Source of the DNA: a virus | IMG/VR virus record: IMGVR_UViG_3300028840_007026 | Coordinates: 1-64,000 of that record | Length of the DNA stretch: 64,000 bases | Strand: one strand, 5' to 3' | Part shown: one piece after another, positions 1 through 64,000 of the stretch | Position numbering within the stretch: position 1 is the first letter of the stretch | Layout of the letters: each line of letters opens with the position of its first letter | The notes under the pieces: model-generated | What the model was told of the DNA's origin: nothing | The model's input: the letters and a program-made list of their open reading frames with translations, nothing else | Databases searched by the model: none | Position numbers and translations under genes: made by a program

Positions 1-595
1 AAGTAATACTTTTATTCCCTATCCTTGTTACTTTATAAACCTGATCGCATATTGCTATTAGTTCATCATCATGGGAAACCATAATTACTTGTATTCCCAG
101 GTTGGTTGACAGGAACTTGAGCATTTGACCGGTTTTTGTAATTAGTTTCCCGGTAAAGCGAAACGGTTCATCCAGTAAAAGGACATTTCTTTTCCTTGGG
201 TTTTCCATGTGCCAGAGAATAATCTTTAAAGCAATGGAGATGACGTCTATAATGCCTCCTCCCATATCTTCTTTCGGGTCTAATTCCTGTCCATATTCTT
301 CTATAATTGGATAAGCATAGACCCGATTATTTTTACTTTCGAATCTCATCTTAAAAGAGAAGTCTCTATCTTCAAATACGGATTGTATAGCAAGTGTAAC
401 AAGATTCTCTATACGTTCCTTTGTCTCTTGTTGTGTTAGTTTTGAAACCTCTGTAAACACTGTCCTTGCCTTCTCATGAGCACTAATTTCCCTTTTTATA
501 GAGGCGATTTTGCCCTTTGAAGACCTCACGCTTTTTCTAACGAGAATCTTTTTTGCGATTAGACTATCGTAGAGTGCATAAACAGATGCTGTCAT
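1..595 (-). CDS. Rad50/SbcC-like ATPase, C-terminal half (partial, runs off window)
   Basis: The frame opens at ATG 595 and is still open at the window edge (198 codons visible), so the 3' end is missing. The visible part has an ABC-ATPase signature-like segment (DMGGGIIDVIS, residues 110-120), Walker B VLLLDEP (138-144) and an H-loop SHD (174-176). It has no Walker A. These are the C-terminal-lobe elements of Rad50/SbcC/gp46. The matching N-terminal lobe, with Walker A and half a zinc hook, is a separate gene at 1701-2651. The two probably assemble as a heteromeric ATPase with the Mre11-like nuclease, processing DNA ends for recombination-dependent replication. The start overlaps the upstream stop as ATGA. 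Confidence 0.82.
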   Translation of the reverse strand, partial: MTASVYALYDSLIAKKILVRKSVRSSKGKIASIKREISAHEKARTVFTEVSKLTQQETKERIENLVTLAIQSVFEDRDFSFKMRFESKNNRVYAYPIIEEYGQELDPKEDMGGGIIDVISIALKIILWHMENPRKRNVLLLDEPFRFTGKLITKTGQMLKFLSTNLGIQVIMVSHDDELIAICDQVYKVTRIGNKSIT

Positions 596-840
596 CTCAA
601 CTTCTCCTCTATTTTGGAAAGTTTCTTCTCAGCTCGGATAAGCAATTGCCTTTCCTTTAAAGAGAGTTTTTCAATCTTTTCAAAGAGAGTGTTCAATTGT
701 CGTTTAACATGATTTGGACTTAATCCATATTCTTTTATCTTTTTCTCATAACGTCTCAATTCATGTTCATAAACTTCGATGGTTGTTTGTGCAGCTTGTA
801 GTCTTGTCTGTAATGCTTTAATTCTCTGTTCGATTCCCAT
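592..840 (-). CDS. Small coiled-coil protein between Rad50 halves
   Basis: An 82-residue, highly charged protein with heptad-like Leu/Ile spacing over nearly its whole length, predicted to be almost all helical coiled coil. It has no catalytic motif. It overlaps the Mre11-like gene upstream by 23 nt and the ATPase C-terminal half downstream by ATGA, so it is translated with the nuclease complex. By position and composition it could supply a piece of the coiled-coil arm missing from the split Rad50. That is inference. No named family is recognised. Confidence 0.6.
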   Translation of the reverse strand: MGIEQRIKALQTRLQAAQTTIEVYEHELRRYEKKIKEYGLSPNHVKRQLNTLFEKIEKLSLKERQLLIRAEKKLSKIEEKLR

Positions 841-1723
841 TTATAATCTCCATTATAATTTGTTTCACTCTTCTCTCTTTTATTTTTCTTATAAATTTTT
901 TTATTTTTTCTTTTCTCAGTTCTTTCGGATTGATATTTTTTAATGCTACAGTGAATGCTTCCAATTCACGTTTGGATATTTTCTTGGGATCGATGTGATC
1001 TCGAGTGAGTACTTCTTCTGGAGGTCGGCAAGGAATATAAACTTCTTCAAGTGAAAAATCATCTGAATCCCATACGAAAAATTTAGGATTGTGGCCGAAA
1101 TTATAACTATTTGCCTCTAACCTAAGTAGTGGACCAGTATTTACAAGTTGCCTACCGTTTATCTTGGCAGTAAAGGATCTATGGATATCTCCAACCAAGA
1201 TGAGATCATATCTATCATGCTTTTTAAGGAAGTACTTTGGATGTGTATAGTCGTGACCAGACCATTCCTCTTTTTCAGCAATTGATTTGTGTAGTACAAG
1301 GATATTCTTGTGATTTCTGGTCGGAGTTGGGATTTTCTCTCCCCAATTAGCTCCATAGATGGAAACATCTTCCATGGCGACCGGATCGGAACTAAGAGGG
1401 GAGATCATCCCAGACCTGATTAGGGTAAGCATAGTTGTTGGAGCTTGAGAAGTTTTGGAACGCAAATACATATCGTGTTGTCCAAATACTGTCATGAATG
1501 GTATTTTATATAACTTGAGTTTTACCATGTAGTAATCAAGGACTGTCCAACTTCTCGATTGATCTGACAAATCTCCAGCTTGGAGAATTGCATCGATTTC
1601 TTTTTCAACAGCATAGTTGAGAATGAAAGAAAATTTACTATCAAACGTTTCTGATATGTTGTCTTTTCTTGCTACCGGAATCTTATCAGTAGCATGGATA
1701 TCACTTAGTAACAGAAATTTCAT
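818..1723 (-). CDS. Mre11/SbcD-like metallophosphoesterase (gp47-like)
   Basis: A 301-residue calcineurin-like phosphoesterase. Motifs in order are LLLSDIHATD near the N-terminus (D8, H10), AGDLSD near residue 50, a GNHD-variant GQHD near residue 82, a histidine in VLHKS near 145, and GDIH near 180. Together they form the two-metal site of Mre11, SbcD and T4 gp47 nucleases. The C-terminal 100 residues are charged and probably make the ATPase-binding and capping region. The gene lies between the two halves of the Rad50-like ATPase, as expected for the exonuclease subunit of that complex. GQHD in place of GNHD is a small departure from the usual motif. Confidence 0.88.
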   Translation of the reverse strand: MKFLLLSDIHATDKIPVARKDNISETFDSKFSFILNYAVEKEIDAILQAGDLSDQSRSWTVLDYYMVKLKLYKIPFMTVFGQHDMYLRSKTSQAPTTMLTLIRSGMISPLSSDPVAMEDVSIYGANWGEKIPTPTRNHKNILVLHKSIAEKEEWSGHDYTHPKYFLKKHDRYDLILVGDIHRSFTAKINGRQLVNTGPLLRLEANSYNFGHNPKFFVWDSDDFSLEEVYIPCRPPEEVLTRDHIDPKKISKRELEAFTVALKNINPKELRKEKIKKFIRKIKERRVKQIIMEIINGNRTEN

Positions 1724-2651
1724 TTCTCAACCTCATAACCGTTGATTGTTTTATTGGACTAAGACAGATTGGGCATTTACGGGCATTTTTCAATTCTTCA
1801 ATAAACTCATTTGCCCGTTTTTTTACTTCTATTTTACTCGCTCTGATTGATTTTTTAATTTCCTGATACTTCTCAAGTACTTCGCACTGTTCATCTATCA
1901 ATTCGATTTCGGAACTAACCTTATTCAGTTCATCTATTATGCTGCGAAGTCCTAATACCTTTTTCTCACATTTAATCTTTAGTTTTATATCTTGAATTGT
2001 GGAATAATTTTCTTTCAGCCGGTCGTATTTCTTCTCAGCTTTTAATCGTTCTTTTTTGAACATGTTTGCTTCAAATAAAATTGGTTCAACATCTTCCAAT
2101 CCATCCATTTTATCAAGAACGATTAAACTTTTTTCTAATTCTACTTCAAAAACGGTTTTCTCAGCTTTCAAAGTTCTCAATTTTGAATTGACAGTATTAA
2201 TCCACTCATCGAAGTCATCCATACCAGTAGCAGCATTAATAACCTTGGAAACTTCTGATGGTTTAGAAGTTACAAGAAATGGTGGATCAAACTGGTCTTG
2301 AAAATTGATTTCTGAAATGTTGAGAGCTTGTGTAATTTCATCAGGAACTTGTCTACCGAATTTTCTAAATTTATTGCCGTTTAAGGAGTACTCTGCTACG
2401 CCTTTCCCCTTTTTAATGGAGACGGTAGAATTCTCCTTGGTAGTTACTTCTACCTCCGCGATTAATTTTTCATCCTTATTCCGTACAAAGCCAATTCCCG
2501 CCGGTTGAAGGAAGATTAAGAGACGTAATGCTCTTAGGATGTTTGTTTTCCCGGATTGGGATACACCTATAATTCCATTGATCCCAGGACAGAAATTAAA
2601 GCTTGCATTTTCGTATGACCTGAAGTTTCGCAACTTTACTGACGGTACCAT
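1701..2651 (-). CDS. Rad50/SbcC-like ATPase, N-terminal half with zinc-hook CxxC
   Basis: A 316-residue protein from the ATG at 2651, chosen because AAGGAAAG lies just upstream; the open frame extends ten codons further. The N-terminus has the RecF/SMC strand (VKLRNFRSYENASFNF) followed by Walker A GVSQSGKT (29-36). A charged coiled coil then runs to CPIC near residue 293, the half-hook of a Rad50 zinc hook. The protein ends about 23 residues later. It has no signature motif or Walker B; those sit in the gene at 1-595. The split falls at the apex of the coil, so each gene encodes one arm. It overlaps its neighbours on both sides. Confidence 0.85.
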   Translation of the reverse strand: MVPSVKLRNFRSYENASFNFCPGINGIIGVSQSGKTNILRALRLLIFLQPAGIGFVRNKDEKLIAEVEVTTKENSTVSIKKGKGVAEYSLNGNKFRKFGRQVPDEITQALNISEINFQDQFDPPFLVTSKPSEVSKVINAATGMDDFDEWINTVNSKLRTLKAEKTVFEVELEKSLIVLDKMDGLEDVEPILFEANMFKKERLKAEKKYDRLKENYSTIQDIKLKIKCEKKVLGLRSIIDELNKVSSEIELIDEQCEVLEKYQEIKKSIRASKIEVKKRANEFIEELKNARKCPICLSPIKQSTVMRLRNEISVTK

Positions 2652-2907
2652 ATTTTCTTTCCTTATGTTCTCTGTTCTCAATAAAGTTTTTTTGCCCGTT
2701 GAAAACCTTCCACGCGTCCCGGTAGTATCTCACTTTATGGATGTACGCTCTATGCTTTTGAATATCGTCAATTAGTCTGTTGAGTTTTACTCTCAACCGT
2801 TCTCCGGGAGTATCCATCCCTTTGTCGAACTTTTTTGCATCTTCTTCCATCTCTTCTAACTTGGATTGGAAATATTTTACCATTGCATACGAACTAAATT
2901 TCTCCAT
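2596..2907 (-). CDS. Hypothetical protein
   Basis: A 103-residue basic, helical protein of unknown function. The start is well supported: AAAGGAG lies nine bases upstream and the ATG overlaps the previous stop as TAATG. It overlaps the Rad50 N-half by 56 nt, so the two are probably translationally coupled. The first 60 residues are amphipathic and charged and the C-terminus is Lys/Arg-rich. No recognisable motif is present. Its position between an exonuclease and the Rad50-like gene suggests a recombination accessory role. Confidence 0.6.
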   Translation of the reverse strand: MEKFSSYAMVKYFQSKLEEMEEDAKKFDKGMDTPGERLRVKLNRLIDDIQKHRAYIHKVRYYRDAWKVFNGQKNFIENREHKERKYGTVSKVAKLQVIRKCKL

Positions 2908-3875
2908 TACTCATCTCCTTTTAAAAAAATAGTTTTCCACTTCTCCCATTTCTCGGGCTTTAAAAAGGAATAGAGCCCATACAATTCGAAGACTGACATA
3001 AACTTATTTTTTTCAAACTTATTTCGCTTTATTAATAAACGAGACAAGTCCTCTTCACGATAAGGAGTAGTTACAATTGGTAGATTAGTTTTGATGATCG
3101 CTTTCCCGTCTTCACTTTCAATGCGATCAAATACTTTCCCTTTTGTCAATTTTCCATTCAAATACTTTAACCCCATTGACGTAGCTTTTTTTGGATCTGC
3201 TACCCCCTTAATTCCACGAACATTATCACTGTCACATCCACCGATTGCTTTTGCCAGAGCCCACTTATTTGGTTTTATGCAGTAATCACTTTTCAACTTC
3301 TCCTTGGTAAAAATTTTTTTAGTAGTTGGATCGAAAATTGAGCAACAATCAAGACATTGATACATATCCATATCTCTTGTTACCATAACAACATCGGAAC
3401 ACGTACTGAGACGCCGTGAGAAGACGGCGAGAAGGTCATCGGCTTCAAAACCGGGAACCATATAACTATTCGAGAATCCAAGCTTAGGGACAACGAGATT
3501 GCGTAGTTCTTCCCTCTGTTTTATAACGGATTTTTGTTGTTCGATTTCTTCTGGAGTCATATCTCTATTTCTACGATGTTCCTTGTATCCCCTGTAATCT
3601 TGCTCCCTGTAAGTCCATTCAGAATCCCAGCAAAAGAAAAATCTTTTTGTATTGAACTTTTCAGCTATTAGCAATAATTTTGACAGGAAACCAAATATGA
3701 CACCAGTTTCTTTCCCATTATAAGACAAATTTCCATATGAGTAAAAGGCAGCATACGTTAGAGCAGAGCAATCTACAACGATTGCATTAGAATCTTTTCT
3801 TACGAGCTTCGACTTCCTTTTCGAATTCTCTTTCGACTGCTCTCCACTTTTTTTCTGTGAGGGCCACCATTTCAT
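2907..3875 (-). CDS. 5'-3' exonuclease / flap endonuclease (T4 RNase H-like)
   Basis: About 322 residues of the Pol I N-terminal/FEN family. The family's acidic metal ligands are visible in order: IVVDCSAL, FCWDSEWTYR followed by a YRGYKEHR clamp-like basic region, PGFEADDLLA, and VMVTRDMDMYQ. A helix-hairpin-helix-like region (KAIGGCDSDNVRGIKGV) follows. The role is removal of RNA primers and 5' flaps during lagging-strand maturation. ATG 3875 is preferred because AAAGGA lies eight bases upstream; a TTG at 3896 is possible. The start overlaps the recA-like gene by about 90 nt. Confidence 0.85.
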   Translation of the reverse strand: MKWWPSQKKSGEQSKENSKRKSKLVRKDSNAIVVDCSALTYAAFYSYGNLSYNGKETGVIFGFLSKLLLIAEKFNTKRFFFCWDSEWTYREQDYRGYKEHRRNRDMTPEEIEQQKSVIKQREELRNLVVPKLGFSNSYMVPGFEADDLLAVFSRRLSTCSDVVMVTRDMDMYQCLDCCSIFDPTTKKIFTKEKLKSDYCIKPNKWALAKAIGGCDSDNVRGIKGVADPKKATSMGLKYLNGKLTKGKVFDRIESEDGKAIIKTNLPIVTTPYREEDLSRLLIKRNKFEKNKFMSVFELYGLYSFLKPEKWEKWKTIFLKGDE

Positions 3876-4896
3876 CTTCCAATCCTTTTTTCTCAATGTA
3901 TTTTATAAAAGCATTACGATCACTGAATTTCCTTTGCCCGTCAATTGTCATTTTTTGTTTTTTGGTAAAAACGTATTCTACCATTCCGGAAATATCATCG
4001 ATTCCGTAATCAAAAAGGATATTGAAGTTTGCTTCCCTAAATGGTTTTGCAACTTTACTTCTTTCAACCTTTGCAGCAGAGCGGATTCCAAATACTCTTT
4101 TTTCTCCCAATTTCACCTTTGCCATTTTTTCAATTTCACGAATCCATGCAACTTGGTGAGTATAGAAATCCAATGCTTTCCCACCTGCGCGATAGGTTTT
4201 CTTCCCAAATTTGGCTCCGATTTTTACTCTCACTTGGCTGACAATGAAAAGTGTAGCATCCTTTTCGTTACGTTCCATTTGGCCTGAAATTTTGGAAAAG
4301 AATTTACTTGCAAACTTTTGTTTTTCTACCTGCATTGAACCTTTTTCTTCTTTGTTTTCAGCAATCGCTTCATCGAAACGTTTATGTGCTTCCATACTGT
4401 CGATGGCGTCCCATGAATCTATAATGTAAAGTAGAAATTCTCCCTTTTTTAAATTTCTCATTCTCTTGGCATAGTCACGGCAAGTTTCTTCAATACTTTT
4501 AATGCAAACCCATTCCACTGCAGCCTCAAATTCTTCCCCATACATAAGTTCAATAGGGAAGTCCATTGCTCCTTCAGCATTATTGTAAACAATAGTAATT
4601 TTTTTGATCTTAGCGAAGTTTTTCGATTTGATTTTTTTGATGTTTTTGAAACACCAGAAGGCGAGTTCAAGGGCACAAACTGTTTTCCCACTACTACCGT
4701 CACCAACTATGTTTAGAATTCTTGCTCTTGCCCATCCACCGGAATTTCCAATGCCACTAAGAGCAAGGTTGAAATTGGTTGAACCAGAACTGAGAAATTC
4801 TACCCTTTCAACTTTTTTTACTCGTTTTTTGATTCCATTAGAAACACTATCGGCCATCGACCGGACTGGGGTTTTTCTTTTCTTTAATTTTCTCAT
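3787..4896 (-). CDS. RecA/UvsX-like recombinase
   Basis: A 369-residue RecA-fold ATPase. Walker A is GDGSSGKT (65-72), the catalytic-glutamate region follows, and a Walker B-like hydrophobic strand ends in FLLYIIDSWDAID. Further on, a FIVSQVR strand and an RAGGKAL segment match the DNA-loop part of the RecA/UvsX family. The N-terminus is Lys/Arg-rich. ATG 4896 is chosen for its AGAGGA site; an upstream in-frame ATG at 4932 would add twelve residues encoded within a large hairpin. It would form filaments on single-strand-binding-protein-coated DNA with the neighbouring mediator candidate. Confidence 0.85.
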   Translation of the reverse strand: MRKLKKRKTPVRSMADSVSNGIKKRVKKVERVEFLSSGSTNFNLALSGIGNSGGWARARILNIVGDGSSGKTVCALELAFWCFKNIKKIKSKNFAKIKKITIVYNNAEGAMDFPIELMYGEEFEAAVEWVCIKSIEETCRDYAKRMRNLKKGEFLLYIIDSWDAIDSMEAHKRFDEAIAENKEEKGSMQVEKQKFASKFFSKISGQMERNEKDATLFIVSQVRVKIGAKFGKKTYRAGGKALDFYTHQVAWIREIEKMAKVKLGEKRVFGIRSAAKVERSKVAKPFREANFNILFDYGIDDISGMVEYVFTKKQKMTIDGQRKFSDRNAFIKYIEKKGLEDEMVALTEKKWRAVEREFEKEVEARKKRF

Positions 4897-4918
4897 GGAA
4901 GTTCCTCTTATGGTGGGA

Positions 4919-4986
4919 TGTGGGGGGAGCAAGGGCTGATGAGAATGGAGGATTTTTTTAGGTTCCCTTTTGGTGCTCCCCCCACA
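4919..4986 (-). promoter_or_regulatory. Long intercistronic hairpin between ssb and recA-like genes
   Basis: A perfect 12-bp inverted repeat (TGTGGGGGGAGC at 4919-4930, complement at 4975-4986) encloses 44 nt, with an inner AAGGG/CCCTT pair extending the stem. It lies downstream of the single-strand-binding-protein stop and just upstream of the recombinase start. There is no U-run, so a simple intrinsic terminator is unlikely. An RNA-processing or stability element setting different levels of the two proteins is plausible. Confidence 0.55.
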
Positions 4987-5003
4987 ATTTGTAAGGAATG
5001 AAG

Positions 5004-6203
5004 TTATTCGAGTCCTAATTCTGCAATAATTTCATCCCTAAGATCGTCTGCATCTTTTCGTGAGAAGTCCTCAAGGTCAATATCCAAGGCCTCCTCTTCC
5101 ACAAGCTTTTTCAACTTGCGGAAATTCATCTCTTCGATTTCTTCGACGGTGTAATCCGGTTCGTCGTCGTCATCATCGTCGTCGTCATCATCGTCGTACT
5201 CTGCTTCCAATGCTTCTTTTATGTTGTCAACGTTTCTTGAGAAGAACCTTTTCCCTCCTTTGATCTTAACGTCCAATCCGTTGTCTTCGCAGAAGTCCCG
5301 GAGTTCGTCGTTGTCCTCAAGATCATCCAGCTCAGAAAGCAGATCCCGAAGAGTATTGTCTTCGCTATCACCACTATCGTCATCACTATCATCATTACGA
5401 TTACTACCGCTACGACCGAAAAACATTTTTTTAATGTCTTCATAAGAATGAATCTCCACTATTTCATCCAGGCAATGAGCGGAATCCAGGAGATCGTCGG
5501 ATATGGTGTAATCCCTTTCATCAAAGGAATGAGCGACATACTCTGCGAAGTCATCCTTACTCTGTGCCGGTTCAATTGTAAATGAAATACTCTTCCCCTC
5601 TTCTTCATCAAAGAAAAGGATATTTTGTTCATCACGTCCACCACGAGTAGGCTTTTTGGAGAGAGTGATAATGTGTTTCTGGAAGTAGTGATTACTCACA
5701 TCCCAAACTTGAACACCTTTTTTCTCCTCTCCCCTGTCGTAGCAAACAATGTTGTAAATGTAACGCTCCTTGGGGAACAACGGTTTAACCATCTTCTCCC
5801 AATCGGAACCATTATCAATTAACCGTTGTCGCTCTTCACAGATCGGGCAATCCTTTCCCCATGTTTTCAACGGACAAATAACCAATTTGTTTCCCGGCCC
5901 GACATTGCGATGCAGGAAGTAGCGGAATGTGTAGTGGACTTCTCCCGGTTCATCACCGTCAACGTTGTACTTCCCAACCTCATAGGGAATAATGTCGATA
6001 ATGTGAGAGCCATCTCCCGGACGCCATATGGTAACATCGGCGTCACCCCTGATCACCCCCATACCGCCTTCAGCTTGCTGCTGGGACTTCTTCATGCGGT
6101 CCAAAAGCTTGTTCTTCTGGAACCGCCGGTTTTTGTTTCTTCCACGAGTTGATCTTTTTTTGCGGTCTAATCCCTTCTTTCTTTTTTTACTTTTTCTCGA
6201 CAT
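5004..6203 (-). CDS. Single-stranded DNA-binding protein, gp32-like, with acidic repeat tail
   Basis: A 399-residue protein. A Lys/Arg-rich N-terminus (about 40 residues) precedes a gp32-type core whose zinc-ligand region (ICPLKTWGKDCPICEE, about residues 108-123) sits between aromatic-rich OB-fold strands. After about residue 260 the chain becomes strongly acidic, with an Asp run encoded by GAT/GAC repeats. It also contains helix-extended-helix-like units (ELRDFCEDNGLDVKIKG and a degenerate second copy) resembling the repeats of the acidic protein at 17949-19052. The family coats replication-fork DNA and recruits partners through the acidic tail. This tail is unusually long and structured for a gp32 relative. 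Confidence 0.82.
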   Translation of the reverse strand: MSRKSKKRKKGLDRKKRSTRGRNKNRRFQKNKLLDRMKKSQQQAEGGMGVIRGDADVTIWRPGDGSHIIDIIPYEVGKYNVDGDEPGEVHYTFRYFLHRNVGPGNKLVICPLKTWGKDCPICEERQRLIDNGSDWEKMVKPLFPKERYIYNIVCYDRGEEKKGVQVWDVSNHYFQKHIITLSKKPTRGGRDEQNILFFDEEEGKSISFTIEPAQSKDDFAEYVAHSFDERDYTISDDLLDSAHCLDEIVEIHSYEDIKKMFFGRSGSNRNDDSDDDSGDSEDNTLRDLLSELDDLEDNDELRDFCEDNGLDVKIKGGKRFFSRNVDNIKEALEAEYDDDDDDDDDDDEPDYTVEEIEEMNFRKLKKLVEEEALDIDLEDFSRKDADDLRDEIIAELGLE

Positions 6204-6348
6204 TTTTTTCTCCTTCGTTGACGTTAGTCATTGCTTCCCTAAATGATTTGAAAAATGCGAAACTTCCGACTCTGACTACTATGTAAAAGAAAATTAATCC
6301 AATGACAATACTCATGCCGTAACCAGCAATTTGTATAAGTTTATCCAT
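6187..6348 (-). CDS. Small single-span membrane protein
   Basis: A 53-residue frame read directly from the sequence. Its start overlaps the end of the upstream gene (ATGGATAA) and its stop lies 17 nt inside the downstream ssb start. An N-terminal hydrophobic span (roughly residues 6-33) is followed by a charged C-terminal tail ending in Lys-Lys. Exact packing between two genes and a GGCGAAGAGGATATGG context support translation. Its function is unknown; it could anchor something at the membrane. Confidence 0.55.
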   Translation of the reverse strand: MDKLIQIAGYGMSIVIGLIFFYIVVRVGSFAFFKSFREAMTNVNEGEKNVEKK

Positions 6349-6838
6349 ATCCTCTTCGCCTCCTTAATTTTCTTTTTTCCCTAACTCGATCAATTAGGGT
6401 TTTCTCAACTACCCTTTGTCGAGTTCTGGAATCCGTATTTGGATCAGCGAAGTAGAATTGTGCGTTAGTTTTGACAAGCCCTTCAAGGGAAGATTTCCTA
6501 TGTTCAAAGGCTCGTTCAGCTTTACTCAAAAGCTTTTCAATTCTCAATGCTTCCAGGTAACGTTTGAACATTTTTTTAACTTTAGAGTTCACCACTACAG
6601 TTGCGCGAACCATTGCTTCTGTTGGTTTATCTGGAAGATCGTAGAGTGCAGGATGTTTTCTCACCCTTAGTTCTATCTCAGCTTTCATTACGTCGTATTT
6701 GTCTTTTGCAGCCGTCGTATCAACCGAAGCAGATGCTGCCATTTTAGCCCAATCGTAAAAAAGCTGAGGTTGTCTAATCAGTTCTTCAACTAAATTAGAT
6801 TTCTCAATATCAATGTCTGTTTCGAAATCTCTACTCAT
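6341..6838 (-). CDS. Probable UvsY-like recombination mediator
   Basis: A 165-residue, helical, charged protein. The layout is an N-terminal acidic stretch, a conserved-looking segment from FYDWAKMAAS through YDVMKAEIELRVRK, then PTEAMVRATVV, and a helix with AFEHRKSSLEGLVK. This pattern matches many phage proteins annotated as UvsY-type recombination mediators, which load recombinase on single-strand-binding-protein-coated DNA. The location one small gene upstream of ssb and close to the recA-like gene fits. Identification is by overall pattern only, with no catalytic motif to test, so confidence is moderate. Confidence 0.5.
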   Translation of the reverse strand: MSRDFETDIDIEKSNLVEELIRQPQLFYDWAKMAASASVDTTAAKDKYDVMKAEIELRVRKHPALYDLPDKPTEAMVRATVVVNSKVKKMFKRYLEALRIEKLLSKAERAFEHRKSSLEGLVKTNAQFYFADPNTDSRTRQRVVEKTLIDRVREKRKLRRRRGYG

Positions 6839-7227
6839 TCTTTATACTCCCAACCTTCCATTTTGTCGGCGAGATATTGGCAGTAATGGCATATTTTGAA
6901 CAAATCGAGAAGTTGCTGTCCTTCTCCTTTTACTTTTTCAACTTTCCCCAATCGCTTGAAGTAATGACTCATCTTTCCGATGATTTGTTCTGTATTCATC
7001 CCTTCCATGTGTTCATCCGGCCAGTCACCGTAGAGTTCAACCACATAGTCCCTAATGTGGTCCCTAACTTTTTGGGAGAACTTCATCCATCTCCATTCTT
7101 TGGTTGAAATATTAAGTGACTTTCGTACTTCGTCTTGCCTCTCATCAAAAGTCATACCTTCATCAAAGGTAGAATAACTCATGCCGCCATGAGATTCACC
7201 AGATGCTGCTACGTCTTCTTTCCCCAT
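6835..7227 (-). CDS. Hypothetical protein
   Basis: A 130-residue protein, overlapping the next gene by ATGA. The N-terminal 35 residues are Gly/Ser/Asp-rich and likely flexible. The rest is predicted helical with Trp and Tyr residues (EWRWMKFSQKVRDHIRDYVV) and a CHYC pair near the end that could bind metal. No family is recognised. Its position between the polymerase and the mediator candidate suggests a replication-recombination accessory. Confidence 0.6.
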   Translation of the reverse strand: MGKEDVAASGESHGGMSYSTFDEGMTFDERQDEVRKSLNISTKEWRWMKFSQKVRDHIRDYVVELYGDWPDEHMEGMNTEQIIGKMSHYFKRLGKVEKVKGEGQQLLDLFKICHYCQYLADKMEGWEYKE

Positions 7228-7271
7228 TTTCTTCCCCCTTTTATTTGTTTAGTTTATTATAACCTGTGAAA

Positions 7272-10200
7272 CTATTTTTTAGGAAACTTTAGTTGTTTGA
7301 GAAGTTCCTTAAATCTTTTCATACCAGCGTCATAATAAATTTTATTGTCCGGATTATGCATAGTAGCGGCAGGATGTAAGCAGTAAACAACCCATGCACC
7401 AAAGTATTCATTCCATATTACTTTTCCTGAGATGTTGGTAATCCCCGATTTTTGATTGCGAAAGAATTGTAAACCAGTGTTGCCAAAAGAAAGTATTACA
7501 ATCGGTTTTACTTCTTTTAATTCATTGACAAGCCATAGTTGGGAACATGTTTTTATCTGTTCCGGAGATGGTTTTCTGCTATCTGAAGGGAAGCATTTGA
7601 CTATATTGGAAACGTGGAAAAGTTCTCTTTTATATGATCTCAATGTCTTCCAAATCATGTTTCCACTTCTACCAACAAAACCTTCCCTTTGTTCATCTTC
7701 ATCTTTCCCAGGTGCTTCCCCAATTATTGCGACTGGGTACTTCCCTGGACTTGGTGGAACCGGTGCTTTACATTCATTTCTAAGGTCACATTTTTCACAT
7801 AATCCAAACTTCCTATGAGATGAAAAACTTCTACTTCTCCACAATTTTTTTCTGTTTACAAGTTGTCTGAGAACTTTAGAATCCCCGTTGAGTGCCGGAT
7901 CAAGTTTGTCCAGACGTAAGTTGTTTTCAAACAACCTATATAATTTTTTATACTCTACTTTTGGATTTGTTACAATTCTAAATTTAAAAAGGTCTTTGAT
8001 TGATCTTGTTATCTCAGGATTGTGAGGATCATATGCACCAATTTTATCGAGAAGTCCACCAAACTTGCCACCAATTTTTACTACCTGATTTTTCTTTTTC
8101 TTGCCAAAAAACTTTTTGATATTTCCCTGTGGTTTATCCCCTATTCCTGATGCTGCTTGAATTGCTTTCTTTTCACCAATCCCTTTTACTTCTATGAAAG
8201 GGATATATAAACAATCTTGATTTGCTTCCCAATTGATCGCTTGACTCTTCCCTACTTTGGGTAGCATTATTCTTAGACCGAGTTTATATGCTTCTTCAAT
8301 GATTTCTTTTTTCTTCCCTTCAGCACCAAAGGTAAGGGAAGCACAAACAAACTCTGTGGGGTAGTATAACTTCAACCATGAACACCAGTATGCGAGAATT
8401 GCGTATTCGACAGAGTGACTCTTATTAAAACCATATAGAGCCCACTTCTCTAAACCCGACCAAAACTTCAACGCTTCTGATTTATTGAAATATCCAGTTT
8501 TTCTACAACCACGAACAAACATATCCTTGTACTTCCCGAATTCCTTGACACTACGTTTTTTACCGATAATTTTTCTAACCTTGTCGGCTGTTGAATAAGG
8601 GAGTCCAGCCATTTTTGAAATAACTTGCATCACCTGTTCTTGGTAGACGAGCAGTCCGTAAGTATCTTTGGTGATCTTCTCATATTCTTTATGCATGGGT
8701 TCCCATTTTGCACCATGCTTTCTTCTAATATATTCAGCAGTCATTCCTGAATTGGCTGGTCCTGGTCTGACAAGTGCTACCGCGTCGGATATATGGTTGA
8801 AACTTTCTACTCCCATTTCCATGATAAGTGATGTCATGGCATATGTTCCAAGTTGGAATACTCCAGTAGTTTTACCATCACTTATTTCTTTGAAAACCTT
8901 TTTATCGTTTAAATCTATTTTCTCAAGATTAATTTCTCTACTGTAATTTCTTCTAATTAATTTTTTTGTTTCACTGAGAATAGATAGTAATTTTAAACCA
9001 AGTGCATCCAGTTTCATCAATCCAACATATTCTGTATCTTCCTTTTCCCAATTTACTATCGACAATCCTTCTTGAGTTCTCAGATTACATCGACCGCTTG
9101 TTCCTATAGGTTCACGGGAAATAACAAGTGCTGCTGCATGCTGTCCATATCCTCTTACTTGACCTTCAAGTTGTTTGGCGTAAGTAATTACTTTTGGATA
9201 CTTGGCAGCATATTCAGCGCACTCTGAATAGGCTTCAATCGCGTCATGGATACCAGTATGATCGTCATTGTCTTCAACAAGTTTTGTAAATGCTTCCGTT
9301 TCAGACCAATGAACCCCAAAAGCCCTACCAACATCCTTTAAAACTGCTTTCGCTTTCATACGGTTAAAACTACTCACGGCAGCTACCTTTTCATGTCCAT
9401 AAACAGTTTCTAAATGCTGCCGGACAAGGTGTCGTTTGGTATGTTCAAAATCAATATCTATATCAGGGTAGTCGATCCTATCTTTGTTGATGAAACGAGA
9501 AAAAATCAAATCATGTTCTATCGAATTGACGGAAGTAATTCCAAGCAAATAAGCCATTATACTACCGCCGACAGAGCCGCGACCAGGACCAACGAGAATA
9601 TTATTCTCCTTGCACCAATTAACCGTTTCCCAAACCATTAGAAAGTACCGTTCAAATTTCTTTTCTATGATTAGATCATACTCTTCCTTTAAACGGTTGT
9701 AGTAAAGCTTATCTCTTTTAATATTTTTAGCATGTCCGCATTTCTCAACGTAACCTTTGTTGCAAAGGTCCCAAAGAAAAGCTCTTGCTTTACTCGGATT
9801 TATCGGCACGTTAGGAACCCGAGGTAAGGCGATATCTTGTTTAGCTATGGTAAACCCTGAGCACTTTTCAGCAACTTCCAAAGTATTCCTCAAATACTCC
9901 CTTCTAAACTTGTGTTTGTTATTTTTAAATGTGAGTTCCATTTCTTTTGCTTTTTTCAAATACAACCCTTTGATAGAAAAACGGAACCGATTCGGATCAT
10001 CCATTTTCGCTTTTCTCTGAATAGCGAGTAAAACTTCCTGAGCTTTATGGTGCCACCGTCTAACGTAATGGCAATCGTTAGTAGCAAGTACTTTAATTCC
10101 ATATTTTCTGGCGAGTTTTATTGCTTCTTTATTCCATGAAAATTGCTTTTTGATGTCATGGGGCATTACTTCAACATACAAGTCATTTCCAATAGAATCG

Positions 10201-10664
10201 TACAGGTCACGAAATAACTTTTTCCCTTCTTTGAACACGTTAGCAAAGGAGATGAGACAAGCTGTTGATATACACAATCCTTCGCAATATTTAAGGAGTA
10301 TTTCGAAGGTTACTCGTGGCTTGTAGTAAAAACCCTCTGTATTTGCGAATGTAAGTATTTTACAGAGGTTTCGAAAACCGGTTTCATTCTTTATCCATAC
10401 ACAGGCATGACCGCGAAGTTTATTTCTATCAAGGTTTGGGACGACATATAACTCACATCCCAGGATTGGCTTTACTTCATGCTTTTGGCAAGCCTTTTGA
10501 AACTTTATAAGACCATCCATACAACCATGATCTGTCAAGGCGATTGCTCTTTGCCCTATTTCTGCAGCCCTTGCTGCATACTGGTCTACGGTACCCATAC
10601 CATCCAAAGCTGAGTACTCACTGTGTACATGAAGATGAACGTAGTCTTCTATTCTTTTTTTCAT
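7272..10664 (-). CDS. DNA polymerase III alpha (DnaE-type) fused to a family-4-like uracil-DNA glycosylase
   Basis: A 1130-residue replicative polymerase. The PHP domain opens with HLHVHSEYS (residues 10-18). The C-family catalytic acidic residues are visible in PDIDIDFEH and in LMKLDALGLKLL, and a GPGRGSVGGS motif marks the active-site region. From about residue 950 a separate domain begins: cysteines CEKCDLRNEC, GEAPGKDEDEQREGFVGRSG split over two strands, and CLHPAATMHNP. These are the Fe-S and catalytic motifs of family-4 and SPO1-polymerase-related uracil-DNA glycosylases. The usual DnaE C-terminal OB and tau-binding part appears shortened or replaced. The 3' end of the upstream glycosyltransferase gene is not involved; instead, this gene lies downstream of it with an ATGA overlap. 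Confidence 0.9.
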   Translation of the reverse strand: MKKRIEDYVHLHVHSEYSALDGMGTVDQYAARAAEIGQRAIALTDHGCMDGLIKFQKACQKHEVKPILGCELYVVPNLDRNKLRGHACVWIKNETGFRNLCKILTFANTEGFYYKPRVTFEILLKYCEGLCISTACLISFANVFKEGKKLFRDLYDSIGNDLYVEVMPHDIKKQFSWNKEAIKLARKYGIKVLATNDCHYVRRWHHKAQEVLLAIQRKAKMDDPNRFRFSIKGLYLKKAKEMELTFKNNKHKFRREYLRNTLEVAEKCSGFTIAKQDIALPRVPNVPINPSKARAFLWDLCNKGYVEKCGHAKNIKRDKLYYNRLKEEYDLIIEKKFERYFLMVWETVNWCKENNILVGPGRGSVGGSIMAYLLGITSVNSIEHDLIFSRFINKDRIDYPDIDIDFEHTKRHLVRQHLETVYGHEKVAAVSSFNRMKAKAVLKDVGRAFGVHWSETEAFTKLVEDNDDHTGIHDAIEAYSECAEYAAKYPKVITYAKQLEGQVRGYGQHAAALVISREPIGTSGRCNLRTQEGLSIVNWEKEDTEYVGLMKLDALGLKLLSILSETKKLIRRNYSREINLEKIDLNDKKVFKEISDGKTTGVFQLGTYAMTSLIMEMGVESFNHISDAVALVRPGPANSGMTAEYIRRKHGAKWEPMHKEYEKITKDTYGLLVYQEQVMQVISKMAGLPYSTADKVRKIIGKKRSVKEFGKYKDMFVRGCRKTGYFNKSEALKFWSGLEKWALYGFNKSHSVEYAILAYWCSWLKLYYPTEFVCASLTFGAEGKKKEIIEEAYKLGLRIMLPKVGKSQAINWEANQDCLYIPFIEVKGIGEKKAIQAASGIGDKPQGNIKKFFGKKKKNQVVKIGGKFGGLLDKIGAYDPHNPEITRSIKDLFKFRIVTNPKVEYKKLYRLFENNLRLDKLDPALNGDSKVLRQLVNRKKLWRSRSFSSHRKFGLCEKCDLRNECKAPVPPSPGKYPVAIIGEAPGKDEDEQREGFVGRSGNMIWKTLRSYKRELFHVSNIVKCFPSDSRKPSPEQIKTCSQLWLVNELKEVKPIVILSFGNTGLQFFRNQKSGITNISGKVIWNEYFGAWVVYCLHPAATMHNPDNKIYYDAGMKRFKELLKQLKFPKK

Positions 10665-12055
10665 TTTTTCCTCATGAAGTTTCGGATACCCTCTTTGTGA
10701 ATAATTGGTTTTGTTTGGCCGAAAAAATCTTTCATCATTTTGGCAGACTTGGTTATGATTAAAGGATCTGTAGTTCTTCTCGTTTTTCTATCTTGAAAAA
10801 ATCCTGCTTTTTTGCCTTTGCTGAGATTGATAAATTGTTGAGCTTGAAACTTCCTGTCAAAGTGTTTCATTAGCTCGTAATTGTTTTCTATTATACTTCT
10901 CCATTTCTTCTTTGGAAGGTTGCACGCAGCATCAACCCTTTCCGCAAACTCCTTAGGAGTGGCGTCGTGGGGAATCATAATATAATTTTTATTAGGCTGA
11001 AAAATTGGGCTTATCCCCTCTGAGTTGTCGGAGATTCCAAAGTTTCTTCCAATTGGAACTACTCCCATTGCACAGGCATCAATAAATACTCTGTTGAAAT
11101 GTCCACCAGCTTTTGCAAAGTGTAATTGCCAACTCGCGTCAATCAAACATCTCACTTCGCTGAGAAGTTCATCCCTAAAACCTGGAGTAATCCAATGGTG
11201 CCAAATCATTCCATGTTTAAGAGCAAGATCCCATATTCTCATCTTTTTTCGTTCATATTTGCGAGGTAGATCTGGATCATATTTTCTGGAACAGAAATAC
11301 TCTTCCTTACATTTATCTGGACTGGTCATGTAGGCTTGTTCCCTACCTCCACCTGCCATATGAATTTTATCCAGATGCATATAAGGAATGGCTCTCAATA
11401 TTTCTTCGCAGCGTTTATATGCTTTGTAGGTTTGAAGACTAAGGAAGCCCTTAGAACGCTTGTGATAGTTATATTTTCTTTTATACTGAGACAAATCTTT
11501 CCCATTAAGGATCAGCGCGCTCTGGACGTCTCCCAGCTTCATATTGTTATATCCGGCCATGTGAACTGTGGCAATTCCGGAAATGTTTTCTTTAATTTCA
11601 TAAATGTATGGGTAGTTGTTTATGAGATGAGGGTCATGGGAGCAAAGTACATTACAACTATTTGCTTTATATAATTCTATCCAGTCCAGGTTTCCCTTGT
11701 TTTGCTTTTGTCTTGTCGGGACAGGAATCATCCACAGAACCATATCGTACTTGCTGAGAATACGTTTTGCTTTCCGGAGGTTTTTCTCACCTTTGTATGG
11801 AATCTTTCTTTCGAGTGGAAAGTTCCAACCTTTCATTTGATGGGCAGCGTAAAGACAACCCTGATACCAAGGATCTTTTTTATTTCTAATCAACTGGCGG
11901 TCACTGTACTTCCCTTTCATAAACTTATCTTGCCAAGCGAGAAGATAGTAATCAACAGTATGTCCTAATTCCATAAAACCTGCGATAGCATTTTCTACGC
12001 AGCTAACGATCCCGCCGAGGTTGTCTAATGGAAACATGGTAACTGCAATTTTCAT
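10661..12055 (-). CDS. Glycosyltransferase, GT-B fold
   Basis: A 464-residue protein whose N-terminus (MKIAVTMFPLDNLGGIVSCV then ELGHTVDYYLL) is the classic first beta-alpha unit and Gly loop of GT4-type glycosyltransferases. A C-terminal half with RVFIDACAMGVVPIGRNFG corresponds to the nucleotide-sugar binding region. Acceptor and donor cannot be read from sequence. Lying just upstream of the polymerase and just downstream of a radical-SAM gene, it could glycosylate modified DNA. The unusual Thr/Ser-rich virion proteins of this phage are another possible target. Both ideas are inference. Both ends overlap neighbours by ATGA. Confidence 0.78.
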   Translation of the reverse strand: MKIAVTMFPLDNLGGIVSCVENAIAGFMELGHTVDYYLLAWQDKFMKGKYSDRQLIRNKKDPWYQGCLYAAHQMKGWNFPLERKIPYKGEKNLRKAKRILSKYDMVLWMIPVPTRQKQNKGNLDWIELYKANSCNVLCSHDPHLINNYPYIYEIKENISGIATVHMAGYNNMKLGDVQSALILNGKDLSQYKRKYNYHKRSKGFLSLQTYKAYKRCEEILRAIPYMHLDKIHMAGGGREQAYMTSPDKCKEEYFCSRKYDPDLPRKYERKKMRIWDLALKHGMIWHHWITPGFRDELLSEVRCLIDASWQLHFAKAGGHFNRVFIDACAMGVVPIGRNFGISDNSEGISPIFQPNKNYIMIPHDATPKEFAERVDAACNLPKKKWRSIIENNYELMKHFDRKFQAQQFINLSKGKKAGFFQDRKTRRTTDPLIITKSAKMMKDFFGQTKPIIHKEGIRNFMRKK

Positions 12056-13704
12056 TTTCTCCCCCTCGTATAGTCCTTTATTCCCTTAGTTTTTATTCCC
12101 GTCATTAATGTGAGTAGTTTATCATACACACGACTTGGGCGGAAACCCCTATATATTAAGCGTTCGCCGCCTTTTTCAAAAGCAACGATCGGCCTATTAT
12201 TTCCAAAATTTCCAGTTCTTAGTAGCAGAATACTTGCTACGATATTTTGAGAACGGGTGAACTTGAATCTACCTTCCGCTACCGTTTCACCAATGGCAGG
12301 ATTTGGATTGAAGTTGTGGAAGTTCTCATTATCAATTGTATCTTTGAGAATATTGAATCCATTTTCCAATGTCCAATTCATTGCAATGGTTATTTGCATC
12401 AACTCTTGCAATTCCTTTTTATTGAAGTTTTCAGTTTCAATAAAAAATGCTTGAGTGTTGATTGGGTCGTAATTCTCATTCGTGTAACCAGCTTCCAAAC
12501 ATCGATCGAATAGTGATGTTCCTTTATTCAATCGGAAGTGAGAAGCCCAAACAATACAGCCTTCGTTATGAACGTCAATCATGGTTTGCAGCATGGTTTC
12601 TATCGTCTCAGCAAAAGGGTAACCAAGAATAATCAATACAAAATTATTCTTTTCCAATTTCTTCCAATTGCTTACTGCTTTTTTCCAATGCTTGAGAACA
12701 TTGGTTTTATTCATATCTTCCAGGACGCCTGGATCTGTGCTTTCTACAGGAAATCTCATTCTCCTGAAACCAACCTTGTACATCAACTCACTGAGTTCAG
12801 GATCGGCAGTAGCATAAACCGGGATACCTTGTGATGCTTTGATTCTTATTTTCTTCAATTCCGGTTCATCAAGAAACAAGTTGAGAACTTTTTTGAAATG
12901 TTTAATCCCCCTTTTCCCTGGACATGGATTGTCGTCTTCTATAATGATATTTTTTACTTTCCATTCATTGACGTAATGCTTAATTTCTTTTATGCATCGT
13001 TCCGGTGTTTTAGTTCTCCATTTTCTACCATGTATCAAATGGCTGCTGCAAAATGAGCAGTTATGTGGACATGCACGGGAAAAGGTGACGTACATTTGTT
13101 TCACGTCCCGTTCATCTAATAGCAATTTACGGGAAGGAAATGGTAGTTGATTCATATCGGGGAAAAAGGTTGTTCGCTGTTCATTTAATTTACTACTGCG
13201 ATCAACTATGGCTTCATGTGGAAAGCCATAAATGAAGTTATAGAGTGCATCTTCTCCTTCTCCAATACAGATGTAATCTGCTTTGGAATGTTCGAAGATA
13301 TGCTGTGGAAAGGTTGTTGCATGTGGACCTCCCATTATCACAATTCTCGTTGGATCTACTTTTTTAATTAAATCGATTACATGGTATGCACCGGTCCAAT
13401 TGGAAGACATTAGAGAAGATACACCGACAAATTGATTATATTTTGGAAGATTCCTTCTAAGCCATCTTTCAATTAGTAAGTCGTCGTATCCCCAGCGAGT
13501 ATATGTGCTCTGACCGGTTTTGAGCTGGTTTGGACGGGTCGTTTTGCTTTTCATTGGTGGATATGAGAAGTCCTTGACACGAGACTCTACGCCTTTTGAC
13601 TCCAGGTATGCTGCTATATACAGGGGACCAGTAGGAAATGGAGCTCTTGACATAAGATAACTTTTGCCTTCGTATGGAGGATATATCAATAATACCGGTT
13701 TCAT
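12052..13704 (-). CDS. Radical SAM protein with B12-binding-type N-terminal domain
   Basis: A 550-residue protein. Residues 1-160 look like a cobalamin-binding Rossmann domain (VLLIYPPYEG, TGPLYIAAYLESKG, VIMGGPHATTFP, ICIGEGED). The radical-SAM core starts with a CxxxCxxC cluster in SRACPHNCSFCSS near residue 215. This architecture belongs to the large B12-radical SAM superfamily, which carries out methylations, ring rearrangements and thioether chemistry. A member inside a phage replication operon is unusual. Modification of DNA, RNA or a sugar precursor is conceivable, but the substrate is unknown. Confidence 0.85.
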   Translation of the reverse strand: MKPVLLIYPPYEGKSYLMSRAPFPTGPLYIAAYLESKGVESRVKDFSYPPMKSKTTRPNQLKTGQSTYTRWGYDDLLIERWLRRNLPKYNQFVGVSSLMSSNWTGAYHVIDLIKKVDPTRIVIMGGPHATTFPQHIFEHSKADYICIGEGEDALYNFIYGFPHEAIVDRSSKLNEQRTTFFPDMNQLPFPSRKLLLDERDVKQMYVTFSRACPHNCSFCSSHLIHGRKWRTKTPERCIKEIKHYVNEWKVKNIIIEDDNPCPGKRGIKHFKKVLNLFLDEPELKKIRIKASQGIPVYATADPELSELMYKVGFRRMRFPVESTDPGVLEDMNKTNVLKHWKKAVSNWKKLEKNNFVLIILGYPFAETIETMLQTMIDVHNEGCIVWASHFRLNKGTSLFDRCLEAGYTNENYDPINTQAFFIETENFNKKELQELMQITIAMNWTLENGFNILKDTIDNENFHNFNPNPAIGETVAEGRFKFTRSQNIVASILLLRTGNFGNNRPIVAFEKGGERLIYRGFRPSRVYDKLLTLMTGIKTKGIKDYTRGRK

Positions 13705-13712
13705 ATTTTCTC

Positions 13713-13919
13713 CTATTTTCTTGCCGGAGTTAATCTTTCAAATACTACTCCGTGAGATTCATTATCGCAATCGGGGCATTTAAAAAGAAAAATTTCTTCA
13801 CCATGCCTCGGCCCAATCCCCATGCTCAATACTGTTACAAAATCAAATACCATCCAGGTTTTGCAAGTATGGCAGTAAATTTGTCGAGTACCTTTTGGGC
13901 GTCTTTTTAATTTTCTCAT
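13713..13919 (-). CDS. Small zinc-ribbon protein
   Basis: About 68 residues from the ATG at 13919, which overlaps the preceding stop (TAATG); a longer start at 13952 would overlap more. Two CxxC pairs, YCHTCKTW and FKCPDCDNE, are spaced about 32 residues apart and form a zinc ribbon. The basic N-terminus suggests nucleic-acid contact. It sits between two radical-SAM genes, so it may be an accessory to that chemistry or an unrelated small regulator. Confidence 0.65.
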   Translation of the reverse strand: MRKLKRRPKGTRQIYCHTCKTWMVFDFVTVLSMGIGPRHGEEIFLFKCPDCDNESHGVVFERLTPARK

Positions 13920-15340
13920 TATTTTTTCAAATCGATCCCTTCGTCTAACCATCTTTGTTCATATTCACTTGGAGTATATGTAAAAACAAGGTTATCATTT
14001 TCGTCCGGTCTAACAGGCATTAACTTCCCGTGAAAGTAATTGCGTGGATTGGATGGACTTCTAAGGTTATTCCAAACCCTATTTGCTATTCTACCGTAGT
14101 TGATTCCATGTCTACGGGAAGCAGTCATATCACTAACACAGATATGGTCCTGCCCAAATTGAGGATCGGAAAGATATGTATCTATATCCGGTCTAAATAC
14201 TTCCGTGAACTTCAACTGCTTGAGACGACCGGTAGTATGATATTGTTTTCTCGCTTCTTTCAAAGCAAATGTTAACTGATTGTGAGTCCAGTTGCATAAT
14301 TCTGGATTTTCAGGGTACTCATCAGGCATTCCACAGCAACTCCCGGACATGTTCAACTCCTTAAAATCGGGATCGGAACATGCGAAGAGTACGTCATTTT
14401 TTACGCAAAACTTGTACATTATTTTTACGAATTGCTCTTTAACCAGACGGTTTAATCTCATGTATCCACCGCGTTCACTGGGAGACAATGTTTTGAAGTA
14501 CTTCACTGTATTCTTAGTTCCAATGAGTTCTCCGAGCCACTTATATCGCTTGAGTAGACCTTCATTACTACGGATATCAATGGCAACAAATTCCGTGCTG
14601 ATCGCTTTAATCCCAGCCTCCAGACAGCGGTACAGCATATCTTCCAAGCCATCATCTGTAATGCCAATGATAAACGGCCGAAGTCGAAGGATGGTGTAGT
14701 AACCCATATCACTGAGAAGTTTGATCGCTTTGATTCTTTCACTTGTGACGGGTACACCAATTTCTACCTTTTTTGACATTTCATCGGATGGTGAGATGAT
14801 TGAAACCTGAAAGGCAAAGTTTCTATTATCTGCGTAGCGCTCAAATAAACGCTGGTAGCGTCGGCTGCGGATAGTGTAACCCTTGAATGAGAAGAGTGTC
14901 GGATATTTTGTTTTTGCCAAATGGTGGATCAATTCATAACCCAATCTGTTCGTCTTCTCGAAATTGCAGAATGGGTCAGCCATACCTCCCCAATGGAGAA
15001 GAAATCTTTTTTTGAAAAAGTGCTCGTGGAAAGCACTCATTCTGTAACCCTTCGGCTCATTGTTGATGGCTCGAATAATGGCGGGAATAGGTGCAGCATG
15101 GATCTTCGTACTGAAACTGGAATTGTTTGTTTTTTGCATGTAAGCAAAACAGTACGTACAACCTAATGAGCAATGAGAAAAATGGTCAAATGTCATAGGC
15201 ATTGAGCAGTCCATAAATTCACTTGAAATACGTGGACTGATATAGCTCATGGCATGTTTATCGCTTCGATCGATTTTAATGTTCTTATTTCTTTTTACGA
15301 ATCGAAGACTCTCTTTCCTAATTTCTTCATGGATTTTCAT
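13919..15340 (-). CDS. Radical SAM protein, spore-photoproduct-lyase/SplB-like
   Basis: A 473-residue protein with CSLGCTYCF (CxxxCxxC) near residue 60 in the context SHCSLGCTYCFAYMQ. A LLHWGGMADPF segment and a long barrel with FQVSIISPSDE follow. The pattern resembles the SPL-like 'DNA repair photolyase' branch of radical SAM enzymes, which reverse thymine photoproducts; substrate assignment within that branch is not secure. The stop overlaps the zinc-ribbon start and the start overlaps the previous gene by ATGA, so the two radical-SAM genes form one coupled block. Confidence 0.75.
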   Translation of the reverse strand: MKIHEEIRKESLRFVKRNKNIKIDRSDKHAMSYISPRISSEFMDCSMPMTFDHFSHCSLGCTYCFAYMQKTNNSSFSTKIHAAPIPAIIRAINNEPKGYRMSAFHEHFFKKRFLLHWGGMADPFCNFEKTNRLGYELIHHLAKTKYPTLFSFKGYTIRSRRYQRLFERYADNRNFAFQVSIISPSDEMSKKVEIGVPVTSERIKAIKLLSDMGYYTILRLRPFIIGITDDGLEDMLYRCLEAGIKAISTEFVAIDIRSNEGLLKRYKWLGELIGTKNTVKYFKTLSPSERGGYMRLNRLVKEQFVKIMYKFCVKNDVLFACSDPDFKELNMSGSCCGMPDEYPENPELCNWTHNQLTFALKEARKQYHTTGRLKQLKFTEVFRPDIDTYLSDPQFGQDHICVSDMTASRRHGINYGRIANRVWNNLRSPSNPRNYFHGKLMPVRPDENDNLVFTYTPSEYEQRWLDEGIDLKK

Positions 15341-15735
15341 AAGTGAATCTTCCTTCCACTCTTGGTTTTTAAAATGAGTTTTTTCTTCTCACGTTTATAG
15401 ATTAAACGACCGGATTCCAATAGTTCAAGGAATAACATAAACACTTCCACATCCCAGGTGTTGTATTCTTTGTACTGACTTATACGGATAAATTTCATCC
15501 ACCGTTGGATCACTTTTTCATTGGGAAATGTGAGTGTCAATGTCTTCTTTTTGAATGCTGTTCTACCAATCTCTCCACCTTTGTATGGTGCAAGGGGAGA
15601 AGGCTTTAAGAGAGCTTGTTCCAATTTTCTCAACTCGAACTTGTCTTTACACTTATCAACTAAGCGAAAGAATTCCTCTATTGTAACATCCTCTCTTGAT
15701 TTATTGCCTAAAAATTTTGTAATATCTTTCGGCAT
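15337..15735 (-). CDS. Hypothetical protein
   Basis: A 132-residue basic protein of unknown function. A helical N-terminal half (residues 1-45) is followed by a Pro/Gly linker (SPLAPYKGGE) and a C-terminal half rich in Lys, Trp and Tyr ending in alternating basic residues. It starts three bases after the stop of the clamp-loader small-subunit candidate and overlaps the SplB-like gene by ATGA. No motif is recognised. Confidence 0.6.
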   Translation of the reverse strand: MPKDITKFLGNKSREDVTIEEFFRLVDKCKDKFELRKLEQALLKPSPLAPYKGGEIGRTAFKKKTLTLTFPNEKVIQRWMKFIRISQYKEYNTWDVEVFMLFLELLESGRLIYKREKKKLILKTKSGRKIHL

Positions 15736-15738
15736 TAC

Positions 15739-16113
15739 TTACTCCCCCTTTTTCAGACCGAAGTATCGCTCAGGTTTTTCATCTTGGAGACGTAATAGAT
15801 CGATTATTTGCCTTGCATGATATTTACTACAACAATACTTCTTACCAATGCTTTCAACCAGTTTAGGTTCAACCGTTTTGCTTTTCCTTGCAAACTTTAG
15901 AAATGGAACTCTGTTAGACTTTGGAACACAATTGAGTAATTCACTTACGAGATTATTTGGAATCTTTCCCATGACTTCGTTTATTTGAATTGAAAGTAAA
16001 CAGGTTGTAGGGTTGAAACTGAGAATCTTATTTACCATCCACGAATTCTCAATCTCAACCTTTTCCCTGTTTGTGAAAAGTTCCTTTGCCTGTTCAAAGG
16101 GATTCTTACTCAT
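15739..16113 (-). CDS. Probable clamp-loader small subunit (gp62-like)
   Basis: A 124-residue helical protein. The segment NSWMVNKILSFNP followed by a hydrophobic helix, VPKSNRVPFLKFARK, and a final helix with KYCCSKYHARQIIDLL has the layout of phage gp62-type clamp-loader small subunits. It sits nine bases downstream of the gp44-like ATPase and two genes from the sliding clamp, the order expected for that complex. It is shorter than T4 gp62 (187 residues) and has no catalytic motif, so the call rests on pattern and context. Confidence 0.6.
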   Translation of the reverse strand: MSKNPFEQAKELFTNREKVEIENSWMVNKILSFNPTTCLLSIQINEVMGKIPNNLVSELLNCVPKSNRVPFLKFARKSKTVEPKLVESIGKKYCCSKYHARQIIDLLRLQDEKPERYFGLKKGE

Positions 16114-16122
16114 CTTTTTATC

Positions 16123-17049
16123 CTATTTAGTGGACCTGAAATCGAGTTCCAATTCCTGAATACTCATGATCTCCAGAATGCAAGCGGTAGCATTAATTTC
16201 CTTGTCGGCAACAAAATTATCCTTGTACATATATTCGGCAATTGCTACCATTACGTCGGAACGAATTCCTTCGTCTTCAATGCTACCGCTGTACTGGTTA
16301 AACAGCCACTTATATATCCGGGTGAAGTCTGTATTATTTATCCACATTTGACGGATTGCAAATACTTTTCCTTCGTTGAGAAAACGGATAAGATCTCCAA
16401 CGACAATCTTATCCAAGAAGTTTTTTCGCAACTTCCCAAAACGTGAAGAACTTTGCAGATTGTTTATAATGCTGCGAATGTCTGGATAATAACGTTCAAC
16501 TATTTCTTTCAAAGTTTTGGTGTTGTATTCGACTTCTTCGTTTCTTAGAATTTTTTTGCAGAAATGGAGAAGTTTAGATTCCGGTAGTGTTTCGAATTGG
16601 AATAATTGACAGCGCGATCTTAATGCGGCAGTAATTTTGTAGATGTTATTGCAGGTGAAAATAAACCTGCAATTTGAATGGTAGGTTTCGATGGTATTTC
16701 TCAAAGCATTTTGAGCATCCGGTGTAAGTCCATCTGCTTCATCAAAGAAGACAATATTGATCTTGTCTGAATCTCTGGGCTTACTTGTTGCAAACTGCTT
16801 CACGGTCGTTTTAATAACGTTTATTCCACGGTCTGAGGAGCTTGCATTAAGCCGAAGACAACCGGCTGCAACCCAGTCTATTAGTATATTGGCAAGTGTT
16901 GTTTTTCCGCTTCCTGGTGGTCCGTGGAAAAGTAAATGGGGGATTTCAAGGTCGTCGATAAAACCTTGCATCGCATCAAAAGTTTCCCTTGGGAGAACCA
17001 TTTGCCTGAGGCGATTTGGTCGATATTTTTCAAACCAGATGTTTGTCAT
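16123..17049 (-). CDS. Clamp-loader ATPase (gp44/RFC-like)
   Basis: A 308-residue AAA+ protein. WFEKYRPNRLRQMV is the RFC box at the N-terminus, Walker A is GPPGSGKTT (about 43-51), Walker B is VFFDEADGL, sensor 1 is IFTCNN and the arginine-finger SRC motif is in ALRSRCQLF. A C-terminal helical collar follows. It loads the clamp encoded immediately upstream (stop and start are two bases apart). The domain order and length match T4 gp44 and archaeal RFC small subunits. Confidence 0.93.
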   Translation of the reverse strand: MTNIWFEKYRPNRLRQMVLPRETFDAMQGFIDDLEIPHLLFHGPPGSGKTTLANILIDWVAAGCLRLNASSSDRGINVIKTTVKQFATSKPRDSDKINIVFFDEADGLTPDAQNALRNTIETYHSNCRFIFTCNNIYKITAALRSRCQLFQFETLPESKLLHFCKKILRNEEVEYNTKTLKEIVERYYPDIRSIINNLQSSSRFGKLRKNFLDKIVVGDLIRFLNEGKVFAIRQMWINNTDFTRIYKWLFNQYSGSIEDEGIRSDVMVAIAEYMYKDNFVADKEINATACILEIMSIQELELDFRSTK

Positions 17050-17051
17050 TT

Positions 17052-17840
17052 TTAGTCACCTTCCTGTTCTTCCATTGGCGTCAGTCCCCAAATTACTTCG
17101 GGTTCCATTACTACGATCGGGTAGCCATCAGCCAAACCAATCACCGGTGGTTCCTCTTCATCTATTTCCACTACCCCGAGGACTTTTGCCAAATTTTCTC
17201 CATTGGTTTTGATGGTGAATTCTGCTTCATCATCGTTTTCAAAATTATCGGATATTTCAATGGAGAACTTATGTTCCGTATTTGTACCAATGGTGAACAC
17301 GATGGAATCTCCAACATCAATGGTCACAACCTTGCTATTGTTTAAACCAATGTAGGAAATCAAATCTTTTGCATCGTCCTTGGTCAGTTCGAATGTCACC
17401 TCCGGAATGGAAGTAAACTGGTCCCAATAATCTTGTTCATCATCTTCATCCATTCTGAGACGAGTAGAAATCATTTCCGGATTGGATGTGAGATAACTGA
17501 GTTTCCGAACAAAATTTTTATTTCCAATAAACAGCCTTTCCTTTTCTTCGCTCATTTCTGTAAAAATCTTTTCAGTGTTGATGGAGCCGAGAAATTTGAT
17601 AACCGTTTCAATATTCCCCAAACCGACGTGAAGGGAAACCCCCTTAGAAGCTACTGAGGCTGTTTTAGTTAATACGATTATGTTGTTTGTTATGTCTACA
17701 ACTTCGGCCAGAGCTACGCCTCCTTCGATGGTCAAAACACATTCGTTTATGGCTCCGCCGAGATAAATCTTTCGCAGGGTTGAAAGTAGTTGGTTTCTTA
17801 CGATGGTGGACTTTTCACGTTTTTTTAATTTCTTTCCCAT
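17052..17840 (-). CDS. Sliding clamp (gp45/PCNA-like)
   Basis: A 262-residue protein with no catalytic motifs. Its composition fits a two-domain PCNA-type processivity clamp: an N-terminal basic segment, alternating strands and short helices, an acidic mid-region (MDEDDEQDYWDQF), and a GLADGYPIVVMEPEVIWGL C-terminal strand region. The gene is followed two bases later by the gp44-like loader. Context is the main support; length is close to the 228 residues of T4 gp45 plus a longer N-terminus. Confidence 0.72.
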   Translation of the reverse strand: MGKKLKKREKSTIVRNQLLSTLRKIYLGGAINECVLTIEGGVALAEVVDITNNIIVLTKTASVASKGVSLHVGLGNIETVIKFLGSINTEKIFTEMSEEKERLFIGNKNFVRKLSYLTSNPEMISTRLRMDEDDEQDYWDQFTSIPEVTFELTKDDAKDLISYIGLNNSKVVTIDVGDSIVFTIGTNTEHKFSIEISDNFENDDEAEFTIKTNGENLAKVLGVVEIDEEEPPVIGLADGYPIVVMEPEVIWGLTPMEEQEGD

Positions 17841-17869
17841 TGAGTATTTCTCCTTCGAATAAAAGAGTC

Positions 17870-17916
17870 AAAAAAAAGACCACCGACCTCCAAGAATGGA
17901 AAGGAAACCGGTGGTC
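17870..17916 (-). terminator. Intrinsic terminator after the acidic repeat gene
   Basis: On the minus strand an 8-bp stem GACCACCG/CGGTGGTC (17878-17885 and 17909-17916) with a further imperfect inner pairing is followed by eight Ts. It lies between the acidic repeat gene (17949-19052) and the sliding-clamp gene, and would end or attenuate transcripts from the high-expression acidic protein. Confidence 0.85.
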
Positions 17917-17948
17917 TAAATTGTAATACTATTGGCGAACGTTATTGC

Positions 17949-19052
17949 TTAGTCACCGAGTGTCGCAATCACGCCTCCATCGGTTCCGCTGCCGTCCGTG
18001 GTGAGGACAACCGTGCAGCTTTTGCCAATGTTGCGAATGAGATTCCGCATGACCAAACCGTACAATTGGCTCGGCTCCTTTTTCTTCTCCTTCGCAATGG
18101 GTTTGGCGATTTCATGGATGGTGGCACCCTCCCGAATTGCGTCGTAGATTCTCGCCGGAATGGAATCCCGTCGCATACCCTTGGGGTAGTCGTCTCCACC
18201 CTTGTCTTTGCCTTTTCCCTTCTTTCCCTTTTTCTCGTCTTCGTCTTCGTCACCGGATTTCTCTTCCATAGCCTCAACGATTTCCTCAATCTTATCGTCA
18301 AGGTTTTTCTTCGTGACTTTGATTTTCAGGTTATTCTCCTTGACAAAAGCCTTTACTTCTTTAAGGCTCATGTCTTCGAGCTCCTCGGTCAAGGCGTCGG
18401 CGTCGAATTCCTCGGCCTCGTCGTCGGCGTCGTCGTCGTCGTCTTCTTCGGCACCGGATTTCTCTTCCATGGCCTCGACGATTTCTTCGACCTTGTCTTC
18501 CATATTCTTCTTTGTGACCTTGATCCCCAAGTCATTCTCCTTGATGAAAGCTTTCAGCTCCTTGAGGGACATTTCCTCGAGTTCTTCGGTCAATTCGTCG
18601 GCGTCGAATTCCCCGGCGTCGGCCTCGTCGTCGTCTTCTTCTTCTTCTTCTCCATCGGAGCTTTTTTCTTCCATGGCCTCGACGATTTCCTCGATCTTCT
18701 CATCGAGGTTTTTCTTCGTGACCTTGATCCCCAAGTCGTTCTTTTTCACGAAAGCCTTTACTTCCTTGAGGCTCATTTCCTCGAGTTCTTCGGTCAATTC
18801 GTCGGCGTCGAAGTCGTCGGCGTCGTCGTCATCATCATCGGCTTTCTTTTTTGTGTCAGGCACCTGATCCTCATAGAAATCGAGAATTTCATCGGGAATC
18901 TTCCCGAGCTTCCCGTCGTCGTCCATCTTCTCGATGGCGGACATGAAGTCTTCCAGGAGGTCTTCGACGTCAGATTTGATGTTGATCTTCTTTTTGAGAA
19001 GACGGTTCAGTGCCTTGACATGTTTCTTCAGTTCTTTCTTGTCGATCGCCAT
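17949..19052 (-). CDS. Acidic protein with three helix-extended-helix-like repeats and a C-terminal winged-helix-like domain
   Basis: A 367-residue, very acidic protein. After an 85-residue helical N-terminus come three near-identical units of about 50 residues, each Asp/Glu-rich linker, DADELTEELEEMSLKEVKAF, then a short 'NDLGIKVTKKN' turn and a helix ending EAMEEKS. This helix-turn-helix spacing resembles HeH/LEM or SAP-like DNA-binding modules. A Lys/Gly-rich linker leads to a C-terminal domain (SIPARIYDAIREGATIHEIAKP) resembling a winged helix. Similar repeats occur in the ssb tail (5004-6203). Locally higher GC and a strong terminator suggest high expression. No function is known. Confidence 0.75.
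   Translation of the reverse strand: MAIDKKELKKHVKALNRLLKKKINIKSDVEDLLEDFMSAIEKMDDDGKLGKIPDEILDFYEDQVPDTKKKADDDDDDADDFDADELTEELEEMSLKEVKAFVKKNDLGIKVTKKNLDEKIEEIVEAMEEKSSDGEEEEEDDDEADAGEFDADELTEELEEMSLKELKAFIKENDLGIKVTKKNMEDKVEEIVEAMEEKSGAEEDDDDDADDEAEEFDADALTEELEDMSLKEVKAFVKENNLKIKVTKKNLDDKIEEIVEAMEEKSGDEDEDEKKGKKGKGKDKGGDDYPKGMRRDSIPARIYDAIREGATIHEIAKPIAKEKKKEPSQLYGLVMRNLIRNIGKSCTVVLTTDGSGTDGGVIATLGD
18240..18840 (-). repeat. Three tandem ~150-bp coding repeats
   Basis: Three in-frame copies inside the acidic protein gene, separated by GAC/GAA-rich simple sequence. Adjacent copies are nearly identical, especially the segments around 18500-18600 and 18690-18800, indicating recent duplication or gene conversion. 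Copy number may vary between related phages. Confidence 0.8.
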
Positions 19053-19147
19053 TTTTCTCTCCTTAATTAATAATGAATGTTTTGCCCTTTATTGGGCGAT
19101 TGGGAAACGTTCCCGACAAATGTGACTGAATGATAACAGGTGAAATA

Positions 19148-20806
19148 TTAATTTTCTTGTGAAACTCGATATTTTTTTTCTTTTTCCCAAATCCTAACAT
19201 TTTCCAGTATCGGCTGGCTGGTAGCCAATCTCTGAGTTATTAAAACTTCGTTTGAAATGGCAAATTCCTGGTGTCTGTGGAAAAGTACACCAATCCTTGC
19301 GATTCCCAATTTCTTCTCGTGGTCCATTTGGTTTAAAGCAATTCGCAAATCCAAGTGAGCATCTTTAGTTTTACTTTCACTCGTTGATAATTGATCCAAT
19401 TGGTATTGAGTTCTTGAAGCCTTGTTCGCTTGATCCGCATTAATAACTAAGCAGTTTAATTCACCAGCGAGTTGAGAAGCCTGTTTCCATTTCCTGTCAA
19501 CTTCATGCCTCATATTATCATCACTTGACTTCCCACTATTTGCTGTAATGTCAAGGTAGTCGAGTAAAATTATTTCTGGGACCCATTGGTGTTTTTCAAT
19601 ATATCTGTAAATGTAATTCTTTATTTCTTCAAATGTACGAGAAAACCTTGGGAAGCACTTGACTCTAAAGTTTGCAAGTGCTTTTTCTCTATATTGTCTA
19701 ATGGTTTTTTTAACTATGCTTGGATGTAAAGCTTTAAGTCGAGAGGAATCAAACCATATCGTTGGAAGGAATCTTTTTGTTTTGTGGGCATTGCTTCTAA
19801 TTTTTGGATTATTGAGACATTCGGTACAACTATTCCATCCACGGTTGTTTATATATGAGTAATTTGCTCCCGGATTTTCTATTAAATGGTGACCTCTTCT
19901 TTTAAATTTTCTTGCCATTTTCGGAATTCTACATGTTCCAAATTGATTATTTTCACAATCGAGAATTGGATAGATCATTCTACCAGCTTTATGTGGGTCA
20001 ACTGTGCGTGAGATTCTTTTCTGCATTCTCATTCTTTGAAGGGATTCTGATAGCTCTAAGTTGATTTTAAGTACTTTTCTCCCTTGATATAATGCAGCAT
20101 CATACCCAATTTCATCGAGTAAAAAACTTTTACCACCCTTCTCAACTGCCGTTACAGCGACTAACCAAGATCGCCTCAGCGGGCCGATTAACCTGCCCAG
20201 ATCACCTTCAAACTCATAGACAACTTCGGAATTAAGATTCCCGGCAATGGCCGACTCTTCTACATCTCTTTGTGAAAACGGTAGTATTATCCCCATGTTC
20301 TCATCTTCGATTTCATCGGAATCTATATCTGTCCATCCGCTGAATACTTTCGAAGCCTTTTCCACTTCATCATGAGCCAATAAATCTTGGGCTTTTTCTA
20401 TTCTCAGGGATAACTCGCATATCCTAATAAAATTTGGAAGATCAAAAAGTATTACATCTTTCGTATTAGTTCCTTCGTCTTCGAAAATATCGTACAGGTC
20501 AGATAGGCTCGAAAGGTTTTTCTCCATTACATCCCGTGCAGATTTACTACCAAACTGTTTTCCCCTTTTCTTGTGTTCCCAAATTTGTTGAATTCCATGA
20601 GCCGGTTGTCTACCAGTTTTTGCGTAGTACTTAATCACCCATTGAAAAATCTTTTTGTTATCGTTTGTAAAGTAATTTGATTTCAATTCACCTGCAACAT
20701 ACCTCCTGTAACATGCATCGCAAACATCATTGTCCATAATCATGTAACTGAGAACTTTTGCTTCCTTCTCGAAATGAGTATTTAAACTTTTTTTCTCAAT
20801 TATCAT
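19148..20806 (-). CDS. DnaB-like replicative helicase with zinc-finger insertion
   Basis: A 552-residue RecA-fold helicase. The N-terminal 150 residues are helical, as in DnaB/gp41. The Walker A equivalent is AVEKGGKSFLLDE (about residue 220) and Walker B is EIILLDYLDI (about 410), followed by a LAGELNCLVINADQ sensor strand. Between them is an insertion with DCENNQFGTC and CTECLNN that could bind zinc and is not typical for DnaB. It would be the 5'-3' fork helicase with the primase at 22047. Walker A is atypical (VEKGGKS rather than GxxxxGKT), as is common in gp41/DnaB relatives of phages. Confidence 0.75.
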   Translation of the reverse strand: MIIEKKSLNTHFEKEAKVLSYMIMDNDVCDACYRRYVAGELKSNYFTNDNKKIFQWVIKYYAKTGRQPAHGIQQIWEHKKRGKQFGSKSARDVMEKNLSSLSDLYDIFEDEGTNTKDVILFDLPNFIRICELSLRIEKAQDLLAHDEVEKASKVFSGWTDIDSDEIEDENMGIILPFSQRDVEESAIAGNLNSEVVYEFEGDLGRLIGPLRRSWLVAVTAVEKGGKSFLLDEIGYDAALYQGRKVLKINLELSESLQRMRMQKRISRTVDPHKAGRMIYPILDCENNQFGTCRIPKMARKFKRRGHHLIENPGANYSYINNRGWNSCTECLNNPKIRSNAHKTKRFLPTIWFDSSRLKALHPSIVKKTIRQYREKALANFRVKCFPRFSRTFEEIKNYIYRYIEKHQWVPEIILLDYLDITANSGKSSDDNMRHEVDRKWKQASQLAGELNCLVINADQANKASRTQYQLDQLSTSESKTKDAHLDLRIALNQMDHEKKLGIARIGVLFHRHQEFAISNEVLITQRLATSQPILENVRIWEKEKKYRVSQEN

Positions 20807-21774
20807 TTCTTTGTTATCTCCTTCCAGTTGTGGACAAAAACTTTATCGCCATATGATGAACGGTTGAATTTGATCAATGCCTCCGGTAGTAAATGTGAAT
20901 AGAAATTTTGATACTGGACAAATCGAAGTTGAGTAATTCTCAATGTTTTATATTTGCACAGTGCGTCACAAATAAAGTCTACCAGCCAAAACGGATCTTT
21001 GAAATCGTTTAGTTTAGCCCAATTGGAAAGATAATTTGACCAGCGAATAAATATTGATTTCTTCTCAGGTCCGTTAATATTTGAGACGTTTGGTTGATAC
21101 TTTTTCCAAGCTACCATCAATGCTTCTGTCAACGGTTTATTTCTATCTTTCGGAACGAATGAATATTTATCGTAAAGATATTTTCTGCCGTTGAGACTTT
21201 CTTCAAACCACGATCTGGGAATGTTTTTAAAAGCAGTTTTATTTACCAAACTTTCGTAATTACTTTTTTCATAACTGAAGAAGTCACCAAGTGTAAATCC
21301 GTAATTGGTGTATGCAAAGTAGTACTTGAAGTCCGGGCGACTGAATAACGAGTGACAACTTTCAATTGCTGCTATAATCTCTGGAGTAGAGTGTTTTTTA
21401 AGTGCTTTCGTAATTTGATTCATAGCTCTTGAAGTTGTTTTTGAGATGACTGGTCTGTGATGAGCAAATATCCCTTTTTGACTAACCCATACTTTAAAAA
21501 TCATGTAGTGAGAATTAGTTTCAAATTTTAATTTTCCACTACTCTTATCATTTCCACTTCTTTTGAACAGGAATTCATTCCTTTCAACGTTTTTCTTATG
21601 CCTTTCAACCATTTTGCGACTCGCTTCGATGGATTCTTTTACCAGTGTTTCTGGTATTGCATAAACTCTTCGATGAATTCTTCCACTACCGAATTTTGAG
21701 TCTTTTATCCAAATTACAGAGCCTCCCCGATTATACAGATATTTTTTTATCTCAAGCATAGTTTTTCTTTTCAT
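20803..21774 (-). CDS. Hypothetical protein, candidate helicase loader or replication initiator
   Basis: A 323-residue basic protein, not recognised. The N-terminus (LEIKKYLYNRGGSVIWI) could form a DNA-binding fold. The middle is rich in Lys, Arg and aromatic residues. Its ATG follows a GGAAGG site and its stop overlaps the helicase start by ATGA. Tight coupling to the helicase, and the structured 272-base gap directly upstream, suggest a helicase-loading or origin-recognition role. This is inference. Confidence 0.65.
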   Translation of the reverse strand: MKRKTMLEIKKYLYNRGGSVIWIKDSKFGSGRIHRRVYAIPETLVKESIEASRKMVERHKKNVERNEFLFKRSGNDKSSGKLKFETNSHYMIFKVWVSQKGIFAHHRPVISKTTSRAMNQITKALKKHSTPEIIAAIESCHSLFSRPDFKYYFAYTNYGFTLGDFFSYEKSNYESLVNKTAFKNIPRSWFEESLNGRKYLYDKYSFVPKDRNKPLTEALMVAWKKYQPNVSNINGPEKKSIFIRWSNYLSNWAKLNDFKDPFWLVDFICDALCKYKTLRITQLRFVQYQNFYSHLLPEALIKFNRSSYGDKVFVHNWKEITKK

Positions 21775-22046
21775 GTCACTTACCTTCCGATCGTTATGTT
21801 CCAGATGTTTTTAATCGCCTCAACTACCCCCCCTCAGACTCCCCCCCTTATGTTTATATTTACTTCGTAAATTAATATAAACATTGGGGGTATTGAATAA
21901 AGTTTTAATGTTTTTAACACAACATCCCTTTTGACCTGATATTGAGTACTACCTGAACTCCACTCACACGACTGCTACGCTCGGCAGAGCCTCGCTCCGA
22001 CAGTCGTTTGGGAACGCGCTGCGCGACGTTCCCCAGAGGAAGTTTT
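21775..22046. other. Structured noncoding gap, candidate origin or regulatory region
   Basis: No credible gene is present. An AT-rich palindrome (ATGTTTATAT and its complement, about 21850-21883) with inner ATTTAC/GTAAAT pairing is flanked by a C-run at 21841-21847 and a G-run at 21886-21890, giving an extended hairpin. Further right, at 21978-22034, are two GC-rich inverted repeats (GACTG...CAGTC and GGAACG...CGTTCC). Homopurine and homopyrimidine runs next to strong hairpins between primase and helicase genes fit an origin or a complex leader. Function is not proven. Confidence 0.5.
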
Positions 22047-22979
22047 TTATTTTTTAACAAGTTTTAATTCTCTCATGAGAAGATATGCATCCTCCTGGGA
22101 TAAACTTCCTGGGTCGGACATTTCCTTGATTGAAATAATATTGATTTCCCTTGCTATCGAAAAGCATTGTTTTGCGAGCATCCTTGCAGCACGAATCCCT
22201 GGATCGTCATTATCGAATAGGATATGGAGGGTAGTTAAATTCTTCCTGATCAATTCAGCTATTTGCTTCTCGTGGTACATAGTTCCAAAAAAACTAACAC
22301 TACCGTCTCCAAGCCTCCAAACGTCTGTGGGTCCTTCCACAACTACTGCCGAGCCGCCTTCAGGAACCGAATCCAAGCCGTAAACAAAGTGTTTGGGGTT
22401 TGGGTAGTATTTCTGAGGCGCAGCCTTGTAACGGAGCTCTGAGGCGTCCGTAACATCTCGTGAAGTAAACGTTATTATCCTGCCGTTTTTGATTACAGGA
22501 ATGATAATTCTAAATTTGTAAGGACCATGTATTCCAACTGCTCGCAATTTATATTTGGGAATTATTTTGTGGGGATTGAAGTTTCTTGAGATGAGATAAT
22601 TTGTATGAAGTTTTGGAAAGTGCCTAAGTGATTCTTCCGGTAGTTTTAGTGTTATTTCTCCATTGACAATTTTGTCAATATAATTTTGTGAACTTGATTC
22701 ATAACCGTCTTCTTCTGGTGGAATTTCTGTCTCATCGAAATCTCTTACATATTCTCGTGCTTCCTTCGATGAGATATTGCATACATTGGTGAGAACCCTA
22801 ATTAGTGATTTACCTCCGCATTTCCAGCAACGACAGCGTAGCGTGGAAAGATTGATTCCGAGATGATTACTACTATCATCACAAAATGGACAGGTTAAAC
22901 CAATCCATCCCCGATTGACGTTTTTACCAGATGTCCAAATCCTCACGTCATGTTCTTCGAGAAGTTCAATTAGGTCCAT
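22047..22979 (-). CDS. DnaG-like primase (zinc ribbon + TOPRIM)
   Basis: A 310-residue primase. The zinc ribbon CPFCDD...CRCWKCGG occupies about residues 30-56. The TOPRIM domain shows VVVEGPTDVW (about 215-224) and HILFDNDDPG (about 252-261), the conserved glutamate and Asp-x-Asp metal site. It is compact relative to DnaG and lacks an obvious helicase-binding C-terminal bundle. It synthesises RNA primers for lagging-strand replication. It lies upstream of the candidate loader and helicase, separated by the structured gap. Confidence 0.88.
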   Translation of the reverse strand: MDLIELLEEHDVRIWTSGKNVNRGWIGLTCPFCDDSSNHLGINLSTLRCRCWKCGGKSLIRVLTNVCNISSKEAREYVRDFDETEIPPEEDGYESSSQNYIDKIVNGEITLKLPEESLRHFPKLHTNYLISRNFNPHKIIPKYKLRAVGIHGPYKFRIIIPVIKNGRIITFTSRDVTDASELRYKAAPQKYYPNPKHFVYGLDSVPEGGSAVVVEGPTDVWRLGDGSVSFFGTMYHEKQIAELIRKNLTTLHILFDNDDPGIRAARMLAKQCFSIAREINIISIKEMSDPGSLSQEDAYLLMRELKLVKK

Positions 22980-23015
22980 TTGAAATACTCCTCCATACTA
23001 CCGATTCTCTTTGAT

Positions 23016-24419
23016 TCATATCCATTTTTGTTCCATGTAAATCTGAATTCGTTGCACGGTATGTTCGGCTAAGAAACGATATCCGTCGAGAAAATCGACT
23101 AAAGTAATTTTACTTTTCCCTACGGATGTTCTCAATCCTCTTCCCATTGCTTGTAGGATAATTCGCTCTGCTTTCATTCCATGTGCTAATATTATCTTGT
23201 TCAACGATGGTATATTCACCCCTTCCCGCCAAACTCTCGAACAAATTACTACTGGAATTTTTCGTTCCTTCAATTTGTTTTTAATTTTTGTTCTCACCTC
23301 CTTATCTGTGGCACCATAAACAAACGGAACTTTTATCCCTTTTAATCTTAACATATGTTTCAGGTTTTCTCCATGCCGCGTGTTTTCTATGATTACAAGA
23401 ACTGTATGCTTTTTCTTGACAGCTTTTAAAACTTCGGCAACAATCAACTCATTGCGATATTTGTTATTTGTAATCCCCTCATCGTACATTCCTTTGTAAC
23501 TTCTACCAGCTTTCTCAACGACAGTATGTTCCAGTGGAACTGGTAGTAGTTTAACCTCTGGCTTCGCAATGATACCTTTCCTAATTCCTTGCTGCATGCC
23601 GAGTTCCGCGATTATTGGCCCGAAAAAACCTTCACAAATTAGTCTTTCTTTTCCTTTTACTGGAGGAGTAGCACTCAACCCAATTTTAACTGGAGACAAA
23701 TTGTATTCCATAGTTTTGCCGTATTGGGATTTTTTACTTGTTACTTTATGACATTCGTCTACAATTGTGACGTCAAAAAAATCGCACCATTCGGTAGGTG
23801 AGTACTTTGAAAATGTTTGGATTGTGGAGACAACAATAGGATTTTTAGTTTTTTTTATTTTACGGAAGGAAGGTTTGTATCCATCACCGAGTGCAAATAC
23901 TTTTTGCTTTCCTGGTAATAGATTTATTTCTTCGATAGTTTGTGAGAGGAGGTCCTTCGTATGACATAGGAATAAACGAGGTGAGTTTCTATATAGTGAG
24001 AAAATGCCGAGGGCGATAATTGTCTTGCCAGTGCCAGTGGGAAACTTAATTATGCCTCTTGAGAGCCTTCTAACGGCTCTGATGGCTCGTTTCTGGTCAC
24101 GGCGAAAGGTTATGCCTTTTAAACTTGGTCGGCTGTTAGATGGCCTGAGAATTTCGAGATTGCTCCGATCAATAGACAAAAAAAATCCGGTCCGTTCCGC
24201 GTACTTTTCAATACGTGGAAGCAGACCGGACAGTAGTGTTCCACCGGAGTTTTTACTACCGGTGATTAAATGTTGTTTGGTGACCGTGTTCTTGCCACCA
24301 AATCTCCCCCTCCTCCAACTGACGTTTTCATACTCAAGGCAAGGAAGTAGTAATTCTCTTGCTTCTTTATTTGCCTTGGAATGAATACTGTCAAGTGCGG
24401 TTACAAGTGCTTTACCCAT
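23016..24419 (-). CDS. UvsW/SSL2-like superfamily 2 helicase
   Basis: A 467-residue helicase from the ATG at 24419, which is preceded by AAGGGA; an in-frame start at 24455 overlaps the upstream gene more. RRDQKRAIRAV is the Q-motif region, motif I is FPTGTGKT, motif II is DECH, motif III is LSATPP and motif VI is AMGRGLRT. The N-terminal domain of about 110 residues resembles UvsW. Relatives remodel forks and branch-migrate recombination intermediates, shifting replication from origin- to recombination-driven initiation. Confidence 0.88.
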   Translation of the reverse strand: MGKALVTALDSIHSKANKEARELLLPCLEYENVSWRRGRFGGKNTVTKQHLITGSKNSGGTLLSGLLPRIEKYAERTGFFLSIDRSNLEILRPSNSRPSLKGITFRRDQKRAIRAVRRLSRGIIKFPTGTGKTIIALGIFSLYRNSPRLFLCHTKDLLSQTIEEINLLPGKQKVFALGDGYKPSFRKIKKTKNPIVVSTIQTFSKYSPTEWCDFFDVTIVDECHKVTSKKSQYGKTMEYNLSPVKIGLSATPPVKGKERLICEGFFGPIIAELGMQQGIRKGIIAKPEVKLLPVPLEHTVVEKAGRSYKGMYDEGITNNKYRNELIVAEVLKAVKKKHTVLVIIENTRHGENLKHMLRLKGIKVPFVYGATDKEVRTKIKNKLKERKIPVVICSRVWREGVNIPSLNKIILAHGMKAERIILQAMGRGLRTSVGKSKITLVDFLDGYRFLAEHTVQRIQIYMEQKWI

Positions 24420-24742
24420 TCTTGTATTTCCCTTATTATTTGCTGAGCAACCCAATTGCTTTTGAAAACCTTTGCGAGATGTTTGTGAATACTTCTTACA
24501 GTAACTTCATGCCTACGTGGAGTAGCAATTAAATCGACTATTTCATTCGGGGAATTGAGAATAATATCAATCAACTCTTTTGCTTCGTTACTCAATCTCT
24601 CCCATGCTTGAATCTTTATTAATGCCTTTTCTGCGGATATTTCTTTCGCCGGTAGTATTTCATCTTCCGGATCAGCAGAACAATCATTTTTAAAAATCTC
24701 ATATGCTACTCTATAATCGTTTTCACTAAGTTTTATTGGCAT
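24401..24742 (-). CDS. Hypothetical helical protein
   Basis: A 113-residue helical protein of unknown function. Its C-terminal half (ATPRRHEVTVRSIHKHLAKVF) could be a helix-turn-helix, and so a small DNA-binding factor. It overlaps the UvsW-like start by 19 nt and follows the zinc-binding gene by 13 nt, so it belongs to the same transcript. Confidence 0.6.
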   Translation of the reverse strand: MPIKLSENDYRVAYEIFKNDCSADPEDEILPAKEISAEKALIKIQAWERLSNEAKELIDIILNSPNEIVDLIATPRRHEVTVRSIHKHLAKVFKSNWVAQQIIREIQEWVKHL

Positions 24743-24755
24743 TTCTGGTTTTCCG

Positions 24756-25250
24756 TTATCGCCTCCTTAATGTTCTTTTTTTCTCTGTGGGGCGACGTTT
24801 TAATGTTCTCGTTTTTGGTAAGAGTACATCAAATGCCTTTGTTAAGGGGGATTTATTTTCTTTTCCATCTCTTCTTTTTAAAACCCTTTTTTGATTCCCC
24901 GGATCGGCTATTTCTTCTTTTCTCAGTAGCCTCCTCGGGGTTACAATAGGGACCAAATCGAGAAAATACCTCTCGATGATTGGTCTGATTTCTTTATCAA
25001 ATTGTCTACAGTTTTTACACAACTCCCATGATAGTAAGTTTTTCTCATTCCTCCTTCGTGCTATACATTGGTTGTAATTGAGTCTGCAACCAAAGTTATC
25101 ACAGTTGAAAATCGTTGGATTGAAGTACTTGCATTGCTTACTGTCAGCTTGTACTTTTTTCTTTGACGCGATGCACCGCTTAGTGTAGCCGTTGGATTCC
25201 CTTTTTACTACATCAGACCGGCACCACCAATGGCAGTTGGAACATGACAT
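24756..25250 (-). CDS. Cysteine-rich zinc-binding protein with basic tail
   Basis: A 164-residue protein. The N-terminal 95 residues contain about a dozen cysteines (SCSNCHWWC, KQCKYF, NCDNFGC, LCKNC), arranged as several zinc sites. The C-terminal 60 residues are basic and carry repeated LKRR/LRRR motifs (VLKRRDG, RTLKRRP, RTLRRR). Similar LKRR motifs occur in the next gene upstream (25337-26461). The function is unknown; a nucleic-acid-binding regulator is plausible. It begins just after an intrinsic terminator. Confidence 0.65.
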   Translation of the reverse strand: MSCSNCHWWCRSDVVKRESNGYTKRCIASKKKVQADSKQCKYFNPTIFNCDNFGCRLNYNQCIARRRNEKNLLSWELCKNCRQFDKEIRPIIERYFLDLVPIVTPRRLLRKEEIADPGNQKRVLKRRDGKENKSPLTKAFDVLLPKTRTLKRRPTEKKRTLRRR

Positions 25251-25264
25251 TCTCTTCTCCTTTT

Positions 25265-25295
25265 TAAAAGGAAAAGCTCCGAATGACTCGGAGCT
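25265..25295 (-). terminator. Intrinsic terminator
   Basis: A perfect 8-bp stem AGCTCCGA/TCGGAGCT (25275-25282, 25288-25295) with a 5-nt loop is followed on the minus strand by TTTTCCTTTT. It sits between the 390-codon gene and the zinc-protein gene. Confidence 0.8.
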
Positions 25296-25336
25296 CTTGA
25301 GTATACCAAATTGTGCTATAAAAGTAAAGAGGCGCT

Positions 25337-26461
25337 CTATTCGGTGCTTTCCTGGTTTTCAATGATATCGTAAAAGTCATTTTCGGAAGACTTTTGCCTG
25401 ATGATCATAACCGGAAAACCATCTTTGACCAGTTTCCTTATTACTGCTTTCAATTTTGCAGTGGTATCCCTTCGACTGCAATTGAATTGCTTTTCAACTG
25501 CTGAACACAATTCACCGTAGTAAACACCTTCGCTCATCATTTCAGAGATGAGTGCGTGAATGCTTTTCTTCCGGTAGCCGAAGCGGTTCAGACCGTAGCG
25601 GTTGTTTTCTCCGCGACGTTTCAGAACCCTTTCTTCCTTTTGCGAAGTTTCTTCCTTCTGTGGAGTTGGAGTTCTCCGTTTGAGAATTCTCGGAGCAGGA
25701 GTATTCGGATCAACTTTCATGTCAAGGTCAATGCCGTGACACTTGTTAGCTGCCTTGAATGCCGCTGCACAAGCGGATACGAAATCCTTCGGTGGAGTTT
25801 CGAATTTGTTCTCCCATCGGATTTTCATATTGTTGAGAAATTTGATTGCTGTCGGAACTACTTTTGCAGCAACACGATTGAATACTGTCGTTTTGGTTGG
25901 GATGTGAATGATACGTCCGAATTCATCACCGTCAGTTACATAGTAGGAATAGGAAAATTGCTTCCCTTCTACCGGACCGACTTCGTTCGACTTGGTACCT
26001 TCCTTCAGGAACTCTTTGTAGTTCTCTTCGGATAATTTCTTTTTGCTCACTTCTTTGGTACCAGTGGAATCCAGTTCATCTACCCGTTTGATAACGTTTT
26101 TAATCTTGCCAGACAGTTCATCCAGCTTTTTGATAATCAGGTCTGCGATAAACGGGTCCAGGTCCTGTTTTGGAGAGCCTTCAGGAGCCTCTTCAGGTTC
26201 CCTTTCGGGAGGCCTTTGGTTATGGTTGTCGGCTTCCGGTTTGCTTTCAGGATCTGCTTTCCCAGCTTGAGCTCTTGCCAATATTGCTCGCTTATGGTCA
26301 GCATACCGTTGACACTTCGAACAGGTGATTTCTTCCGGACTGGCTTCGATTGGTTTGAGTAATCTTCTACCGTCGCATCTTGCAACAACCAAACCATCCA
26401 GCATTTTACTGTAATGGATTACTTCGCCTTTGGTTGTTTTACCATACTTTGCATCAGCCAT
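25337..26461 (-). CDS. Hypothetical multidomain protein with zinc site and C-terminal winged-helix-like domain
   Basis: A 374-residue protein from the ATG at 26461, which has AAAGGAGG upstream. The N-terminus has a CSKCQRYADH metal-like motif and a Pro/Glu-rich linker. The middle (roughly residues 150-260) is an alpha/beta domain containing FSYSYYVTDGDEFGRIIH. Two LKRR-type motifs (RILKRRTP, RVLKRRGE) precede a C-terminal domain (SIHALISEMMSEGVYYGELC) that looks like a winged helix and resembles in layout the C-terminal domain of the acidic repeat protein at 17949. No family is recognised. Confidence 0.65.
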   Translation of the reverse strand: MADAKYGKTTKGEVIHYSKMLDGLVVARCDGRRLLKPIEASPEEITCSKCQRYADHKRAILARAQAGKADPESKPEADNHNQRPPEREPEEAPEGSPKQDLDPFIADLIIKKLDELSGKIKNVIKRVDELDSTGTKEVSKKKLSEENYKEFLKEGTKSNEVGPVEGKQFSYSYYVTDGDEFGRIIHIPTKTTVFNRVAAKVVPTAIKFLNNMKIRWENKFETPPKDFVSACAAAFKAANKCHGIDLDMKVDPNTPAPRILKRRTPTPQKEETSQKEERVLKRRGENNRYGLNRFGYRKKSIHALISEMMSEGVYYGELCSAVEKQFNCSRRDTTAKLKAVIRKLVKDGFPVMIIRQKSSENDFYDIIENQESTE

Positions 26462-26592
26462 TTTTAATCCTCCTTTGAGTGGGTTGAGTAAATACGTCAG
26501 TGTTAACAATATAACACGTTTCGCATTAATTTAGTACGCCAAACTATTTTGGAATACTAAATTAATGGGGGAGCCGAAGCTCCCCAATTGGG
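26462..26592 (-). promoter_or_regulatory. Three-hairpin intergenic region
   Basis: The 131-base gap holds, in transcript order, a GGGGAGC-CGAA-type 7-bp hairpin (26568-26585) that may terminate the ribozyme operon, a 12-bp inverted repeat ATTAATTTAGTA (26525-26536 with 26555-26566) with an inner CCAAA/TTTGG pairing, and a GTGTTA/TAACAC hairpin (26500-26517). There is no hammerhead core here. It probably separates two operons; a new promoter near the AT-rich palindrome is possible. Confidence 0.5.
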
Positions 26593-26823
26593 TTAAACAT
26601 AGGGACTTCTCAACGGGACGTGAAGTCGAGACTTGCTACGCTTGGACGGATCCCTGCGAACTTCTCGAGCAGTTGCCATATAATGCTCTGTGATATCTCT
26701 CCAATGGTGGAAACAAAAAAGATGTTTTTGGGTCGGTTTCCGATCTGCGACGTTTTTCTTAATGGGTTTTCCACAGATCTCACATCGGCGATTGCTCATT
26801 TCGGTGTACGGAACCTTTTTCAT
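26593..26823 (-). CDS. Small zinc-ribbon protein
   Basis: A 76-residue basic protein with CEICGKPI followed about 20 residues later by CFHHW, giving a CxxC...CxHH metal site. The C-terminus is Arg/Ser-rich. The ATG overlaps the stop of the preceding gene by ATGA. It is the last gene of the ribozyme-punctuated operon. The function is unknown. Confidence 0.6.
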   Translation of the reverse strand: MKKVPYTEMSNRRCEICGKPIKKNVADRKPTQKHLFCFHHWRDITEHYMATAREVRRDPSKRSKSRLHVPLRSPYV

Positions 26824-27167
26824 TTCTTCTCCTTAATTAGATATGACATTGAAAGTACTGCTTCCTTAATCGCTTTATGGCCGAGTTCGTAAAAGTAATA
26901 GAGTACAACGAACGTCTCATACGAACCTTGTTGAAGTGGAATATAATCGCCAATTAAAGAACGGAGAATGTCGGGATTGTCATATGCATCATCTGCTGCA
27001 CAATCCCTTTCAGAACCGTAACCACGATGGTTGAAATCCTCATCTACTGCTACCATATCGTAAACTGCTGACTGGAGCCAGTTGATGTAGTTCTCAACAC
27101 CATCTTTGATTTGTTCTTCTGTGAGCTGCTTCATGGTTTCATAGTTTTGCAATTGTAGATCTACCAT
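26820..27167 (-). CDS. Hypothetical protein
   Basis: A 115-residue acidic helical protein. The ATG at 27167 is chosen because TAGGAGGATTATT lies directly upstream in the leader left after ribozyme A; the longer open frame would run into the ribozyme. No motif is recognised. Confidence 0.65.
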   Translation of the reverse strand: MVDLQLQNYETMKQLTEEQIKDGVENYINWLQSAVYDMVAVDEDFNHRGYGSERDCAADDAYDNPDILRSLIGDYIPLQQGSYETFVVLYYFYELGHKAIKEAVLSMSYLIKEKK

Positions 27168-27192
27168 AATAATCCTCCTATAAGTAGTAAAG

Positions 27193-27262
27193 GTTGCCTC
27201 ATCAGTAATAGGGTTCCTATCCCTATCAGACGAGGGGAGCAATTTCCCCTCGTTTCGGCTAC
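27193..27262 (-). ncRNA. Hammerhead ribozyme A (type II)
   Basis: Read 5' to 3' on the minus strand: stem II strand GUAGCC (27262-27257), GAAA (27256-27253), stem III CCCCUCG-type pairs (27252-27246 with 27237-27231), GUC (27231-27229), stem I of 8 pairs (27228-27221 with 27213-27206), CUGAUGA (27205-27199), then GGCAAC, which pairs with GUAGCC around one A-A mismatch. Cleavage is expected between 27229 and 27228. The UAG stop of the upstream gene (27261-27259) lies inside stem II. Confidence 0.93.
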
Positions 27263-27441
27263 AATTTTTTCATGATCCAATCAGCATGAGTATATTGGTA
27301 ATAATGCATCATGTGGACCAATTGGTTGTGAATCTCCATAACTCCGGCTGGACAATGATCAGGGCTTTTCCATGTTGCTTCAATTTCTTCTATCTTTCCC
27401 ATAAAGGTTTTTCTTTCTACCAGCATTATTCTTTCGTTCAT
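27259..27441 (-). CDS. Hypothetical small protein
   Basis: A 60-residue protein from the ATG at 27441, preceded by GAGGAG in the stop region of the upstream gene. It has a helical, His/Tyr-rich C-terminal half (QLVHMMHYYQYTHADW). Its UAG stop is part of hammerhead A. No family is recognised. Confidence 0.55.
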   Translation of the reverse strand: MNERIMLVERKTFMGKIEEIEATWKSPDHCPAGVMEIHNQLVHMMHYYQYTHADWIMKKL

Positions 27442-27445
27442 TTTT

Positions 27446-27778
27446 TTACTCCTCATTTATAGAAGGTAGGTCTCTAATACTGTCCCACAAATTTCTCTTT
27501 TCCAGTTCGATAGCATTATGAATAATTCTTTCATAACACTTGATGAAACGTTTGAACTTGGAAAGATCACCGTTTTCCCATGCGTAGACGATATGCATCG
27601 AAATTCCAACGAGCATCAATAACTGCTCATGTACTGTCGATTGAGTCTTTGCAATCTTGAGATGATGGTAGCAAAGATCGTTTGGAATGTCTGTATCTTC
27701 TTTCCATTTTCTTTTTTCACAAACTTTTTCTTTAACCGGGACTTTCCTTGCCTTCCTTTTTGGTTTTTCTACTTTCAT
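27446..27778 (-). CDS. Hypothetical protein
   Basis: A 110-residue protein. ATG 27778 is chosen for its AGGAGG site; the longer frame would read into hammerhead B. The N-terminus is Lys/Arg-rich and the remainder is helical (LLMLVGISMHIVYAWENGDL). No motif is recognised. It starts the message that would be released by ribozyme B. Confidence 0.6.
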   Translation of the reverse strand: MKVEKPKRKARKVPVKEKVCEKRKWKEDTDIPNDLCYHHLKIAKTQSTVHEQLLMLVGISMHIVYAWENGDLSKFKRFIKCYERIIHNAIELEKRNLWDSIRDLPSINEE

Positions 27779-27810
27779 AATAAATCCTCCTGTTAGTTGG
27801 TAGTTATGAG

Positions 27811-27872
27811 CAAATCTCATCAGGCATGGTAGCTCATTTCCATGCGACTCCCCGAAGGGAGTTTCGAATTAA
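27811..27872 (-). ncRNA. Hammerhead ribozyme B (type II)
   Basis: On the minus strand: UUAAUUC (stem II), GAAA (27865-27862), stem III CUCCC-UUCG-GGGAG (27861-27848), GUC (27848-27846), stem I GCAUGG/CCAUGC (27845-27840 and 27829-27824) with a 10-nt loop, CUGAUGA (27823-27817) and GAUUUG. The latter pairs with UUAAUUC around a U-U mismatch. Stems I, II and III all differ in sequence from the other copies while still pairing. The UAA stop of a 30-codon gene (27871-27869) is inside stem II. Confidence 0.92.
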
Positions 27873-27961
27873 AGGTTAAACATGAGAATAGTAAAAATGT
27901 AGATGACAACGAGAATAAGAAGACCAGCGAAGATCTCAAGAATAATTTCCAGATCCTTCAT
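27869..27961 (-). CDS. Tiny membrane protein
   Basis: A 30-residue frame read from the sequence: a short polar N-terminus (MKDLE) and one hydrophobic helix of about 22 residues. The start overlaps the previous stop by ATGA and AAAGGGAAA lies upstream. The stop codon is embedded in hammerhead B. Function is unknown. Confidence 0.5.
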   Translation of the reverse strand: MKDLEIILEIFAGLLILVVIYIFTILMFNL

Positions 27962-28266
27962 GTTGTTTCCCTTTCGTTAGAAATTTTGGCAATTTCCCTG
28001 AACGTGATTGGGTTCACATACATCTTGCAAAGTGGGGAGTATTTGTCTTTCGTGCCCTTTAAAGCAATTTTAAGGCATGATTGACAGTAATTCAAATCGT
28101 CGTAATATTGAAACTGCTTCACAAATGTTTTCTCAACCGGTTGGACGTAATAACATCCACAAGCGATTGCACATCCGCATAAGGAATACTCTTCTCCAGT
28201 TTCTTCATCCGTTTCGAACAAATGAATCTTTCGGGTCAACCAATACTTCATTTGATGGTATAACAT
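27958..28266 (-). CDS. Hypothetical cysteine-rich protein
   Basis: A 102-residue protein with cysteines in CGCAIACGC and YCQSC, possibly a zinc site. It starts directly at the preceding stop (TAAATG) with TAGGAGG upstream, and ends in an ATGA overlap with the tiny membrane gene. The function is unknown. Confidence 0.6.
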   Translation of the reverse strand: MLYHQMKYWLTRKIHLFETDEETGEEYSLCGCAIACGCYYVQPVEKTFVKQFQYYDDLNYCQSCLKIALKGTKDKYSPLCKMYVNPITFREIAKISNERETT

Positions 28267-28575
28267 TTAGCCTCCTATCACTCGACCGTAAGTAGTAATT
28301 AGTTCCCTTCCCACCGGAGTTTCAGTTGAAATCATAGAATCCTTGGAAAGGCAGTAAATACATTCCGTTTTTTTCGGTAGACAAATCCTCAATGCGGAAT
28401 AGACTACTGCTATTGTGACGGTTATGACTGGGATGATGATAGTAAACCAGAACATGATAAACGAGGCTGGTACAACAACAAACCAAGCGAGAATTTCGGT
28501 CCATATATCACCGAATCGCTCGTTCCTTGGTTTCCCGATTACTCCACAATTCTTGCAAATTAGTTCCTGTGACAT
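28267..28575 (-). CDS. Membrane protein with zinc-ribbon ends
   Basis: A 102-residue protein. CKNCG near the N-terminus and CIYC near residue 74 can form a zinc ribbon, and two hydrophobic segments (about residues 27-66) lie between them. It follows an AGGAGG site in the leader after hammerhead C. The function is unknown; a membrane-attached regulator is one possibility. Confidence 0.6.
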   Translation of the reverse strand: MSQELICKNCGVIGKPRNERFGDIWTEILAWFVVVPASFIMFWFTIIIPVITVTIAVVYSALRICLPKKTECIYCLSKDSMISTETPVGRELITTYGRVIGG

Positions 28576-28605
28576 GATAAATCCTCCTGTTAAGTAGTAA
28601 TAAAG

Positions 28606-28675
28606 GGTACCTCATCAGTGCGTAGTTCCCTAATCTACGCAGACGGGAGAAAAAAATTTCTCCCGTTTCGGCTTA
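28606..28675 (-). ncRNA. Hammerhead ribozyme C (type II)
   Basis: Minus strand: UAA stop (28675-28673) then GCC, GAAA (28669-28666), stem III CGGGAG/CUCCCG (28665-28660 with 28649-28644), GUC (28644-28642), stem I UGCGUAG/CUACGCA (28641-28635 and 28625-28619) with a 9-nt loop, CUGAUGA (28618-28612), then GGUACC. Stem I pairing is perfect; stem II has three pairs. Cleavage is expected between 28642 and 28641. Confidence 0.93.
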
Positions 28676-29542
28676 GACGTCCAGTTTACGTTTTACCTTG
28701 AAGTCAGGAACAGCTTTAATTTGTTTTGCGATCTTCTCCATCTTTTTCGAAACTTCTCCACGGAAGTCCTCGCTGTTCCTAAGTTTGTCGGCAGAGGTTT
28801 TCTTCATTTGGATGCGAAGGGATCTCATTATGGATTTCATTTTCTTCCCATCAATATTGTCTTTCCAGAGATCATCCCACTTGCCAAGAAACTTATCAAG
28901 GGCATTAATCGTTCCAGCGTTGATCTTGTCATTGTCGCACTGTTCTTTTAATTTCTCAATGCGAGCGAGCAACGTGCTGCCAATGATATTGACAGCCATC
29001 ATCTCCATCTCATTTGCCATGGATTGAAACTTCTCCCTTTCCCTTTTGTACATCGAAGCAGTTAGTATACCTGCATCTTTATCGGGAAGTTGAAACTGGA
29101 AAAATCTCCAAAAGAAATCATGTTTTGCTCTGATTGAATCTGCCGAAGGGTAGTTTGTTTCATCGTAGTACTCGGGGTACTTGGTTTTAAAGCTACGCTT
29201 TAATGACCCCATTTTCTTAACAAGCTTATCCGTGAGTTCAGCGTATTCGGCTTTGAGTTCAGTAAACACCTTGTCCAAATACTCAATCTTGTGTTTGGGT
29301 ACCCAGAACACTCCGTCGACAGGAAACGGCATGGAACTATTGAGAAGTTCCCTTTTTGTTGCCCGTTTTACTGCGAGAAGATCGTCGATGATAGTTCTAT
29401 CATCTACCAGATCCTGGACACCGCGAACGATTTCAGACGGAACATCAGGTCCCAGCTTGTCTTTACTCAGTTTGGTGTAAGCTCCCCAACGGCTAACTTT
29501 CAATTGACAAAGGACGCCTTCATTTAATTGTTCGACTTTCAT
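28673..29542 (-). CDS. DUF3150-like protein
   Basis: A 289-residue helical protein. Its N-terminal pattern (LNEGVLCQLKVSRWGAYTKL) and the SSMPFPVDGVFWVPKHKIEYL segment match the phage DUF3150 family. That family is often encoded near MoxR-like or other AAA+ ATPases, and a Ycf46-like ATPase lies three genes upstream here. No enzymatic motif is visible. It is flanked on both sides by hammerheads (D before, C after), so it would be released as a monocistronic message. Confidence 0.65.
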   Translation of the reverse strand: MKVEQLNEGVLCQLKVSRWGAYTKLSKDKLGPDVPSEIVRGVQDLVDDRTIIDDLLAVKRATKRELLNSSMPFPVDGVFWVPKHKIEYLDKVFTELKAEYAELTDKLVKKMGSLKRSFKTKYPEYYDETNYPSADSIRAKHDFFWRFFQFQLPDKDAGILTASMYKREREKFQSMANEMEMMAVNIIGSTLLARIEKLKEQCDNDKINAGTINALDKFLGKWDDLWKDNIDGKKMKSIMRSLRIQMKKTSADKLRNSEDFRGEVSKKMEKIAKQIKAVPDFKVKRKLDV

Positions 29543-29569
29543 AAATCCTCCTATAAGTTAGTAGTAAAA

Positions 29570-29631
29570 GTTGCCTCATCAGATAACAAGTTCTTATCTT
29601 GCTATGACCGCCCGAAGGCGGTTTCGGCTAA
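29570..29631 (-). ncRNA. Hammerhead ribozyme D (type II)
   Basis: Minus strand: UUAGCC with the UAG stop of the DUF1257-like gene (29630-29628) inside it, GAAA (29625-29622), stem III CCGCC-UUCG-GGCGG (29621-29608), GUC (29608-29606), stem I AUAGCAAG/CUUGUUAU (29605-29598 and 29590-29583; one G-U) with loop AUAAGAA, CUGAUGA (29582-29576), GGCAAC. Cleavage is expected between 29606 and 29605. Confidence 0.94.
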
Positions 29632-30035
29632 TATTCCAATGTAATCAGAATATCCCCATTGGTGTCCTTCTCAGTAAATACACCCTCAATTTCCGTGTAG
29701 TCAATGTTCTTCAATACTACACTGGAATTGTACTTTTGGAGCGTCAACCCGAGCAAATCCATTGTTGAACATTCCTCACCGTATGGTCCTATTACTGTAC
29801 GATCGCTACCAAAGTGATCATACCTAATACTACCGTCTGGACTTATTGCTAACGGGTATGCCCAGCCTTTGAGATGGACCTCTGCGATTGCATTGTTAAC
29901 ACTATTATGACCATAGTGTTTAACTGCAAAGGCTTTCCCACCCAAGTACTTTACTCGATGACCGAGTTCTTTACAGATGGTACAGAAAGTTTCAACGTCA
30001 GTCACTTTTTGTGCATAGCGAGTTGTATGGCTCAT
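29628..30035 (-). CDS. DUF1257 (Ycf35-like) protein
   Basis: A 135-residue protein from the ATG at 30035 (MSHTT start typical of the family, AAAAGGAAA upstream). The opening MSHTTRYAQKVTDVETFCTI, followed by an ELGHRVKY segment and a mid-protein SIRYDHFGSD segment, has the layout of DUF1257/Ycf35. Function of the family is not established. In cyanobacteria and some phages it accompanies DUF2997 and a Ycf46-type AAA ATPase, and both are the next genes upstream here. Confidence 0.65.
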   Translation of the reverse strand: MSHTTRYAQKVTDVETFCTICKELGHRVKYLGGKAFAVKHYGHNSVNNAIAEVHLKGWAYPLAISPDGSIRYDHFGSDRTVIGPYGEECSTMDLLGLTLQKYNSSVVLKNIDYTEIEGVFTEKDTNGDILITLEY

Positions 30036-30082
30036 TTTTATTTCCTTTTTAGTTTGGTAGTAAAATGTTTTTTGAGAATTAA

Positions 30083-30295
30083 TCATCCGCACCATTCACT
30101 CGGAAGACCATTTGAGATTGTTTCTTTGTTTTCCCAGTAGCTATCCTTATAGTTACGCTGCTGGTCATTACCACCGAACAACTTGTCAAGGAATGCGGTT
30201 GCTTCTTCACAGCTACCGCCTTTAAAGTTGAATGCTTCGACACGTACTGAACCATTTTTCCCTAAAGTGATTTTTACTTTACGTTTTTCTTCCAT
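30083..30295 (-). CDS. DUF2997-like small protein
   Basis: A 70-residue protein. A beta-rich start (KVKITLGKNGSVRVEAFNFKG) is followed by GSCEEATAFLDKLFGG, the conserved Gly-x-Cys helix of DUF2997. Upstream are TAGGAGG and hammerhead E. The downstream spacer (30036-30082) has a leader similar to the others but no ribozyme, so this gene and the DUF1257 gene share one message. Confidence 0.65.
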   Translation of the reverse strand: MEEKRKVKITLGKNGSVRVEAFNFKGGSCEEATAFLDKLFGGNDQQRNYKDSYWENKETISNGLPSEWCG

Positions 30296-30326
30296 TTTAT
30301 CCTCCTATAAGTTAATTGTGTTATGG

Positions 30327-30392
30327 CTTGCCTCATCAGTGCTACCGTAGCCAGTGGTAGCAGACGGGCCTGAATCGGCCCGTTTCGGCGAG
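30327..30392 (-). ncRNA. Hammerhead ribozyme E (type II)
   Basis: Minus strand: CUCGCC (30392-30387) directly after the UAA stop of the ATPase gene, GAAA (30386-30383), stem III CGGGCC/GGCCCG (30382-30365, 6-nt loop), GUC (30365-30363), stem I UGCUACC/GGUAGCA (30362-30356 and 30346-30340) with a 9-nt loop, CUGAUGA (30339-30333), GGCAAG, pairing with CUCGCC around one mismatch. Stems are GC-rich and unrelated in sequence to copies A-D. Confidence 0.94.
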
Positions 30393-31805
30393 TTATTTAT
30401 CGATGCGACGTCTTCCCGGCCGTTTAACTGTTCGCGTTTCCATAACGGTTTCAGCGGGTATCGTTCGGCCTTTTGCCCAATCCCTTAGTCTTGCAATGCT
30501 TTCCCCTGCCGTTTTTGCTTGTGGAATAATGGCTTTCGAAGCCTCAATAAGCGATACTCCTCTCATGTCGGCAATGTGAACCAATGCTTCGATTTCAGCG
30601 CCGGAGAAGTCAACAAGTGAAGGTGTTTTTTGTTTTGGGAGATTCGCATTTACCCTGTAGTGTTCCAGAATAGAACTTGCAACTTTTTGGGAAGGGTAGT
30701 CGATGAAAAAGGGAGATGAATCCCAGCGACCAGGACGCAAATACTCGTTTGGAATTCCCTCAAAGCTATTTGCTGTCCCAACAATGTAAACCCCTTTCGG
30801 ACGGTTTTGCAGAAAGTCTAACCACCGACCAGTCGCACGTCGTGTTGTACCACTATCGAGCGAACCATCGCTATTACTACCAGCGAACTGCTTTTCGAAT
30901 TCGTCGATGAGAACTACACATTCACCAATTGAACAAATGATTTCGATCGCAGTATTGATATTCTGGTCGGTTTCCCCTTGAAACTTAGAAAATAACGAAC
31001 CCATATTGATGGAAAGACCGAATTTCTTAGTCTCACCGACAATTGCTTTCATTAGGGTAGTCTTACAACATCCCGGAGGGCCGATCGTAATAATGCCTTT
31101 TGCTTTTGGATTATCGATCGTCGAAAGGATAAACTGCTTTATGTTATCGTATCCAACCACATCCTTGAACGTAAGATTTCCATCGAGAACATCGAGAAAA
31201 CCGGTTTTCCGTATTGCTTGAGCCTTGTGCTCGTTGATCGTCTCAATACTAAAACCTTTTCCGTTCGACTCAACTAATGAAAGCGCGAGAACGTTATCAA
31301 GTTCACTTCGACTCAACCCCTTACAACTGTTAGCTACTTTCGTTATTTCTTCGGGTGAAAGGTTTTTGTCTGCCATTTCTTGAATCGCGGTAGTAATTTC
31401 AGGACCGTTAGGAAGTGGAAGATCAATAAGAACATACTCTTTTTCCAGCTCCACCGGTAGTTTTTTTGAATGGGACACGCAGATAATTGCTTTCCCCTGA
31501 GATGACCAGAGTTTAGCATTGTCTTTTATGTGCTGAATGACCTGAGGCTTTTCAGCAAACCAGTGCCAATTGTAAAGAAAAATAACCGTTAATTCTTCGG
31601 CCTGATCCAGAACCTGAAGCGGTTCTCTCGGGTCGTTTCCTTTTGCCAAGGACCATTCCCTGACGGAGTACTTCCCGCCATCTTTACGTTCAAAGTTTTT
31701 AATGGTTTCATACACCTTTTCCCTTACGAAGTCATGCTCAGAAGTTCGGAGCCAAAACGTTGAAAAACCTGCACGTAGATAATTAATGATCTTGTCAGCT
31801 TTCAT
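30393..31805 (-). CDS. Ycf46-like AAA+ ATPase
   Basis: A 470-residue protein. The N-terminal about 200 residues (RAGFSTFWLRTSEHD start) resemble the Ycf46 regulatory domain. Walker A is GPPGCCKTT (about 240), Walker B is VVLIDEFE (about 297), and sensor/arginine-finger segments GTANSF and LRPGRWD follow, ending in a helical lid and a basic tail. It probably remodels a protein partner using ATP; substrate is unknown. It stands between hammerheads F and E and would be released as its own message. Confidence 0.85.
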   Translation of the reverse strand: MKADKIINYLRAGFSTFWLRTSEHDFVREKVYETIKNFERKDGGKYSVREWSLAKGNDPREPLQVLDQAEELTVIFLYNWHWFAEKPQVIQHIKDNAKLWSSQGKAIICVSHSKKLPVELEKEYVLIDLPLPNGPEITTAIQEMADKNLSPEEITKVANSCKGLSRSELDNVLALSLVESNGKGFSIETINEHKAQAIRKTGFLDVLDGNLTFKDVVGYDNIKQFILSTIDNPKAKGIITIGPPGCCKTTLMKAIVGETKKFGLSINMGSLFSKFQGETDQNINTAIEIICSIGECVVLIDEFEKQFAGSNSDGSLDSGTTRRATGRWLDFLQNRPKGVYIVGTANSFEGIPNEYLRPGRWDSSPFFIDYPSQKVASSILEHYRVNANLPKQKTPSLVDFSGAEIEALVHIADMRGVSLIEASKAIIPQAKTAGESIARLRDWAKGRTIPAETVMETRTVKRPGRRRIDK

Positions 31806-31831
31806 AAATCCTCCTATAAGTTAGTAGTAAA

Positions 31832-31900
31832 GGTTACCTCATCAGTACCCAAGTTCCTATCTTAGGTAAACGGGAGAAGTATTTCTCCCGTTTCGGCTTA
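31832..31900 (-). ncRNA. Hammerhead ribozyme F (type II, GUU site)
   Basis: Minus strand: UAA stop (31900-31898) then GCC, GAAA (31894-31891), stem III CGGGAG/CUCCCG (31890-31885 with 31876-31871), GUU (31871-31869), stem I UACCUAAG/CUUGGGUA (31868-31861 and 31853-31846; one U-G) with loop AUAGGAA, CUGAUGA (31845-31839), GGUAACC. It is the only copy with U rather than C at the cleavage position, which hammerheads tolerate. Confidence 0.92.
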
Positions 31901-32221
31901 TGCTGTTTCAACTCTGTATCTTGGATCGTATTCCCAGTCACTACTGTCTGGGAACAACCTCAAGAATATTTCGTAAGCTTTGTAACCGGAAGTTCTCCGG
32001 TTGTATTCTTTTTTGATTTCTTTCATGCTACGAATACCATACTCGGAAAACAGCCTTTCGAATTCGTTTTTTACTCCCTTGAAATAACCTCTGTACATAT
32101 CCTGGAAACACTCTCCTGGTGCACCCCACAGAGACATATCATTATCCATTGCTTCTATGTCTTCCGCCATTTGATAGAATTTACTCAGGATCATTCCAAA
32201 TGATTTTTTCCAATCTTTCAT
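31898..32221 (-). CDS. Hypothetical protein
   Basis: A 107-residue helical protein. ATG 32221 follows AAAGGAGG; the longer frame enters hammerhead G. The C-terminus is Tyr/Arg-rich (YEIFLRLFPDSSDWEYDPRYR). No motif is recognised. Flanked by hammerheads G and F. Confidence 0.6.
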   Translation of the reverse strand: MKDWKKSFGMILSKFYQMAEDIEAMDNDMSLWGAPGECFQDMYRGYFKGVKNEFERLFSEYGIRSMKEIKKEYNRRTSGYKAYEIFLRLFPDSSDWEYDPRYRVETA

Positions 32222-32244
32222 AATTCCTCCTTTGTGGTTGTTGA

Positions 32245-32307
32245 CTTGTCTCATCAGCGGTCAGGTTGTCACCCTGTACCGGACTCCCCAAAGGGAGTTT
32301 CGACTAT
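32245..32307 (-). ncRNA. Hammerhead ribozyme G (type II)
   Basis: Minus strand: AUAGUC containing the UAG stop (32306-32304), GAAA (32301-32298), stem III CUCCC/GGGAG (32297-32284, UUUG loop), GUC (32284-32282), stem I CGGU-A-CAGG/CCUGACCG (32281-32273 and 32265-32258, one bulged A), CUGAUGA (32257-32251), GACAAG, pairing GAC with GUC. It is the first ribozyme of the operon and would free the 107-residue gene's message. Confidence 0.9.
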
Positions 32308-32516
32308 GCTACTTGAAGATCGAGCGAAGCGTAATCAACACGAGCCCAAAACTCGTCCCATGATTCGTCTTCGTTTAACGGTTGAGAGTAGTAAACACAT
32401 TTCCCGTTTTCTTCAATTTCAACATGCCACTCGTTCCACTTCTCAAGGTATCTCAGGATAAAGGTTTGTCCGTCGATAATTTCTTTTTCTTTGATTGAGC
32501 GATCGATCTTTTTCAT
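32304..32516 (-). CDS. Hypothetical small protein, first gene of the ribozyme operon
   Basis: A 70-residue acidic protein (predicted beta-rich middle with WHVEIEENGKCVYY). AAGGAGG lies directly upstream of the ATG. It is the promoter-proximal cistron; its UAG stop is inside hammerhead G. The function is unknown. Confidence 0.6.
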   Translation of the reverse strand: MKKIDRSIKEKEIIDGQTFILRYLEKWNEWHVEIEENGKCVYYSQPLNEDESWDEFWARVDYASLDLQVA

Positions 32517-32668
32517 AATGCCTCCTTAATAAGATTCATATATTTGCCTGTCCCAAACACTTTAAAGCCTTCAAACGGCTCCTGAGGGCTCCACTCAAAG
32601 GCTTTAAGGTGGAGGCGAATATAAATACTCGCCTCCGGGTAGGCTCAACTTAAAAGGAGGAGGATATA
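32517..32668. promoter_or_regulatory. Leader/promoter region with two inverted repeats
   Basis: A nearly perfect 12-bp inverted repeat CTTTAAAGCCTT (32560-32571 with 32598-32609) encloses two direct GGAGCC copies. It is followed by a perfect 8-bp repeat GGAGGCGA/TCGCCTCC (32611-32618, 32629-32636). They lie in the leader of the minus-strand ribozyme operon or at its promoter. No clear -35/-10 pair could be assigned. Confidence 0.5.
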
Positions 32669-33049
32669 TTGCATAGCTGCGACAGTACTGAGAATATTCC
32701 TGTCGGTTTTCCAAATGATTCCGACTTGGTTTTACTTAACTTATTCAAACCAATTGTTCCTTGTCGGCACGTTTTTTTTCAAATGGGTTTCACTATGGCT
32801 TGCCAGCACATATTCAGCATAGTTTCAACCGGTGGCCGGTGGTTTTCTATGCTGCCTGGTATCAGAAGTTCGAGATTTTTTAATCTTGCGTTATCAACGG
32901 AATGTTTTTTTCTACCATATCCGAATCCGGATTTTTATCCGGCCGTTTTTTTGTTTCCTCGGAAACGTTTTCGGTCATGCAATTTTACTCACATGGAAAA
33001 TGCGAACTTAGGTAGTAGTTCGATCCCGTTTTTTCAACCAGTATTTTAA
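32669..33049 (+). CDS. Possible TTG-start protein, weakly supported
   Basis: An open frame of 126 residues begins with TTG five bases after a strong AAAGGAGGAGG. The protein is Phe/Arg/Ser-rich with no recognised motif. The same stretch contains terminator-like hairpins, including one at 32927-32952, and it lies in the divergent regulatory region, so it may instead be a structured noncoding transcript. Kept because the ribosome-binding site is unusually good. Confidence 0.3.
   Translation: MHSCDSTENIPVGFPNDSDLVLLNLFKPIVPCRHVFFQMGFTMACQHIFSIVSTGGRWFSMLPGIRSSRFFNLALSTECFFLPYPNPDFYPAVFLFPRKRFRSCNFTHMENANLGSSSIPFFQPVF
32927..32952 (+). terminator. Terminator-like hairpin with T-run
   Basis: A CCGGAT-TTTT-ATCCGG hairpin followed after three bases by seven Ts, on the plus strand. 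A second small hairpin, GTTTCC/GGAAAC, follows at 32953-32966. Together they could end a short rightward transcript started near 32640. Confidence 0.55.
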
Positions 33050-33129
33050 AAGAAAAAAGTCGCAATATGTTTTGTTTTATCAACAGCCTTTCGGTCATTG
33101 AATAGCTGAACGCGACCAGTGCAGCGGGT

Positions 33130-33154
33130 GAACATGTTTTAAAAGAACATGTTC
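33130..33154. promoter_or_regulatory. Paired palindromic operator-like sites
   Basis: Two almost identical palindromes, GAACATGTTT and GAACATGTTC, start at 33130 and 33145 and also form a 9-bp inverted repeat with each other. The spacing of 15 bp places them on nearby helix faces. They are candidate binding sites for a dimeric regulator controlling one or both arms. No matching regulator gene is identified. Confidence 0.45.
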
Positions 33155-33530
33155 TTGATATCACAATAAATTAAAAAACACAACATCTTTTTTTATTTTT
33201 TTTGAATAGGTGATCGTACGGAAAATAACACAATTCCAGCCATTTATATTTGATGTCAGGTTACCCCTAAAAATATTTTTTTGCACAAGTTAACATAATC
33301 CCTATTGAATTAAGCCTGAAAATAGCTATATTACAGCCAACCTACCTGGTAGCGGGTAACCCCTATCTGGCCTATGTTTTACTACCCCTTGAGACCAGTT
33401 AGAGCACAATACTATTTCGGCCTGAGAGAGACTATGTGTCAGTTCGCCAAGGGGGTTTTCGGCAAATCCTCATTTCGGTGATAAGGCAAATAAGGAAGAT
33501 AGATATTGCCTTATGGAAAGGAGTGTTTTA
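33155..33530 (+). promoter_or_regulatory. Promoter and structured leader of the virion operon
   Basis: No gene is seen. A sigma70-like pair TTGAAT (33305-33310) and TATATT (33327-33332) with a 16-bp spacer points rightward. The following 180 bases are hairpin-rich, ending in ATAAGGCAA/TTGCCTTAT (33481-33489, 33506-33514) directly before AAAGGAG (33517-33523). The region 33155-33290 is AT-rich with A/T runs. Confidence 0.5.
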
Positions 33531-33560
33531 ATGGGTCACTTTATAGTAGTAAACCTTTAG
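33531..33560 (+). CDS. Possible nine-residue leader peptide
   Basis: ATG eight bases after AAAGGAG begins a nine-codon frame (MGHFIVVNL, stop TAG). The downstream terminase gene lacks a good ribosome-binding site of its own, so reinitiation after this leader is a plausible way to translate it. Speculative. Confidence 0.3.
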   Translation: MGHFIVVNL

Positions 33561-33576
33561 ATGTGAGAACTTGGAT

Positions 33577-34113
33577 ATGGCAAGACCGGGAAGACAACTA
33601 AGGAGAAGGCATACAGGGAGACAAAGAAACTTTACTCCACGAGTAAGGACTTTGTTGTATGCTGCAATTCGAGCAGATCTACCATATAAAAGGGCTTGTG
33701 AGATCTGTGGAGTCAACTACCGGAATTTCAATTATTGGATGCAAAGGGGAAAGACGGATCCAGAACATAGTATATATACACAGTTCAGAAGATATATCCG
33801 TAGGATTGAGGCGAGAAAAGAAATCCAACTCCTTGAAGTAATTGATAAGGTAGCAGTCGGGAATTACAAGATAAGGGAAATGGAGATATCCTTTTCTCCT
33901 GATAAGGGACGCTCCTGGAAGACGAAGACGAAGATAATCAGGCCTGACTGGAAGGCAGCTGCATGGCGATTGGAGAGAAAATACAGAGATGACTATGGAC
34001 AGTTTGATCCGACGGTGATTACTTCCAAGTCCCCTGAAGAAATAGCTCAGGAGATAAGGGATGCAACACTTGAATTGGAAAGATCTGTTCCAACGGAGGA
34101 GGAAATAGCATGA
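33577..34113 (+). CDS. Terminase small subunit
   Basis: A 178-residue protein from ATG 33577 (TTG 33571 is possible). The basic N-terminus is followed by a helix-turn-helix of the terminase-small-subunit type (PYKRACEICGVNYRNFNYWM), a central helical oligomerisation region and a C-terminal acidic tail. It recognises the packaging site and stimulates the large subunit, whose gene overlaps by ATGA. The upstream leader peptide may drive its translation. Confidence 0.82.
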   Translation: MARPGRQLRRRHTGRQRNFTPRVRTLLYAAIRADLPYKRACEICGVNYRNFNYWMQRGKTDPEHSIYTQFRRYIRRIEARKEIQLLEVIDKVAVGNYKIREMEISFSPDKGRSWKTKTKIIRPDWKAAAWRLERKYRDDYGQFDPTVITSKSPEEIAQEIRDATLELERSVPTEEEIA

Positions 34114-35510
34114 GCATTAATCCCCCTTCTATGAATTCTATTCTCAACGTGACGCCATTGCGATATCACCCTGTACAAGCGAAACTATGGAGAAGCAAAA
34201 CCCGTTTTGATATAGTATATGCAGGGAGAAGATCAGGCAAAACGGAAATAAAAGGAAAGAGACAAGCAGCAAAAGCAGCATTAGAAGGAAACGAAGGTAG
34301 ATTCCCTAATTGGAGAGGATTTGTCTCAGCTCCTACACGTGATCAGGCCAAAACTATCTACTGGGAAGACCTTAAGAGATTACTACCTCCCCCGCTGAGA
34401 GCACGACCTGCCAGCGAATCCAAGTTAACCTTATATGTCTATAACAAGTACGGAACGATTTCAGAACTCCACGTTTTAGGAATGGACAGGCCGGAACGTG
34501 TTGAGGGTAGTCCTTGGGACTGGGGATTACTTGATGAATATGGGAATATGAAACCGGAAACATGGGGAGCACATGTACGTCCGGCTCTATCAGATAGGAA
34601 AGGGAAGTGTTCGTTTATTGGTGTACCGGAAGGGAGAAATCATTATTATGATCTGGTTAAAGATGCTGAAGCGAGTACTTTAGTTGATTCCAGCGGGAAT
34701 AAGGTATGGTCCACATATCATTGGTTGAGCGAAGATATATTAGATGCAGATGAAATCATTCAGGCAAAACAGGATCTTGATGAACTGACATACGAGCAGG
34801 AGTATTGTGGATCGTTTGTAGTCTTCTCAGGTCTGGCATACTATAAGTTCAATTCCCACTTGCATACGTCTGGATGCAAAAAGCATTACGATCCATCTTC
34901 TCCGCTAATCTTTTGCTTCGACTTCAACGTTGCACCGGGAACTGCGAGTGTACTGCAAGAAATGTCGGATGTAGATGAATGGCCTATTTCGCAGGTTCCT
35001 ATTGTCGGTCATACGATTACTTCCCAGATTGGAGAAGTTTATATAAAACGAAACTCCAACACTGAGAAGGTATGCGATAAACTGATCGATGACTGGGGGG
35101 ATCATACAGGACTTGTTTTTATATATGGGGATGCGACTGGCGGTGCTGGTGGTTCTGCGAAGGTGAGAGGATCTGACTGGGATCTGGTGAAGCAGAAACT
35201 CTATCCACAATTTGGGAATCGGCTTGTATTCAAAATAAGAAAAAGTAACCCCAGAGAACGACGTAGAATTAATTGCGTGAATTCTCGTCTCATGTCCATG
35301 ACAGGCAATATCCATTATCAGGTAGATAAATCTTGTGTAAACACAATAAAGGATTTTGAGGGAGTAAAGATCCTGGAAGGTAGTGTTGGAGAAATTGACA
35401 AGAAATCAGATCCAATGCTTTCCCACTTAACGGACGGAATTGGCTACTATATCGAACGTGAGTTCCCGATTATTAAGTTGCAGCCACAGACGTCCAAATT
35501 TTGGAAGTAA
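34110..35510 (+). CDS. Terminase large subunit
   Basis: A 466-residue packaging motor. Walker A is AGRRSGKTE (near 39-47), Walker B with catalytic Glu is WGLLDEYG, and the coupling region is CSFIGVPEG. The RNase H-fold nuclease shows FCFDFNVAPG, FIYGDATG and LTDGIGYY with spaced acidic residues. It cuts concatemers and pumps DNA into the prohead. Its start overlaps the small subunit by ATGA. Confidence 0.92.
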   Translation: MSINPPSMNSILNVTPLRYHPVQAKLWRSKTRFDIVYAGRRSGKTEIKGKRQAAKAALEGNEGRFPNWRGFVSAPTRDQAKTIYWEDLKRLLPPPLRARPASESKLTLYVYNKYGTISELHVLGMDRPERVEGSPWDWGLLDEYGNMKPETWGAHVRPALSDRKGKCSFIGVPEGRNHYYDLVKDAEASTLVDSSGNKVWSTYHWLSEDILDADEIIQAKQDLDELTYEQEYCGSFVVFSGLAYYKFNSHLHTSGCKKHYDPSSPLIFCFDFNVAPGTASVLQEMSDVDEWPISQVPIVGHTITSQIGEVYIKRNSNTEKVCDKLIDDWGDHTGLVFIYGDATGGAGGSAKVRGSDWDLVKQKLYPQFGNRLVFKIRKSNPRERRRINCVNSRLMSMTGNIHYQVDKSCVNTIKDFEGVKILEGSVGEIDKKSDPMLSHLTDGIGYYIEREFPIIKLQPQTSKFWK

Positions 35511-35523
35511 AGGAGAAAAAGAA

Positions 35524-35973
35524 ATGGCGAACCCTTTTGAATACAACGACGTGGAGAAGGTTATTAATTACGCTTGTGGATCAAATAAACTATGCTTCTA
35601 CCAGGATAGGGAAAGCGGAACGGAAGATTATCAGGTAGTATCGTATACTCAGATTGGTGGTTCACTTTCCCCTATCCCCTGTAAGTTTGAACCCTTTTGC
35701 GAATTCAAGCTCCCGAAGGCGAACATAAGACCGGTTCAGATAGTGAGGCACAATTTCGATTTTAAGAAGATGGCCGAGGCAATGGGATTGCATGATGAGA
35801 AGACCGATCCTCCATCTAACGATGGTCCCTTTCGCGGTGCGGAGTTTACGAAGGAGCACTTTGAATCGAATGCAGAAGAACTGCTTGAACGACTTAAGGA
35901 CCGTCCACAGGAAAACCACGGACTCTTGAGAACTTCCGAAGACGTAGGTGTCCCGGATAAGGAAAGTAAATAA
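35524..35973 (+). CDS. Hypothetical protein between terminase and fibre gene
   Basis: A 149-residue acidic protein; ATG 35524 has AAAGGAG upstream. No motif is recognised. It lies between the terminase and a large beta-rich surface protein and overlaps the latter by one base. Likely a virion or packaging accessory by position. Confidence 0.6.
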   Translation: MANPFEYNDVEKVINYACGSNKLCFYQDRESGTEDYQVVSYTQIGGSLSPIPCKFEPFCEFKLPKANIRPVQIVRHNFDFKKMAEAMGLHDEKTDPPSNDGPFRGAEFTKEHFESNAEELLERLKDRPQENHGLLRTSEDVGVPDKESK

Positions 35974-38900
35974 TGCCTGAAGTAAAAAGAACTGATCCCA
36001 AACGAAGACCGGACCTCTTTTATCTTCCCGATGGACAAGGCGAATATACTCTTGCATCCGAAGAGGTAGATCCAATTCTTTTTACTCATTCCGTTGGGTC
36101 TATTAAAGTAGTAGCAAAAAAGGTTTTCGATGGGATTGCTTACTTTGTTTTCAAGTCAGACATAAGCCAAATATGGTGGAAAAGGGATGCATTAGCGAAT
36201 CCAATACTGGTAGCAGAGTGTCAACTGGTTGGACAGGTTTATCTTAACGACTCATGGAACAACTACCCCTTTGAATTCTCCGAAGCCAATGTCTCAAGCC
36301 AAGGAGACGGCCGATACCGTGCGATCCAAACACAAGGCAATAACCTATTTGCTATGGAATGGGACTGGTCTCAGGGAAGTGGGAAGCAGTCCTTTTTTAT
36401 TGATGTTCCTGGACAGCTTGTGCGTTTGAGATGGCAATGTAGGGTACTTGAAAGTGCTATCGCCAATCCGGAACAGGGGAAACAAGGTCTCAGTTATTCA
36501 ACCCATGATTATCCCGGAAATGTAAATCACGGTAGTCAAGCAGATCCGGAGGAGGGATGGGTACAGCACTGGTGGACGTTCGAGCCAGACGGGTTTACTT
36601 GCGATGTAGAAGATGAAAGAACTCCTCTCCAACGTTATAATGAAGGAGCAGGACTGGTAGTCGATCCATATCTTGTTATAGATGAGCAAGCTACTTACGT
36701 AGATGTTACCTGTGACGGGTACGTCGCAAGGGTTCATTATGGAGGTGGTCAATACCATGCTATAAGTATTCGGGATCCAAATAATGTTTCTACTGAGTGG
36801 ATTCGTATGGGTTCACTGGTGAGACAATCAACTACCTCATATGCTCTTGCACAGGATGCTGGTGTTGCTGTCACTATCAAGGAGATGAACAGTGTTCGGG
36901 TAGTAATCAAATTGACAGGGGATTTTGAAACCGGTGCATATGCGAGTCTGACTAATGAATCGGGTTCGGAAATGTGGTACTACCTTTACACAGATCGTAT
37001 CCTCCAAAGAATAAAGTTCAATGCTACTGGATCGATTACTTTCGATACATCTATTTATCATGGTCAGTGCTATGCAGATATCCAAACTGCAAACGTAGCA
37101 AATGAAGTTTCTAAGTATGAGTCTTCGGGAAGTGAAGCGACTCAAAGTGTAACAGCGGAAAGAAATGACGCTGATTATCTTGCCGTTCTATCTGATGAGA
37201 TAGACATTATGGGAATCAATCTTCTTCACGATCTTGGAGGTGGTACTGCTCCTTATACTCAAGTTCTGGTTACTGGTGGAGACAGAATAGGTTTTCGTTG
37301 GAGCAATGGTACTGTTACTGCTCTTTCTGAAATGGCTGTTTTATGGGTACTTGATTCCGCGGATAGAAGCGGTTCAGCTAAGAAATACGACAGTACAAAA
37401 CGACTTGCCATTGGGGACCAGTGGAAAGACCTAAATATTGAGAACTGGGATGATGCAACATACCATACCGATCTTGTTGGATACTGGACGTGTGATGATG
37501 ATGCAGCGAGTACTACCATACTCGCCGAAGTAGGCAGCAATGGAGCGCTTGCAGGTGGGAGTAATACCGAAGACGTTTCAAGTGTAACTGCTCGACAAGG
37601 AACGAGCTTTTTGCTTGATGGTTCAGCGGACATTATAAACTTGTCAACTTGTTTCAATACCGATTTGACAAACAAGAATCTATTCACGGTAGTAATAAAT
37701 GCAAGGCCTACGTTTGCCTATAACGTAGCAGTTGACCAGCTTTTACTCACAATAGGATCCTCTTCTACTAATCGCCTTATGATTGGCTATCGTGCATCTA
37801 CTGATCAATGGACGATTTATAACGATATTGCTAATGCGGGAGTTACTACCTCATATGGGAGAGTATATACTTCAAGCGTTCAAATGCAAAAATGGGTGAC
37901 TGTAGTAGTGGCTGTTGACCTGACAAACGATGTGGTAGCACTGGCAGTTGATGGAAGAATACTTGCGACGGAATCTGTAACCCAGAGCTGGAGTGCTACT
38001 CCTACTTATCTCTATGTCGGTTCAAACATCTCAGAAAATACTTTTTGGACTGGGTATATTGACGAGATTACTTTACTCGATGGATATCTTCCCTATCAGT
38101 TATCTCCTTATGTAGAAGTTTTTACTCCCGTAAGGGATTGCTATATTCCTAAGAACCTGACGATCGATGGTTTTGCTTCCGATGGCGGATTACACGTTAT
38201 TCCGAATTCAAACCATAAAGTAAAAGTAGTATGGGACCGATTGCGTTATAGCAATATTCTCGTACTTGATTCCACCAGTTTTCTTGATACATTAAATGTT
38301 GAACGACTTTCATCATGGTGGAGGTTTGATGATGATGCAGCGAGTACTACCATTCTGGCTGAGAATTATGGGTCCGGGAAAACCAACGGGACATTAGGCG
38401 GAGGGGACAACACTGAAGATAAGCAACAAGTTGGAGCACTTGGAGGTTCCTTTCTTTTTAATGGAACAGATGACTACGCGGATTTAAGCTCTGCTCTAAG
38501 TGATATTTCCTCAACAAATAAATTTACTGTTTCCTTGAGAGTAAAACCTAATTTCACTTATTCGAATAGTACTTCCCGGATGATCTTAGAAATTGGGTCA
38601 AGTTCATCGGATAGAGTATTACTTTACTGGTCAACTGGTAATGCTATAGTTTTCCAAAATGATATATCGGATGCATCTACAGCCTACGATCTGGTTACAG
38701 TTTCTTCGACGTATGAGACTCAGCAATGGTGGGATATTCATTTAATGGTTAACCTGGATGCTGATTGCATCATCGTTGCCGTTAATGGGGTTGTAAAGCT
38801 GAGATTGGTTGCTACCGAAAGTTGGAATGCAACACCTACTTATTTCTATGTGGGAAGGAACATCTCGGGTTCCAGCAATTATTGGCCTGGATACGTTTGT

Positions 38901-39698
38901 GACGTTAAACTATATAATGGACCAATTTGTCTCGGTGGCGGAGGTCCACTACCGTTGAGCAATGATGATTCCGATTTCTCCATTGCGAATAGCGATGTAA
39001 TCTTTCATACACTTCTCCGCGATATTACTTCCCCAACTGCGGAGGTGGCAGGTGGTTCTTCCACAATTACAGTCGGGGGAAGTCCTTCTCTCGAAAGCGA
39101 TATGAATGGGGTATCAAATGCTTCCATTCTATTTGATGCGAGTGGGGATATTCTTACTTTTCCCACTTCTGGGAATCTGGATATTTCTCAGGGTTCGATC
39201 ATGTTTTGGTGGAAGAGTGTTTCTGCATTTGATGATAGTAATGATCGAGTACTTTTTGGTGGACGTGGAGCAAGTAATGATGCGGGGGATTTTGTTATCA
39301 TCAAAACAAGTACTCCACAGTTGTATCTTTTGACTGTGGATAGTTCTTCTAATATAATTTATATCTATTTCAATGCTGCGCAAATAACTGCTTGGACGAC
39401 TTGGACTTCGCTTCGGTTTGTTTGGAGTTCAAGTGTTCCTGTTTATAGTACTCACCATATGGCAATGTTCATTGACGGTCAGTATCGTACTCCTGCAGGT
39501 GGTTCAAATCATACTTCTCCCTGGACGGCAGGTACACCTCAGACAACACAAGGGATTGGGAATGATCAGCAAGATACCGCCGACTTTGCGAACGGTTATA
39601 TGTCCCGCTTGAGTATTACTGATAATCCGTTTACTCCCGAAAATTGGTCCTCTTATGGAATTCCTTTAAGGACTCTTTTATTGGACGTGAGGGAATAA
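35973..39698 (+). CDS. Large surface protein with LamG/concanavalin-like domains
   Basis: A 1241-residue beta-rich protein. The N-terminal about 500 residues are a novel beta region. Then come three LamG/ConA-like jelly-roll domains (roughly residues 505-705, 780-985 and 1010-1235). Domains one and two share a duplicated start (a CDDDAASTTILAE-type motif; 37494 and 38328 on DNA, with over 20 identical bases) and WNATPTY(L/F)YVG ends. Such domains bind carbohydrate, so a host-recognition or capsid-surface role is likely. It has no signal peptide, as expected for a virion protein. Confidence 0.7.
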   Translation: MPEVKRTDPKRRPDLFYLPDGQGEYTLASEEVDPILFTHSVGSIKVVAKKVFDGIAYFVFKSDISQIWWKRDALANPILVAECQLVGQVYLNDSWNNYPFEFSEANVSSQGDGRYRAIQTQGNNLFAMEWDWSQGSGKQSFFIDVPGQLVRLRWQCRVLESAIANPEQGKQGLSYSTHDYPGNVNHGSQADPEEGWVQHWWTFEPDGFTCDVEDERTPLQRYNEGAGLVVDPYLVIDEQATYVDVTCDGYVARVHYGGGQYHAISIRDPNNVSTEWIRMGSLVRQSTTSYALAQDAGVAVTIKEMNSVRVVIKLTGDFETGAYASLTNESGSEMWYYLYTDRILQRIKFNATGSITFDTSIYHGQCYADIQTANVANEVSKYESSGSEATQSVTAERNDADYLAVLSDEIDIMGINLLHDLGGGTAPYTQVLVTGGDRIGFRWSNGTVTALSEMAVLWVLDSADRSGSAKKYDSTKRLAIGDQWKDLNIENWDDATYHTDLVGYWTCDDDAASTTILAEVGSNGALAGGSNTEDVSSVTARQGTSFLLDGSADIINLSTCFNTDLTNKNLFTVVINARPTFAYNVAVDQLLLTIGSSSTNRLMIGYRASTDQWTIYNDIANAGVTTSYGRVYTSSVQMQKWVTVVVAVDLTNDVVALAVDGRILATESVTQSWSATPTYLYVGSNISENTFWTGYIDEITLLDGYLPYQLSPYVEVFTPVRDCYIPKNLTIDGFASDGGLHVIPNSNHKVKVVWDRLRYSNILVLDSTSFLDTLNVERLSSWWRFDDDAASTTILAENYGSGKTNGTLGGGDNTEDKQQVGALGGSFLFNGTDDYADLSSALSDISSTNKFTVSLRVKPNFTYSNSTSRMILEIGSSSSDRVLLYWSTGNAIVFQNDISDASTAYDLVTVSSTYETQQWWDIHLMVNLDADCIIVAVNGVVKLRLVATESWNATPTYFYVGRNISGSSNYWPGYVCDVKLYNGPICLGGGGPLPLSNDDSDFSIANSDVIFHTLLRDITSPTAEVAGGSSTITVGGSPSLESDMNGVSNASILFDASGDILTFPTSGNLDISQGSIMFWWKSVSAFDDSNDRVLFGGRGASNDAGDFVIIKTSTPQLYLLTVDSSSNIIYIYFNAAQITAWTTWTSLRFVWSSSVPVYSTHHMAMFIDGQYRTPAGGSNHTSPWTAGTPQTTQGIGNDQQDTADFANGYMSRLSITDNPFTPENWSSYGIPLRTLLLDVRE
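37494..38360 (+). repeat. Duplicated LamG domain coding sequence
   Basis: Two copies of a jelly-roll-encoding segment begin at about 37494 and 38328. They share a long identical stretch at the start (encoding DDDAASTTILAE) and similar ends near 38010 and 38840, indicating a tandem domain duplication. Confidence 0.65.
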
Positions 39699-39699
39699 A

Positions 39700-41109
39700 A
39701 TGACTGAGATCAAATACGGGACTGAATTTAAAACAGTTTGGCTACCAGACGGTAGACGATTGTTTGTTCAATCTGATGGTAATACTCAAACGACAGGTGA
39801 CATTTGGAATATAGCGTTTGATATAACCACGACCACGACCACGAGTACAACGACAACAACTACGAGTACATCAACTACAACTACTACCAGTACCACGAGT
39901 ACTACGAGTACTACGACAACTACGGAGCCTCCGCTTTATGCTTGGGATCCTGATAAGTGCTCATCGAACATAACTCTCAGCAATGGCAATCGAACAGCAG
40001 AATGTACCGTTGATACGACTGTAAGTTCCGTTATTTCTAAGTGGGATAAGAGTTCAGGTAAGTGGTACTGGGAAATTGAAATTGATGCCGTCAACGGTTA
40101 CTTTCAATCGTTTGGCATTTGCGATCAAGACATTGGAACCGACTTTGACAAAGACATTCGGACCGGATGGAATGAGTCTTGGTCGCTTTTTCGGTATCTA
40201 TCAACGACGGCACGCGCTTATCATGACGGCATTTATGGCACTTATAGTATTAGCTTCGGTGCTGCCGGAACCGTCATTATGCTTGCGCTTGACCTTGACA
40301 ACAATCGGTTTTATGCTGGAGTTGACGGGACATGGGTGAACAGCGGCGATCCGGCGGCCGGAACCGGGTATCTTTACGAAGACGCCACTATAGACGCGGT
40401 TATTGCAGCTTGTTACTCACCTCGTTATGATGGAGATATAATAACATCCTGTTTTAGAAATAGCGAATTAAATTATACTCCTCCGACTGGGTATGTTGCT
40501 CCGGATCAAGAGCAACCGACTACAACTACAACTACTACCAGTACCAGTACCACGAGTACTACATCAACTACAACTACTACCAGTACCACGAGTACTACGA
40601 GTACTACGACAACTGCACCTCCGACGACGACGAGCACTACGTCAACCAGTACTACGTCAACCACGAGCACTACGACAACAACTGTTCCACCGACAACAAC
40701 CACTACCACTACATCGACTACCAGTACTACCAGTACTACATCAACAACGAGTACGACCAGCACGACAACGACCAGCACGACAACGACGAGTACAACAAGT
40801 TCTACTACATCAACGTCAACAACGAGTACTACATCAACGTCAACAACGAGTACTACATCAACGTCAACGACGAGTACTACGTCAACGACGAGTACAACAA
40901 GTTCCACTACGAGTACGACGGTCAGCACGACAACCACGACTGGAACAACTACTACCAGTACGACGGTCACGACCACTACGATTGATCCGAATACTATTGC
41001 TGTAAGCGTGAGTGCTACTGTAAAATTGCCTACTATTTTAGGAAGCAGCAAACAACCGAGCATTCTGGCAACTGTTTCACAACCAACTATCACTGTAACG
41101 GGAGATTAA
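39700..41109 (+). CDS. SPRY-domain virion protein with long Thr/Ser tracts
   Basis: A 469-residue protein. Residues 1-42 are a small N-terminal module. A first Thr/Ser tract (about 43-75) leads to a SPRY/B30.2-like domain (about 80-265) with SGKWYWEIEID, FGICD and VIMLALDLDNNRFYAGVDG. A second tract of about 155 residues, almost all Thr and Ser with two short Pro breaks, follows, and a 40-residue C-terminal segment ends the protein. The tracts look like extended, mucin-like spacers. SPRY domains mediate protein or glycan recognition, so host binding is plausible. Confidence 0.7.
   Translation: MTEIKYGTEFKTVWLPDGRRLFVQSDGNTQTTGDIWNIAFDITTTTTTSTTTTTTSTSTTTTTSTTSTTSTTTTTEPPLYAWDPDKCSSNITLSNGNRTAECTVDTTVSSVISKWDKSSGKWYWEIEIDAVNGYFQSFGICDQDIGTDFDKDIRTGWNESWSLFRYLSTTARAYHDGIYGTYSISFGAAGTVIMLALDLDNNRFYAGVDGTWVNSGDPAAGTGYLYEDATIDAVIAACYSPRYDGDIITSCFRNSELNYTPPTGYVAPDQEQPTTTTTTTSTSTTSTTSTTTTTSTTSTTSTTTTAPPTTTSTTSTSTTSTTSTTTTTVPPTTTTTTTSTTSTTSTTSTTSTTSTTTTSTTTTSTTSSTTSTSTTSTTSTSTTSTTSTSTTSTTSTTSTTSSTTSTTVSTTTTTGTTTTSTTVTTTTIDPNTIAVSVSATVKLPTILGSSKQPSILATVSQPTITVTGD
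39826..40985 (+). repeat. Thr/Ser-codon low-complexity tracts
   Basis: Two tracts (39826-39927 and about 40517-40985) of ACN/AGT/TCA codons with local repeats such as ACGAGTACTACATCAACG. Mixed synonymous codons show that the protein composition is maintained, rather than simple DNA slippage alone, though short tandem duplications are also visible around 40800-40890. Confidence 0.85.
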
Positions 41110-41112
41110 AAG

Positions 41113-41466
41113 ATGGCGGTAACACTTAAAACACGAGCGAAGGAAGGTTCTCAGTATGTTATAAGCCTCACTTTCAAAAACAGTGCCGGAGCACTCGCTG
41201 TACCAAGTGCAGTCAGATGGACATTGACCAATTGCGACAGAGAAGTAATTAACAATAGGCGACACGTAGTAGTAGCACCTGCAGCCAATATTGACGTAGT
41301 CTTGTCTGGGGCTGACCTTGGAGTCACGGAGTTTGGCTCCACAGCAACGAGGAAGTTCCTTGTGGAAGCAGTTGATAATGGTTTACCGATAGTGGAAGAA
41401 TTTACTTTCAAGATTGAGCAATCACTTATTTATCCGATAACTACTACCACATCAACTACCATATAG
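41113..41466 (+). CDS. Small beta-sandwich virion protein with Thr-rich C-terminus
   Basis: A 117-residue protein. The pattern of alternating strands (YVISLTFKNSAG, VRWTLTNCD, FTFKIEQ) suggests an Ig-like or receptor-binding-neck type sandwich. The C-terminus ends ITTTTSTTI, a short version of the tag on other virion proteins here. It starts four bases after the SPRY-protein gene. The function is unknown. Confidence 0.6.
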   Translation: MAVTLKTRAKEGSQYVISLTFKNSAGALAVPSAVRWTLTNCDREVINNRRHVVVAPAANIDVVLSGADLGVTEFGSTATRKFLVEAVDNGLPIVEEFTFKIEQSLIYPITTTTSTTI

Positions 41467-41475
41467 GAGAAGCGA

Positions 41476-42333
41476 ATGGAAATCATTAATCTCGGCGACG
41501 GTTCTTATAAGAATTGCCATATATACGAAGATGAGAATACTCATGAAGCGTATATGGCCGTCACCGATATGCTAAATGGTGGAATTACTGTTTTTCGTAG
41601 AACCAGTGGAATACTCGAATGGGAATTCGTTAAAACCTTTTACATGGGATGGGGAGCAATGTGGGCTCCTTACGTAGTGAAGATCGAAGACAAAATATGG
41701 ATTTATGTTTGTGATACCGCTGGAGTAAATCCATATTACGAAACCATGAGAATTTATCGTTTCATGGTGTCGGATACGTTTGACAATGTTGAACTTGATA
41801 TTGAACGAGTAAACGTAAACATGGATCGGGACCACCTTGCAATGATAGATCCCTGTATGTTTTACTACCAAGGATGGTGGTATCTCGCGGTAGCAATATT
41901 ATGGGATCCGGAGAACTTACGATGGTGGGATATTGCCGTATTTGCTTCACGCAATCCTCATGGTCCATTTGAATTGGAAACGATGCAATACATTGGGATA
42001 GGCGATCAACATTTGATACCGGATGTTGTCAATATTGATGAGGCTTTTAAATTTATCCCTTCGTTTGATAATCATCTCCATTGTGTTTACTCATGCGGGG
42101 ATTCTGGTGTGAAGACTGGTTATTCAGTGCTTGGACATATGGTTTCCGAGGGTATGTTCAGCGAAGGCTACCTTGACTGGGTAGTTAAACCGGTAAGACT
42201 TCTTAGAAATTATGAACGGTTAATTACTGCTCCAACATATTATCAAGGGAAGATGTTCGCCACTACTTCTGAGAATGAGGTGACCGGTTTGCAAACTGGT
42301 TTTGATATAGCTGTTTTGTCTGAATTCGATTAG
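41476..42333 (+). CDS. Beta-propeller protein, GH43-like
   Basis: A 285-residue protein whose repeated Trp/Tyr-rich strands (MWAPYVVKIEDKIWIYVCD, IDPCMFYYQGWWYLAVA, ASRNPHGPFELE) are typical of five-bladed GH43/GH32 glycosidase propellers. Candidate acidic residues lie at D in IDPCM and in the GIGDQHLIPD segment, but catalysis cannot be confirmed. Likely a virion-borne glycan-binding or depolymerising protein. GGAGA precedes its ATG. Confidence 0.6.
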   Translation: MEIINLGDGSYKNCHIYEDENTHEAYMAVTDMLNGGITVFRRTSGILEWEFVKTFYMGWGAMWAPYVVKIEDKIWIYVCDTAGVNPYYETMRIYRFMVSDTFDNVELDIERVNVNMDRDHLAMIDPCMFYYQGWWYLAVAILWDPENLRWWDIAVFASRNPHGPFELETMQYIGIGDQHLIPDVVNIDEAFKFIPSFDNHLHCVYSCGDSGVKTGYSVLGHMVSEGMFSEGYLDWVVKPVRLLRNYERLITAPTYYQGKMFATTSENEVTGLQTGFDIAVLSEFD

Positions 42334-42344
42334 GAGATTAAATC

Positions 42345-43931
42345 ATGGCAACAAAGAATGAGAAGAGAACAGCAACACCAAAAAACCCTGACTTGACCGT
42401 CGATGAGTTGAAAGCAACACACGAACTCCACCAGCTATTTAAAAGCGAATGGGAGTTCTTATATGCTGCTTATCAGGGAGCGCGAGAACTTGTTAATCTT
42501 GGTTACCTTGTAAAGCACGAGCGTGAAACCAGTGAGAATTACGAAGCTCGTAAAAAACAGGCATATGGTTTCGGTTATTCTCAGTCGATTGTGGATACAT
42601 TGAACTTCTACCTGAACAAGAAAGCAACAAAGAGAACAGTTCCTCAAAAGATTGAAAGCGATGCACTGTACGAATTGTTTTCTGAGGATTGCAATTTGGA
42701 AGGTGATGGGATCGACGAGTTTATTACCGAGCAGAGTAGGCTCGCTTCCATTATGGGTTACACGGGAGTACTTGTTGACAAACCTTCTACCGTGTTTTTT
42801 AATCGACAAGAGCAAATAGATATGGAAGTACATCCGTATCTTTGCTCATACTATCCACAAGCTATTCTGGATTGGAAGATTGAACGGGATCAGTTTGGTC
42901 GGCCCGTTTTAACTTACCTGAAACTTCTCCAGGACAGTGGACAATATTTGCTTTGGTTTCAGGATCAATTTGAGATTTGGGAAATACCATTCGATGAAGA
43001 TGGTAGCCCAAGAACAGATCAGGAAAAGGCCGAGTTGGTCGAATGTAGAACTCATACTCTGAATGAGATTCCGTTTGTTTTTATCATCAATAAGAAGTGG
43101 AGAATTCGCCCCATCGGTAAATCGGATATATCTGACATAGCAAGAATTGATGTGAGTATTATCCGGAACCTTTCACAAGGAGAGGAAGTTATTGACTACT
43201 CCGCGTTTCCAATGATGAGAAAAGCTGCATTGGAAGGTCGCCCTGATCAGGTGGTAGACAAATCGGATGAAACTGGTCCGACGGCAGTACTCAGTTTTGA
43301 TCCGGACAATCCGGATTCCAAGCCTGACTGGTTGCAGTCCGAATCCAAGGATCCGATTGATGCAATTGTTGTATGGATTGGGTTAAAGATAGCAGAGATC
43401 TACCGTGCGAGTAACATTGGCGGGATGGCTGCAAACGAAGTTTCCACGGTAGCAAAGTCTGGTTCTGCTCTCCAGTCCGAGTTCCAACTTCTCAATTCCA
43501 GCCTTGTGAGAAAAGCAGTCAATCTTGAGAAGGCGGAGTCGAGAATATATTGGTTCTACTACAAGTGGGAATTTGAGGGAGAAGAAAAAGAACTTATCAA
43601 GGAAACGAAGATTGAGCGTGAGCGCACATACGACGTGGAGAACTTGGCTCAGGACCTTGATAACGTTATTACTTCCACGAGCATAGTTGTCAGCAACAAA
43701 TTTAAAGAAGCGATGCAAAAGAAAACTGCTCGCAAAATGCTACCTTCCTGGAACGATACTCAGATGCAAGAAATTGACGATGAGATCGAACAGGGAATTG
43801 AAGAGGAGGCGAACAGGCCGAAGCCTGGAGATCCAGATTACTACGATCCATTTATGGAAAAACCTGAAACGGACGATAGTGAAGACAAAGTACTCCCATT
43901 TCAGAAAAAGACTTCCGGCGAGAAGGAGTAA
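42345..43931 (+). CDS. Portal protein
   Basis: A 528-residue protein placed between terminase and MuF, the invariant portal position. Features match DUF4055-type phage portals: early ARELVNLGYLVKHE helix region, a beta-rich wing, FVFIINKKWRIRPIGKSD, a stem/crown helix with EVSTVAKSGSALQSEFQLLNSSL, and an acidic C-terminus. It forms the dodecameric channel for DNA entry. AGGAG precedes the ATG. Confidence 0.82.
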   Translation: MATKNEKRTATPKNPDLTVDELKATHELHQLFKSEWEFLYAAYQGARELVNLGYLVKHERETSENYEARKKQAYGFGYSQSIVDTLNFYLNKKATKRTVPQKIESDALYELFSEDCNLEGDGIDEFITEQSRLASIMGYTGVLVDKPSTVFFNRQEQIDMEVHPYLCSYYPQAILDWKIERDQFGRPVLTYLKLLQDSGQYLLWFQDQFEIWEIPFDEDGSPRTDQEKAELVECRTHTLNEIPFVFIINKKWRIRPIGKSDISDIARIDVSIIRNLSQGEEVIDYSAFPMMRKAALEGRPDQVVDKSDETGPTAVLSFDPDNPDSKPDWLQSESKDPIDAIVVWIGLKIAEIYRASNIGGMAANEVSTVAKSGSALQSEFQLLNSSLVRKAVNLEKAESRIYWFYYKWEFEGEEKELIKETKIERERTYDVENLAQDLDNVITSTSIVVSNKFKEAMQKKTARKMLPSWNDTQMQEIDDEIEQGIEEEANRPKPGDPDYYDPFMEKPETDDSEDKVLPFQKKTSGEKE

Positions 43932-43938
43932 TCCTTAA

Positions 43939-46900
43939 GTGGATCCGAAAAAGAAAATAGGTCCGAAGCAGGTCCAGGTTGTATCGGAGAAAACCGATTC
44001 ATTCCTTGGTCAAGCTGTCGGAAGAAATCAAGATCGAATGGCGACCGCGATTAGGAATCTTGAGAGAAAAATGATCAACTCCTTAAGATTAATCGAGACG
44101 GACAGAACTGGTCGTATTGAAAGCGTGAAAGTAAATCTGAAACAAACACAAGCTGTCCACAAGGAAATGCTCAAGAACTTCGAAGAGACATATGGGGTAG
44201 CAGCCAGACAGCTTGTTTCGGACTTTGATGATATTGACAATTTTATTCAGAGTTCTTGGACGTACTTGAATGAAAGTGCTGACTTTACTGGTATTGAAAA
44301 GAATATGAATCGTTCTCTCCGTAGGAGTACAGCGAGAACTTTTGAGCAGTTTGGAACGGAAGCCCAAAGGAGAATAGATGATGCACTTTACTCTTCCATA
44401 GTCGGTGGAACATCCTATTCAACATTGGTTGCTGCTGTAACTGGAGCACTCACGGGACATAGGGATGCTCGCGGTAGATCAATGGCTGCATATGCGAAGC
44501 AATATGCTTTTGACGCGACAATGAACTACCACAATGATGTCAACTTAGGGAAAGCGGAAGGGTTAGGAATATTTCATTTTCTTTATGTTGGTGACATTAT
44601 TGGTAGTACTCGTAAATTTTGTCGTAGGCGAGCAGGGAAGGTTTATACACGAGGACAAATCAACTCATGGAATCAGCACCAATGGGAAGGGAAAGCAGGG
44701 CCAGCATTTACTCATAGAGGCGGATACAATTGTCGCCATCATTGGCGTCCAGTTAGACCGGAATGGCTCGGTGATCGCACTCAGGTAGATATAGCCGATT
44801 GGAGAATAGGGGATACAATTGGTGCGAAACCATCTCATTTGAAGAAGACCGAAGGTGCACGTGGATGGCTTGACTACACTAAAACTGAGAGAAATTATCT
44901 TTCAATTTTACATAAAGTTTCAAAGCGCGGAGGTGAAGGGTTAACTTCGAAACAGCGGTATGTGAAGTTTTTTCACAATGGCATGAATGCTGAGGAGAGG
45001 AGACTTTTCAGAGAAGCATTGGAAGCAGAGGGAATAGAGGTCCCTGAGATATTAAGGAGCAAGGGCAAAACCATTAAGCCGAAGCCGATCGAGCCTTCAC
45101 CTCCGCCTCCCAAGCCTGAGAAGGTGATTAAACCACAGCCGGATAACATGGTCAAGCCGAAACCAAAAAAAGGAAAACCGGACCCGAATTTAAAGACTTT
45201 AAAGCAGTATCCACCGGAAGTGCAAAAGAAGTTGAAGAGTATTCGGCACAAGCTTGTGAAGGGATATGACTTTAAACCTAATTCTCCACTAACAAAATAT
45301 TGGTTTGATTTGGATATAGCTGATAGGGAGAACTTGGTAGCATTATGGGAAAGCGAGGGATTGATAGTCCCGAAAGATATAAGAAAGGGAGTTGGATTAG
45401 TAAAACCTTCGCCGAATAGAAAATTAACTCCGACAAAACCAAAGGAAGATAAACTTACACCGAAGAAAGTAGCTCCACCTCCAACACCGAACAAGAAAGA
45501 GGTGGTAGTAAAACGAGACAAGTATCTTCCACCGGGAGCAGAAATAGATCGCAATCTTCCAAATATGGATTTCAAGTTTAAGGATCCGAATACGATCCAT
45601 ATTTTGAATGAGGATTTCGAGTCCGTTGGTAACGTTAGATTTTTTACTCTCATGGACGGGGATCATAAAGAATTTTTCATCGATATGATCTACGTAGATA
45701 AAAAGTATCAGGGGAAGGGATATGGTACAGCACTTATAGATGATCTACTCGAACTTGCAGACCAGCATGGAGTGACAAGATTAGGTGGAGAATCCATGAC
45801 TTCTGCATTGAGAAAAGTACTCGATAAGAAATTGGGGAAACCAATCTTTATTGGGGATCCAGACTACATAAAGAAAGATTTGTCGGGGATCGATGTAATC
45901 TATGAGGTGAAGCCAAAAGTTAAAAAAGTAAAAGTTGATCCAGTTAAAGTAGCAAGGGACAAGTTTGAAGTAGCACAGAAGAAATATTTAGGTGCCAAAA
46001 CTCGGACAGCGAAGAAAAAAGCACTTGTGGAGTATGAGGAGGCGAGAAGGGATTATGCTGTAGTAGCACCGAGTGATGTGCATAATCAGTTGAGAAAAGA
46101 TATTATCGGCGAAATGGGAATGCTTTCCTATAAAGAAGAGGAAGTAATATTCAAAGGCACAAGACATCTTGGATACGAAGTTCTCACTGAGATGAAATTG
46201 TCTGGACTAAGAATTGATGTAGCACAGTTAGGACGTGCAAGTTATAATCCAGATTCCAAAACGTTAAGCTTTTTCCACTACCGGAATATAGGGAAAAAAG
46301 AATTTGGCACGAGAGTAATAGCTCATGAAGTGGGTCATGCCGTGGATTCCTATATGTCCAACAAGGGAAGGGATCTTAACTGGAAACTTGGTTTTTGGGA
46401 TGATACAAATCCGTGGGCAGGGAAAAGGGATGCAATAAAATACCATAAATGGTATGAGGATAGCAGGGTAGGAGGAAAAGCATGGTTCAATAATGGTGAT
46501 GGACAGTATCACATTGGGAACTGGGTAAGTGATTATGAAGGGAGAATTTATCCACATCCAACGGCGAGGCATCCAGAGTTTTTCTCAATGGGTTCTGAGC
46601 GTTATGCCAAGGCACTTGAATCTGAGTTGAATGATCTTAAAAGTAGATTGAGACTTGTCGCACTTGATGAAGATGCTTTTTATGGTGATTTAGAGAGAGT
46701 AAGGGAATCGCTGAAAGGTCCAGTAAAGAAAGCAGATCGTCTGAAATTAGATCAATCGAAGAAAAGATTGAGAAATTGGGTTCATGCTGCTCGTTTGGCT
46801 ACTGGCAAGACGGATTTGGAAGACTATTTAGGGAAGAGACTTTCTAATCCAAAAAACTTTGACCACCTTCCATGGGGAAAGCAAATAAAGCATTATCCAG

Positions 46901-47067
46901 AATATGCTCAATGGATGCAGGATTTCTATCGTAAAACGAGAAAAACACGTCCACTCACTGGTGGAGACGCCTTTGAAGAACTTTTTGAAGAAGTAGAGCA
47001 ATCAGGAAAGAGTCATCTTGAAAAAGTAGCAAATACTGACCTTGAGAAATTGGGGATCAAATTATGA
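43939..47067 (+). CDS. Giant MuF-like head protein with acetyltransferase and metallopeptidase domains
   Basis: A 1042-residue protein, GTG start ten bases after AAGGAG. Residues about 1-290 are the MuF/SPP1-gp7 head domain, with the RKFCRRRAGKVYTR and HRGGYNCRHHWRPV signature. A Pro/Lys-rich linker (about 370-530) leads to a GNAT fold (about 540-660) with the acetyl-CoA loop VDKKYQGKGYGTAL. Beyond a basic coiled segment is a zincin-like domain with HEVGH at 796-800 and downstream acidic residues. Extra C-terminal enzymatic domains on MuF proteins are usually toxins or effectors packaged in the capsid and released with DNA. Substrates are unknown. Confidence 0.82.
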   Translation: MDPKKKIGPKQVQVVSEKTDSFLGQAVGRNQDRMATAIRNLERKMINSLRLIETDRTGRIESVKVNLKQTQAVHKEMLKNFEETYGVAARQLVSDFDDIDNFIQSSWTYLNESADFTGIEKNMNRSLRRSTARTFEQFGTEAQRRIDDALYSSIVGGTSYSTLVAAVTGALTGHRDARGRSMAAYAKQYAFDATMNYHNDVNLGKAEGLGIFHFLYVGDIIGSTRKFCRRRAGKVYTRGQINSWNQHQWEGKAGPAFTHRGGYNCRHHWRPVRPEWLGDRTQVDIADWRIGDTIGAKPSHLKKTEGARGWLDYTKTERNYLSILHKVSKRGGEGLTSKQRYVKFFHNGMNAEERRLFREALEAEGIEVPEILRSKGKTIKPKPIEPSPPPPKPEKVIKPQPDNMVKPKPKKGKPDPNLKTLKQYPPEVQKKLKSIRHKLVKGYDFKPNSPLTKYWFDLDIADRENLVALWESEGLIVPKDIRKGVGLVKPSPNRKLTPTKPKEDKLTPKKVAPPPTPNKKEVVVKRDKYLPPGAEIDRNLPNMDFKFKDPNTIHILNEDFESVGNVRFFTLMDGDHKEFFIDMIYVDKKYQGKGYGTALIDDLLELADQHGVTRLGGESMTSALRKVLDKKLGKPIFIGDPDYIKKDLSGIDVIYEVKPKVKKVKVDPVKVARDKFEVAQKKYLGAKTRTAKKKALVEYEEARRDYAVVAPSDVHNQLRKDIIGEMGMLSYKEEEVIFKGTRHLGYEVLTEMKLSGLRIDVAQLGRASYNPDSKTLSFFHYRNIGKKEFGTRVIAHEVGHAVDSYMSNKGRDLNWKLGFWDDTNPWAGKRDAIKYHKWYEDSRVGGKAWFNNGDGQYHIGNWVSDYEGRIYPHPTARHPEFFSMGSERYAKALESELNDLKSRLRLVALDEDAFYGDLERVRESLKGPVKKADRLKLDQSKKRLRNWVHAARLATGKTDLEDYLGKRLSNPKNFDHLPWGKQIKHYPEYAQWMQDFYRKTRKTRPLTGGDAFEELFEEVEQSGKSHLEKVANTDLEKLGIKL

Positions 47068-47381
47068 TTATTCGTATTCCAGTAATGGACATGACCAATG
47101 GAAATGAAGGGATTCTCCAATACGACGATAATCCGGATCAGAAGTTTATTCAATGGGGATTATTGGACGGGACGGAAGCACTCCGTGAGAAGTTGCAGAA
47201 GTATTTCAGCACGGAAAGGAAATTCGATATCCCCGATAATGCTTCGATAGATGGGTATGAGGAGCACAGTGGGAAACCGATTTCGGATATTGATTTCTTT
47301 CAACTCAGTTTATGTGGATTGTTTAGGGATATTGATGTGAAACTCGGGAAAGCCTTAAACATAAGGGAAACGGAAGAATAA
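47064..47381 (+). CDS. Hypothetical virion-module protein
   Basis: A 105-residue acidic protein that overlaps the MuF gene by ATGA and the M15 peptidase gene by one base. Beta-rich N-terminus (IIRIPVMDMTNGNEGI) and helical C-terminus. No family is recognised. It could regulate or chaperone one of its neighbours. Confidence 0.55.
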   Translation: MIIRIPVMDMTNGNEGILQYDDNPDQKFIQWGLLDGTEALREKLQKYFSTERKFDIPDNASIDGYEEHSGKPISDIDFFQLSLCGLFRDIDVKLGKALNIRETEE

Positions 47382-47863
47382 TGGGATGGGAAGTAAATCA
47401 TAGAACCGGGATGGGAGTATATGTCCCGGAATATTTCAAGGTTGTGGAAGTATTCCCTCCTGAAATGGAACCGTTTTTCCACGAGAATCTTGTTTGGCTC
47501 TATATCGATTCAAGAGTACTCGTAACAATGGATCGTTTACGGAGCCGATACGGACCTGCTATCATGAATACATGGGGTCTAAGCGAAGCGACACGTGAGA
47601 AGTTTGGCACTCATCAATGGAGGGGATGGCGTCCACGGAATTGTCCGGTGGGAGCAGAACTCTCATATCATAAAATTGGTAGTGCTGTTGATATGGTGTT
47701 CACCGATGTCAGTGCGGAAACAGTGAGAAGAGAGCTTTTGGAAAATCCTTTTGATGAGACGTTTCAGTTTGTAACGTCTATTGAAATGACTACCAATTGG
47801 TTTCACTTCGCCGTCTGTCCACACGACAAGGTGAACAATGGGGTGGAGAAGTTCTACCCCTGA
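47381..47863 (+). CDS. Peptidase M15-family (D-Ala-D-Ala-type) hydrolase
   Basis: A 160-residue protein with the M15 zinc site: SYHKIGSAVDMVF (His and Asp ligands) and TNWFHFAV (third His). RSRYGPAIMNTWG is the usual upstream strand. M15 enzymes cleave peptidoglycan peptides, so this is the best candidate endolysin in the window. Alternatively it is a virion hydrolase used at entry; the position between head genes rather than beside a holin leaves this open. Confidence 0.75.
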   Translation: MGWEVNHRTGMGVYVPEYFKVVEVFPPEMEPFFHENLVWLYIDSRVLVTMDRLRSRYGPAIMNTWGLSEATREKFGTHQWRGWRPRNCPVGAELSYHKIGSAVDMVFTDVSAETVRRELLENPFDETFQFVTSIEMTTNWFHFAVCPHDKVNNGVEKFYP

Positions 47864-47906
47864 TTTATTCACTTTTTCGCTCTCTGAGCAAAAAGGAGGC
47901 ATGGAC

Positions 47907-48782
47907 ATGCCAACGAAAGAATGGAAGCTGAAAATGACAGAGGATGGAGCACCGGTAGTTGATGGTACGAAAGTAGTTTACATCGATCCCGATGGGAAAG
48001 ATGTAGCGCTTGATCCCGTAGCAATGTACGGGAAGATTATCGTGCTCAACAAGGAGTCGAAAACCAATCGCCAGAAGGTTGAAGCGGCAGAAGGTATTAC
48101 TTCCCTTTTTAAGGGAGTGGAAGATGTCGCTGAGTACAAAAAGCGAGCGGATGAGGCTCTGGAAACTGTGGCAAATTTCAATGACAAGGACTACCTGAAG
48201 GCTGACAAAGTGGAGAAGTTGAAACAAGATATGTCTTCGTCCTATGAGCAGAAGTTGGAAACCCAGAAGAATTCTTTTCAGGGTGCCCTTGCGAAAAAAG
48301 ACGAGGTTATTTCGAGTAAGGACAGCCAGATCCACAAGCTTTTGGTGTCCAATAACTTTGCCGTGCATCCTCTTTTTGGTGGTGCAAATCCGAAGACTCA
48401 TCTCAACCCTGCTATGGCCGAAGCCTACTTCGCGAAGCACTACCGCGTAGAGGTAGCCGATGATGGGGTTGAGTTACTGCTCCGTGCTTATAAGGATCCT
48501 GGGAAGTATGAGGATCCGATTTACTCACGTGAGAATCCCGGCGAGTATGCCACTTTTCAAGAGGCTATGAACGAACTCTGGGACAAGTTCCCTGGGAAGG
48601 ACGCCCTTATGAGTGCAGGTAAACCGGGTAGTGGATCGGGTAGTGGATCGGGTGAGCATACCGAAAGTGACGACGAATTGGCTTCCCTCAAAAAAGCCCA
48701 TGCAAAAGCTCATGAAGAGGGAAGAGCAAAAGATGCAATTGCTCTGAAGAACAGAATTTTTCGTTTGGAAAATCCCAAATAA
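47907..48782 (+). CDS. Capsid scaffolding protein
   Basis: A 291-residue acidic protein. ATG 47907 is preferred, seven bases after AAGGAGG (ATG 47901 is too close). A beta N-terminus, a long central coiled coil (SSYEQKLETQKNSFQGALAKK), a globular patch and a GSGSGSGSG linker precede a basic C-terminal helix (KNRIFRLENPK), the usual capsid-binding end of scaffolds. It directly precedes the major capsid gene, the standard order. Confidence 0.75.
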   Translation: MPTKEWKLKMTEDGAPVVDGTKVVYIDPDGKDVALDPVAMYGKIIVLNKESKTNRQKVEAAEGITSLFKGVEDVAEYKKRADEALETVANFNDKDYLKADKVEKLKQDMSSSYEQKLETQKNSFQGALAKKDEVISSKDSQIHKLLVSNNFAVHPLFGGANPKTHLNPAMAEAYFAKHYRVEVADDGVELLLRAYKDPGKYEDPIYSRENPGEYATFQEAMNELWDKFPGKDALMSAGKPGSGSGSGSGEHTESDDELASLKKAHAKAHEEGRAKDAIALKNRIFRLENPK

Positions 48783-48837
48783 AAGCTTTTCATGGCAGCG
48801 TTAATTTACTTATAAACCGAAATAAGGAGAAGAAAAA

Positions 48838-49800
48838 ATGGCGAATACAAACGCTGCTGCAACTTCCTGGAATTGCCCCAACTACACCGGTGAACTTTTT
48901 CTCATTGGTGCCAATCAGACGCCTTTCCTGAACATGATCGGAGGGCTTCAAGGGAATTCCATTCGTGTGACCGCGGACTTCCAGTTCCCGCTGGGACAGC
49001 CTTGGGCGCTGGAGTCTGCTTCTCAACCGGCGGTGACGGAAACCGCTTCCATGACGGCTCCGACGGCGTGGACCTATGTCCGCGATCAGGATGTCAACAC
49101 CTGTCAGATTTTCCATCGGTCCGTTACCGTCAGCTACGCAAAACAGTCCGTTGTCGGCCAGATCACCGCCGACAGTACTACCGGTTTGGTCGATCGGACC
49201 GATCCGCAACCCGTCCAGAATGAACTGGACTTCCAGATCTCCGCTCATATGCGGCAGATCGCGGTGAATACCGAGTACACTTTTCTCAACGGTGCCTACC
49301 AGCAGGCAACATCCGCTGCGGTCGCCGCGAAAAGTCGTGGAATCATCACCGCATGTACTACCAACACCGTCAATGCAGCTGCCGCCGCGTTGAGCAAAAC
49401 CCTCCTGGATCAACTGCTCAGAACGATGGCCGGTAGTGGAGCGGAGTTCTCCAATCCCGTGATTTTCGTGAATGCCCTGAACAAACAACGGCTCAGCGAG
49501 ATCTACGGGTATGCTCCGCAGTCGCGCAATGTCGGCGGTTTTAACATCAACCAGATCGAAACCGACTTCGCAGTACTCGGAGTGATCTGGGCTCCGCATG
49601 TTCCTGCAGGTACTCTGCTCATTGCCGATCTGGCTTACTGCTCCCCCGTGTTCCTGCCGGTTCCCGGGAAGGGAGTACTGTTCTACGAAGAGCTGAGCAA
49701 AACTGGTGCCGCTGAGAAGGGACAGATCTACGGTCAAATCGGTCTTGACTACGGCCCGGAAGAGTATCACGGAACCATTACGAATCTCGCAACCACGTAG
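48838..49800 (+). CDS. Major capsid protein (DUF5309/SU10-like)
   Basis: A 320-residue HK97-fold capsid subunit. The pattern ANQTPFLNMIGG near the start, a loop region with QTVSYAKQ-like strands (VTVSYAKQSVVGQITA), a spine helix with RQIAVNTEYTFLNG and a late APHVPAGTLLIADL strand matches the SU10/DUF5309 capsid family. It is GC-richer than its surroundings with synonymous third positions in G/C, as for a highly expressed gene. AAGGAG precedes the ATG. Confidence 0.85.
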   Translation: MANTNAAATSWNCPNYTGELFLIGANQTPFLNMIGGLQGNSIRVTADFQFPLGQPWALESASQPAVTETASMTAPTAWTYVRDQDVNTCQIFHRSVTVSYAKQSVVGQITADSTTGLVDRTDPQPVQNELDFQISAHMRQIAVNTEYTFLNGAYQQATSAAVAAKSRGIITACTTNTVNAAAAALSKTLLDQLLRTMAGSGAEFSNPVIFVNALNKQRLSEIYGYAPQSRNVGGFNINQIETDFAVLGVIWAPHVPAGTLLIADLAYCSPVFLPVPGKGVLFYEELSKTGAAEKGQIYGQIGLDYGPEEYHGTITNLATT

Positions 49801-49862
49801 TAAACGCGAGGTGAGTAAACGGCTATAGTCAAAATTGATAACTTCTCACAGGAGGATTTCAC

Positions 49863-50021
49863 ATGGGAGCACGTGACCGAATTAACATGGAAACCAATCC
49901 CGGTCTGGAGCCGTCTTTTCGCAGATGGGCGAAGGATGTCAACGACGCCATTGCAGCCGGAACGGGATGGGTTACGACAACCACTACCACGACTACATCG
50001 ACGACCACAACGACAGCGTAG
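49863..50021 (+). CDS. Small Thr-tailed virion protein
   Basis: A 52-residue frame with AGGAGG eight bases upstream. The first 37 residues are a soluble charged module (MGARDRINMETNPGLEPSF) and the last 15 are almost all Thr with one Ser. It shares the Thr tail with tail-tube and fibre-type proteins of this phage. Position just after the capsid gene suggests a capsid decoration or minor head protein. Confidence 0.65.
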   Translation: MGARDRINMETNPGLEPSFRRWAKDVNDAIAAGTGWVTTTTTTTTSTTTTTA

Positions 50022-50048
50022 TAGTCTGGTCTAAGTAGGAGAAGAAAA

Positions 50049-50600
50049 ATGGCAAAGTCACAACAGAAACTGTATCGGTTTTATCGTTCAAACCTTGCTA
50101 CAATTGTATGGAACCCTGAGAAGAACAAAGCACTGTGCGAATTCGTTGATGGACAGTACTACACGGAAGATGCACAGGTCGCTCAAAAACTGGCTGATCT
50201 GGGTTATCCGCAAATTCCGCTGGATCTGGACGAACCTCCTGATGTGTTTTTTCAGAAGGGAAAGAGTCTGGAAGAGGGTGAGAATATCCCTATCATGTCC
50301 CGCGGAGTTACGGAAGATGTACTCTTGGAACAGGAGCAGAAACGGGCTGAGCAAGAAAGGCTGATTGCGAAGAGTAAAGCTACCTCTGTGGAAGGCTCAG
50401 AGCCCACTGACAGCGCGATCACATCACCCGCTGACATTGCCCTTGGCCGGGAAAAAGATAAACCGAAAACAGAAACGAAGGTGTCAAAACCCAAACGAGC
50501 AAAACGGTCGCCGACGAAGAAAAAGGCTCCGGTGAAGAAGTCCGAAAAGAAACCGGAGAGAAAAGTGAAAAGGCGACTGAGAAAACCCAAAAAGGAATAG
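50049..50600 (+). CDS. Hypothetical head protein with Lys/Arg-rich tail
   Basis: A 183-residue protein. The first 90 residues are folded (KLYRFYRSNLATIVW) and the last 60 are Lys/Arg/Pro-rich with KVKRRLRK near the end, likely to contact DNA or the capsid interior. AGGAGAAG precedes the ATG. No family is recognised. Confidence 0.55.
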   Translation: MAKSQQKLYRFYRSNLATIVWNPEKNKALCEFVDGQYYTEDAQVAQKLADLGYPQIPLDLDEPPDVFFQKGKSLEEGENIPIMSRGVTEDVLLEQEQKRAEQERLIAKSKATSVEGSEPTDSAITSPADIALGREKDKPKTETKVSKPKRAKRSPTKKKAPVKKSEKKPERKVKRRLRKPKKE

Positions 50601-50608
50601 GTGAGTAA

Positions 50609-51046
50609 ATGCCTTATTCAACGGATCAAGACATTGCAGCAATCAGACCGAATATCCTTGAGTTTGGGGTTACGGACTGGACTGCAATGCACGTAAAGGC
50701 AGCTGAGAAGATAAATCGAACTCTTATCCGACGTTGGTATAAAACGGCTGCACAGGAGTACTCACTCGATTGGCGTGACAATGAGTTCTCATCTGAACTG
50801 ATAGATGCTAATCAAGTTAAGGACCTGTCCAGTTATAAAGCGTTGGAGCTCATCTACCTTTACTTGATGAAAGATTCCCCAGAAGCCGATGGTTTTGAAC
50901 GCGAGATGAAGATTTTCCGTGACCTGTACAATCAGGAATTGGAAGAAGTACTCGCGACCGGCGTGAATTACGACTGGGATGGCTCTGGGGCTATTGTGGA
51001 CACAGAGAAGTATCACCATGTACCAAGGAGACTTGTTCGTGTCTGA
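50609..51046 (+). CDS. Probable head-tail connector (adaptor) protein
   Basis: A 145-residue helical protein starting MPYSTDQDIAAIRPN and containing AEKINRTLIRRWY and a SYKALELIYLYLMKD helix, the arrangement of gp6/gp15-type adaptors that sit on the portal. It lies between capsid and tail-completion genes. The call is by layout and gene order. Confidence 0.55.
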   Translation: MPYSTDQDIAAIRPNILEFGVTDWTAMHVKAAEKINRTLIRRWYKTAAQEYSLDWRDNEFSSELIDANQVKDLSSYKALELIYLYLMKDSPEADGFEREMKIFRDLYNQELEEVLATGVNYDWDGSGAIVDTEKYHHVPRRLVRV

Positions 51047-51500
51047 ACCTGTAACAATATTCGGATTAAGGGATGTAATTCTCGATTTGCTGTTCTTACG
51101 AACGCACATTGAGAGTGAACCCATAATGCGTGAGATTGGTCTGTTCTTAACTTCTCAGATCCAAATTAGAACGGCCGAAGGTAGGGATGTACATGGCGAA
51201 CCGTTTGAACCTTATTCTGAAGGATATGCCGAATTGAGAAGACGGTCCGGACGGTCTGCTAACAAGGTTAACCTTTTCATGACTGGTTCTATGATGTCTT
51301 CAATGGATTTTAACACAACCGAAAACACGGTTGAACTATTCTTTCAGGGTAGTAAAGATCCAACTGGAATGAGCAATCCTGAAAAGGCTTATTACCTTAA
51401 TGAGAACCGTGAGTTTTTTGCTGTTAGTGAAGAGGACAGGATAAGAGTTAGAGAAATTATCCGTAATCACATTCGCCGTATCCGGCGACGAAGGAGATAA
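51039..51500 (+). CDS. Phage virion morphogenesis / neck protein (gp10- or Mu gpG-like)
   Basis: A 153-residue protein. The GTG at 51039 is preferred, eight bases after AAGGAG and overlapping the adaptor stop; ATG 51018 is an alternative. Features include FEPYSEGYAELRRRSGR and MTGSMMSSMDF, the conserved Leu/Met-Thr-Gly-x-Met/Leu motif of the family, and a basic C-terminal tail. It joins head and tail. Confidence 0.7.
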   Translation: MSEPVTIFGLRDVILDLLFLRTHIESEPIMREIGLFLTSQIQIRTAEGRDVHGEPFEPYSEGYAELRRRSGRSANKVNLFMTGSMMSSMDFNTTENTVELFFQGSKDPTGMSNPEKAYYLNENREFFAVSEEDRIRVREIIRNHIRRIRRRRR

Positions 51501-51503
51501 AAG

Positions 51504-51956
51504 ATGGCTGCGAACTCAAAACGTGAGCAAATCATCGTAAGCGTAAAGGAGGATTTGGAAACGATTCCCTCTATTGCTACCGTAAAAAGGTCACTGCCGA
51601 CGTTGAAGGATTTGGAGAACTTTGCAGTCACCCAATTTCCGGTAATCGCAATGGTTGCAGGTTTGCCAGTTCCAAGGCCTCACGTAGTTGGCAGACGTAC
51701 AGCGGGAAAGGATGTGTTTATTTCAGATTTGAACATCTCACTTTACTGCTATTTCCAAGACAATGTGGAACCCGATACACAACTCAGCAACATACTCGAC
51801 GACCTTTGGGCAACACTTTATGCGGATCCAACGAGGGGAGAACTTGCTATCGGCACTACGTTAAAACCCGAATTTTATAGAGGTTACTGGGAGCCTTTCT
51901 ATGCTTTCAGAGTAGACGTTGTAATACAATATTCTCACAAAACAGGAGGGATATAA
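51504..51956 (+). CDS. Probable tail terminator protein
   Basis: A 150-residue alpha/beta protein. Position between the neck protein and tail tube, size, and a GYWEPFYAFRVDVVIQY terminal strand fit the lambda gpU/HK97 gp10-type ring that ends the tail tube. Sequence motifs for this family are weak, so gene order is the main evidence. The stop overlaps the tail-tube start by TAATG. Confidence 0.6.
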   Translation: MAANSKREQIIVSVKEDLETIPSIATVKRSLPTLKDLENFAVTQFPVIAMVAGLPVPRPHVVGRRTAGKDVFISDLNISLYCYFQDNVEPDTQLSNILDDLWATLYADPTRGELAIGTTLKPEFYRGYWEPFYAFRVDVVIQYSHKTGGI

Positions 51957-52504
51957 TGGCAACTCCGCATTCAACCGATAACTACGTCGTTGGAAAGGGT
52001 ATCCTTTACATCGGCGAATGGACAGGGACTACTCCCCCTACGGATCCTTCGGGGTTTACCGATTTGGGGAACTGTCCGAGTTTGGAAATCGAGCCTTCTG
52101 TAGAACGGCTCCCTCACTACTCCTCCAGAACAGGGTTGAGAACAAGGGACAAAAACCCGATCATCCAGTCCGAGTACTCACTCAACTTCGATCTGGACGA
52201 GTTCGCGGCAGTAAACCTCGCCCGTTTTCTCATGGGCGAAACCAGTGGGAATCTGGTCTACGCGCTGACTCAACCGGACAAGGAATACGCTTTGAAATTC
52301 ATTTCCGACAACCCTTTGGGACCCCAGTACACATGGAGATTCCATCGGGTGACTCTATCCCCAAACGGTGCCCTGCAACTGATTGGAGAAGAGTATTTGG
52401 TTATGTCGATTTCGGCGGAAGGGTTGTCGGATACGGCGAACAATCCAAACAGTCCGTATGTGACAACCACCTTCGTGACCACCACGACAACCACTACCGT
52501 CTAA
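51956..52504 (+). CDS. Major tail tube protein with Thr-rich C-terminus
   Basis: A 182-residue protein directly before the tail chaperones and tape measure, where siphoviruses encode the tail tube. The beta-rich layout fits (VVGKGILYIGEW, SLEIEPSVERLPHY, YSLNFDLDEF). It ends VTTTTTTTV after a TTFV step. The gene uses GC-rich synonymous codons, like the capsid gene, consistent with high copy number. A C-terminal Thr tail on the tube would decorate the whole tail surface. Confidence 0.72.
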   Translation: MATPHSTDNYVVGKGILYIGEWTGTTPPTDPSGFTDLGNCPSLEIEPSVERLPHYSSRTGLRTRDKNPIIQSEYSLNFDLDEFAAVNLARFLMGETSGNLVYALTQPDKEYALKFISDNPLGPQYTWRFHRVTLSPNGALQLIGEEYLVMSISAEGLSDTANNPNSPYVTTTFVTTTTTTTV

Positions 52505-52524
52505 TAAAAGGAGTACTTCTAAAA

Positions 52525-52968
52525 ATGAGATTGACTGAGCGTATAAAAATTGATGACAAGGAATACACCGTTAGAGAATTAACAGTTGAGGAAATTATCA
52601 ATCTTTTTTCCAGTCAACCATCCTCTAACGACAGCAATCCCACCGAAAGATCCATTGAGAAAAAGGTAGAAAATGTAATTGGCGATTTCTTTGATGGTGG
52701 TGGATATCTTTCAACTTTTCTCAAGCTCGCCATGCCCGGAACTACCCTTGGGGATCTTATCAAACTTGCACCTTCCGAGCTGATGCAAATTTGGGAGAAG
52801 GTAAAGGAAGTCAACAAGTATTTTTTCGATCTGGCCCAGACACTGGAGCTGGGCAAGCAACTCACGAAGGCTGGAAGAGAGCTGCTGGAGAACTTTTCTC
52901 AACTTGCTGTCAGCTTATCGAAGCGGGTCATGGAGAAGGAGTATTTAGATATGGATATTCCTTCCTAA
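52525..52968 (+). CDS. Tail assembly chaperone (gpG-like)
   Basis: A 147-residue acidic-helical protein with AAAGGAGT upstream of ATG 52525. It begins LTERIKIDDKEYTVRELTVEEI, the usual start of gpG-type chaperones, and lies directly before the tape measure. It contains a T TTT TTC heptamer in frame at 52821-52827 that would allow a -1 shift to a longer product. Confidence 0.72.
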   Translation: MRLTERIKIDDKEYTVRELTVEEIINLFSSQPSSNDSNPTERSIEKKVENVIGDFFDGGGYLSTFLKLAMPGTTLGDLIKLAPSELMQIWEKVKEVNKYFFDLAQTLELGKQLTKAGRELLENFSQLAVSLSKRVMEKEYLDMDIPS

Positions 52969-53093
52969 TCAATGCTCTAAATGCTCACCAGAGATTGAGA
53001 ATTAGAAGACAACAGGATATCGGTGAAGCATTTAGGATCGCCCGTTTTGCAAATAAAAAAGAATGGCGAAAGTTTATAAGGCAAAGGACTTAA
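52525..53093 (+). CDS. Frameshifted tail assembly chaperone (gpGT-like)
   Basis: A -1 shift joins the gpG frame to an overlapping open frame that ends at 53093, four bases before the tape-measure start. The extension's last 50 residues (from GYSFLINALNAHQRLRIRR on) look like coding sequence, are basic and helical, and have no start codon with a ribosome-binding site of their own. This arrangement (G, GT, tape measure) is widespread in long-tailed phages. The exact slip position is an inference; T TTT TTC at 52821 is the best heptamer seen. Confidence 0.6.
52821..52827 (+). promoter_or_regulatory. Candidate -1 slippery heptamer TTTTTTC
   Basis: In the gpG frame, codons TAT TTT TTC place the heptamer T TTT TTC correctly for a -1 shift. 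It lies about 140 bases before the gpG stop, somewhat earlier than usual, which is a reason for caution. Confidence 0.45.
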
Positions 53094-53096
53094 AAA

Positions 53097-55967
53097 ATGG
53101 CAGATGAACAGATCACAATACTTGTCCGGCTGAGGAATCTCGCCGGGAAGCAAATTGGTGCGATTCAAAAGGGGATGAAAGGTCTCCAGAAAAGCGTTTA
53201 TTCTGTGGGGAAAGCATTTACTTCCCTTCAAGCTAAAGTCGCCGGACTCGGCTTGACTCTTAGTGCTGGACTTATAACGCGATCTGTTATCAATACTTTT
53301 AAGGAATACGATGATACACTACGTGCCGCTGGTGCGGTAACAGGCGCGACCGCGGAAGAGTTTAAGACTCTGGGGCAGGTTGCTGAGAAAATGGGTAAAA
53401 CTACTAAATTCTCAGCGGCTCAGGCGGCCGATGGCTTGCGATTACTTGGTATGGCAGGGTTTAGTGTTATCGAAGCAACCGAAGCCCTTCCTGGGGTTCT
53501 CCAGCTTGCTGCCGCTGGAGCGTTAGAATTAGGACAGGCTGCAGACATTGCTACTAATGTTCTCGCTGGTTTCGGTCTCGAAGTAGAAGATTTATCCGCA
53601 GTAAATGATGTTCTCGCCAAAACATTTACTTCCAGTAACTCCACTCTGGTAGAACTTGGGGAAGCCTTTAAACTCGTTGGTCCGATTGCAGCTGGTGTAG
53701 GTTCTGATTTCGAAGACTTAGTTGGGTCACTTGGCAAGTTGCATGATGCTGGTTTGAAGGGAACCCTTGCAGGTACTGCTCTTCGTGGAGCTATTGATGC
53801 TCTTCTCAATCCAACAAAAGAAGAAGCGAAGTTGATGAAGGAACTTGAGCAACGAATGGGGGGAGTAGCACTCCGAGTTAGGGATAATGAAGGCAATTTC
53901 ATCGGCTTCGTGGAAATTATAAGACAACTTGAAGCGGCAGGATTGAAAGGTGATGAAGCATTGAAGCTTTTTGGACTCCGTGCTGGTCCTGGTATGGCAG
54001 CACTTCTCAGCGTTGGATCCAAAGAGCTTGATAAATACGTTGATGATCTTAAGGATGCTGGTGGAACTGCGAAGCAAATAGCTGAAGATATGGAAGCAGG
54101 GATCGGAGGTGCTTCAAGGAGAACCGCTGCAGCAATGGAAGGAGTAAAAATAGCACTTGGCAGAGCCTTTGAAGAGGAGTTGATTCAAGGGTTTGACTAT
54201 ATAACTGAGAAAATATCTGCTTTCATAGAAGAAATCGATCGTCTCGATAGAGAGGGAACCCTTGAGGAATGGGGAAAAGTCGCAAAGGAAAGTATTCAGG
54301 TAGTAATGAAGTTCCTTGGGAAATTGATTGAAGAAGTGATGATCGTTGGACGTGCAATGGGAACGGTAGCACTTGCGATTGAAGGTTTGTTCACCGGCAA
54401 CTTTACTGCTGCCGGTGAATCTCTTCGGGGCGTGAGTAAAGCGTTCCACGAATTTGCAGGACTACCTTGGAAGGAATCTGGAGATGATGTAATTGAAGTT
54501 TTTCACAAAATAGATGAGCAGGGAAACGTAGTTTCCAAAAATATCATTAACCGCAGCAAACAAGAAAGGGAAGCACTTGAGAAGGACATAAGTGCTCTTG
54601 ATCGTGCTCTTGAGTCAATGAGAAATAAGACCGAAGGGAAGACCGGTCCAATCGGTCGAAGGCCTACGAAAACAACTGTCACCGCTGAAATCAAGCCCGA
54701 AATAACCGATGTAACCCAATTAAAAACAGAAGCAATGAAGATCAAGTCCATTATCGAGCGAGAACTTGTGGAACTTGATGCAGCCTACGCTGGTGGATTG
54801 GTTACTTTGGAAGATTACTTCAAAGAACGTGAGCGGAAAATAATTGAGGCAGCGGAATCAGAAATCAAAGTACTACAAATTTCCGCTGATCGTGAAACGG
54901 ATATAAATAAACGGGCATTAATGGATGCGAGGATCTTCACAATGAGGCAAGAGTTAAAACAAAACCTGTTTGAGTTGGAACAGGAAGCACTTGCCGAACG
55001 TGATAAGTTGAGACAGGAAGAAGTAGAGCTTGAGAAAAAGGCAGCACTTGCAAAAGAAATAATTGCGAGACAATTTAATAACGTTAAAGCGAGACTTGCA
55101 TCGATGGAAGGTGCAGGTCTTGAAACCCAATTCGCAAAGGAGATTGCAGATCTACAGGAACGTCAAGATCGTGAAATAGCAATGCTTGAAGAGCATAATG
55201 CAAAAAAGGAGCAAATAAACGAGCTCTATAGGCAACATGAATTGGAGAAGCAAAAGGTAGCGGAGGATCAAGCGAGAAGAGAACTCCAATACAGGTTAAC
55301 TACTGCTTCGGAAGTAGCTGGTGGACTTGCCAATATCATGGAGGAAATGTACGATCTTTCCGGCAAGAAATCGAAGGAAATGTTCTACCTCGTTAAGGCA
55401 GCGAAGATTGCTGAGGCGACAATCAATGTGGCAAATGCTGTCACCGGAGCACTTGGAGCTCCACCTTATAGCACTGGAGCAATTGTAAACGCTTCGATTA
55501 TAGGTGCAATGGGAGCAGTACAAATAGCAAAGATCGCAGCGACAAACCTTGCTGAAGGTGGAGAAGTTCCTGGGCATTCCCCTCACAAAAAAGCGGATAA
55601 TATTCCGGCTCATTTGACTGCCGGTGAATGGGTTCAGCCGGTTGATACAGTGAGATACTACGGTACAGGTATTATGGAAGCATTGAGAAAAAGATTAATT
55701 CCCAGAGAACTTTTCTCAGGGTTTTCCATGCCGTCTGTACCACGTTCAACAAGGGTGGCTCGTTTCGCTGAAGGTGGTGCAGTAGCTGGTCCGCAGATGG
55801 TGACGCCAGAAGCAGGTGCGAAAGAGGAGAAAATTGACATTGTGAATGTAATTGACCAATCTGTTTTTGACCGGTACTTATCTTCTACTCCAGGTAAGAA
55901 AACCGTTTTCAATGTCATTAGAGGCAATGCCTACGAACTTAAAAATATATTAGCGACGGAGGTCTAA
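53097..55967 (+). CDS. Tape measure protein
   Basis: A 956-residue protein. The N-terminal third contains the TP901-type tape-measure region (FKEYDDTLRAAGAVTGATAEEF, KMGKTTKFSAAQAADGLR, LPGVLQLAAAG). A hydrophobic-amphipathic stretch, a long charged coiled coil (about 590-730), a TGALGAPPYSTGAIVNAS helix region and a GG-rich C-terminus follow. At roughly 1.5 angstrom per residue it implies a tail near 140 nm. It spans the tube and is ejected before DNA. The ATG follows the frameshifted chaperone stop by three bases. Confidence 0.9.
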   Translation: MADEQITILVRLRNLAGKQIGAIQKGMKGLQKSVYSVGKAFTSLQAKVAGLGLTLSAGLITRSVINTFKEYDDTLRAAGAVTGATAEEFKTLGQVAEKMGKTTKFSAAQAADGLRLLGMAGFSVIEATEALPGVLQLAAAGALELGQAADIATNVLAGFGLEVEDLSAVNDVLAKTFTSSNSTLVELGEAFKLVGPIAAGVGSDFEDLVGSLGKLHDAGLKGTLAGTALRGAIDALLNPTKEEAKLMKELEQRMGGVALRVRDNEGNFIGFVEIIRQLEAAGLKGDEALKLFGLRAGPGMAALLSVGSKELDKYVDDLKDAGGTAKQIAEDMEAGIGGASRRTAAAMEGVKIALGRAFEEELIQGFDYITEKISAFIEEIDRLDREGTLEEWGKVAKESIQVVMKFLGKLIEEVMIVGRAMGTVALAIEGLFTGNFTAAGESLRGVSKAFHEFAGLPWKESGDDVIEVFHKIDEQGNVVSKNIINRSKQEREALEKDISALDRALESMRNKTEGKTGPIGRRPTKTTVTAEIKPEITDVTQLKTEAMKIKSIIERELVELDAAYAGGLVTLEDYFKERERKIIEAAESEIKVLQISADRETDINKRALMDARIFTMRQELKQNLFELEQEALAERDKLRQEEVELEKKAALAKEIIARQFNNVKARLASMEGAGLETQFAKEIADLQERQDREIAMLEEHNAKKEQINELYRQHELEKQKVAEDQARRELQYRLTTASEVAGGLANIMEEMYDLSGKKSKEMFYLVKAAKIAEATINVANAVTGALGAPPYSTGAIVNASIIGAMGAVQIAKIAATNLAEGGEVPGHSPHKKADNIPAHLTAGEWVQPVDTVRYYGTGIMEALRKRLIPRELFSGFSMPSVPRSTRVARFAEGGAVAGPQMVTPEAGAKEEKIDIVNVIDQSVFDRYLSSTPGKKTVFNVIRGNAYELKNILATEV

Positions 55968-55969
55968 TC

Positions 55970-56986
55970 ATGATTCTCACCCCTCAATTTAAAACAGGAA
56001 CGGTTCCCGGTTTTGCTGGTGGGAATAACGTAGGCTTATTGCAAACCCTTGTGACATGGTTAACGAGCAACCCTGGAGTGAGTGGATTAGACTGGTCCTT
56101 GGAATTTGATGATGAGGCAAGAGATGATGATGGGACCACTTCGTCTTATGGTTCGACGTATAGGGAAGTAATTCTCTATAATGATGGGCTGAGTGGAAAT
56201 GAGAACATCTTCATTGGAATGCGAGAATTCTATTATATCAGTTCTCAGCTTTATGGGTGGAACTTGAATGGATATACTTCCCTTCCGTCCACGTGGAACG
56301 GTGCTGCTGCAACAACTCACCAATTGAGCGACTTTAGTTCTACTACCAAAAGTTGGACAATGCTGCCTTCGCTTCAGTTGTTTAATGCCGAGATGGCTTA
56401 CTGGTTTTATGCTACCTCAGAGTTTGTATTCGTTGCTGTTCGTGTCGGTTCGAGTTATTACCAGTGCTACCTTGGGAACGGGGCGAGATTAGGCTCTCCT
56501 GAGTCCTACCCATATCCTCTCGTAATAGCTGGGAGTGAAAGAGGGGATACCAGCTATCAGGATGGTGGATTTGGACCAGTGAGACCGATGAATGATATAA
56601 ATGAGTGCTCCAATTTTATAGTGGATCCAGCGGGTACATTTAAAAAGTTTAGTGGGGATCTTCTCGTTATTCCCATGCAGGCGAATACAAATACTTCTCC
56701 TTTGGTAACATCACCGAATGGTGCTGCTATTCTCATGCCTGTTTTTTATATAACAGACACGAATGTCACTTGTGTCCAGCTTTATAACGTAGCTGCCTAC
56801 CGGAATTTGAATACCCAGAGTGAAGAGGAAGTAGTTGATAGCGACAGCAACCTTTGGAGAATATTTGCACAGGGTAAAAACGACTATGAGTATGATTGGC
56901 TCGCTGTTTTAGAGCAACAAAATTATACTACCACTACCACTACGGTTACATCAACAAGTTCTACCACCACTACGACGACGGTTTAA
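55970..56986 (+). CDS. Distal tail structural protein with Thr-rich C-terminus
   Basis: A 338-residue beta-rich protein. The segment FVFVAVRVGSSYYQCYLGNG followed by a SPESYPYPL stretch is a pattern shared by structural proteins of many tailed phages found just after the tape measure. The last 22 residues are nearly all Thr/Ser. The protein probably belongs to the tail tip or baseplate. It starts two bases after the tape-measure stop. Confidence 0.62.
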   Translation: MILTPQFKTGTVPGFAGGNNVGLLQTLVTWLTSNPGVSGLDWSLEFDDEARDDDGTTSSYGSTYREVILYNDGLSGNENIFIGMREFYYISSQLYGWNLNGYTSLPSTWNGAAATTHQLSDFSSTTKSWTMLPSLQLFNAEMAYWFYATSEFVFVAVRVGSSYYQCYLGNGARLGSPESYPYPLVIAGSERGDTSYQDGGFGPVRPMNDINECSNFIVDPAGTFKKFSGDLLVIPMQANTNTSPLVTSPNGAAILMPVFYITDTNVTCVQLYNVAAYRNLNTQSEEEVVDSDSNLWRIFAQGKNDYEYDWLAVLEQQNYTTTTTTVTSTSSTTTTTTV

Positions 56987-56996
56987 GGAGTAAACC

Positions 56997-58118
56997 ATGA
57001 TATTAGATTATATTACCCATGTCAATGTACCCGATGGAGTAGAAGCAATGGATTATGTTCGCCAATTTGCTGTTTCCAAAGGTTGGTCGCAAATTGAGTG
57101 GAGAAAATGGTTTGATTGGGAATATAATTCTACCCTCGGTGTGAATGAATGGAGTAGTGATTCAAGTGCTGCTTACCTTTGCCTTCAAAGTTCCGGTTAC
57201 GGTTCGACGGTCCTTAGGTTTAAAATGGCTTTGACTCTTGGTAGAAGAACTCATGTTCATCATTACTTTCATATTGCTGGTGTTTCTAACACTACTTACG
57301 TTTCAGGTGATAGTTCATATAGGTTACATCCATATTGTCAATATGCTTTAACTTCTCCCAAACTTACAACGGATTATCCCTATGAAAGAGATCCAGCAAT
57401 GGACCTTTCATATTCCACGATTGATAAAATGTGGATCTTTGGGGATGATAAATGGATATGTGCTTTCGTTGATTTTGATGGGAACAATGTTCATGCTTTC
57501 CACTTTGGTCAATTTGAGATGTTTGAAACTGCTCCTACCTCCGGTATGGTTTTCGGCCATCATACCCAGTACAGTACCAGTGTTGCTCCGGTTCTATATG
57601 AACACCATAATGTAAGTAGTACTGATTCTGGATCTGCATTCTGGCCGAAAGTATATTCTACTTATTTGTCTCGCAGAGTATCAAGTATGGATTTTTGCTA
57701 TGATACATCCGGTAGTGGAAACGGTGCCAGTCATATATTTGCTGCCAGTCCTTATATAACGTTAGCTTGTAATGTGACTCCGCGGTATTCAGGGTGGAAT
57801 GGTGTAGGTGCAGGTAGAATATGGGATTATGTGAGTGGACTTCAACTACTCACTACTGATCCAAACACAAGTATTCCAAACCTTATCAATGCAGTTAGCC
57901 CGAACACCTATTCGAACAGACGCGTGATGATGAAGCCGGTTTTCTTTACCTATGATGGTGCTACTACCTATGTTCCATTCTGCAAAGCGAATTACTATAT
58001 TATTCCATGGGGTGGATTGTCAATTGGGGAAATACTCACCTACGGTACTGAGCAATATGTAGCATTTCCGCTCGGTCACATTACAGATCCTTACGGAGTA
58101 GCTATAAGGATAGCATAA
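56997..58118 (+). CDS. Distal tail structural protein, possible paralogue of preceding gene
   Basis: A 373-residue protein rich in Tyr, Ser and Trp. WICAFVDFDGNNVHAFHFGQF lies at the position equivalent to the FVFVAVRV segment of the preceding protein, and both end with similar late strands, so the two may be diverged copies. It has no Thr tail. AAGGAG lies upstream. Likely part of the tail tip. Confidence 0.58.
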   Translation: MILDYITHVNVPDGVEAMDYVRQFAVSKGWSQIEWRKWFDWEYNSTLGVNEWSSDSSAAYLCLQSSGYGSTVLRFKMALTLGRRTHVHHYFHIAGVSNTTYVSGDSSYRLHPYCQYALTSPKLTTDYPYERDPAMDLSYSTIDKMWIFGDDKWICAFVDFDGNNVHAFHFGQFEMFETAPTSGMVFGHHTQYSTSVAPVLYEHHNVSSTDSGSAFWPKVYSTYLSRRVSSMDFCYDTSGSGNGASHIFAASPYITLACNVTPRYSGWNGVGAGRIWDYVSGLQLLTTDPNTSIPNLINAVSPNTYSNRRVMMKPVFFTYDGATTYVPFCKANYYIIPWGGLSIGEILTYGTEQYVAFPLGHITDPYGVAIRIA

Positions 58119-59194
58119 TGCCAAATTATTTTCTCACATCGAATGATGATATGGTAGCCGTATCCGGCGAATCCACAACTGTTGCAAGAGATCAAAGCAG
58201 TGATCTTGGAGTAGGTGGAGTTCCATGGGATACACTTTACTACCCATTTCACAGTATGTCTTTTGACTATACTCATAAGGCTCTTAGGTTTCCCGGTAAT
58301 GCGATTTATATGAATAATTATGCTTATGATTTCATTTACAATCGCATATGGGTCACTTCTCTCATTGAATTTGGATTGATTTCAGAGCTGAGTACTGGAT
58401 ACGTTTACATTTGGAATTCAAACCTGACATTTTCTGTGGCTCTCACCTCCTTTACAGATCCGGGTGATGTGGGAATACAAATTGATACTGTTACAGTGCC
58501 GACTTATATTACACCTAATAACTATATCAGCTACGCGGTATATGTTCCCATTGCTGGTCCGGCTGAACAGGATACTACTTACGAATGGGTAGTATATGGA
58601 CAAAGCAGGGAAACACGCGTGACCGCGACACGGCTAATTCCGTTTGTCTACGACATTGATTGGGTGAATGATGAGGATTTGCTCTATGAGTATTTTACTT
58701 CTGTTTATAGAGCGAAAACAACTCATGAGCAGAGAAGATCGATGATCAATAGTCCGATAAGAAAATCGACTTTTATCATCACTTTAGAAAAACAGCTTGC
58801 GAACCATTTCCAAGGGAAGATGAGAGGTTCCATTGGAAAGTATTTTGTTGTACCTATTTACAGTGAATTCTTTACTACCTCAACAAGTTTGTCCGGTGCG
58901 ACTACCATTATTGGAAATGAAGATTTGACATACTACTGGAATCTTCAAAAGTATTGTGACTACATTTTGATCGTTGACCATGAATCAAGGTTGGTTGAAT
59001 CGAAATCTATTTCCGGTATTGCAGGTAGTACTATATCTCTCTACAATGCAGTTAATAAAACATTTGATAATACGAGGGTAGTCATATATCCAGCTTATGT
59101 TGGAGTGATTTCTAATCTGACGATGAGAAATTATACGAGCAATATAGTTCGGGCAAATATTAGTTTTCAGGAGGTGAGAGCGAATGGCGTCTGA
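58118..59194 (+). CDS. Minor tail protein
   Basis: A 358-residue protein, overlapping its neighbours on both sides (TAATG at the start). Residues about 150-200 and the TRLIPFVYDIDW region resemble minor tail proteins found in this position in other siphoviruses. The C-terminal half contains SIGKYFVVPIYSEFF and IYPAYVGVISN, typical of tail-tip ring proteins. A specific function is not assigned. Confidence 0.5.
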   Translation: MPNYFLTSNDDMVAVSGESTTVARDQSSDLGVGGVPWDTLYYPFHSMSFDYTHKALRFPGNAIYMNNYAYDFIYNRIWVTSLIEFGLISELSTGYVYIWNSNLTFSVALTSFTDPGDVGIQIDTVTVPTYITPNNYISYAVYVPIAGPAEQDTTYEWVVYGQSRETRVTATRLIPFVYDIDWVNDEDLLYEYFTSVYRAKTTHEQRRSMINSPIRKSTFIITLEKQLANHFQGKMRGSIGKYFVVPIYSEFFTTSTSLSGATTIIGNEDLTYYWNLQKYCDYILIVDHESRLVESKSISGIAGSTISLYNAVNKTFDNTRVVIYPAYVGVISNLTMRNYTSNIVRANISFQEVRANGV

Positions 59195-59813
59195 TATTCA
59201 AACATTAGATGACTTGGAAATATTTCCATTCTACCCCAATTATGACAAGGGAGTAGATGTAAACATTTTGGGGGGATATGAAGTAACCCAATTTGGAAGA
59301 TATTCCCCTATGGATATCGTGGAAGATACGGCAGACAAGCAATTAACAGTGTTGATGAATTTAGTACTTACCACGAAACAAGAGAAGTACAATTTTCTCC
59401 AATTCATGGATGATCACAAAGGACAGTTGAAGAAGTTTTGGCTCTATGCAAATGTAAATGAATTCAATTTGAAAGAAGCAATTGCAGCAAGTGCTTCCAC
59501 AATGCTCGTTGAGGATACTGAATATCATAGTTATTACAAGGTTGGGGATCGAATATACTTTTACTTAAAAACGGGTGACGTGATTGTAAGAAAAGTTCAA
59601 TCCGTAACATACGATGCAATTGGAGAAGATATTACAATCACGTTTACTACCCAGATGCCAGCATATGAAATCGGTTTGAACGATGTGTATGAAATCGGCA
59701 GAGTGCTCTGCTGCCGTTTTGATCACGACTCTTTTGAAGTTCCGAATAAGAATACTACCGTAGCAACAACGAAAGTCCGGTTTTTAGAATTACCAAAGGA
59801 GTATCCATCATGA
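59184..59813 (+). CDS. Distal-tail-type (GTA-like) protein
   Basis: A 209-residue protein (GGAGG upstream of the ATG). The FGRYSPMDIVEDTADKQLTV segment and late RVLCCRFDHDSFEV recall the GTA/DUF2460-DUF2163 neighbourhood protein that forms the distal tail ring. The next two genes are the hub and NlpC/P60 genes of that set, which supports the placement. Confidence 0.55.
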   Translation: MASDIQTLDDLEIFPFYPNYDKGVDVNILGGYEVTQFGRYSPMDIVEDTADKQLTVLMNLVLTTKQEKYNFLQFMDDHKGQLKKFWLYANVNEFNLKEAIAASASTMLVEDTEYHSYYKVGDRIYFYLKTGDVIVRKVQSVTYDAIGEDITITFTTQMPAYEIGLNDVYEIGRVLCCRFDHDSFEVPNKNTTVATTKVRFLELPKEYPS

Positions 59814-60610
59814 CGGATTATAGTAGCAATTTGGCAGCGGTTGAGCAAATACCTTTCATAGAACTATATAAGTTCCAGAGAGGTTTTGAGTACTTTCGGT
59901 ACACCAATCATGAAGCAGATGTAGTGTTTCAAGATGAGAGTTATATATCGGCAGCCATTACGAGAGGCGAATTCAACGTCGATACAAACTTGTCTACCGT
60001 TTCAACTACTGTGGGAGCAGCCATCTTCGATGACTTTGGAGTTTACATTGCTACTCAACCATCCAATAGAACAAGGTTGTCGATTCGCAGAGCAGTATCA
60101 GATGATCTAACTGAGTTTGTAGTTATATTTGATGGATGGGTGACCGGAGTACAATTTAATGAGAATAACGAAGCGTCCTTGTCTGTAGAACAGAAGTCAA
60201 ATGTTCTCAGTAAGGAAGTGGATATGTTTACTCATTCTTGTGTATGTAATCATAATATCTTCTACGGTGGATGTTCTCTTGATGTAATCCAATATCGTCT
60301 CGTTACAAGCAATATAACAGTAATCGGTTCCGACATTTATAGTACCGAAGTGGATACTTATGATGATGGATATTTTACTGGTGGTGAGGTTTTCGTAACC
60401 GACGATTCCCGCATGATCACAAATCATGTGGGTAATAAGCTAACTTTACACGTACCGTTTGATTCACGCGTTGTGACGGGCTCTGAGATAACAATTCTTC
60501 CCGGTTGTGACCGTTTAATTACTACCTGTATAAATAAGTTTGATAATTTGGTCGATTTCCTTGGAATGCCTTTGATCCCAAGTAAAAATCCAGTTATATG
60601 GGGATTCTAA
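59810..60610 (+). CDS. Tail hub protein, DUF2163-like
   Basis: A 266-residue protein. Near residue 155 is NIFYGGCSLD preceded by CVCNH, and the C-terminus has LPGCDRLITTCINKFDN and FLGMPLIPSKNP, the conserved Cys and Pro-rich ending of DUF2163. In lambda gpL and the gene-transfer-agent hub these cysteines bind an iron-sulfur cluster. Four or more suitably spaced cysteines are present. It forms the tail hub with the next two proteins. Start overlaps the previous stop by ATGA. Confidence 0.72.
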   Translation: MTDYSSNLAAVEQIPFIELYKFQRGFEYFRYTNHEADVVFQDESYISAAITRGEFNVDTNLSTVSTTVGAAIFDDFGVYIATQPSNRTRLSIRRAVSDDLTEFVVIFDGWVTGVQFNENNEASLSVEQKSNVLSKEVDMFTHSCVCNHNIFYGGCSLDVIQYRLVTSNITVIGSDIYSTEVDTYDDGYFTGGEVFVTDDSRMITNHVGNKLTLHVPFDSRVVTGSEITILPGCDRLITTCINKFDNLVDFLGMPLIPSKNPVIWGF

Positions 60611-61125
60611 TTCAAATGGAATACAGACCAGCATTTACAAATAATGAAGCACTTTGGAAGCAATTCCAGGAAGAACTTTATTCCTGGAAAGCGACTGAGT
60701 ATAAATGGTTGCAGGTTGCGAAAGGGATGTATGCCGATTGCTCAACATACATTTGTCAATCCCTTGTCAATATAAAAATACTTAGGCAATTTGACTTCCC
60801 TAAAACCGTTAGCAGGGTTTGGTTTCGGGATCCCAATGACGACCAAATCTTTCAACACATGGATGAAAATTTTAAGCGTTATTCGGACAGTAAATTCTCA
60901 TGGCAATTTTTTAGAGTAGATGAGGAATTCGATTCGTATCTCAAGGGCGACATTGTTTTGTTTATTGTCAGGAGAAATATAAGAGTATTTAATCATGCAG
61001 GAGTTTATTTAGGCAATGAGAAAATGATACATAACAGTGAGGGATCATGTGTGAGATTTTCTGATTTTGATCATCGGTGGAAAAGAGTTTGTAAGGGAAT
61101 CTTTCGTTTACAGGAGTGGATATAA
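60598..61125 (+). CDS. NlpC/P60-family peptidoglycan hydrolase (tail-associated)
   Basis: A 175-residue protein. The NlpC/P60 catalytic Cys is in YADCSTYICQSL (about residue 49) and the His in FNHAGVYLG with the third residue at IHN downstream. It corresponds to the cell-wall hydrolase encoded after the hub in gene-transfer-agent-like tails and probably opens peptidoglycan during DNA entry. The start could be ATG 60598 or 60616; neither has a strong site. Confidence 0.78.
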   Translation: MGILIQMEYRPAFTNNEALWKQFQEELYSWKATEYKWLQVAKGMYADCSTYICQSLVNIKILRQFDFPKTVSRVWFRDPNDDQIFQHMDENFKRYSDSKFSWQFFRVDEEFDSYLKGDIVLFIVRRNIRVFNHAGVYLGNEKMIHNSEGSCVRFSDFDHRWKRVCKGIFRLQEWI

Positions 61126-64000
61126 TGGCATTACTACCGTACCTCGGATATGCTTTGATGGTAATAGGTCTCGCCTATAGTGTTTATATGATGACTAAAG
61201 GTGGACCGGAGATGGATTCTTTAGATCCATCCACCATCGATGACTTTGCTATTACTACCGCAGATGAGGGTTCCAAGGTTCCTCTCATTTATGGTATCAA
61301 AAAGGTTACTGGAAATATCATCTACTATGGTGGACTGCGAGCAAAACCGATAACTGAAACAGTTCAGTCAGGTTGTAGTTCTGAAAAAGTAATCGTTGGT
61401 TATGACTACTACATTGACATTTGGATGACTTTAGCTCATGGACCTGTTTCACTGCTTGCAACTTATGTTAATGAGGAATTGACTGGAGTACTTGGAACAG
61501 GAGAAATTTCATATCATCAGAGAATATTTTCTAACGGTGTTCCGGGAAATGGCGTGGATGCTCCTATTGCTGGACAGAGCCCACTACCAGGTATTGCTTG
61601 GATTTACTATGAGCAGTTGTACCTTGGAGAAAATGTTCAGTCAGTTCCAACAATACATTATGTACTTCAATGCCTTCCAACTGCTCACCCGTTTTCCTAT
61701 GTTGAAACTGGAAATGGTGGAGTGAACCCTGCTACCGTAGTTTATGATTTGTTGGTGAGAAGTGGAGTTGATTATGACGGTGTAAATGCTACCTCTTTTG
61801 AAAATGCTTCCCTGTACTGGTTCAATAAGGAGTATGGGTTGCATATGGTTTATAAAAATGCGATCAAGTGTAGAGACGCAATAAAAAAGGCATTGCAGGT
61901 AGTTGGTGGATCATTTACGGAAGATACTGACGGGAAGTTTTATCTGATTCCGTTTGATGAAACAGAAACATCTTCTGCTACTCTTGATTTCGATCAAGGA
62001 GAAGTGAGAAATTTTAAATTTTATCGCCCAATGTGGGATACGTTATATTCTGATTTTGTTGCAACATATATTGATAGAAATAAGGACTATTCAAAGAGAA
62101 CCGTAAGGGCTTATAATCCGGCACTTCACAGAATTCTTGGTAGAAGAGTTGAACAAGCTGTAGACTTAAAACATTTTATTGATTTAGATGTAGCGAGTAA
62201 ACGTGTATGGGAGATAATGAAAGAAGCGACTTATCCTGGAGCTCAAATTGAATGTGAAGTTCCATTTAGATTTTCTGGACTTCTCGTTGGACAAGTTGTA
62301 ACAGTAAATAATTCTCGCTTCGGAATTTCCAATGCCAAATTCCGGTTGATGACAAAAAACATAAAGGGTTTGGACGAGAACTTTTTCGGTGTTTCCCTTA
62401 AACAGATGACCGAAGAGTTATACGATTCAAATTGGGAAACCAGTGGAGGTAGTAATTGGGAAATTCCAGACTATACTCCTGACCCACTTTACAAAGCGAG
62501 TGTTTGGCAATTACCTTTTAACCACATGACAGGGACTGGGGATTACAATACTGGTTTTTACCTTGTTCTCGCTGCTCGTAAGAACTTGCATGAATCAGGT
62601 TACTACCTGAGATATTCCCAAAATGGGAACGTTTATGATCCAGTTGCAGGGGATGCATTTTCTCAGTATGGGACACTTGATGAGGCTTACGGTATAACGA
62701 ATGAAATTGATGAAACGGTAGGATTCACATATACACCGTATAGAGAAGATCCAGCATTCGATAGTATAGCGATTGAAGATGCTATTAATATGAATCGAAT
62801 GGCTCTCATCGAAGATGAGTTGATTGGTTTTACTACCGTTACAAATAATGCGAATGGAAGCATTACTCTTACCGGTATTATTAGGGGAATGTTGGGTACC
62901 ACGATTGCAGCACATAACTCAGGGGTAGATATTTGGATATTTACCCCGACAACTCCTGGCTTGATCTTCTCAAGTGCAGATTCAAGTTTTTATCTAATGT
63001 TCCAACCACATTCAATTTCAGGAGTAGTCGCAACTGAAGATGCAACGGTTATAAATGTCACGAAGGATTCCACTAAACTTGTTCCTCCGGCTCCAGTAGT
63101 AAGTGTTGAGAGAACTGCGACGGATGACTTTACTATCACATGGTATCCATTTACGGGAGCTTTTATAGGTGCAGGTCAAACGGGAGAAGAGTCGTTCAAT
63201 ACTGCCGTTCCTTATGCTGGTCCGGGAGCAGGATTGAATGCTTACAAATTTAATTATACTGCAATTGTCTACCACTACCAAACCAAGTCCGTGGACTTCA
63301 CTTATCCCTATGCCACATATGATTTAAGGGCTACGTGGAAGTTGAACAATAATGCTGTTACGGCCGAAGCGAGACCATCATTACCTTCAGTTGGTAGTAC
63401 AACTTGGGCAGGTAGAAATATTCCAAACGCTACCACTGGCTTGTTGAAGATTGATTATGGAATGGAGAACTTTATAGAATTCATTGACTACAATGCTGAT
63501 ATTATTGATAACTTTTTTAATATGGCAAGTCTTCTGGATGTGAGTTTGACTTCTCTTGCAGATGAAGATTACCTTATGTATGACCATGCTTCAGGAAAGT
63601 TTGTCAATGTCGATTTGGCTACAATGAATGTAGAAGTGACCACCACTACATCCACGACAACTACTACCACTACGAGTACAACTACTACGTCAACAACCAC
63701 CACGACAGCAACGACAACCACCGGGACTACTGTTCCTGGCGGGACAACTACTACGGCTCCACCGGAAGCATATTCTACCGGTTTGAGTTTAATTGACGAT
63801 ACTTCCCCTCTTACAAGTACGCTGGACTATAGAGCTTCGGCGGTTGACGGAAACTACGATACAAAGATTTTCTCATCTGCCCCGTCTGGAGTTGATGAAC
63901 CTGATTTCCAGGAAAGGGAAGGTTGGTTGAGCGACAGGTCCATCGGTAAGAATCTTGAATCTCCGACTCTCTGTTATGGAATGAAGATAGTGATGCGAGC
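61125..64000 (+). CDS. Tail tip / host-specificity protein (partial, runs off window)
   Basis: Starts with ATG 61125 overlapping the previous stop (TAATG) and stays open to the window end (958 codons). A hydrophobic N-terminal segment (LGYALMVIGLAYSVYMM) precedes a region like the J/GTA-gp15 'megatron' tip protein (STIDDFAITTADEGSKVPLIYG). A phage-tail baseplate-type central part includes IRGMLGTTIAAHN. A Thr/Ser tract follows (about residues 838-877), then a Pro/Gly linker and the start of a further domain. It would contact the receptor and organise the tip. The C-terminus lies outside the window. Confidence 0.72.
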   Translation, partial: MALLPYLGYALMVIGLAYSVYMMTKGGPEMDSLDPSTIDDFAITTADEGSKVPLIYGIKKVTGNIIYYGGLRAKPITETVQSGCSSEKVIVGYDYYIDIWMTLAHGPVSLLATYVNEELTGVLGTGEISYHQRIFSNGVPGNGVDAPIAGQSPLPGIAWIYYEQLYLGENVQSVPTIHYVLQCLPTAHPFSYVETGNGGVNPATVVYDLLVRSGVDYDGVNATSFENASLYWFNKEYGLHMVYKNAIKCRDAIKKALQVVGGSFTEDTDGKFYLIPFDETETSSATLDFDQGEVRNFKFYRPMWDTLYSDFVATYIDRNKDYSKRTVRAYNPALHRILGRRVEQAVDLKHFIDLDVASKRVWEIMKEATYPGAQIECEVPFRFSGLLVGQVVTVNNSRFGISNAKFRLMTKNIKGLDENFFGVSLKQMTEELYDSNWETSGGSNWEIPDYTPDPLYKASVWQLPFNHMTGTGDYNTGFYLVLAARKNLHESGYYLRYSQNGNVYDPVAGDAFSQYGTLDEAYGITNEIDETVGFTYTPYREDPAFDSIAIEDAINMNRMALIEDELIGFTTVTNNANGSITLTGIIRGMLGTTIAAHNSGVDIWIFTPTTPGLIFSSADSSFYLMFQPHSISGVVATEDATVINVTKDSTKLVPPAPVVSVERTATDDFTITWYPFTGAFIGAGQTGEESFNTAVPYAGPGAGLNAYKFNYTAIVYHYQTKSVDFTYPYATYDLRATWKLNNNAVTAEARPSLPSVGSTTWAGRNIPNATTGLLKIDYGMENFIEFIDYNADIIDNFFNMASLLDVSLTSLADEDYLMYDHASGKFVNVDLATMNVEVTTTTSTTTTTTTSTTTTSTTTTTATTTTGTTVPGGTTTTAPPEAYSTGLSLIDDTSPLTSTLDYRASAVDGNYDTKIFSSAPSGVDEPDFQEREGWLSDRSIGKNLESPTLCYGMKIVMR

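Follow-up and report, generated by a model that had tools for sequence, protein, structure and literature searches.

How much of the long Rad50 arm must be one continuous chain? The question is raised by a phage locus in which the first-pass annotation described a Rad50/SbcC ATPase divided into two genes at the zinc hook, with an Mre11-like nuclease and a coiled-coil protein between them. The window that was analyzed is a stretch of 64,000 nucleotides (positions 1 to 64,000) from the IMG/VR virus record IMGVR_UViG_3300028840_007026. We first asked whether the division is real, then whether it occurs in other genomes, and finally what the lengths of the separate parts suggest about the assembly of the arm. 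The division was confirmed, and the same division was found in at least 176 other distinct viral and prophage loci.

Gene organization of the locus

The positions of the four genes and their motifs are presented in Table 1. The gene for the Rad50-like N-half begins with an ATG codon that is preceded by the Shine-Dalgarno sequence AAGGA, and 20 residues follow the last cysteine of the CPIC motif, rather than the approximately 23 given in the first-pass annotation. The C-half contains the signature region EDMGGGIIDVIS, the Walker B sequence NVLLLDEPF, and the H-loop sequence VSHDDEL. The four genes start in frames 2, 1, 0, and 1 (position mod 3), overlap by 23, 23, and 4 nt (the last as ATGA), and each has its own Shine-Dalgarno-like sequence. 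The record is 81,355 nt with a 144-bp terminal repeat, and thus the C-half could be followed across the junction into L003, the part of the record beyond the window edge. The missing end adds only SLIKKYERKIRRRNG and a stop codon, and there is no second CxxC. Upstream lie genes for a 5'-3' exonuclease, a UvsX/RecA-like recombinase, and a gp32-like protein, and further on a DNA polymerase, a DnaB-like helicase, and a primase. This is a replication-recombination region of a tailed phage, as a tape measure protein is also encoded.

Table 1. Positions of the features of the split Rad50-like locus and of associated genes in relatives
Source	Position (nt)	Strand	Feature	Residues
Window	1701..2651	-	Rad50-like N-half: Walker A lobe, Q-loop, ascending arm, C-terminal CPIC half-hook (stop codon 1701-1703)	316 aa
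Window	2544..2567	-	Walker A motif GVSQSGKT	29-36
Window	1764..1775	-	Zinc-hook motif CPIC	293-296
Window	818..1723	-	Mre11/SbcD-like nuclease	301 aa
Window	592..840	-	Protein X, predicted two-helix coiled coil	82 aa
Window	1..595	-	Rad50-like C-half: N-terminal coil, variant signature, Walker B, H-loop; last 15 aa and stop beyond the window edge, near record position 81165	213 aa in all
Window	254..262	-	Variant ABC signature core GGG (SGG in canonical Rad50)	112-114
Window	167..184	-	Walker B, ending in D142-E143	138-143
Window	71..73	-	H-loop histidine	H175
L003	17455-17697		Cys-rich protein with several CxxC motifs, just downstream of the C-half	80 aa
L005	6584-7156		AP2/HNH-type gene directly behind the N-half	
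L017	5163-5687		AP2/HNH-type gene directly behind the N-half	
L024	6005-6544		AP2/HNH-type gene directly behind the N-half	
L006 (Microbacterium phage Magritte)	284-934		C-half	
L007 (Microbacterium phage Magritte)	5001-6053		N-half without CxxC	

The identity of the two halves was established with profile searches and a structural model. In the PHROG collection, the C-half matches phrog_15167 (ATPase, 211 aa) over nearly its full length (5e-28), and the N-half matches phrog_16465 (exonuclease, 491 aa; 1e-27) and phrog_77 SbcC (1e-9). Members were therefore already catalogued, but as separate families with generic names, and no link between them as halves of one Rad50 is given in the entries returned. 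Profiles of 33 aligned N-halves and C-halves match archaeal Rad50 best in the PDB, with values of 5.9e-21 for the N-halves (M. jannaschii Rad50) and 1.2e-16 for the C-halves (P. furiosus Rad50). The AlphaFold2 model of the N-half (mean pLDDT 84, pTM 0.43) has the N-lobe, helices 144-181 and 185-290, the hook loop, and a short helix 302-314, and it matches Rad50/SMC heads. The N-half also matches the P-loop regions of RecF, OLD, GajA, and PtuA weakly, and one may ask whether the two proteins are separate regulators related to RecF/SMC-type half-domains rather than partners. This is very unlikely, since each half lacks the motifs that the other holds, the best hits of both are the matching halves of Rad50, and they co-occur with Mre11 in 287 of 288 loci (see below). 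A comparison with anti-phage defense systems that use SMC-like proteins (Lamassu, Gabija, MADS) gave only matches to the ATPase domain (best mad3, 3e-13) and none of the system-specific proteins.

Split loci in other viruses and prophages

Searches of IMG/VR, phage records, and GTDB genomes gave 288 loci that hold both halves. No ORF contains both halves, and 287 of these loci also carry X and an Mre11-like gene. After the removal of near copies, 177 distinct loci remain, of which 155 have the order N-Mre11-X-C and 19 have the order N-X-C-Mre11. The second order is that of Bacillota prophages (hosts found: Paenibacillus, Brevibacillus, Sutcliffiella, and Moorella) and of Bacillus phage vB_BboS-125. 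In Microbacterium phage Magritte, the C-half and a hookless N-half lie about 93 kb apart on the record, and thus even linkage can be lost. Only about five of 50,697 phage records match any one C-half query, against 3,283 with a match to the one-chain T4 gp46, so the design is mainly one of uncultured viruses.

These loci bear directly on the possibility of an artifact, in which a sequencing error, pseudogene, intron, frameshift, or split intein conceals a single Rad50 chain. Split genes in phages may often arise by homing elements, and an AP2/HNH-type (homing-endonuclease-like) gene does sit directly behind the hook-ending N-half in several Bacillota phages, including vB_BboS-125, a possible relic of how the gene was broken. 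However, a 67%-identical copy with the same four intact ORFs is present in loci L004/L009, the same break is found in 288 loci, and Mre11 or other genes lie between the halves in two different orders. A median of 8 residues follows the hook, which is too few for an intein half, and the genes have their own ribosome sites. We consider this explanation to be all but excluded. The first-pass annotation regarded the position of the nuclease between the halves as a weakness of the case, but the opposite is true, because N, Mre11, X, and C travel together. The split is a widespread, clade-level design, not a peculiarity of this phage, and the 82-aa protein is a conserved part of the set.

A maximum-likelihood tree of the N- and C-lobes places 33 split proteins on one side and eight one-chain proteins (from T4, S-RIM8, Kayvirus, Enterococcus, Campylobacter, Vibrio, and Salmonella phages, and E. 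coli SbcC) on the other with 100/100 support. E. coli SbcC and the Vibrio row are long branches, the sample of one-chain proteins is small, and the root is not inferred. T4 gp46/gp47 and the one-chain phage SbcC/SbcD proteins similarly combine a Rad50-like ATPase that has a hook CxxC with an adjacent Mre11-like nuclease in a replication/recombination gene cluster. However, gp46 is one chain of 560 aa with the hook in the middle, and the small genes between gp47 and gp46 in T4 (46.1/46.2) do not look like X. No description of a split Rad50/SbcC in phages was found in the open-access literature that was searched. Papers on giant phages discuss one-chain SbcC (PMC5105663, PMC7824862), and the paper on vB_BboS-125 does not mention SbcC (PMC6375668).

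The hook, protein X, and the lengths of the arm

In the alignment of 33 N-halves the invariant columns are G29, G34, and K35 of Walker A, P103, Q120, and C293, P294, and C296 of the hook. The N-half carries CxxC near its end in 173 of 177 distinct loci; the other four lack a strict CxxC. The C-half has no matching CxxC, and hence a hook can only be made by two N-halves. In the 33 C-halves D142 is invariant, and E143, GGG, and Q169 are nearly so. The ABC signature LSGGE is not retained: it is nearly always GGG followed by a conserved Asp (GGGxxD rather than the SGGE of archaeal Rad50), with the Gly-Gly core kept but not the Ser and Glu. In relatives L041, L047, and L073 it is GIG, and there and in L079 the H-loop His is also lost. 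The details of the ATPase reaction may therefore differ.

Protein X was found in 175 of 177 distinct loci, with a median length of 82 aa. It is predicted as two helices (3-37 and 42-81; pLDDT 92) with a recurring turn of the type G-[LV]-[ST]-x-[ED]. The homology of X across the set rests on profiles of coiled-coil sequence together with its fixed place and length, which is weaker than for the other parts, and BLASTP of X against the vB_BboS-125 counterpart is not significant (E 0.17). Searches of the PDB gave only generic coiled coils by sequence and nothing by fold. We also considered whether X is fused to the C-half in L017, L019, and L034, but the longer C-halves in L017 and L019 carry other extensions and X is still separate, while in L034 an X-like ORF stands apart.

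The length of the N-half arm is not continuous. From the end of the N-lobe to the hook, the distal arm falls into classes with medians of 130, 177, 222.5, 280, and 328 residues and interquartile ranges of a few residues, whereas X and the C-half coil do not follow. Pairs of close relatives in different classes differ by 45-49 residues, most often 47. On a tree of 173 loci the class changes 39 times, although this is an estimate, since a fast method was used and many forks are weak. Helix-breaking Gly/Pro peaks lie 59 and about 107 residues upstream of the hook in the shorter classes and near 65, 112, 159, and 205 in the long class, which fits units of about 47. Locating each 47-residue insertion in pairs of relatives gave no consistent site, because the arms share only about 30% identity, and a repeat profile from vB_BboS-125 found clear repeats almost only in Bacillota members. 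A similar situation has been reported for Bacillus subtilis Smc, where natural arm lengths fall into discrete modes and the functional period is 91 aa, near the superhelical period of about 99 (PMC5344682). There both strands change together within one chain in steps of about 100, whereas the steps here are of about 47, about half of that period, and on one chain only. The authors of that study state that periodic elements in Rad50 arms are untested. In the split loci the arm is cut at the hook, one strand is freed from the other, and its length varies in unit steps, which provides a ready mutant series with separable chains and, in this phage, a member of the smallest arm class seen.

Inferred architecture of the complex

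The explanation that we favor, with good though not complete confidence, is that the locus encodes an Mre11-Rad50-type DNA-end-processing complex whose ATPase is built from separate chains. In Rad50, ATP is bound between Walker A/B of one protomer and the signature of the other, Mre11 sits at the arm base, and CxxC pairs share one zinc. By inference, the N-half (Walker A, Q-loop) and the C-half (signature, Walker B, H-loop) associate in trans to form one composite ABC head, and two such heads engage around ATP and work with the metallophosphoesterase as in gp46/gp47. There is a precedent in the engineered two-chain catalytic domain of Pyrococcus furiosus Rad50 (PDB 1F2T/1F2U, 1II8), in which chain A matches the N-halves and the separately expressed chain B matches the C-halves. 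That protein is a laboratory construct without arm and hook, whereas here the split is natural, at the hook, and accompanied by X and Mre11. The composite head is the safest step in this model. It is likely that the roughly 60-residue N-terminal coil of the C-half pairs with the first arm helix of the N-half (144-181) to make the neck. The rest of the arm (helix 185-290 in this phage) would be carried by the N-half and end in the CPIC half-hook, which is inferred to dimerize with that of a second N-half through zinc. X is inferred to be a fixed-size two-helix subunit packed on the arm, which in this short-armed class could stand in for the missing return strand.

Two other arrangements of the arm can be considered. 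In the first, the post-hook tail, X, and the C-half coil together form the return strand of a canonical two-stranded antiparallel arm, and the complex is an ordinary Rad50 cut into three. For this phage the sums nearly match, with an N-arm of 143 residues against 20+82+62=164, and the predicted distal helix of 106 aa is close to X plus the tail. However, X has a conserved central break between its two helices that is compatible with a hairpin, and the N-arm lengths vary 2.5-fold without change in X or the C-half coil. Only the shortest class, which includes this phage, could be fully paired by a return strand, and the canonical two-stranded arm cannot apply to longer members. We regard this arrangement as unlikely. 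In the second, the arm beyond the neck is built from N chains only, either because the two N-halves of a dimer zip in parallel or because each N-arm folds on itself in 47-residue helical units, giving a rod that ends in the shared hook while X decorates a fixed site. The stepwise arm lengths and the spacing of the Gly/Pro peaks favor this arrangement. On the other hand, AlphaFold draws residues 185-290 as one long helix, though single-chain prediction of coils is weak evidence, and both odd and even unit numbers occur, which does not fit a strict zigzag. This second arrangement is possible but remains tentative. Equally tentative is its extension to the whole clade, in which these phages would run an Mre11-Rad50 machine without a continuous return strand, with an arm that changes by whole units while X and the C-half stay fixed, and the head-to-hook signal would have to pass through one chain only.

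The gene just downstream of the C-half in this record encodes a Cys-rich protein (Table 1), but the gene after the C-half in L009 is a different one. The Mre11-like nucleases show a further variation. Five of the seven conserved metal ligands are kept, and the positions of Pfu Asn84 and His206, probably both ligands of the second metal, read Gln and Asp in the window. Among the Mre11-like genes of 176 loci, these two positions appear to be linked, being Gln+Asp in 105, Asn+His in 35, Asn+Asp in 33, and Ser+His in 3, and never Gln+His (Fisher p 5e-18, not corrected for relatedness).
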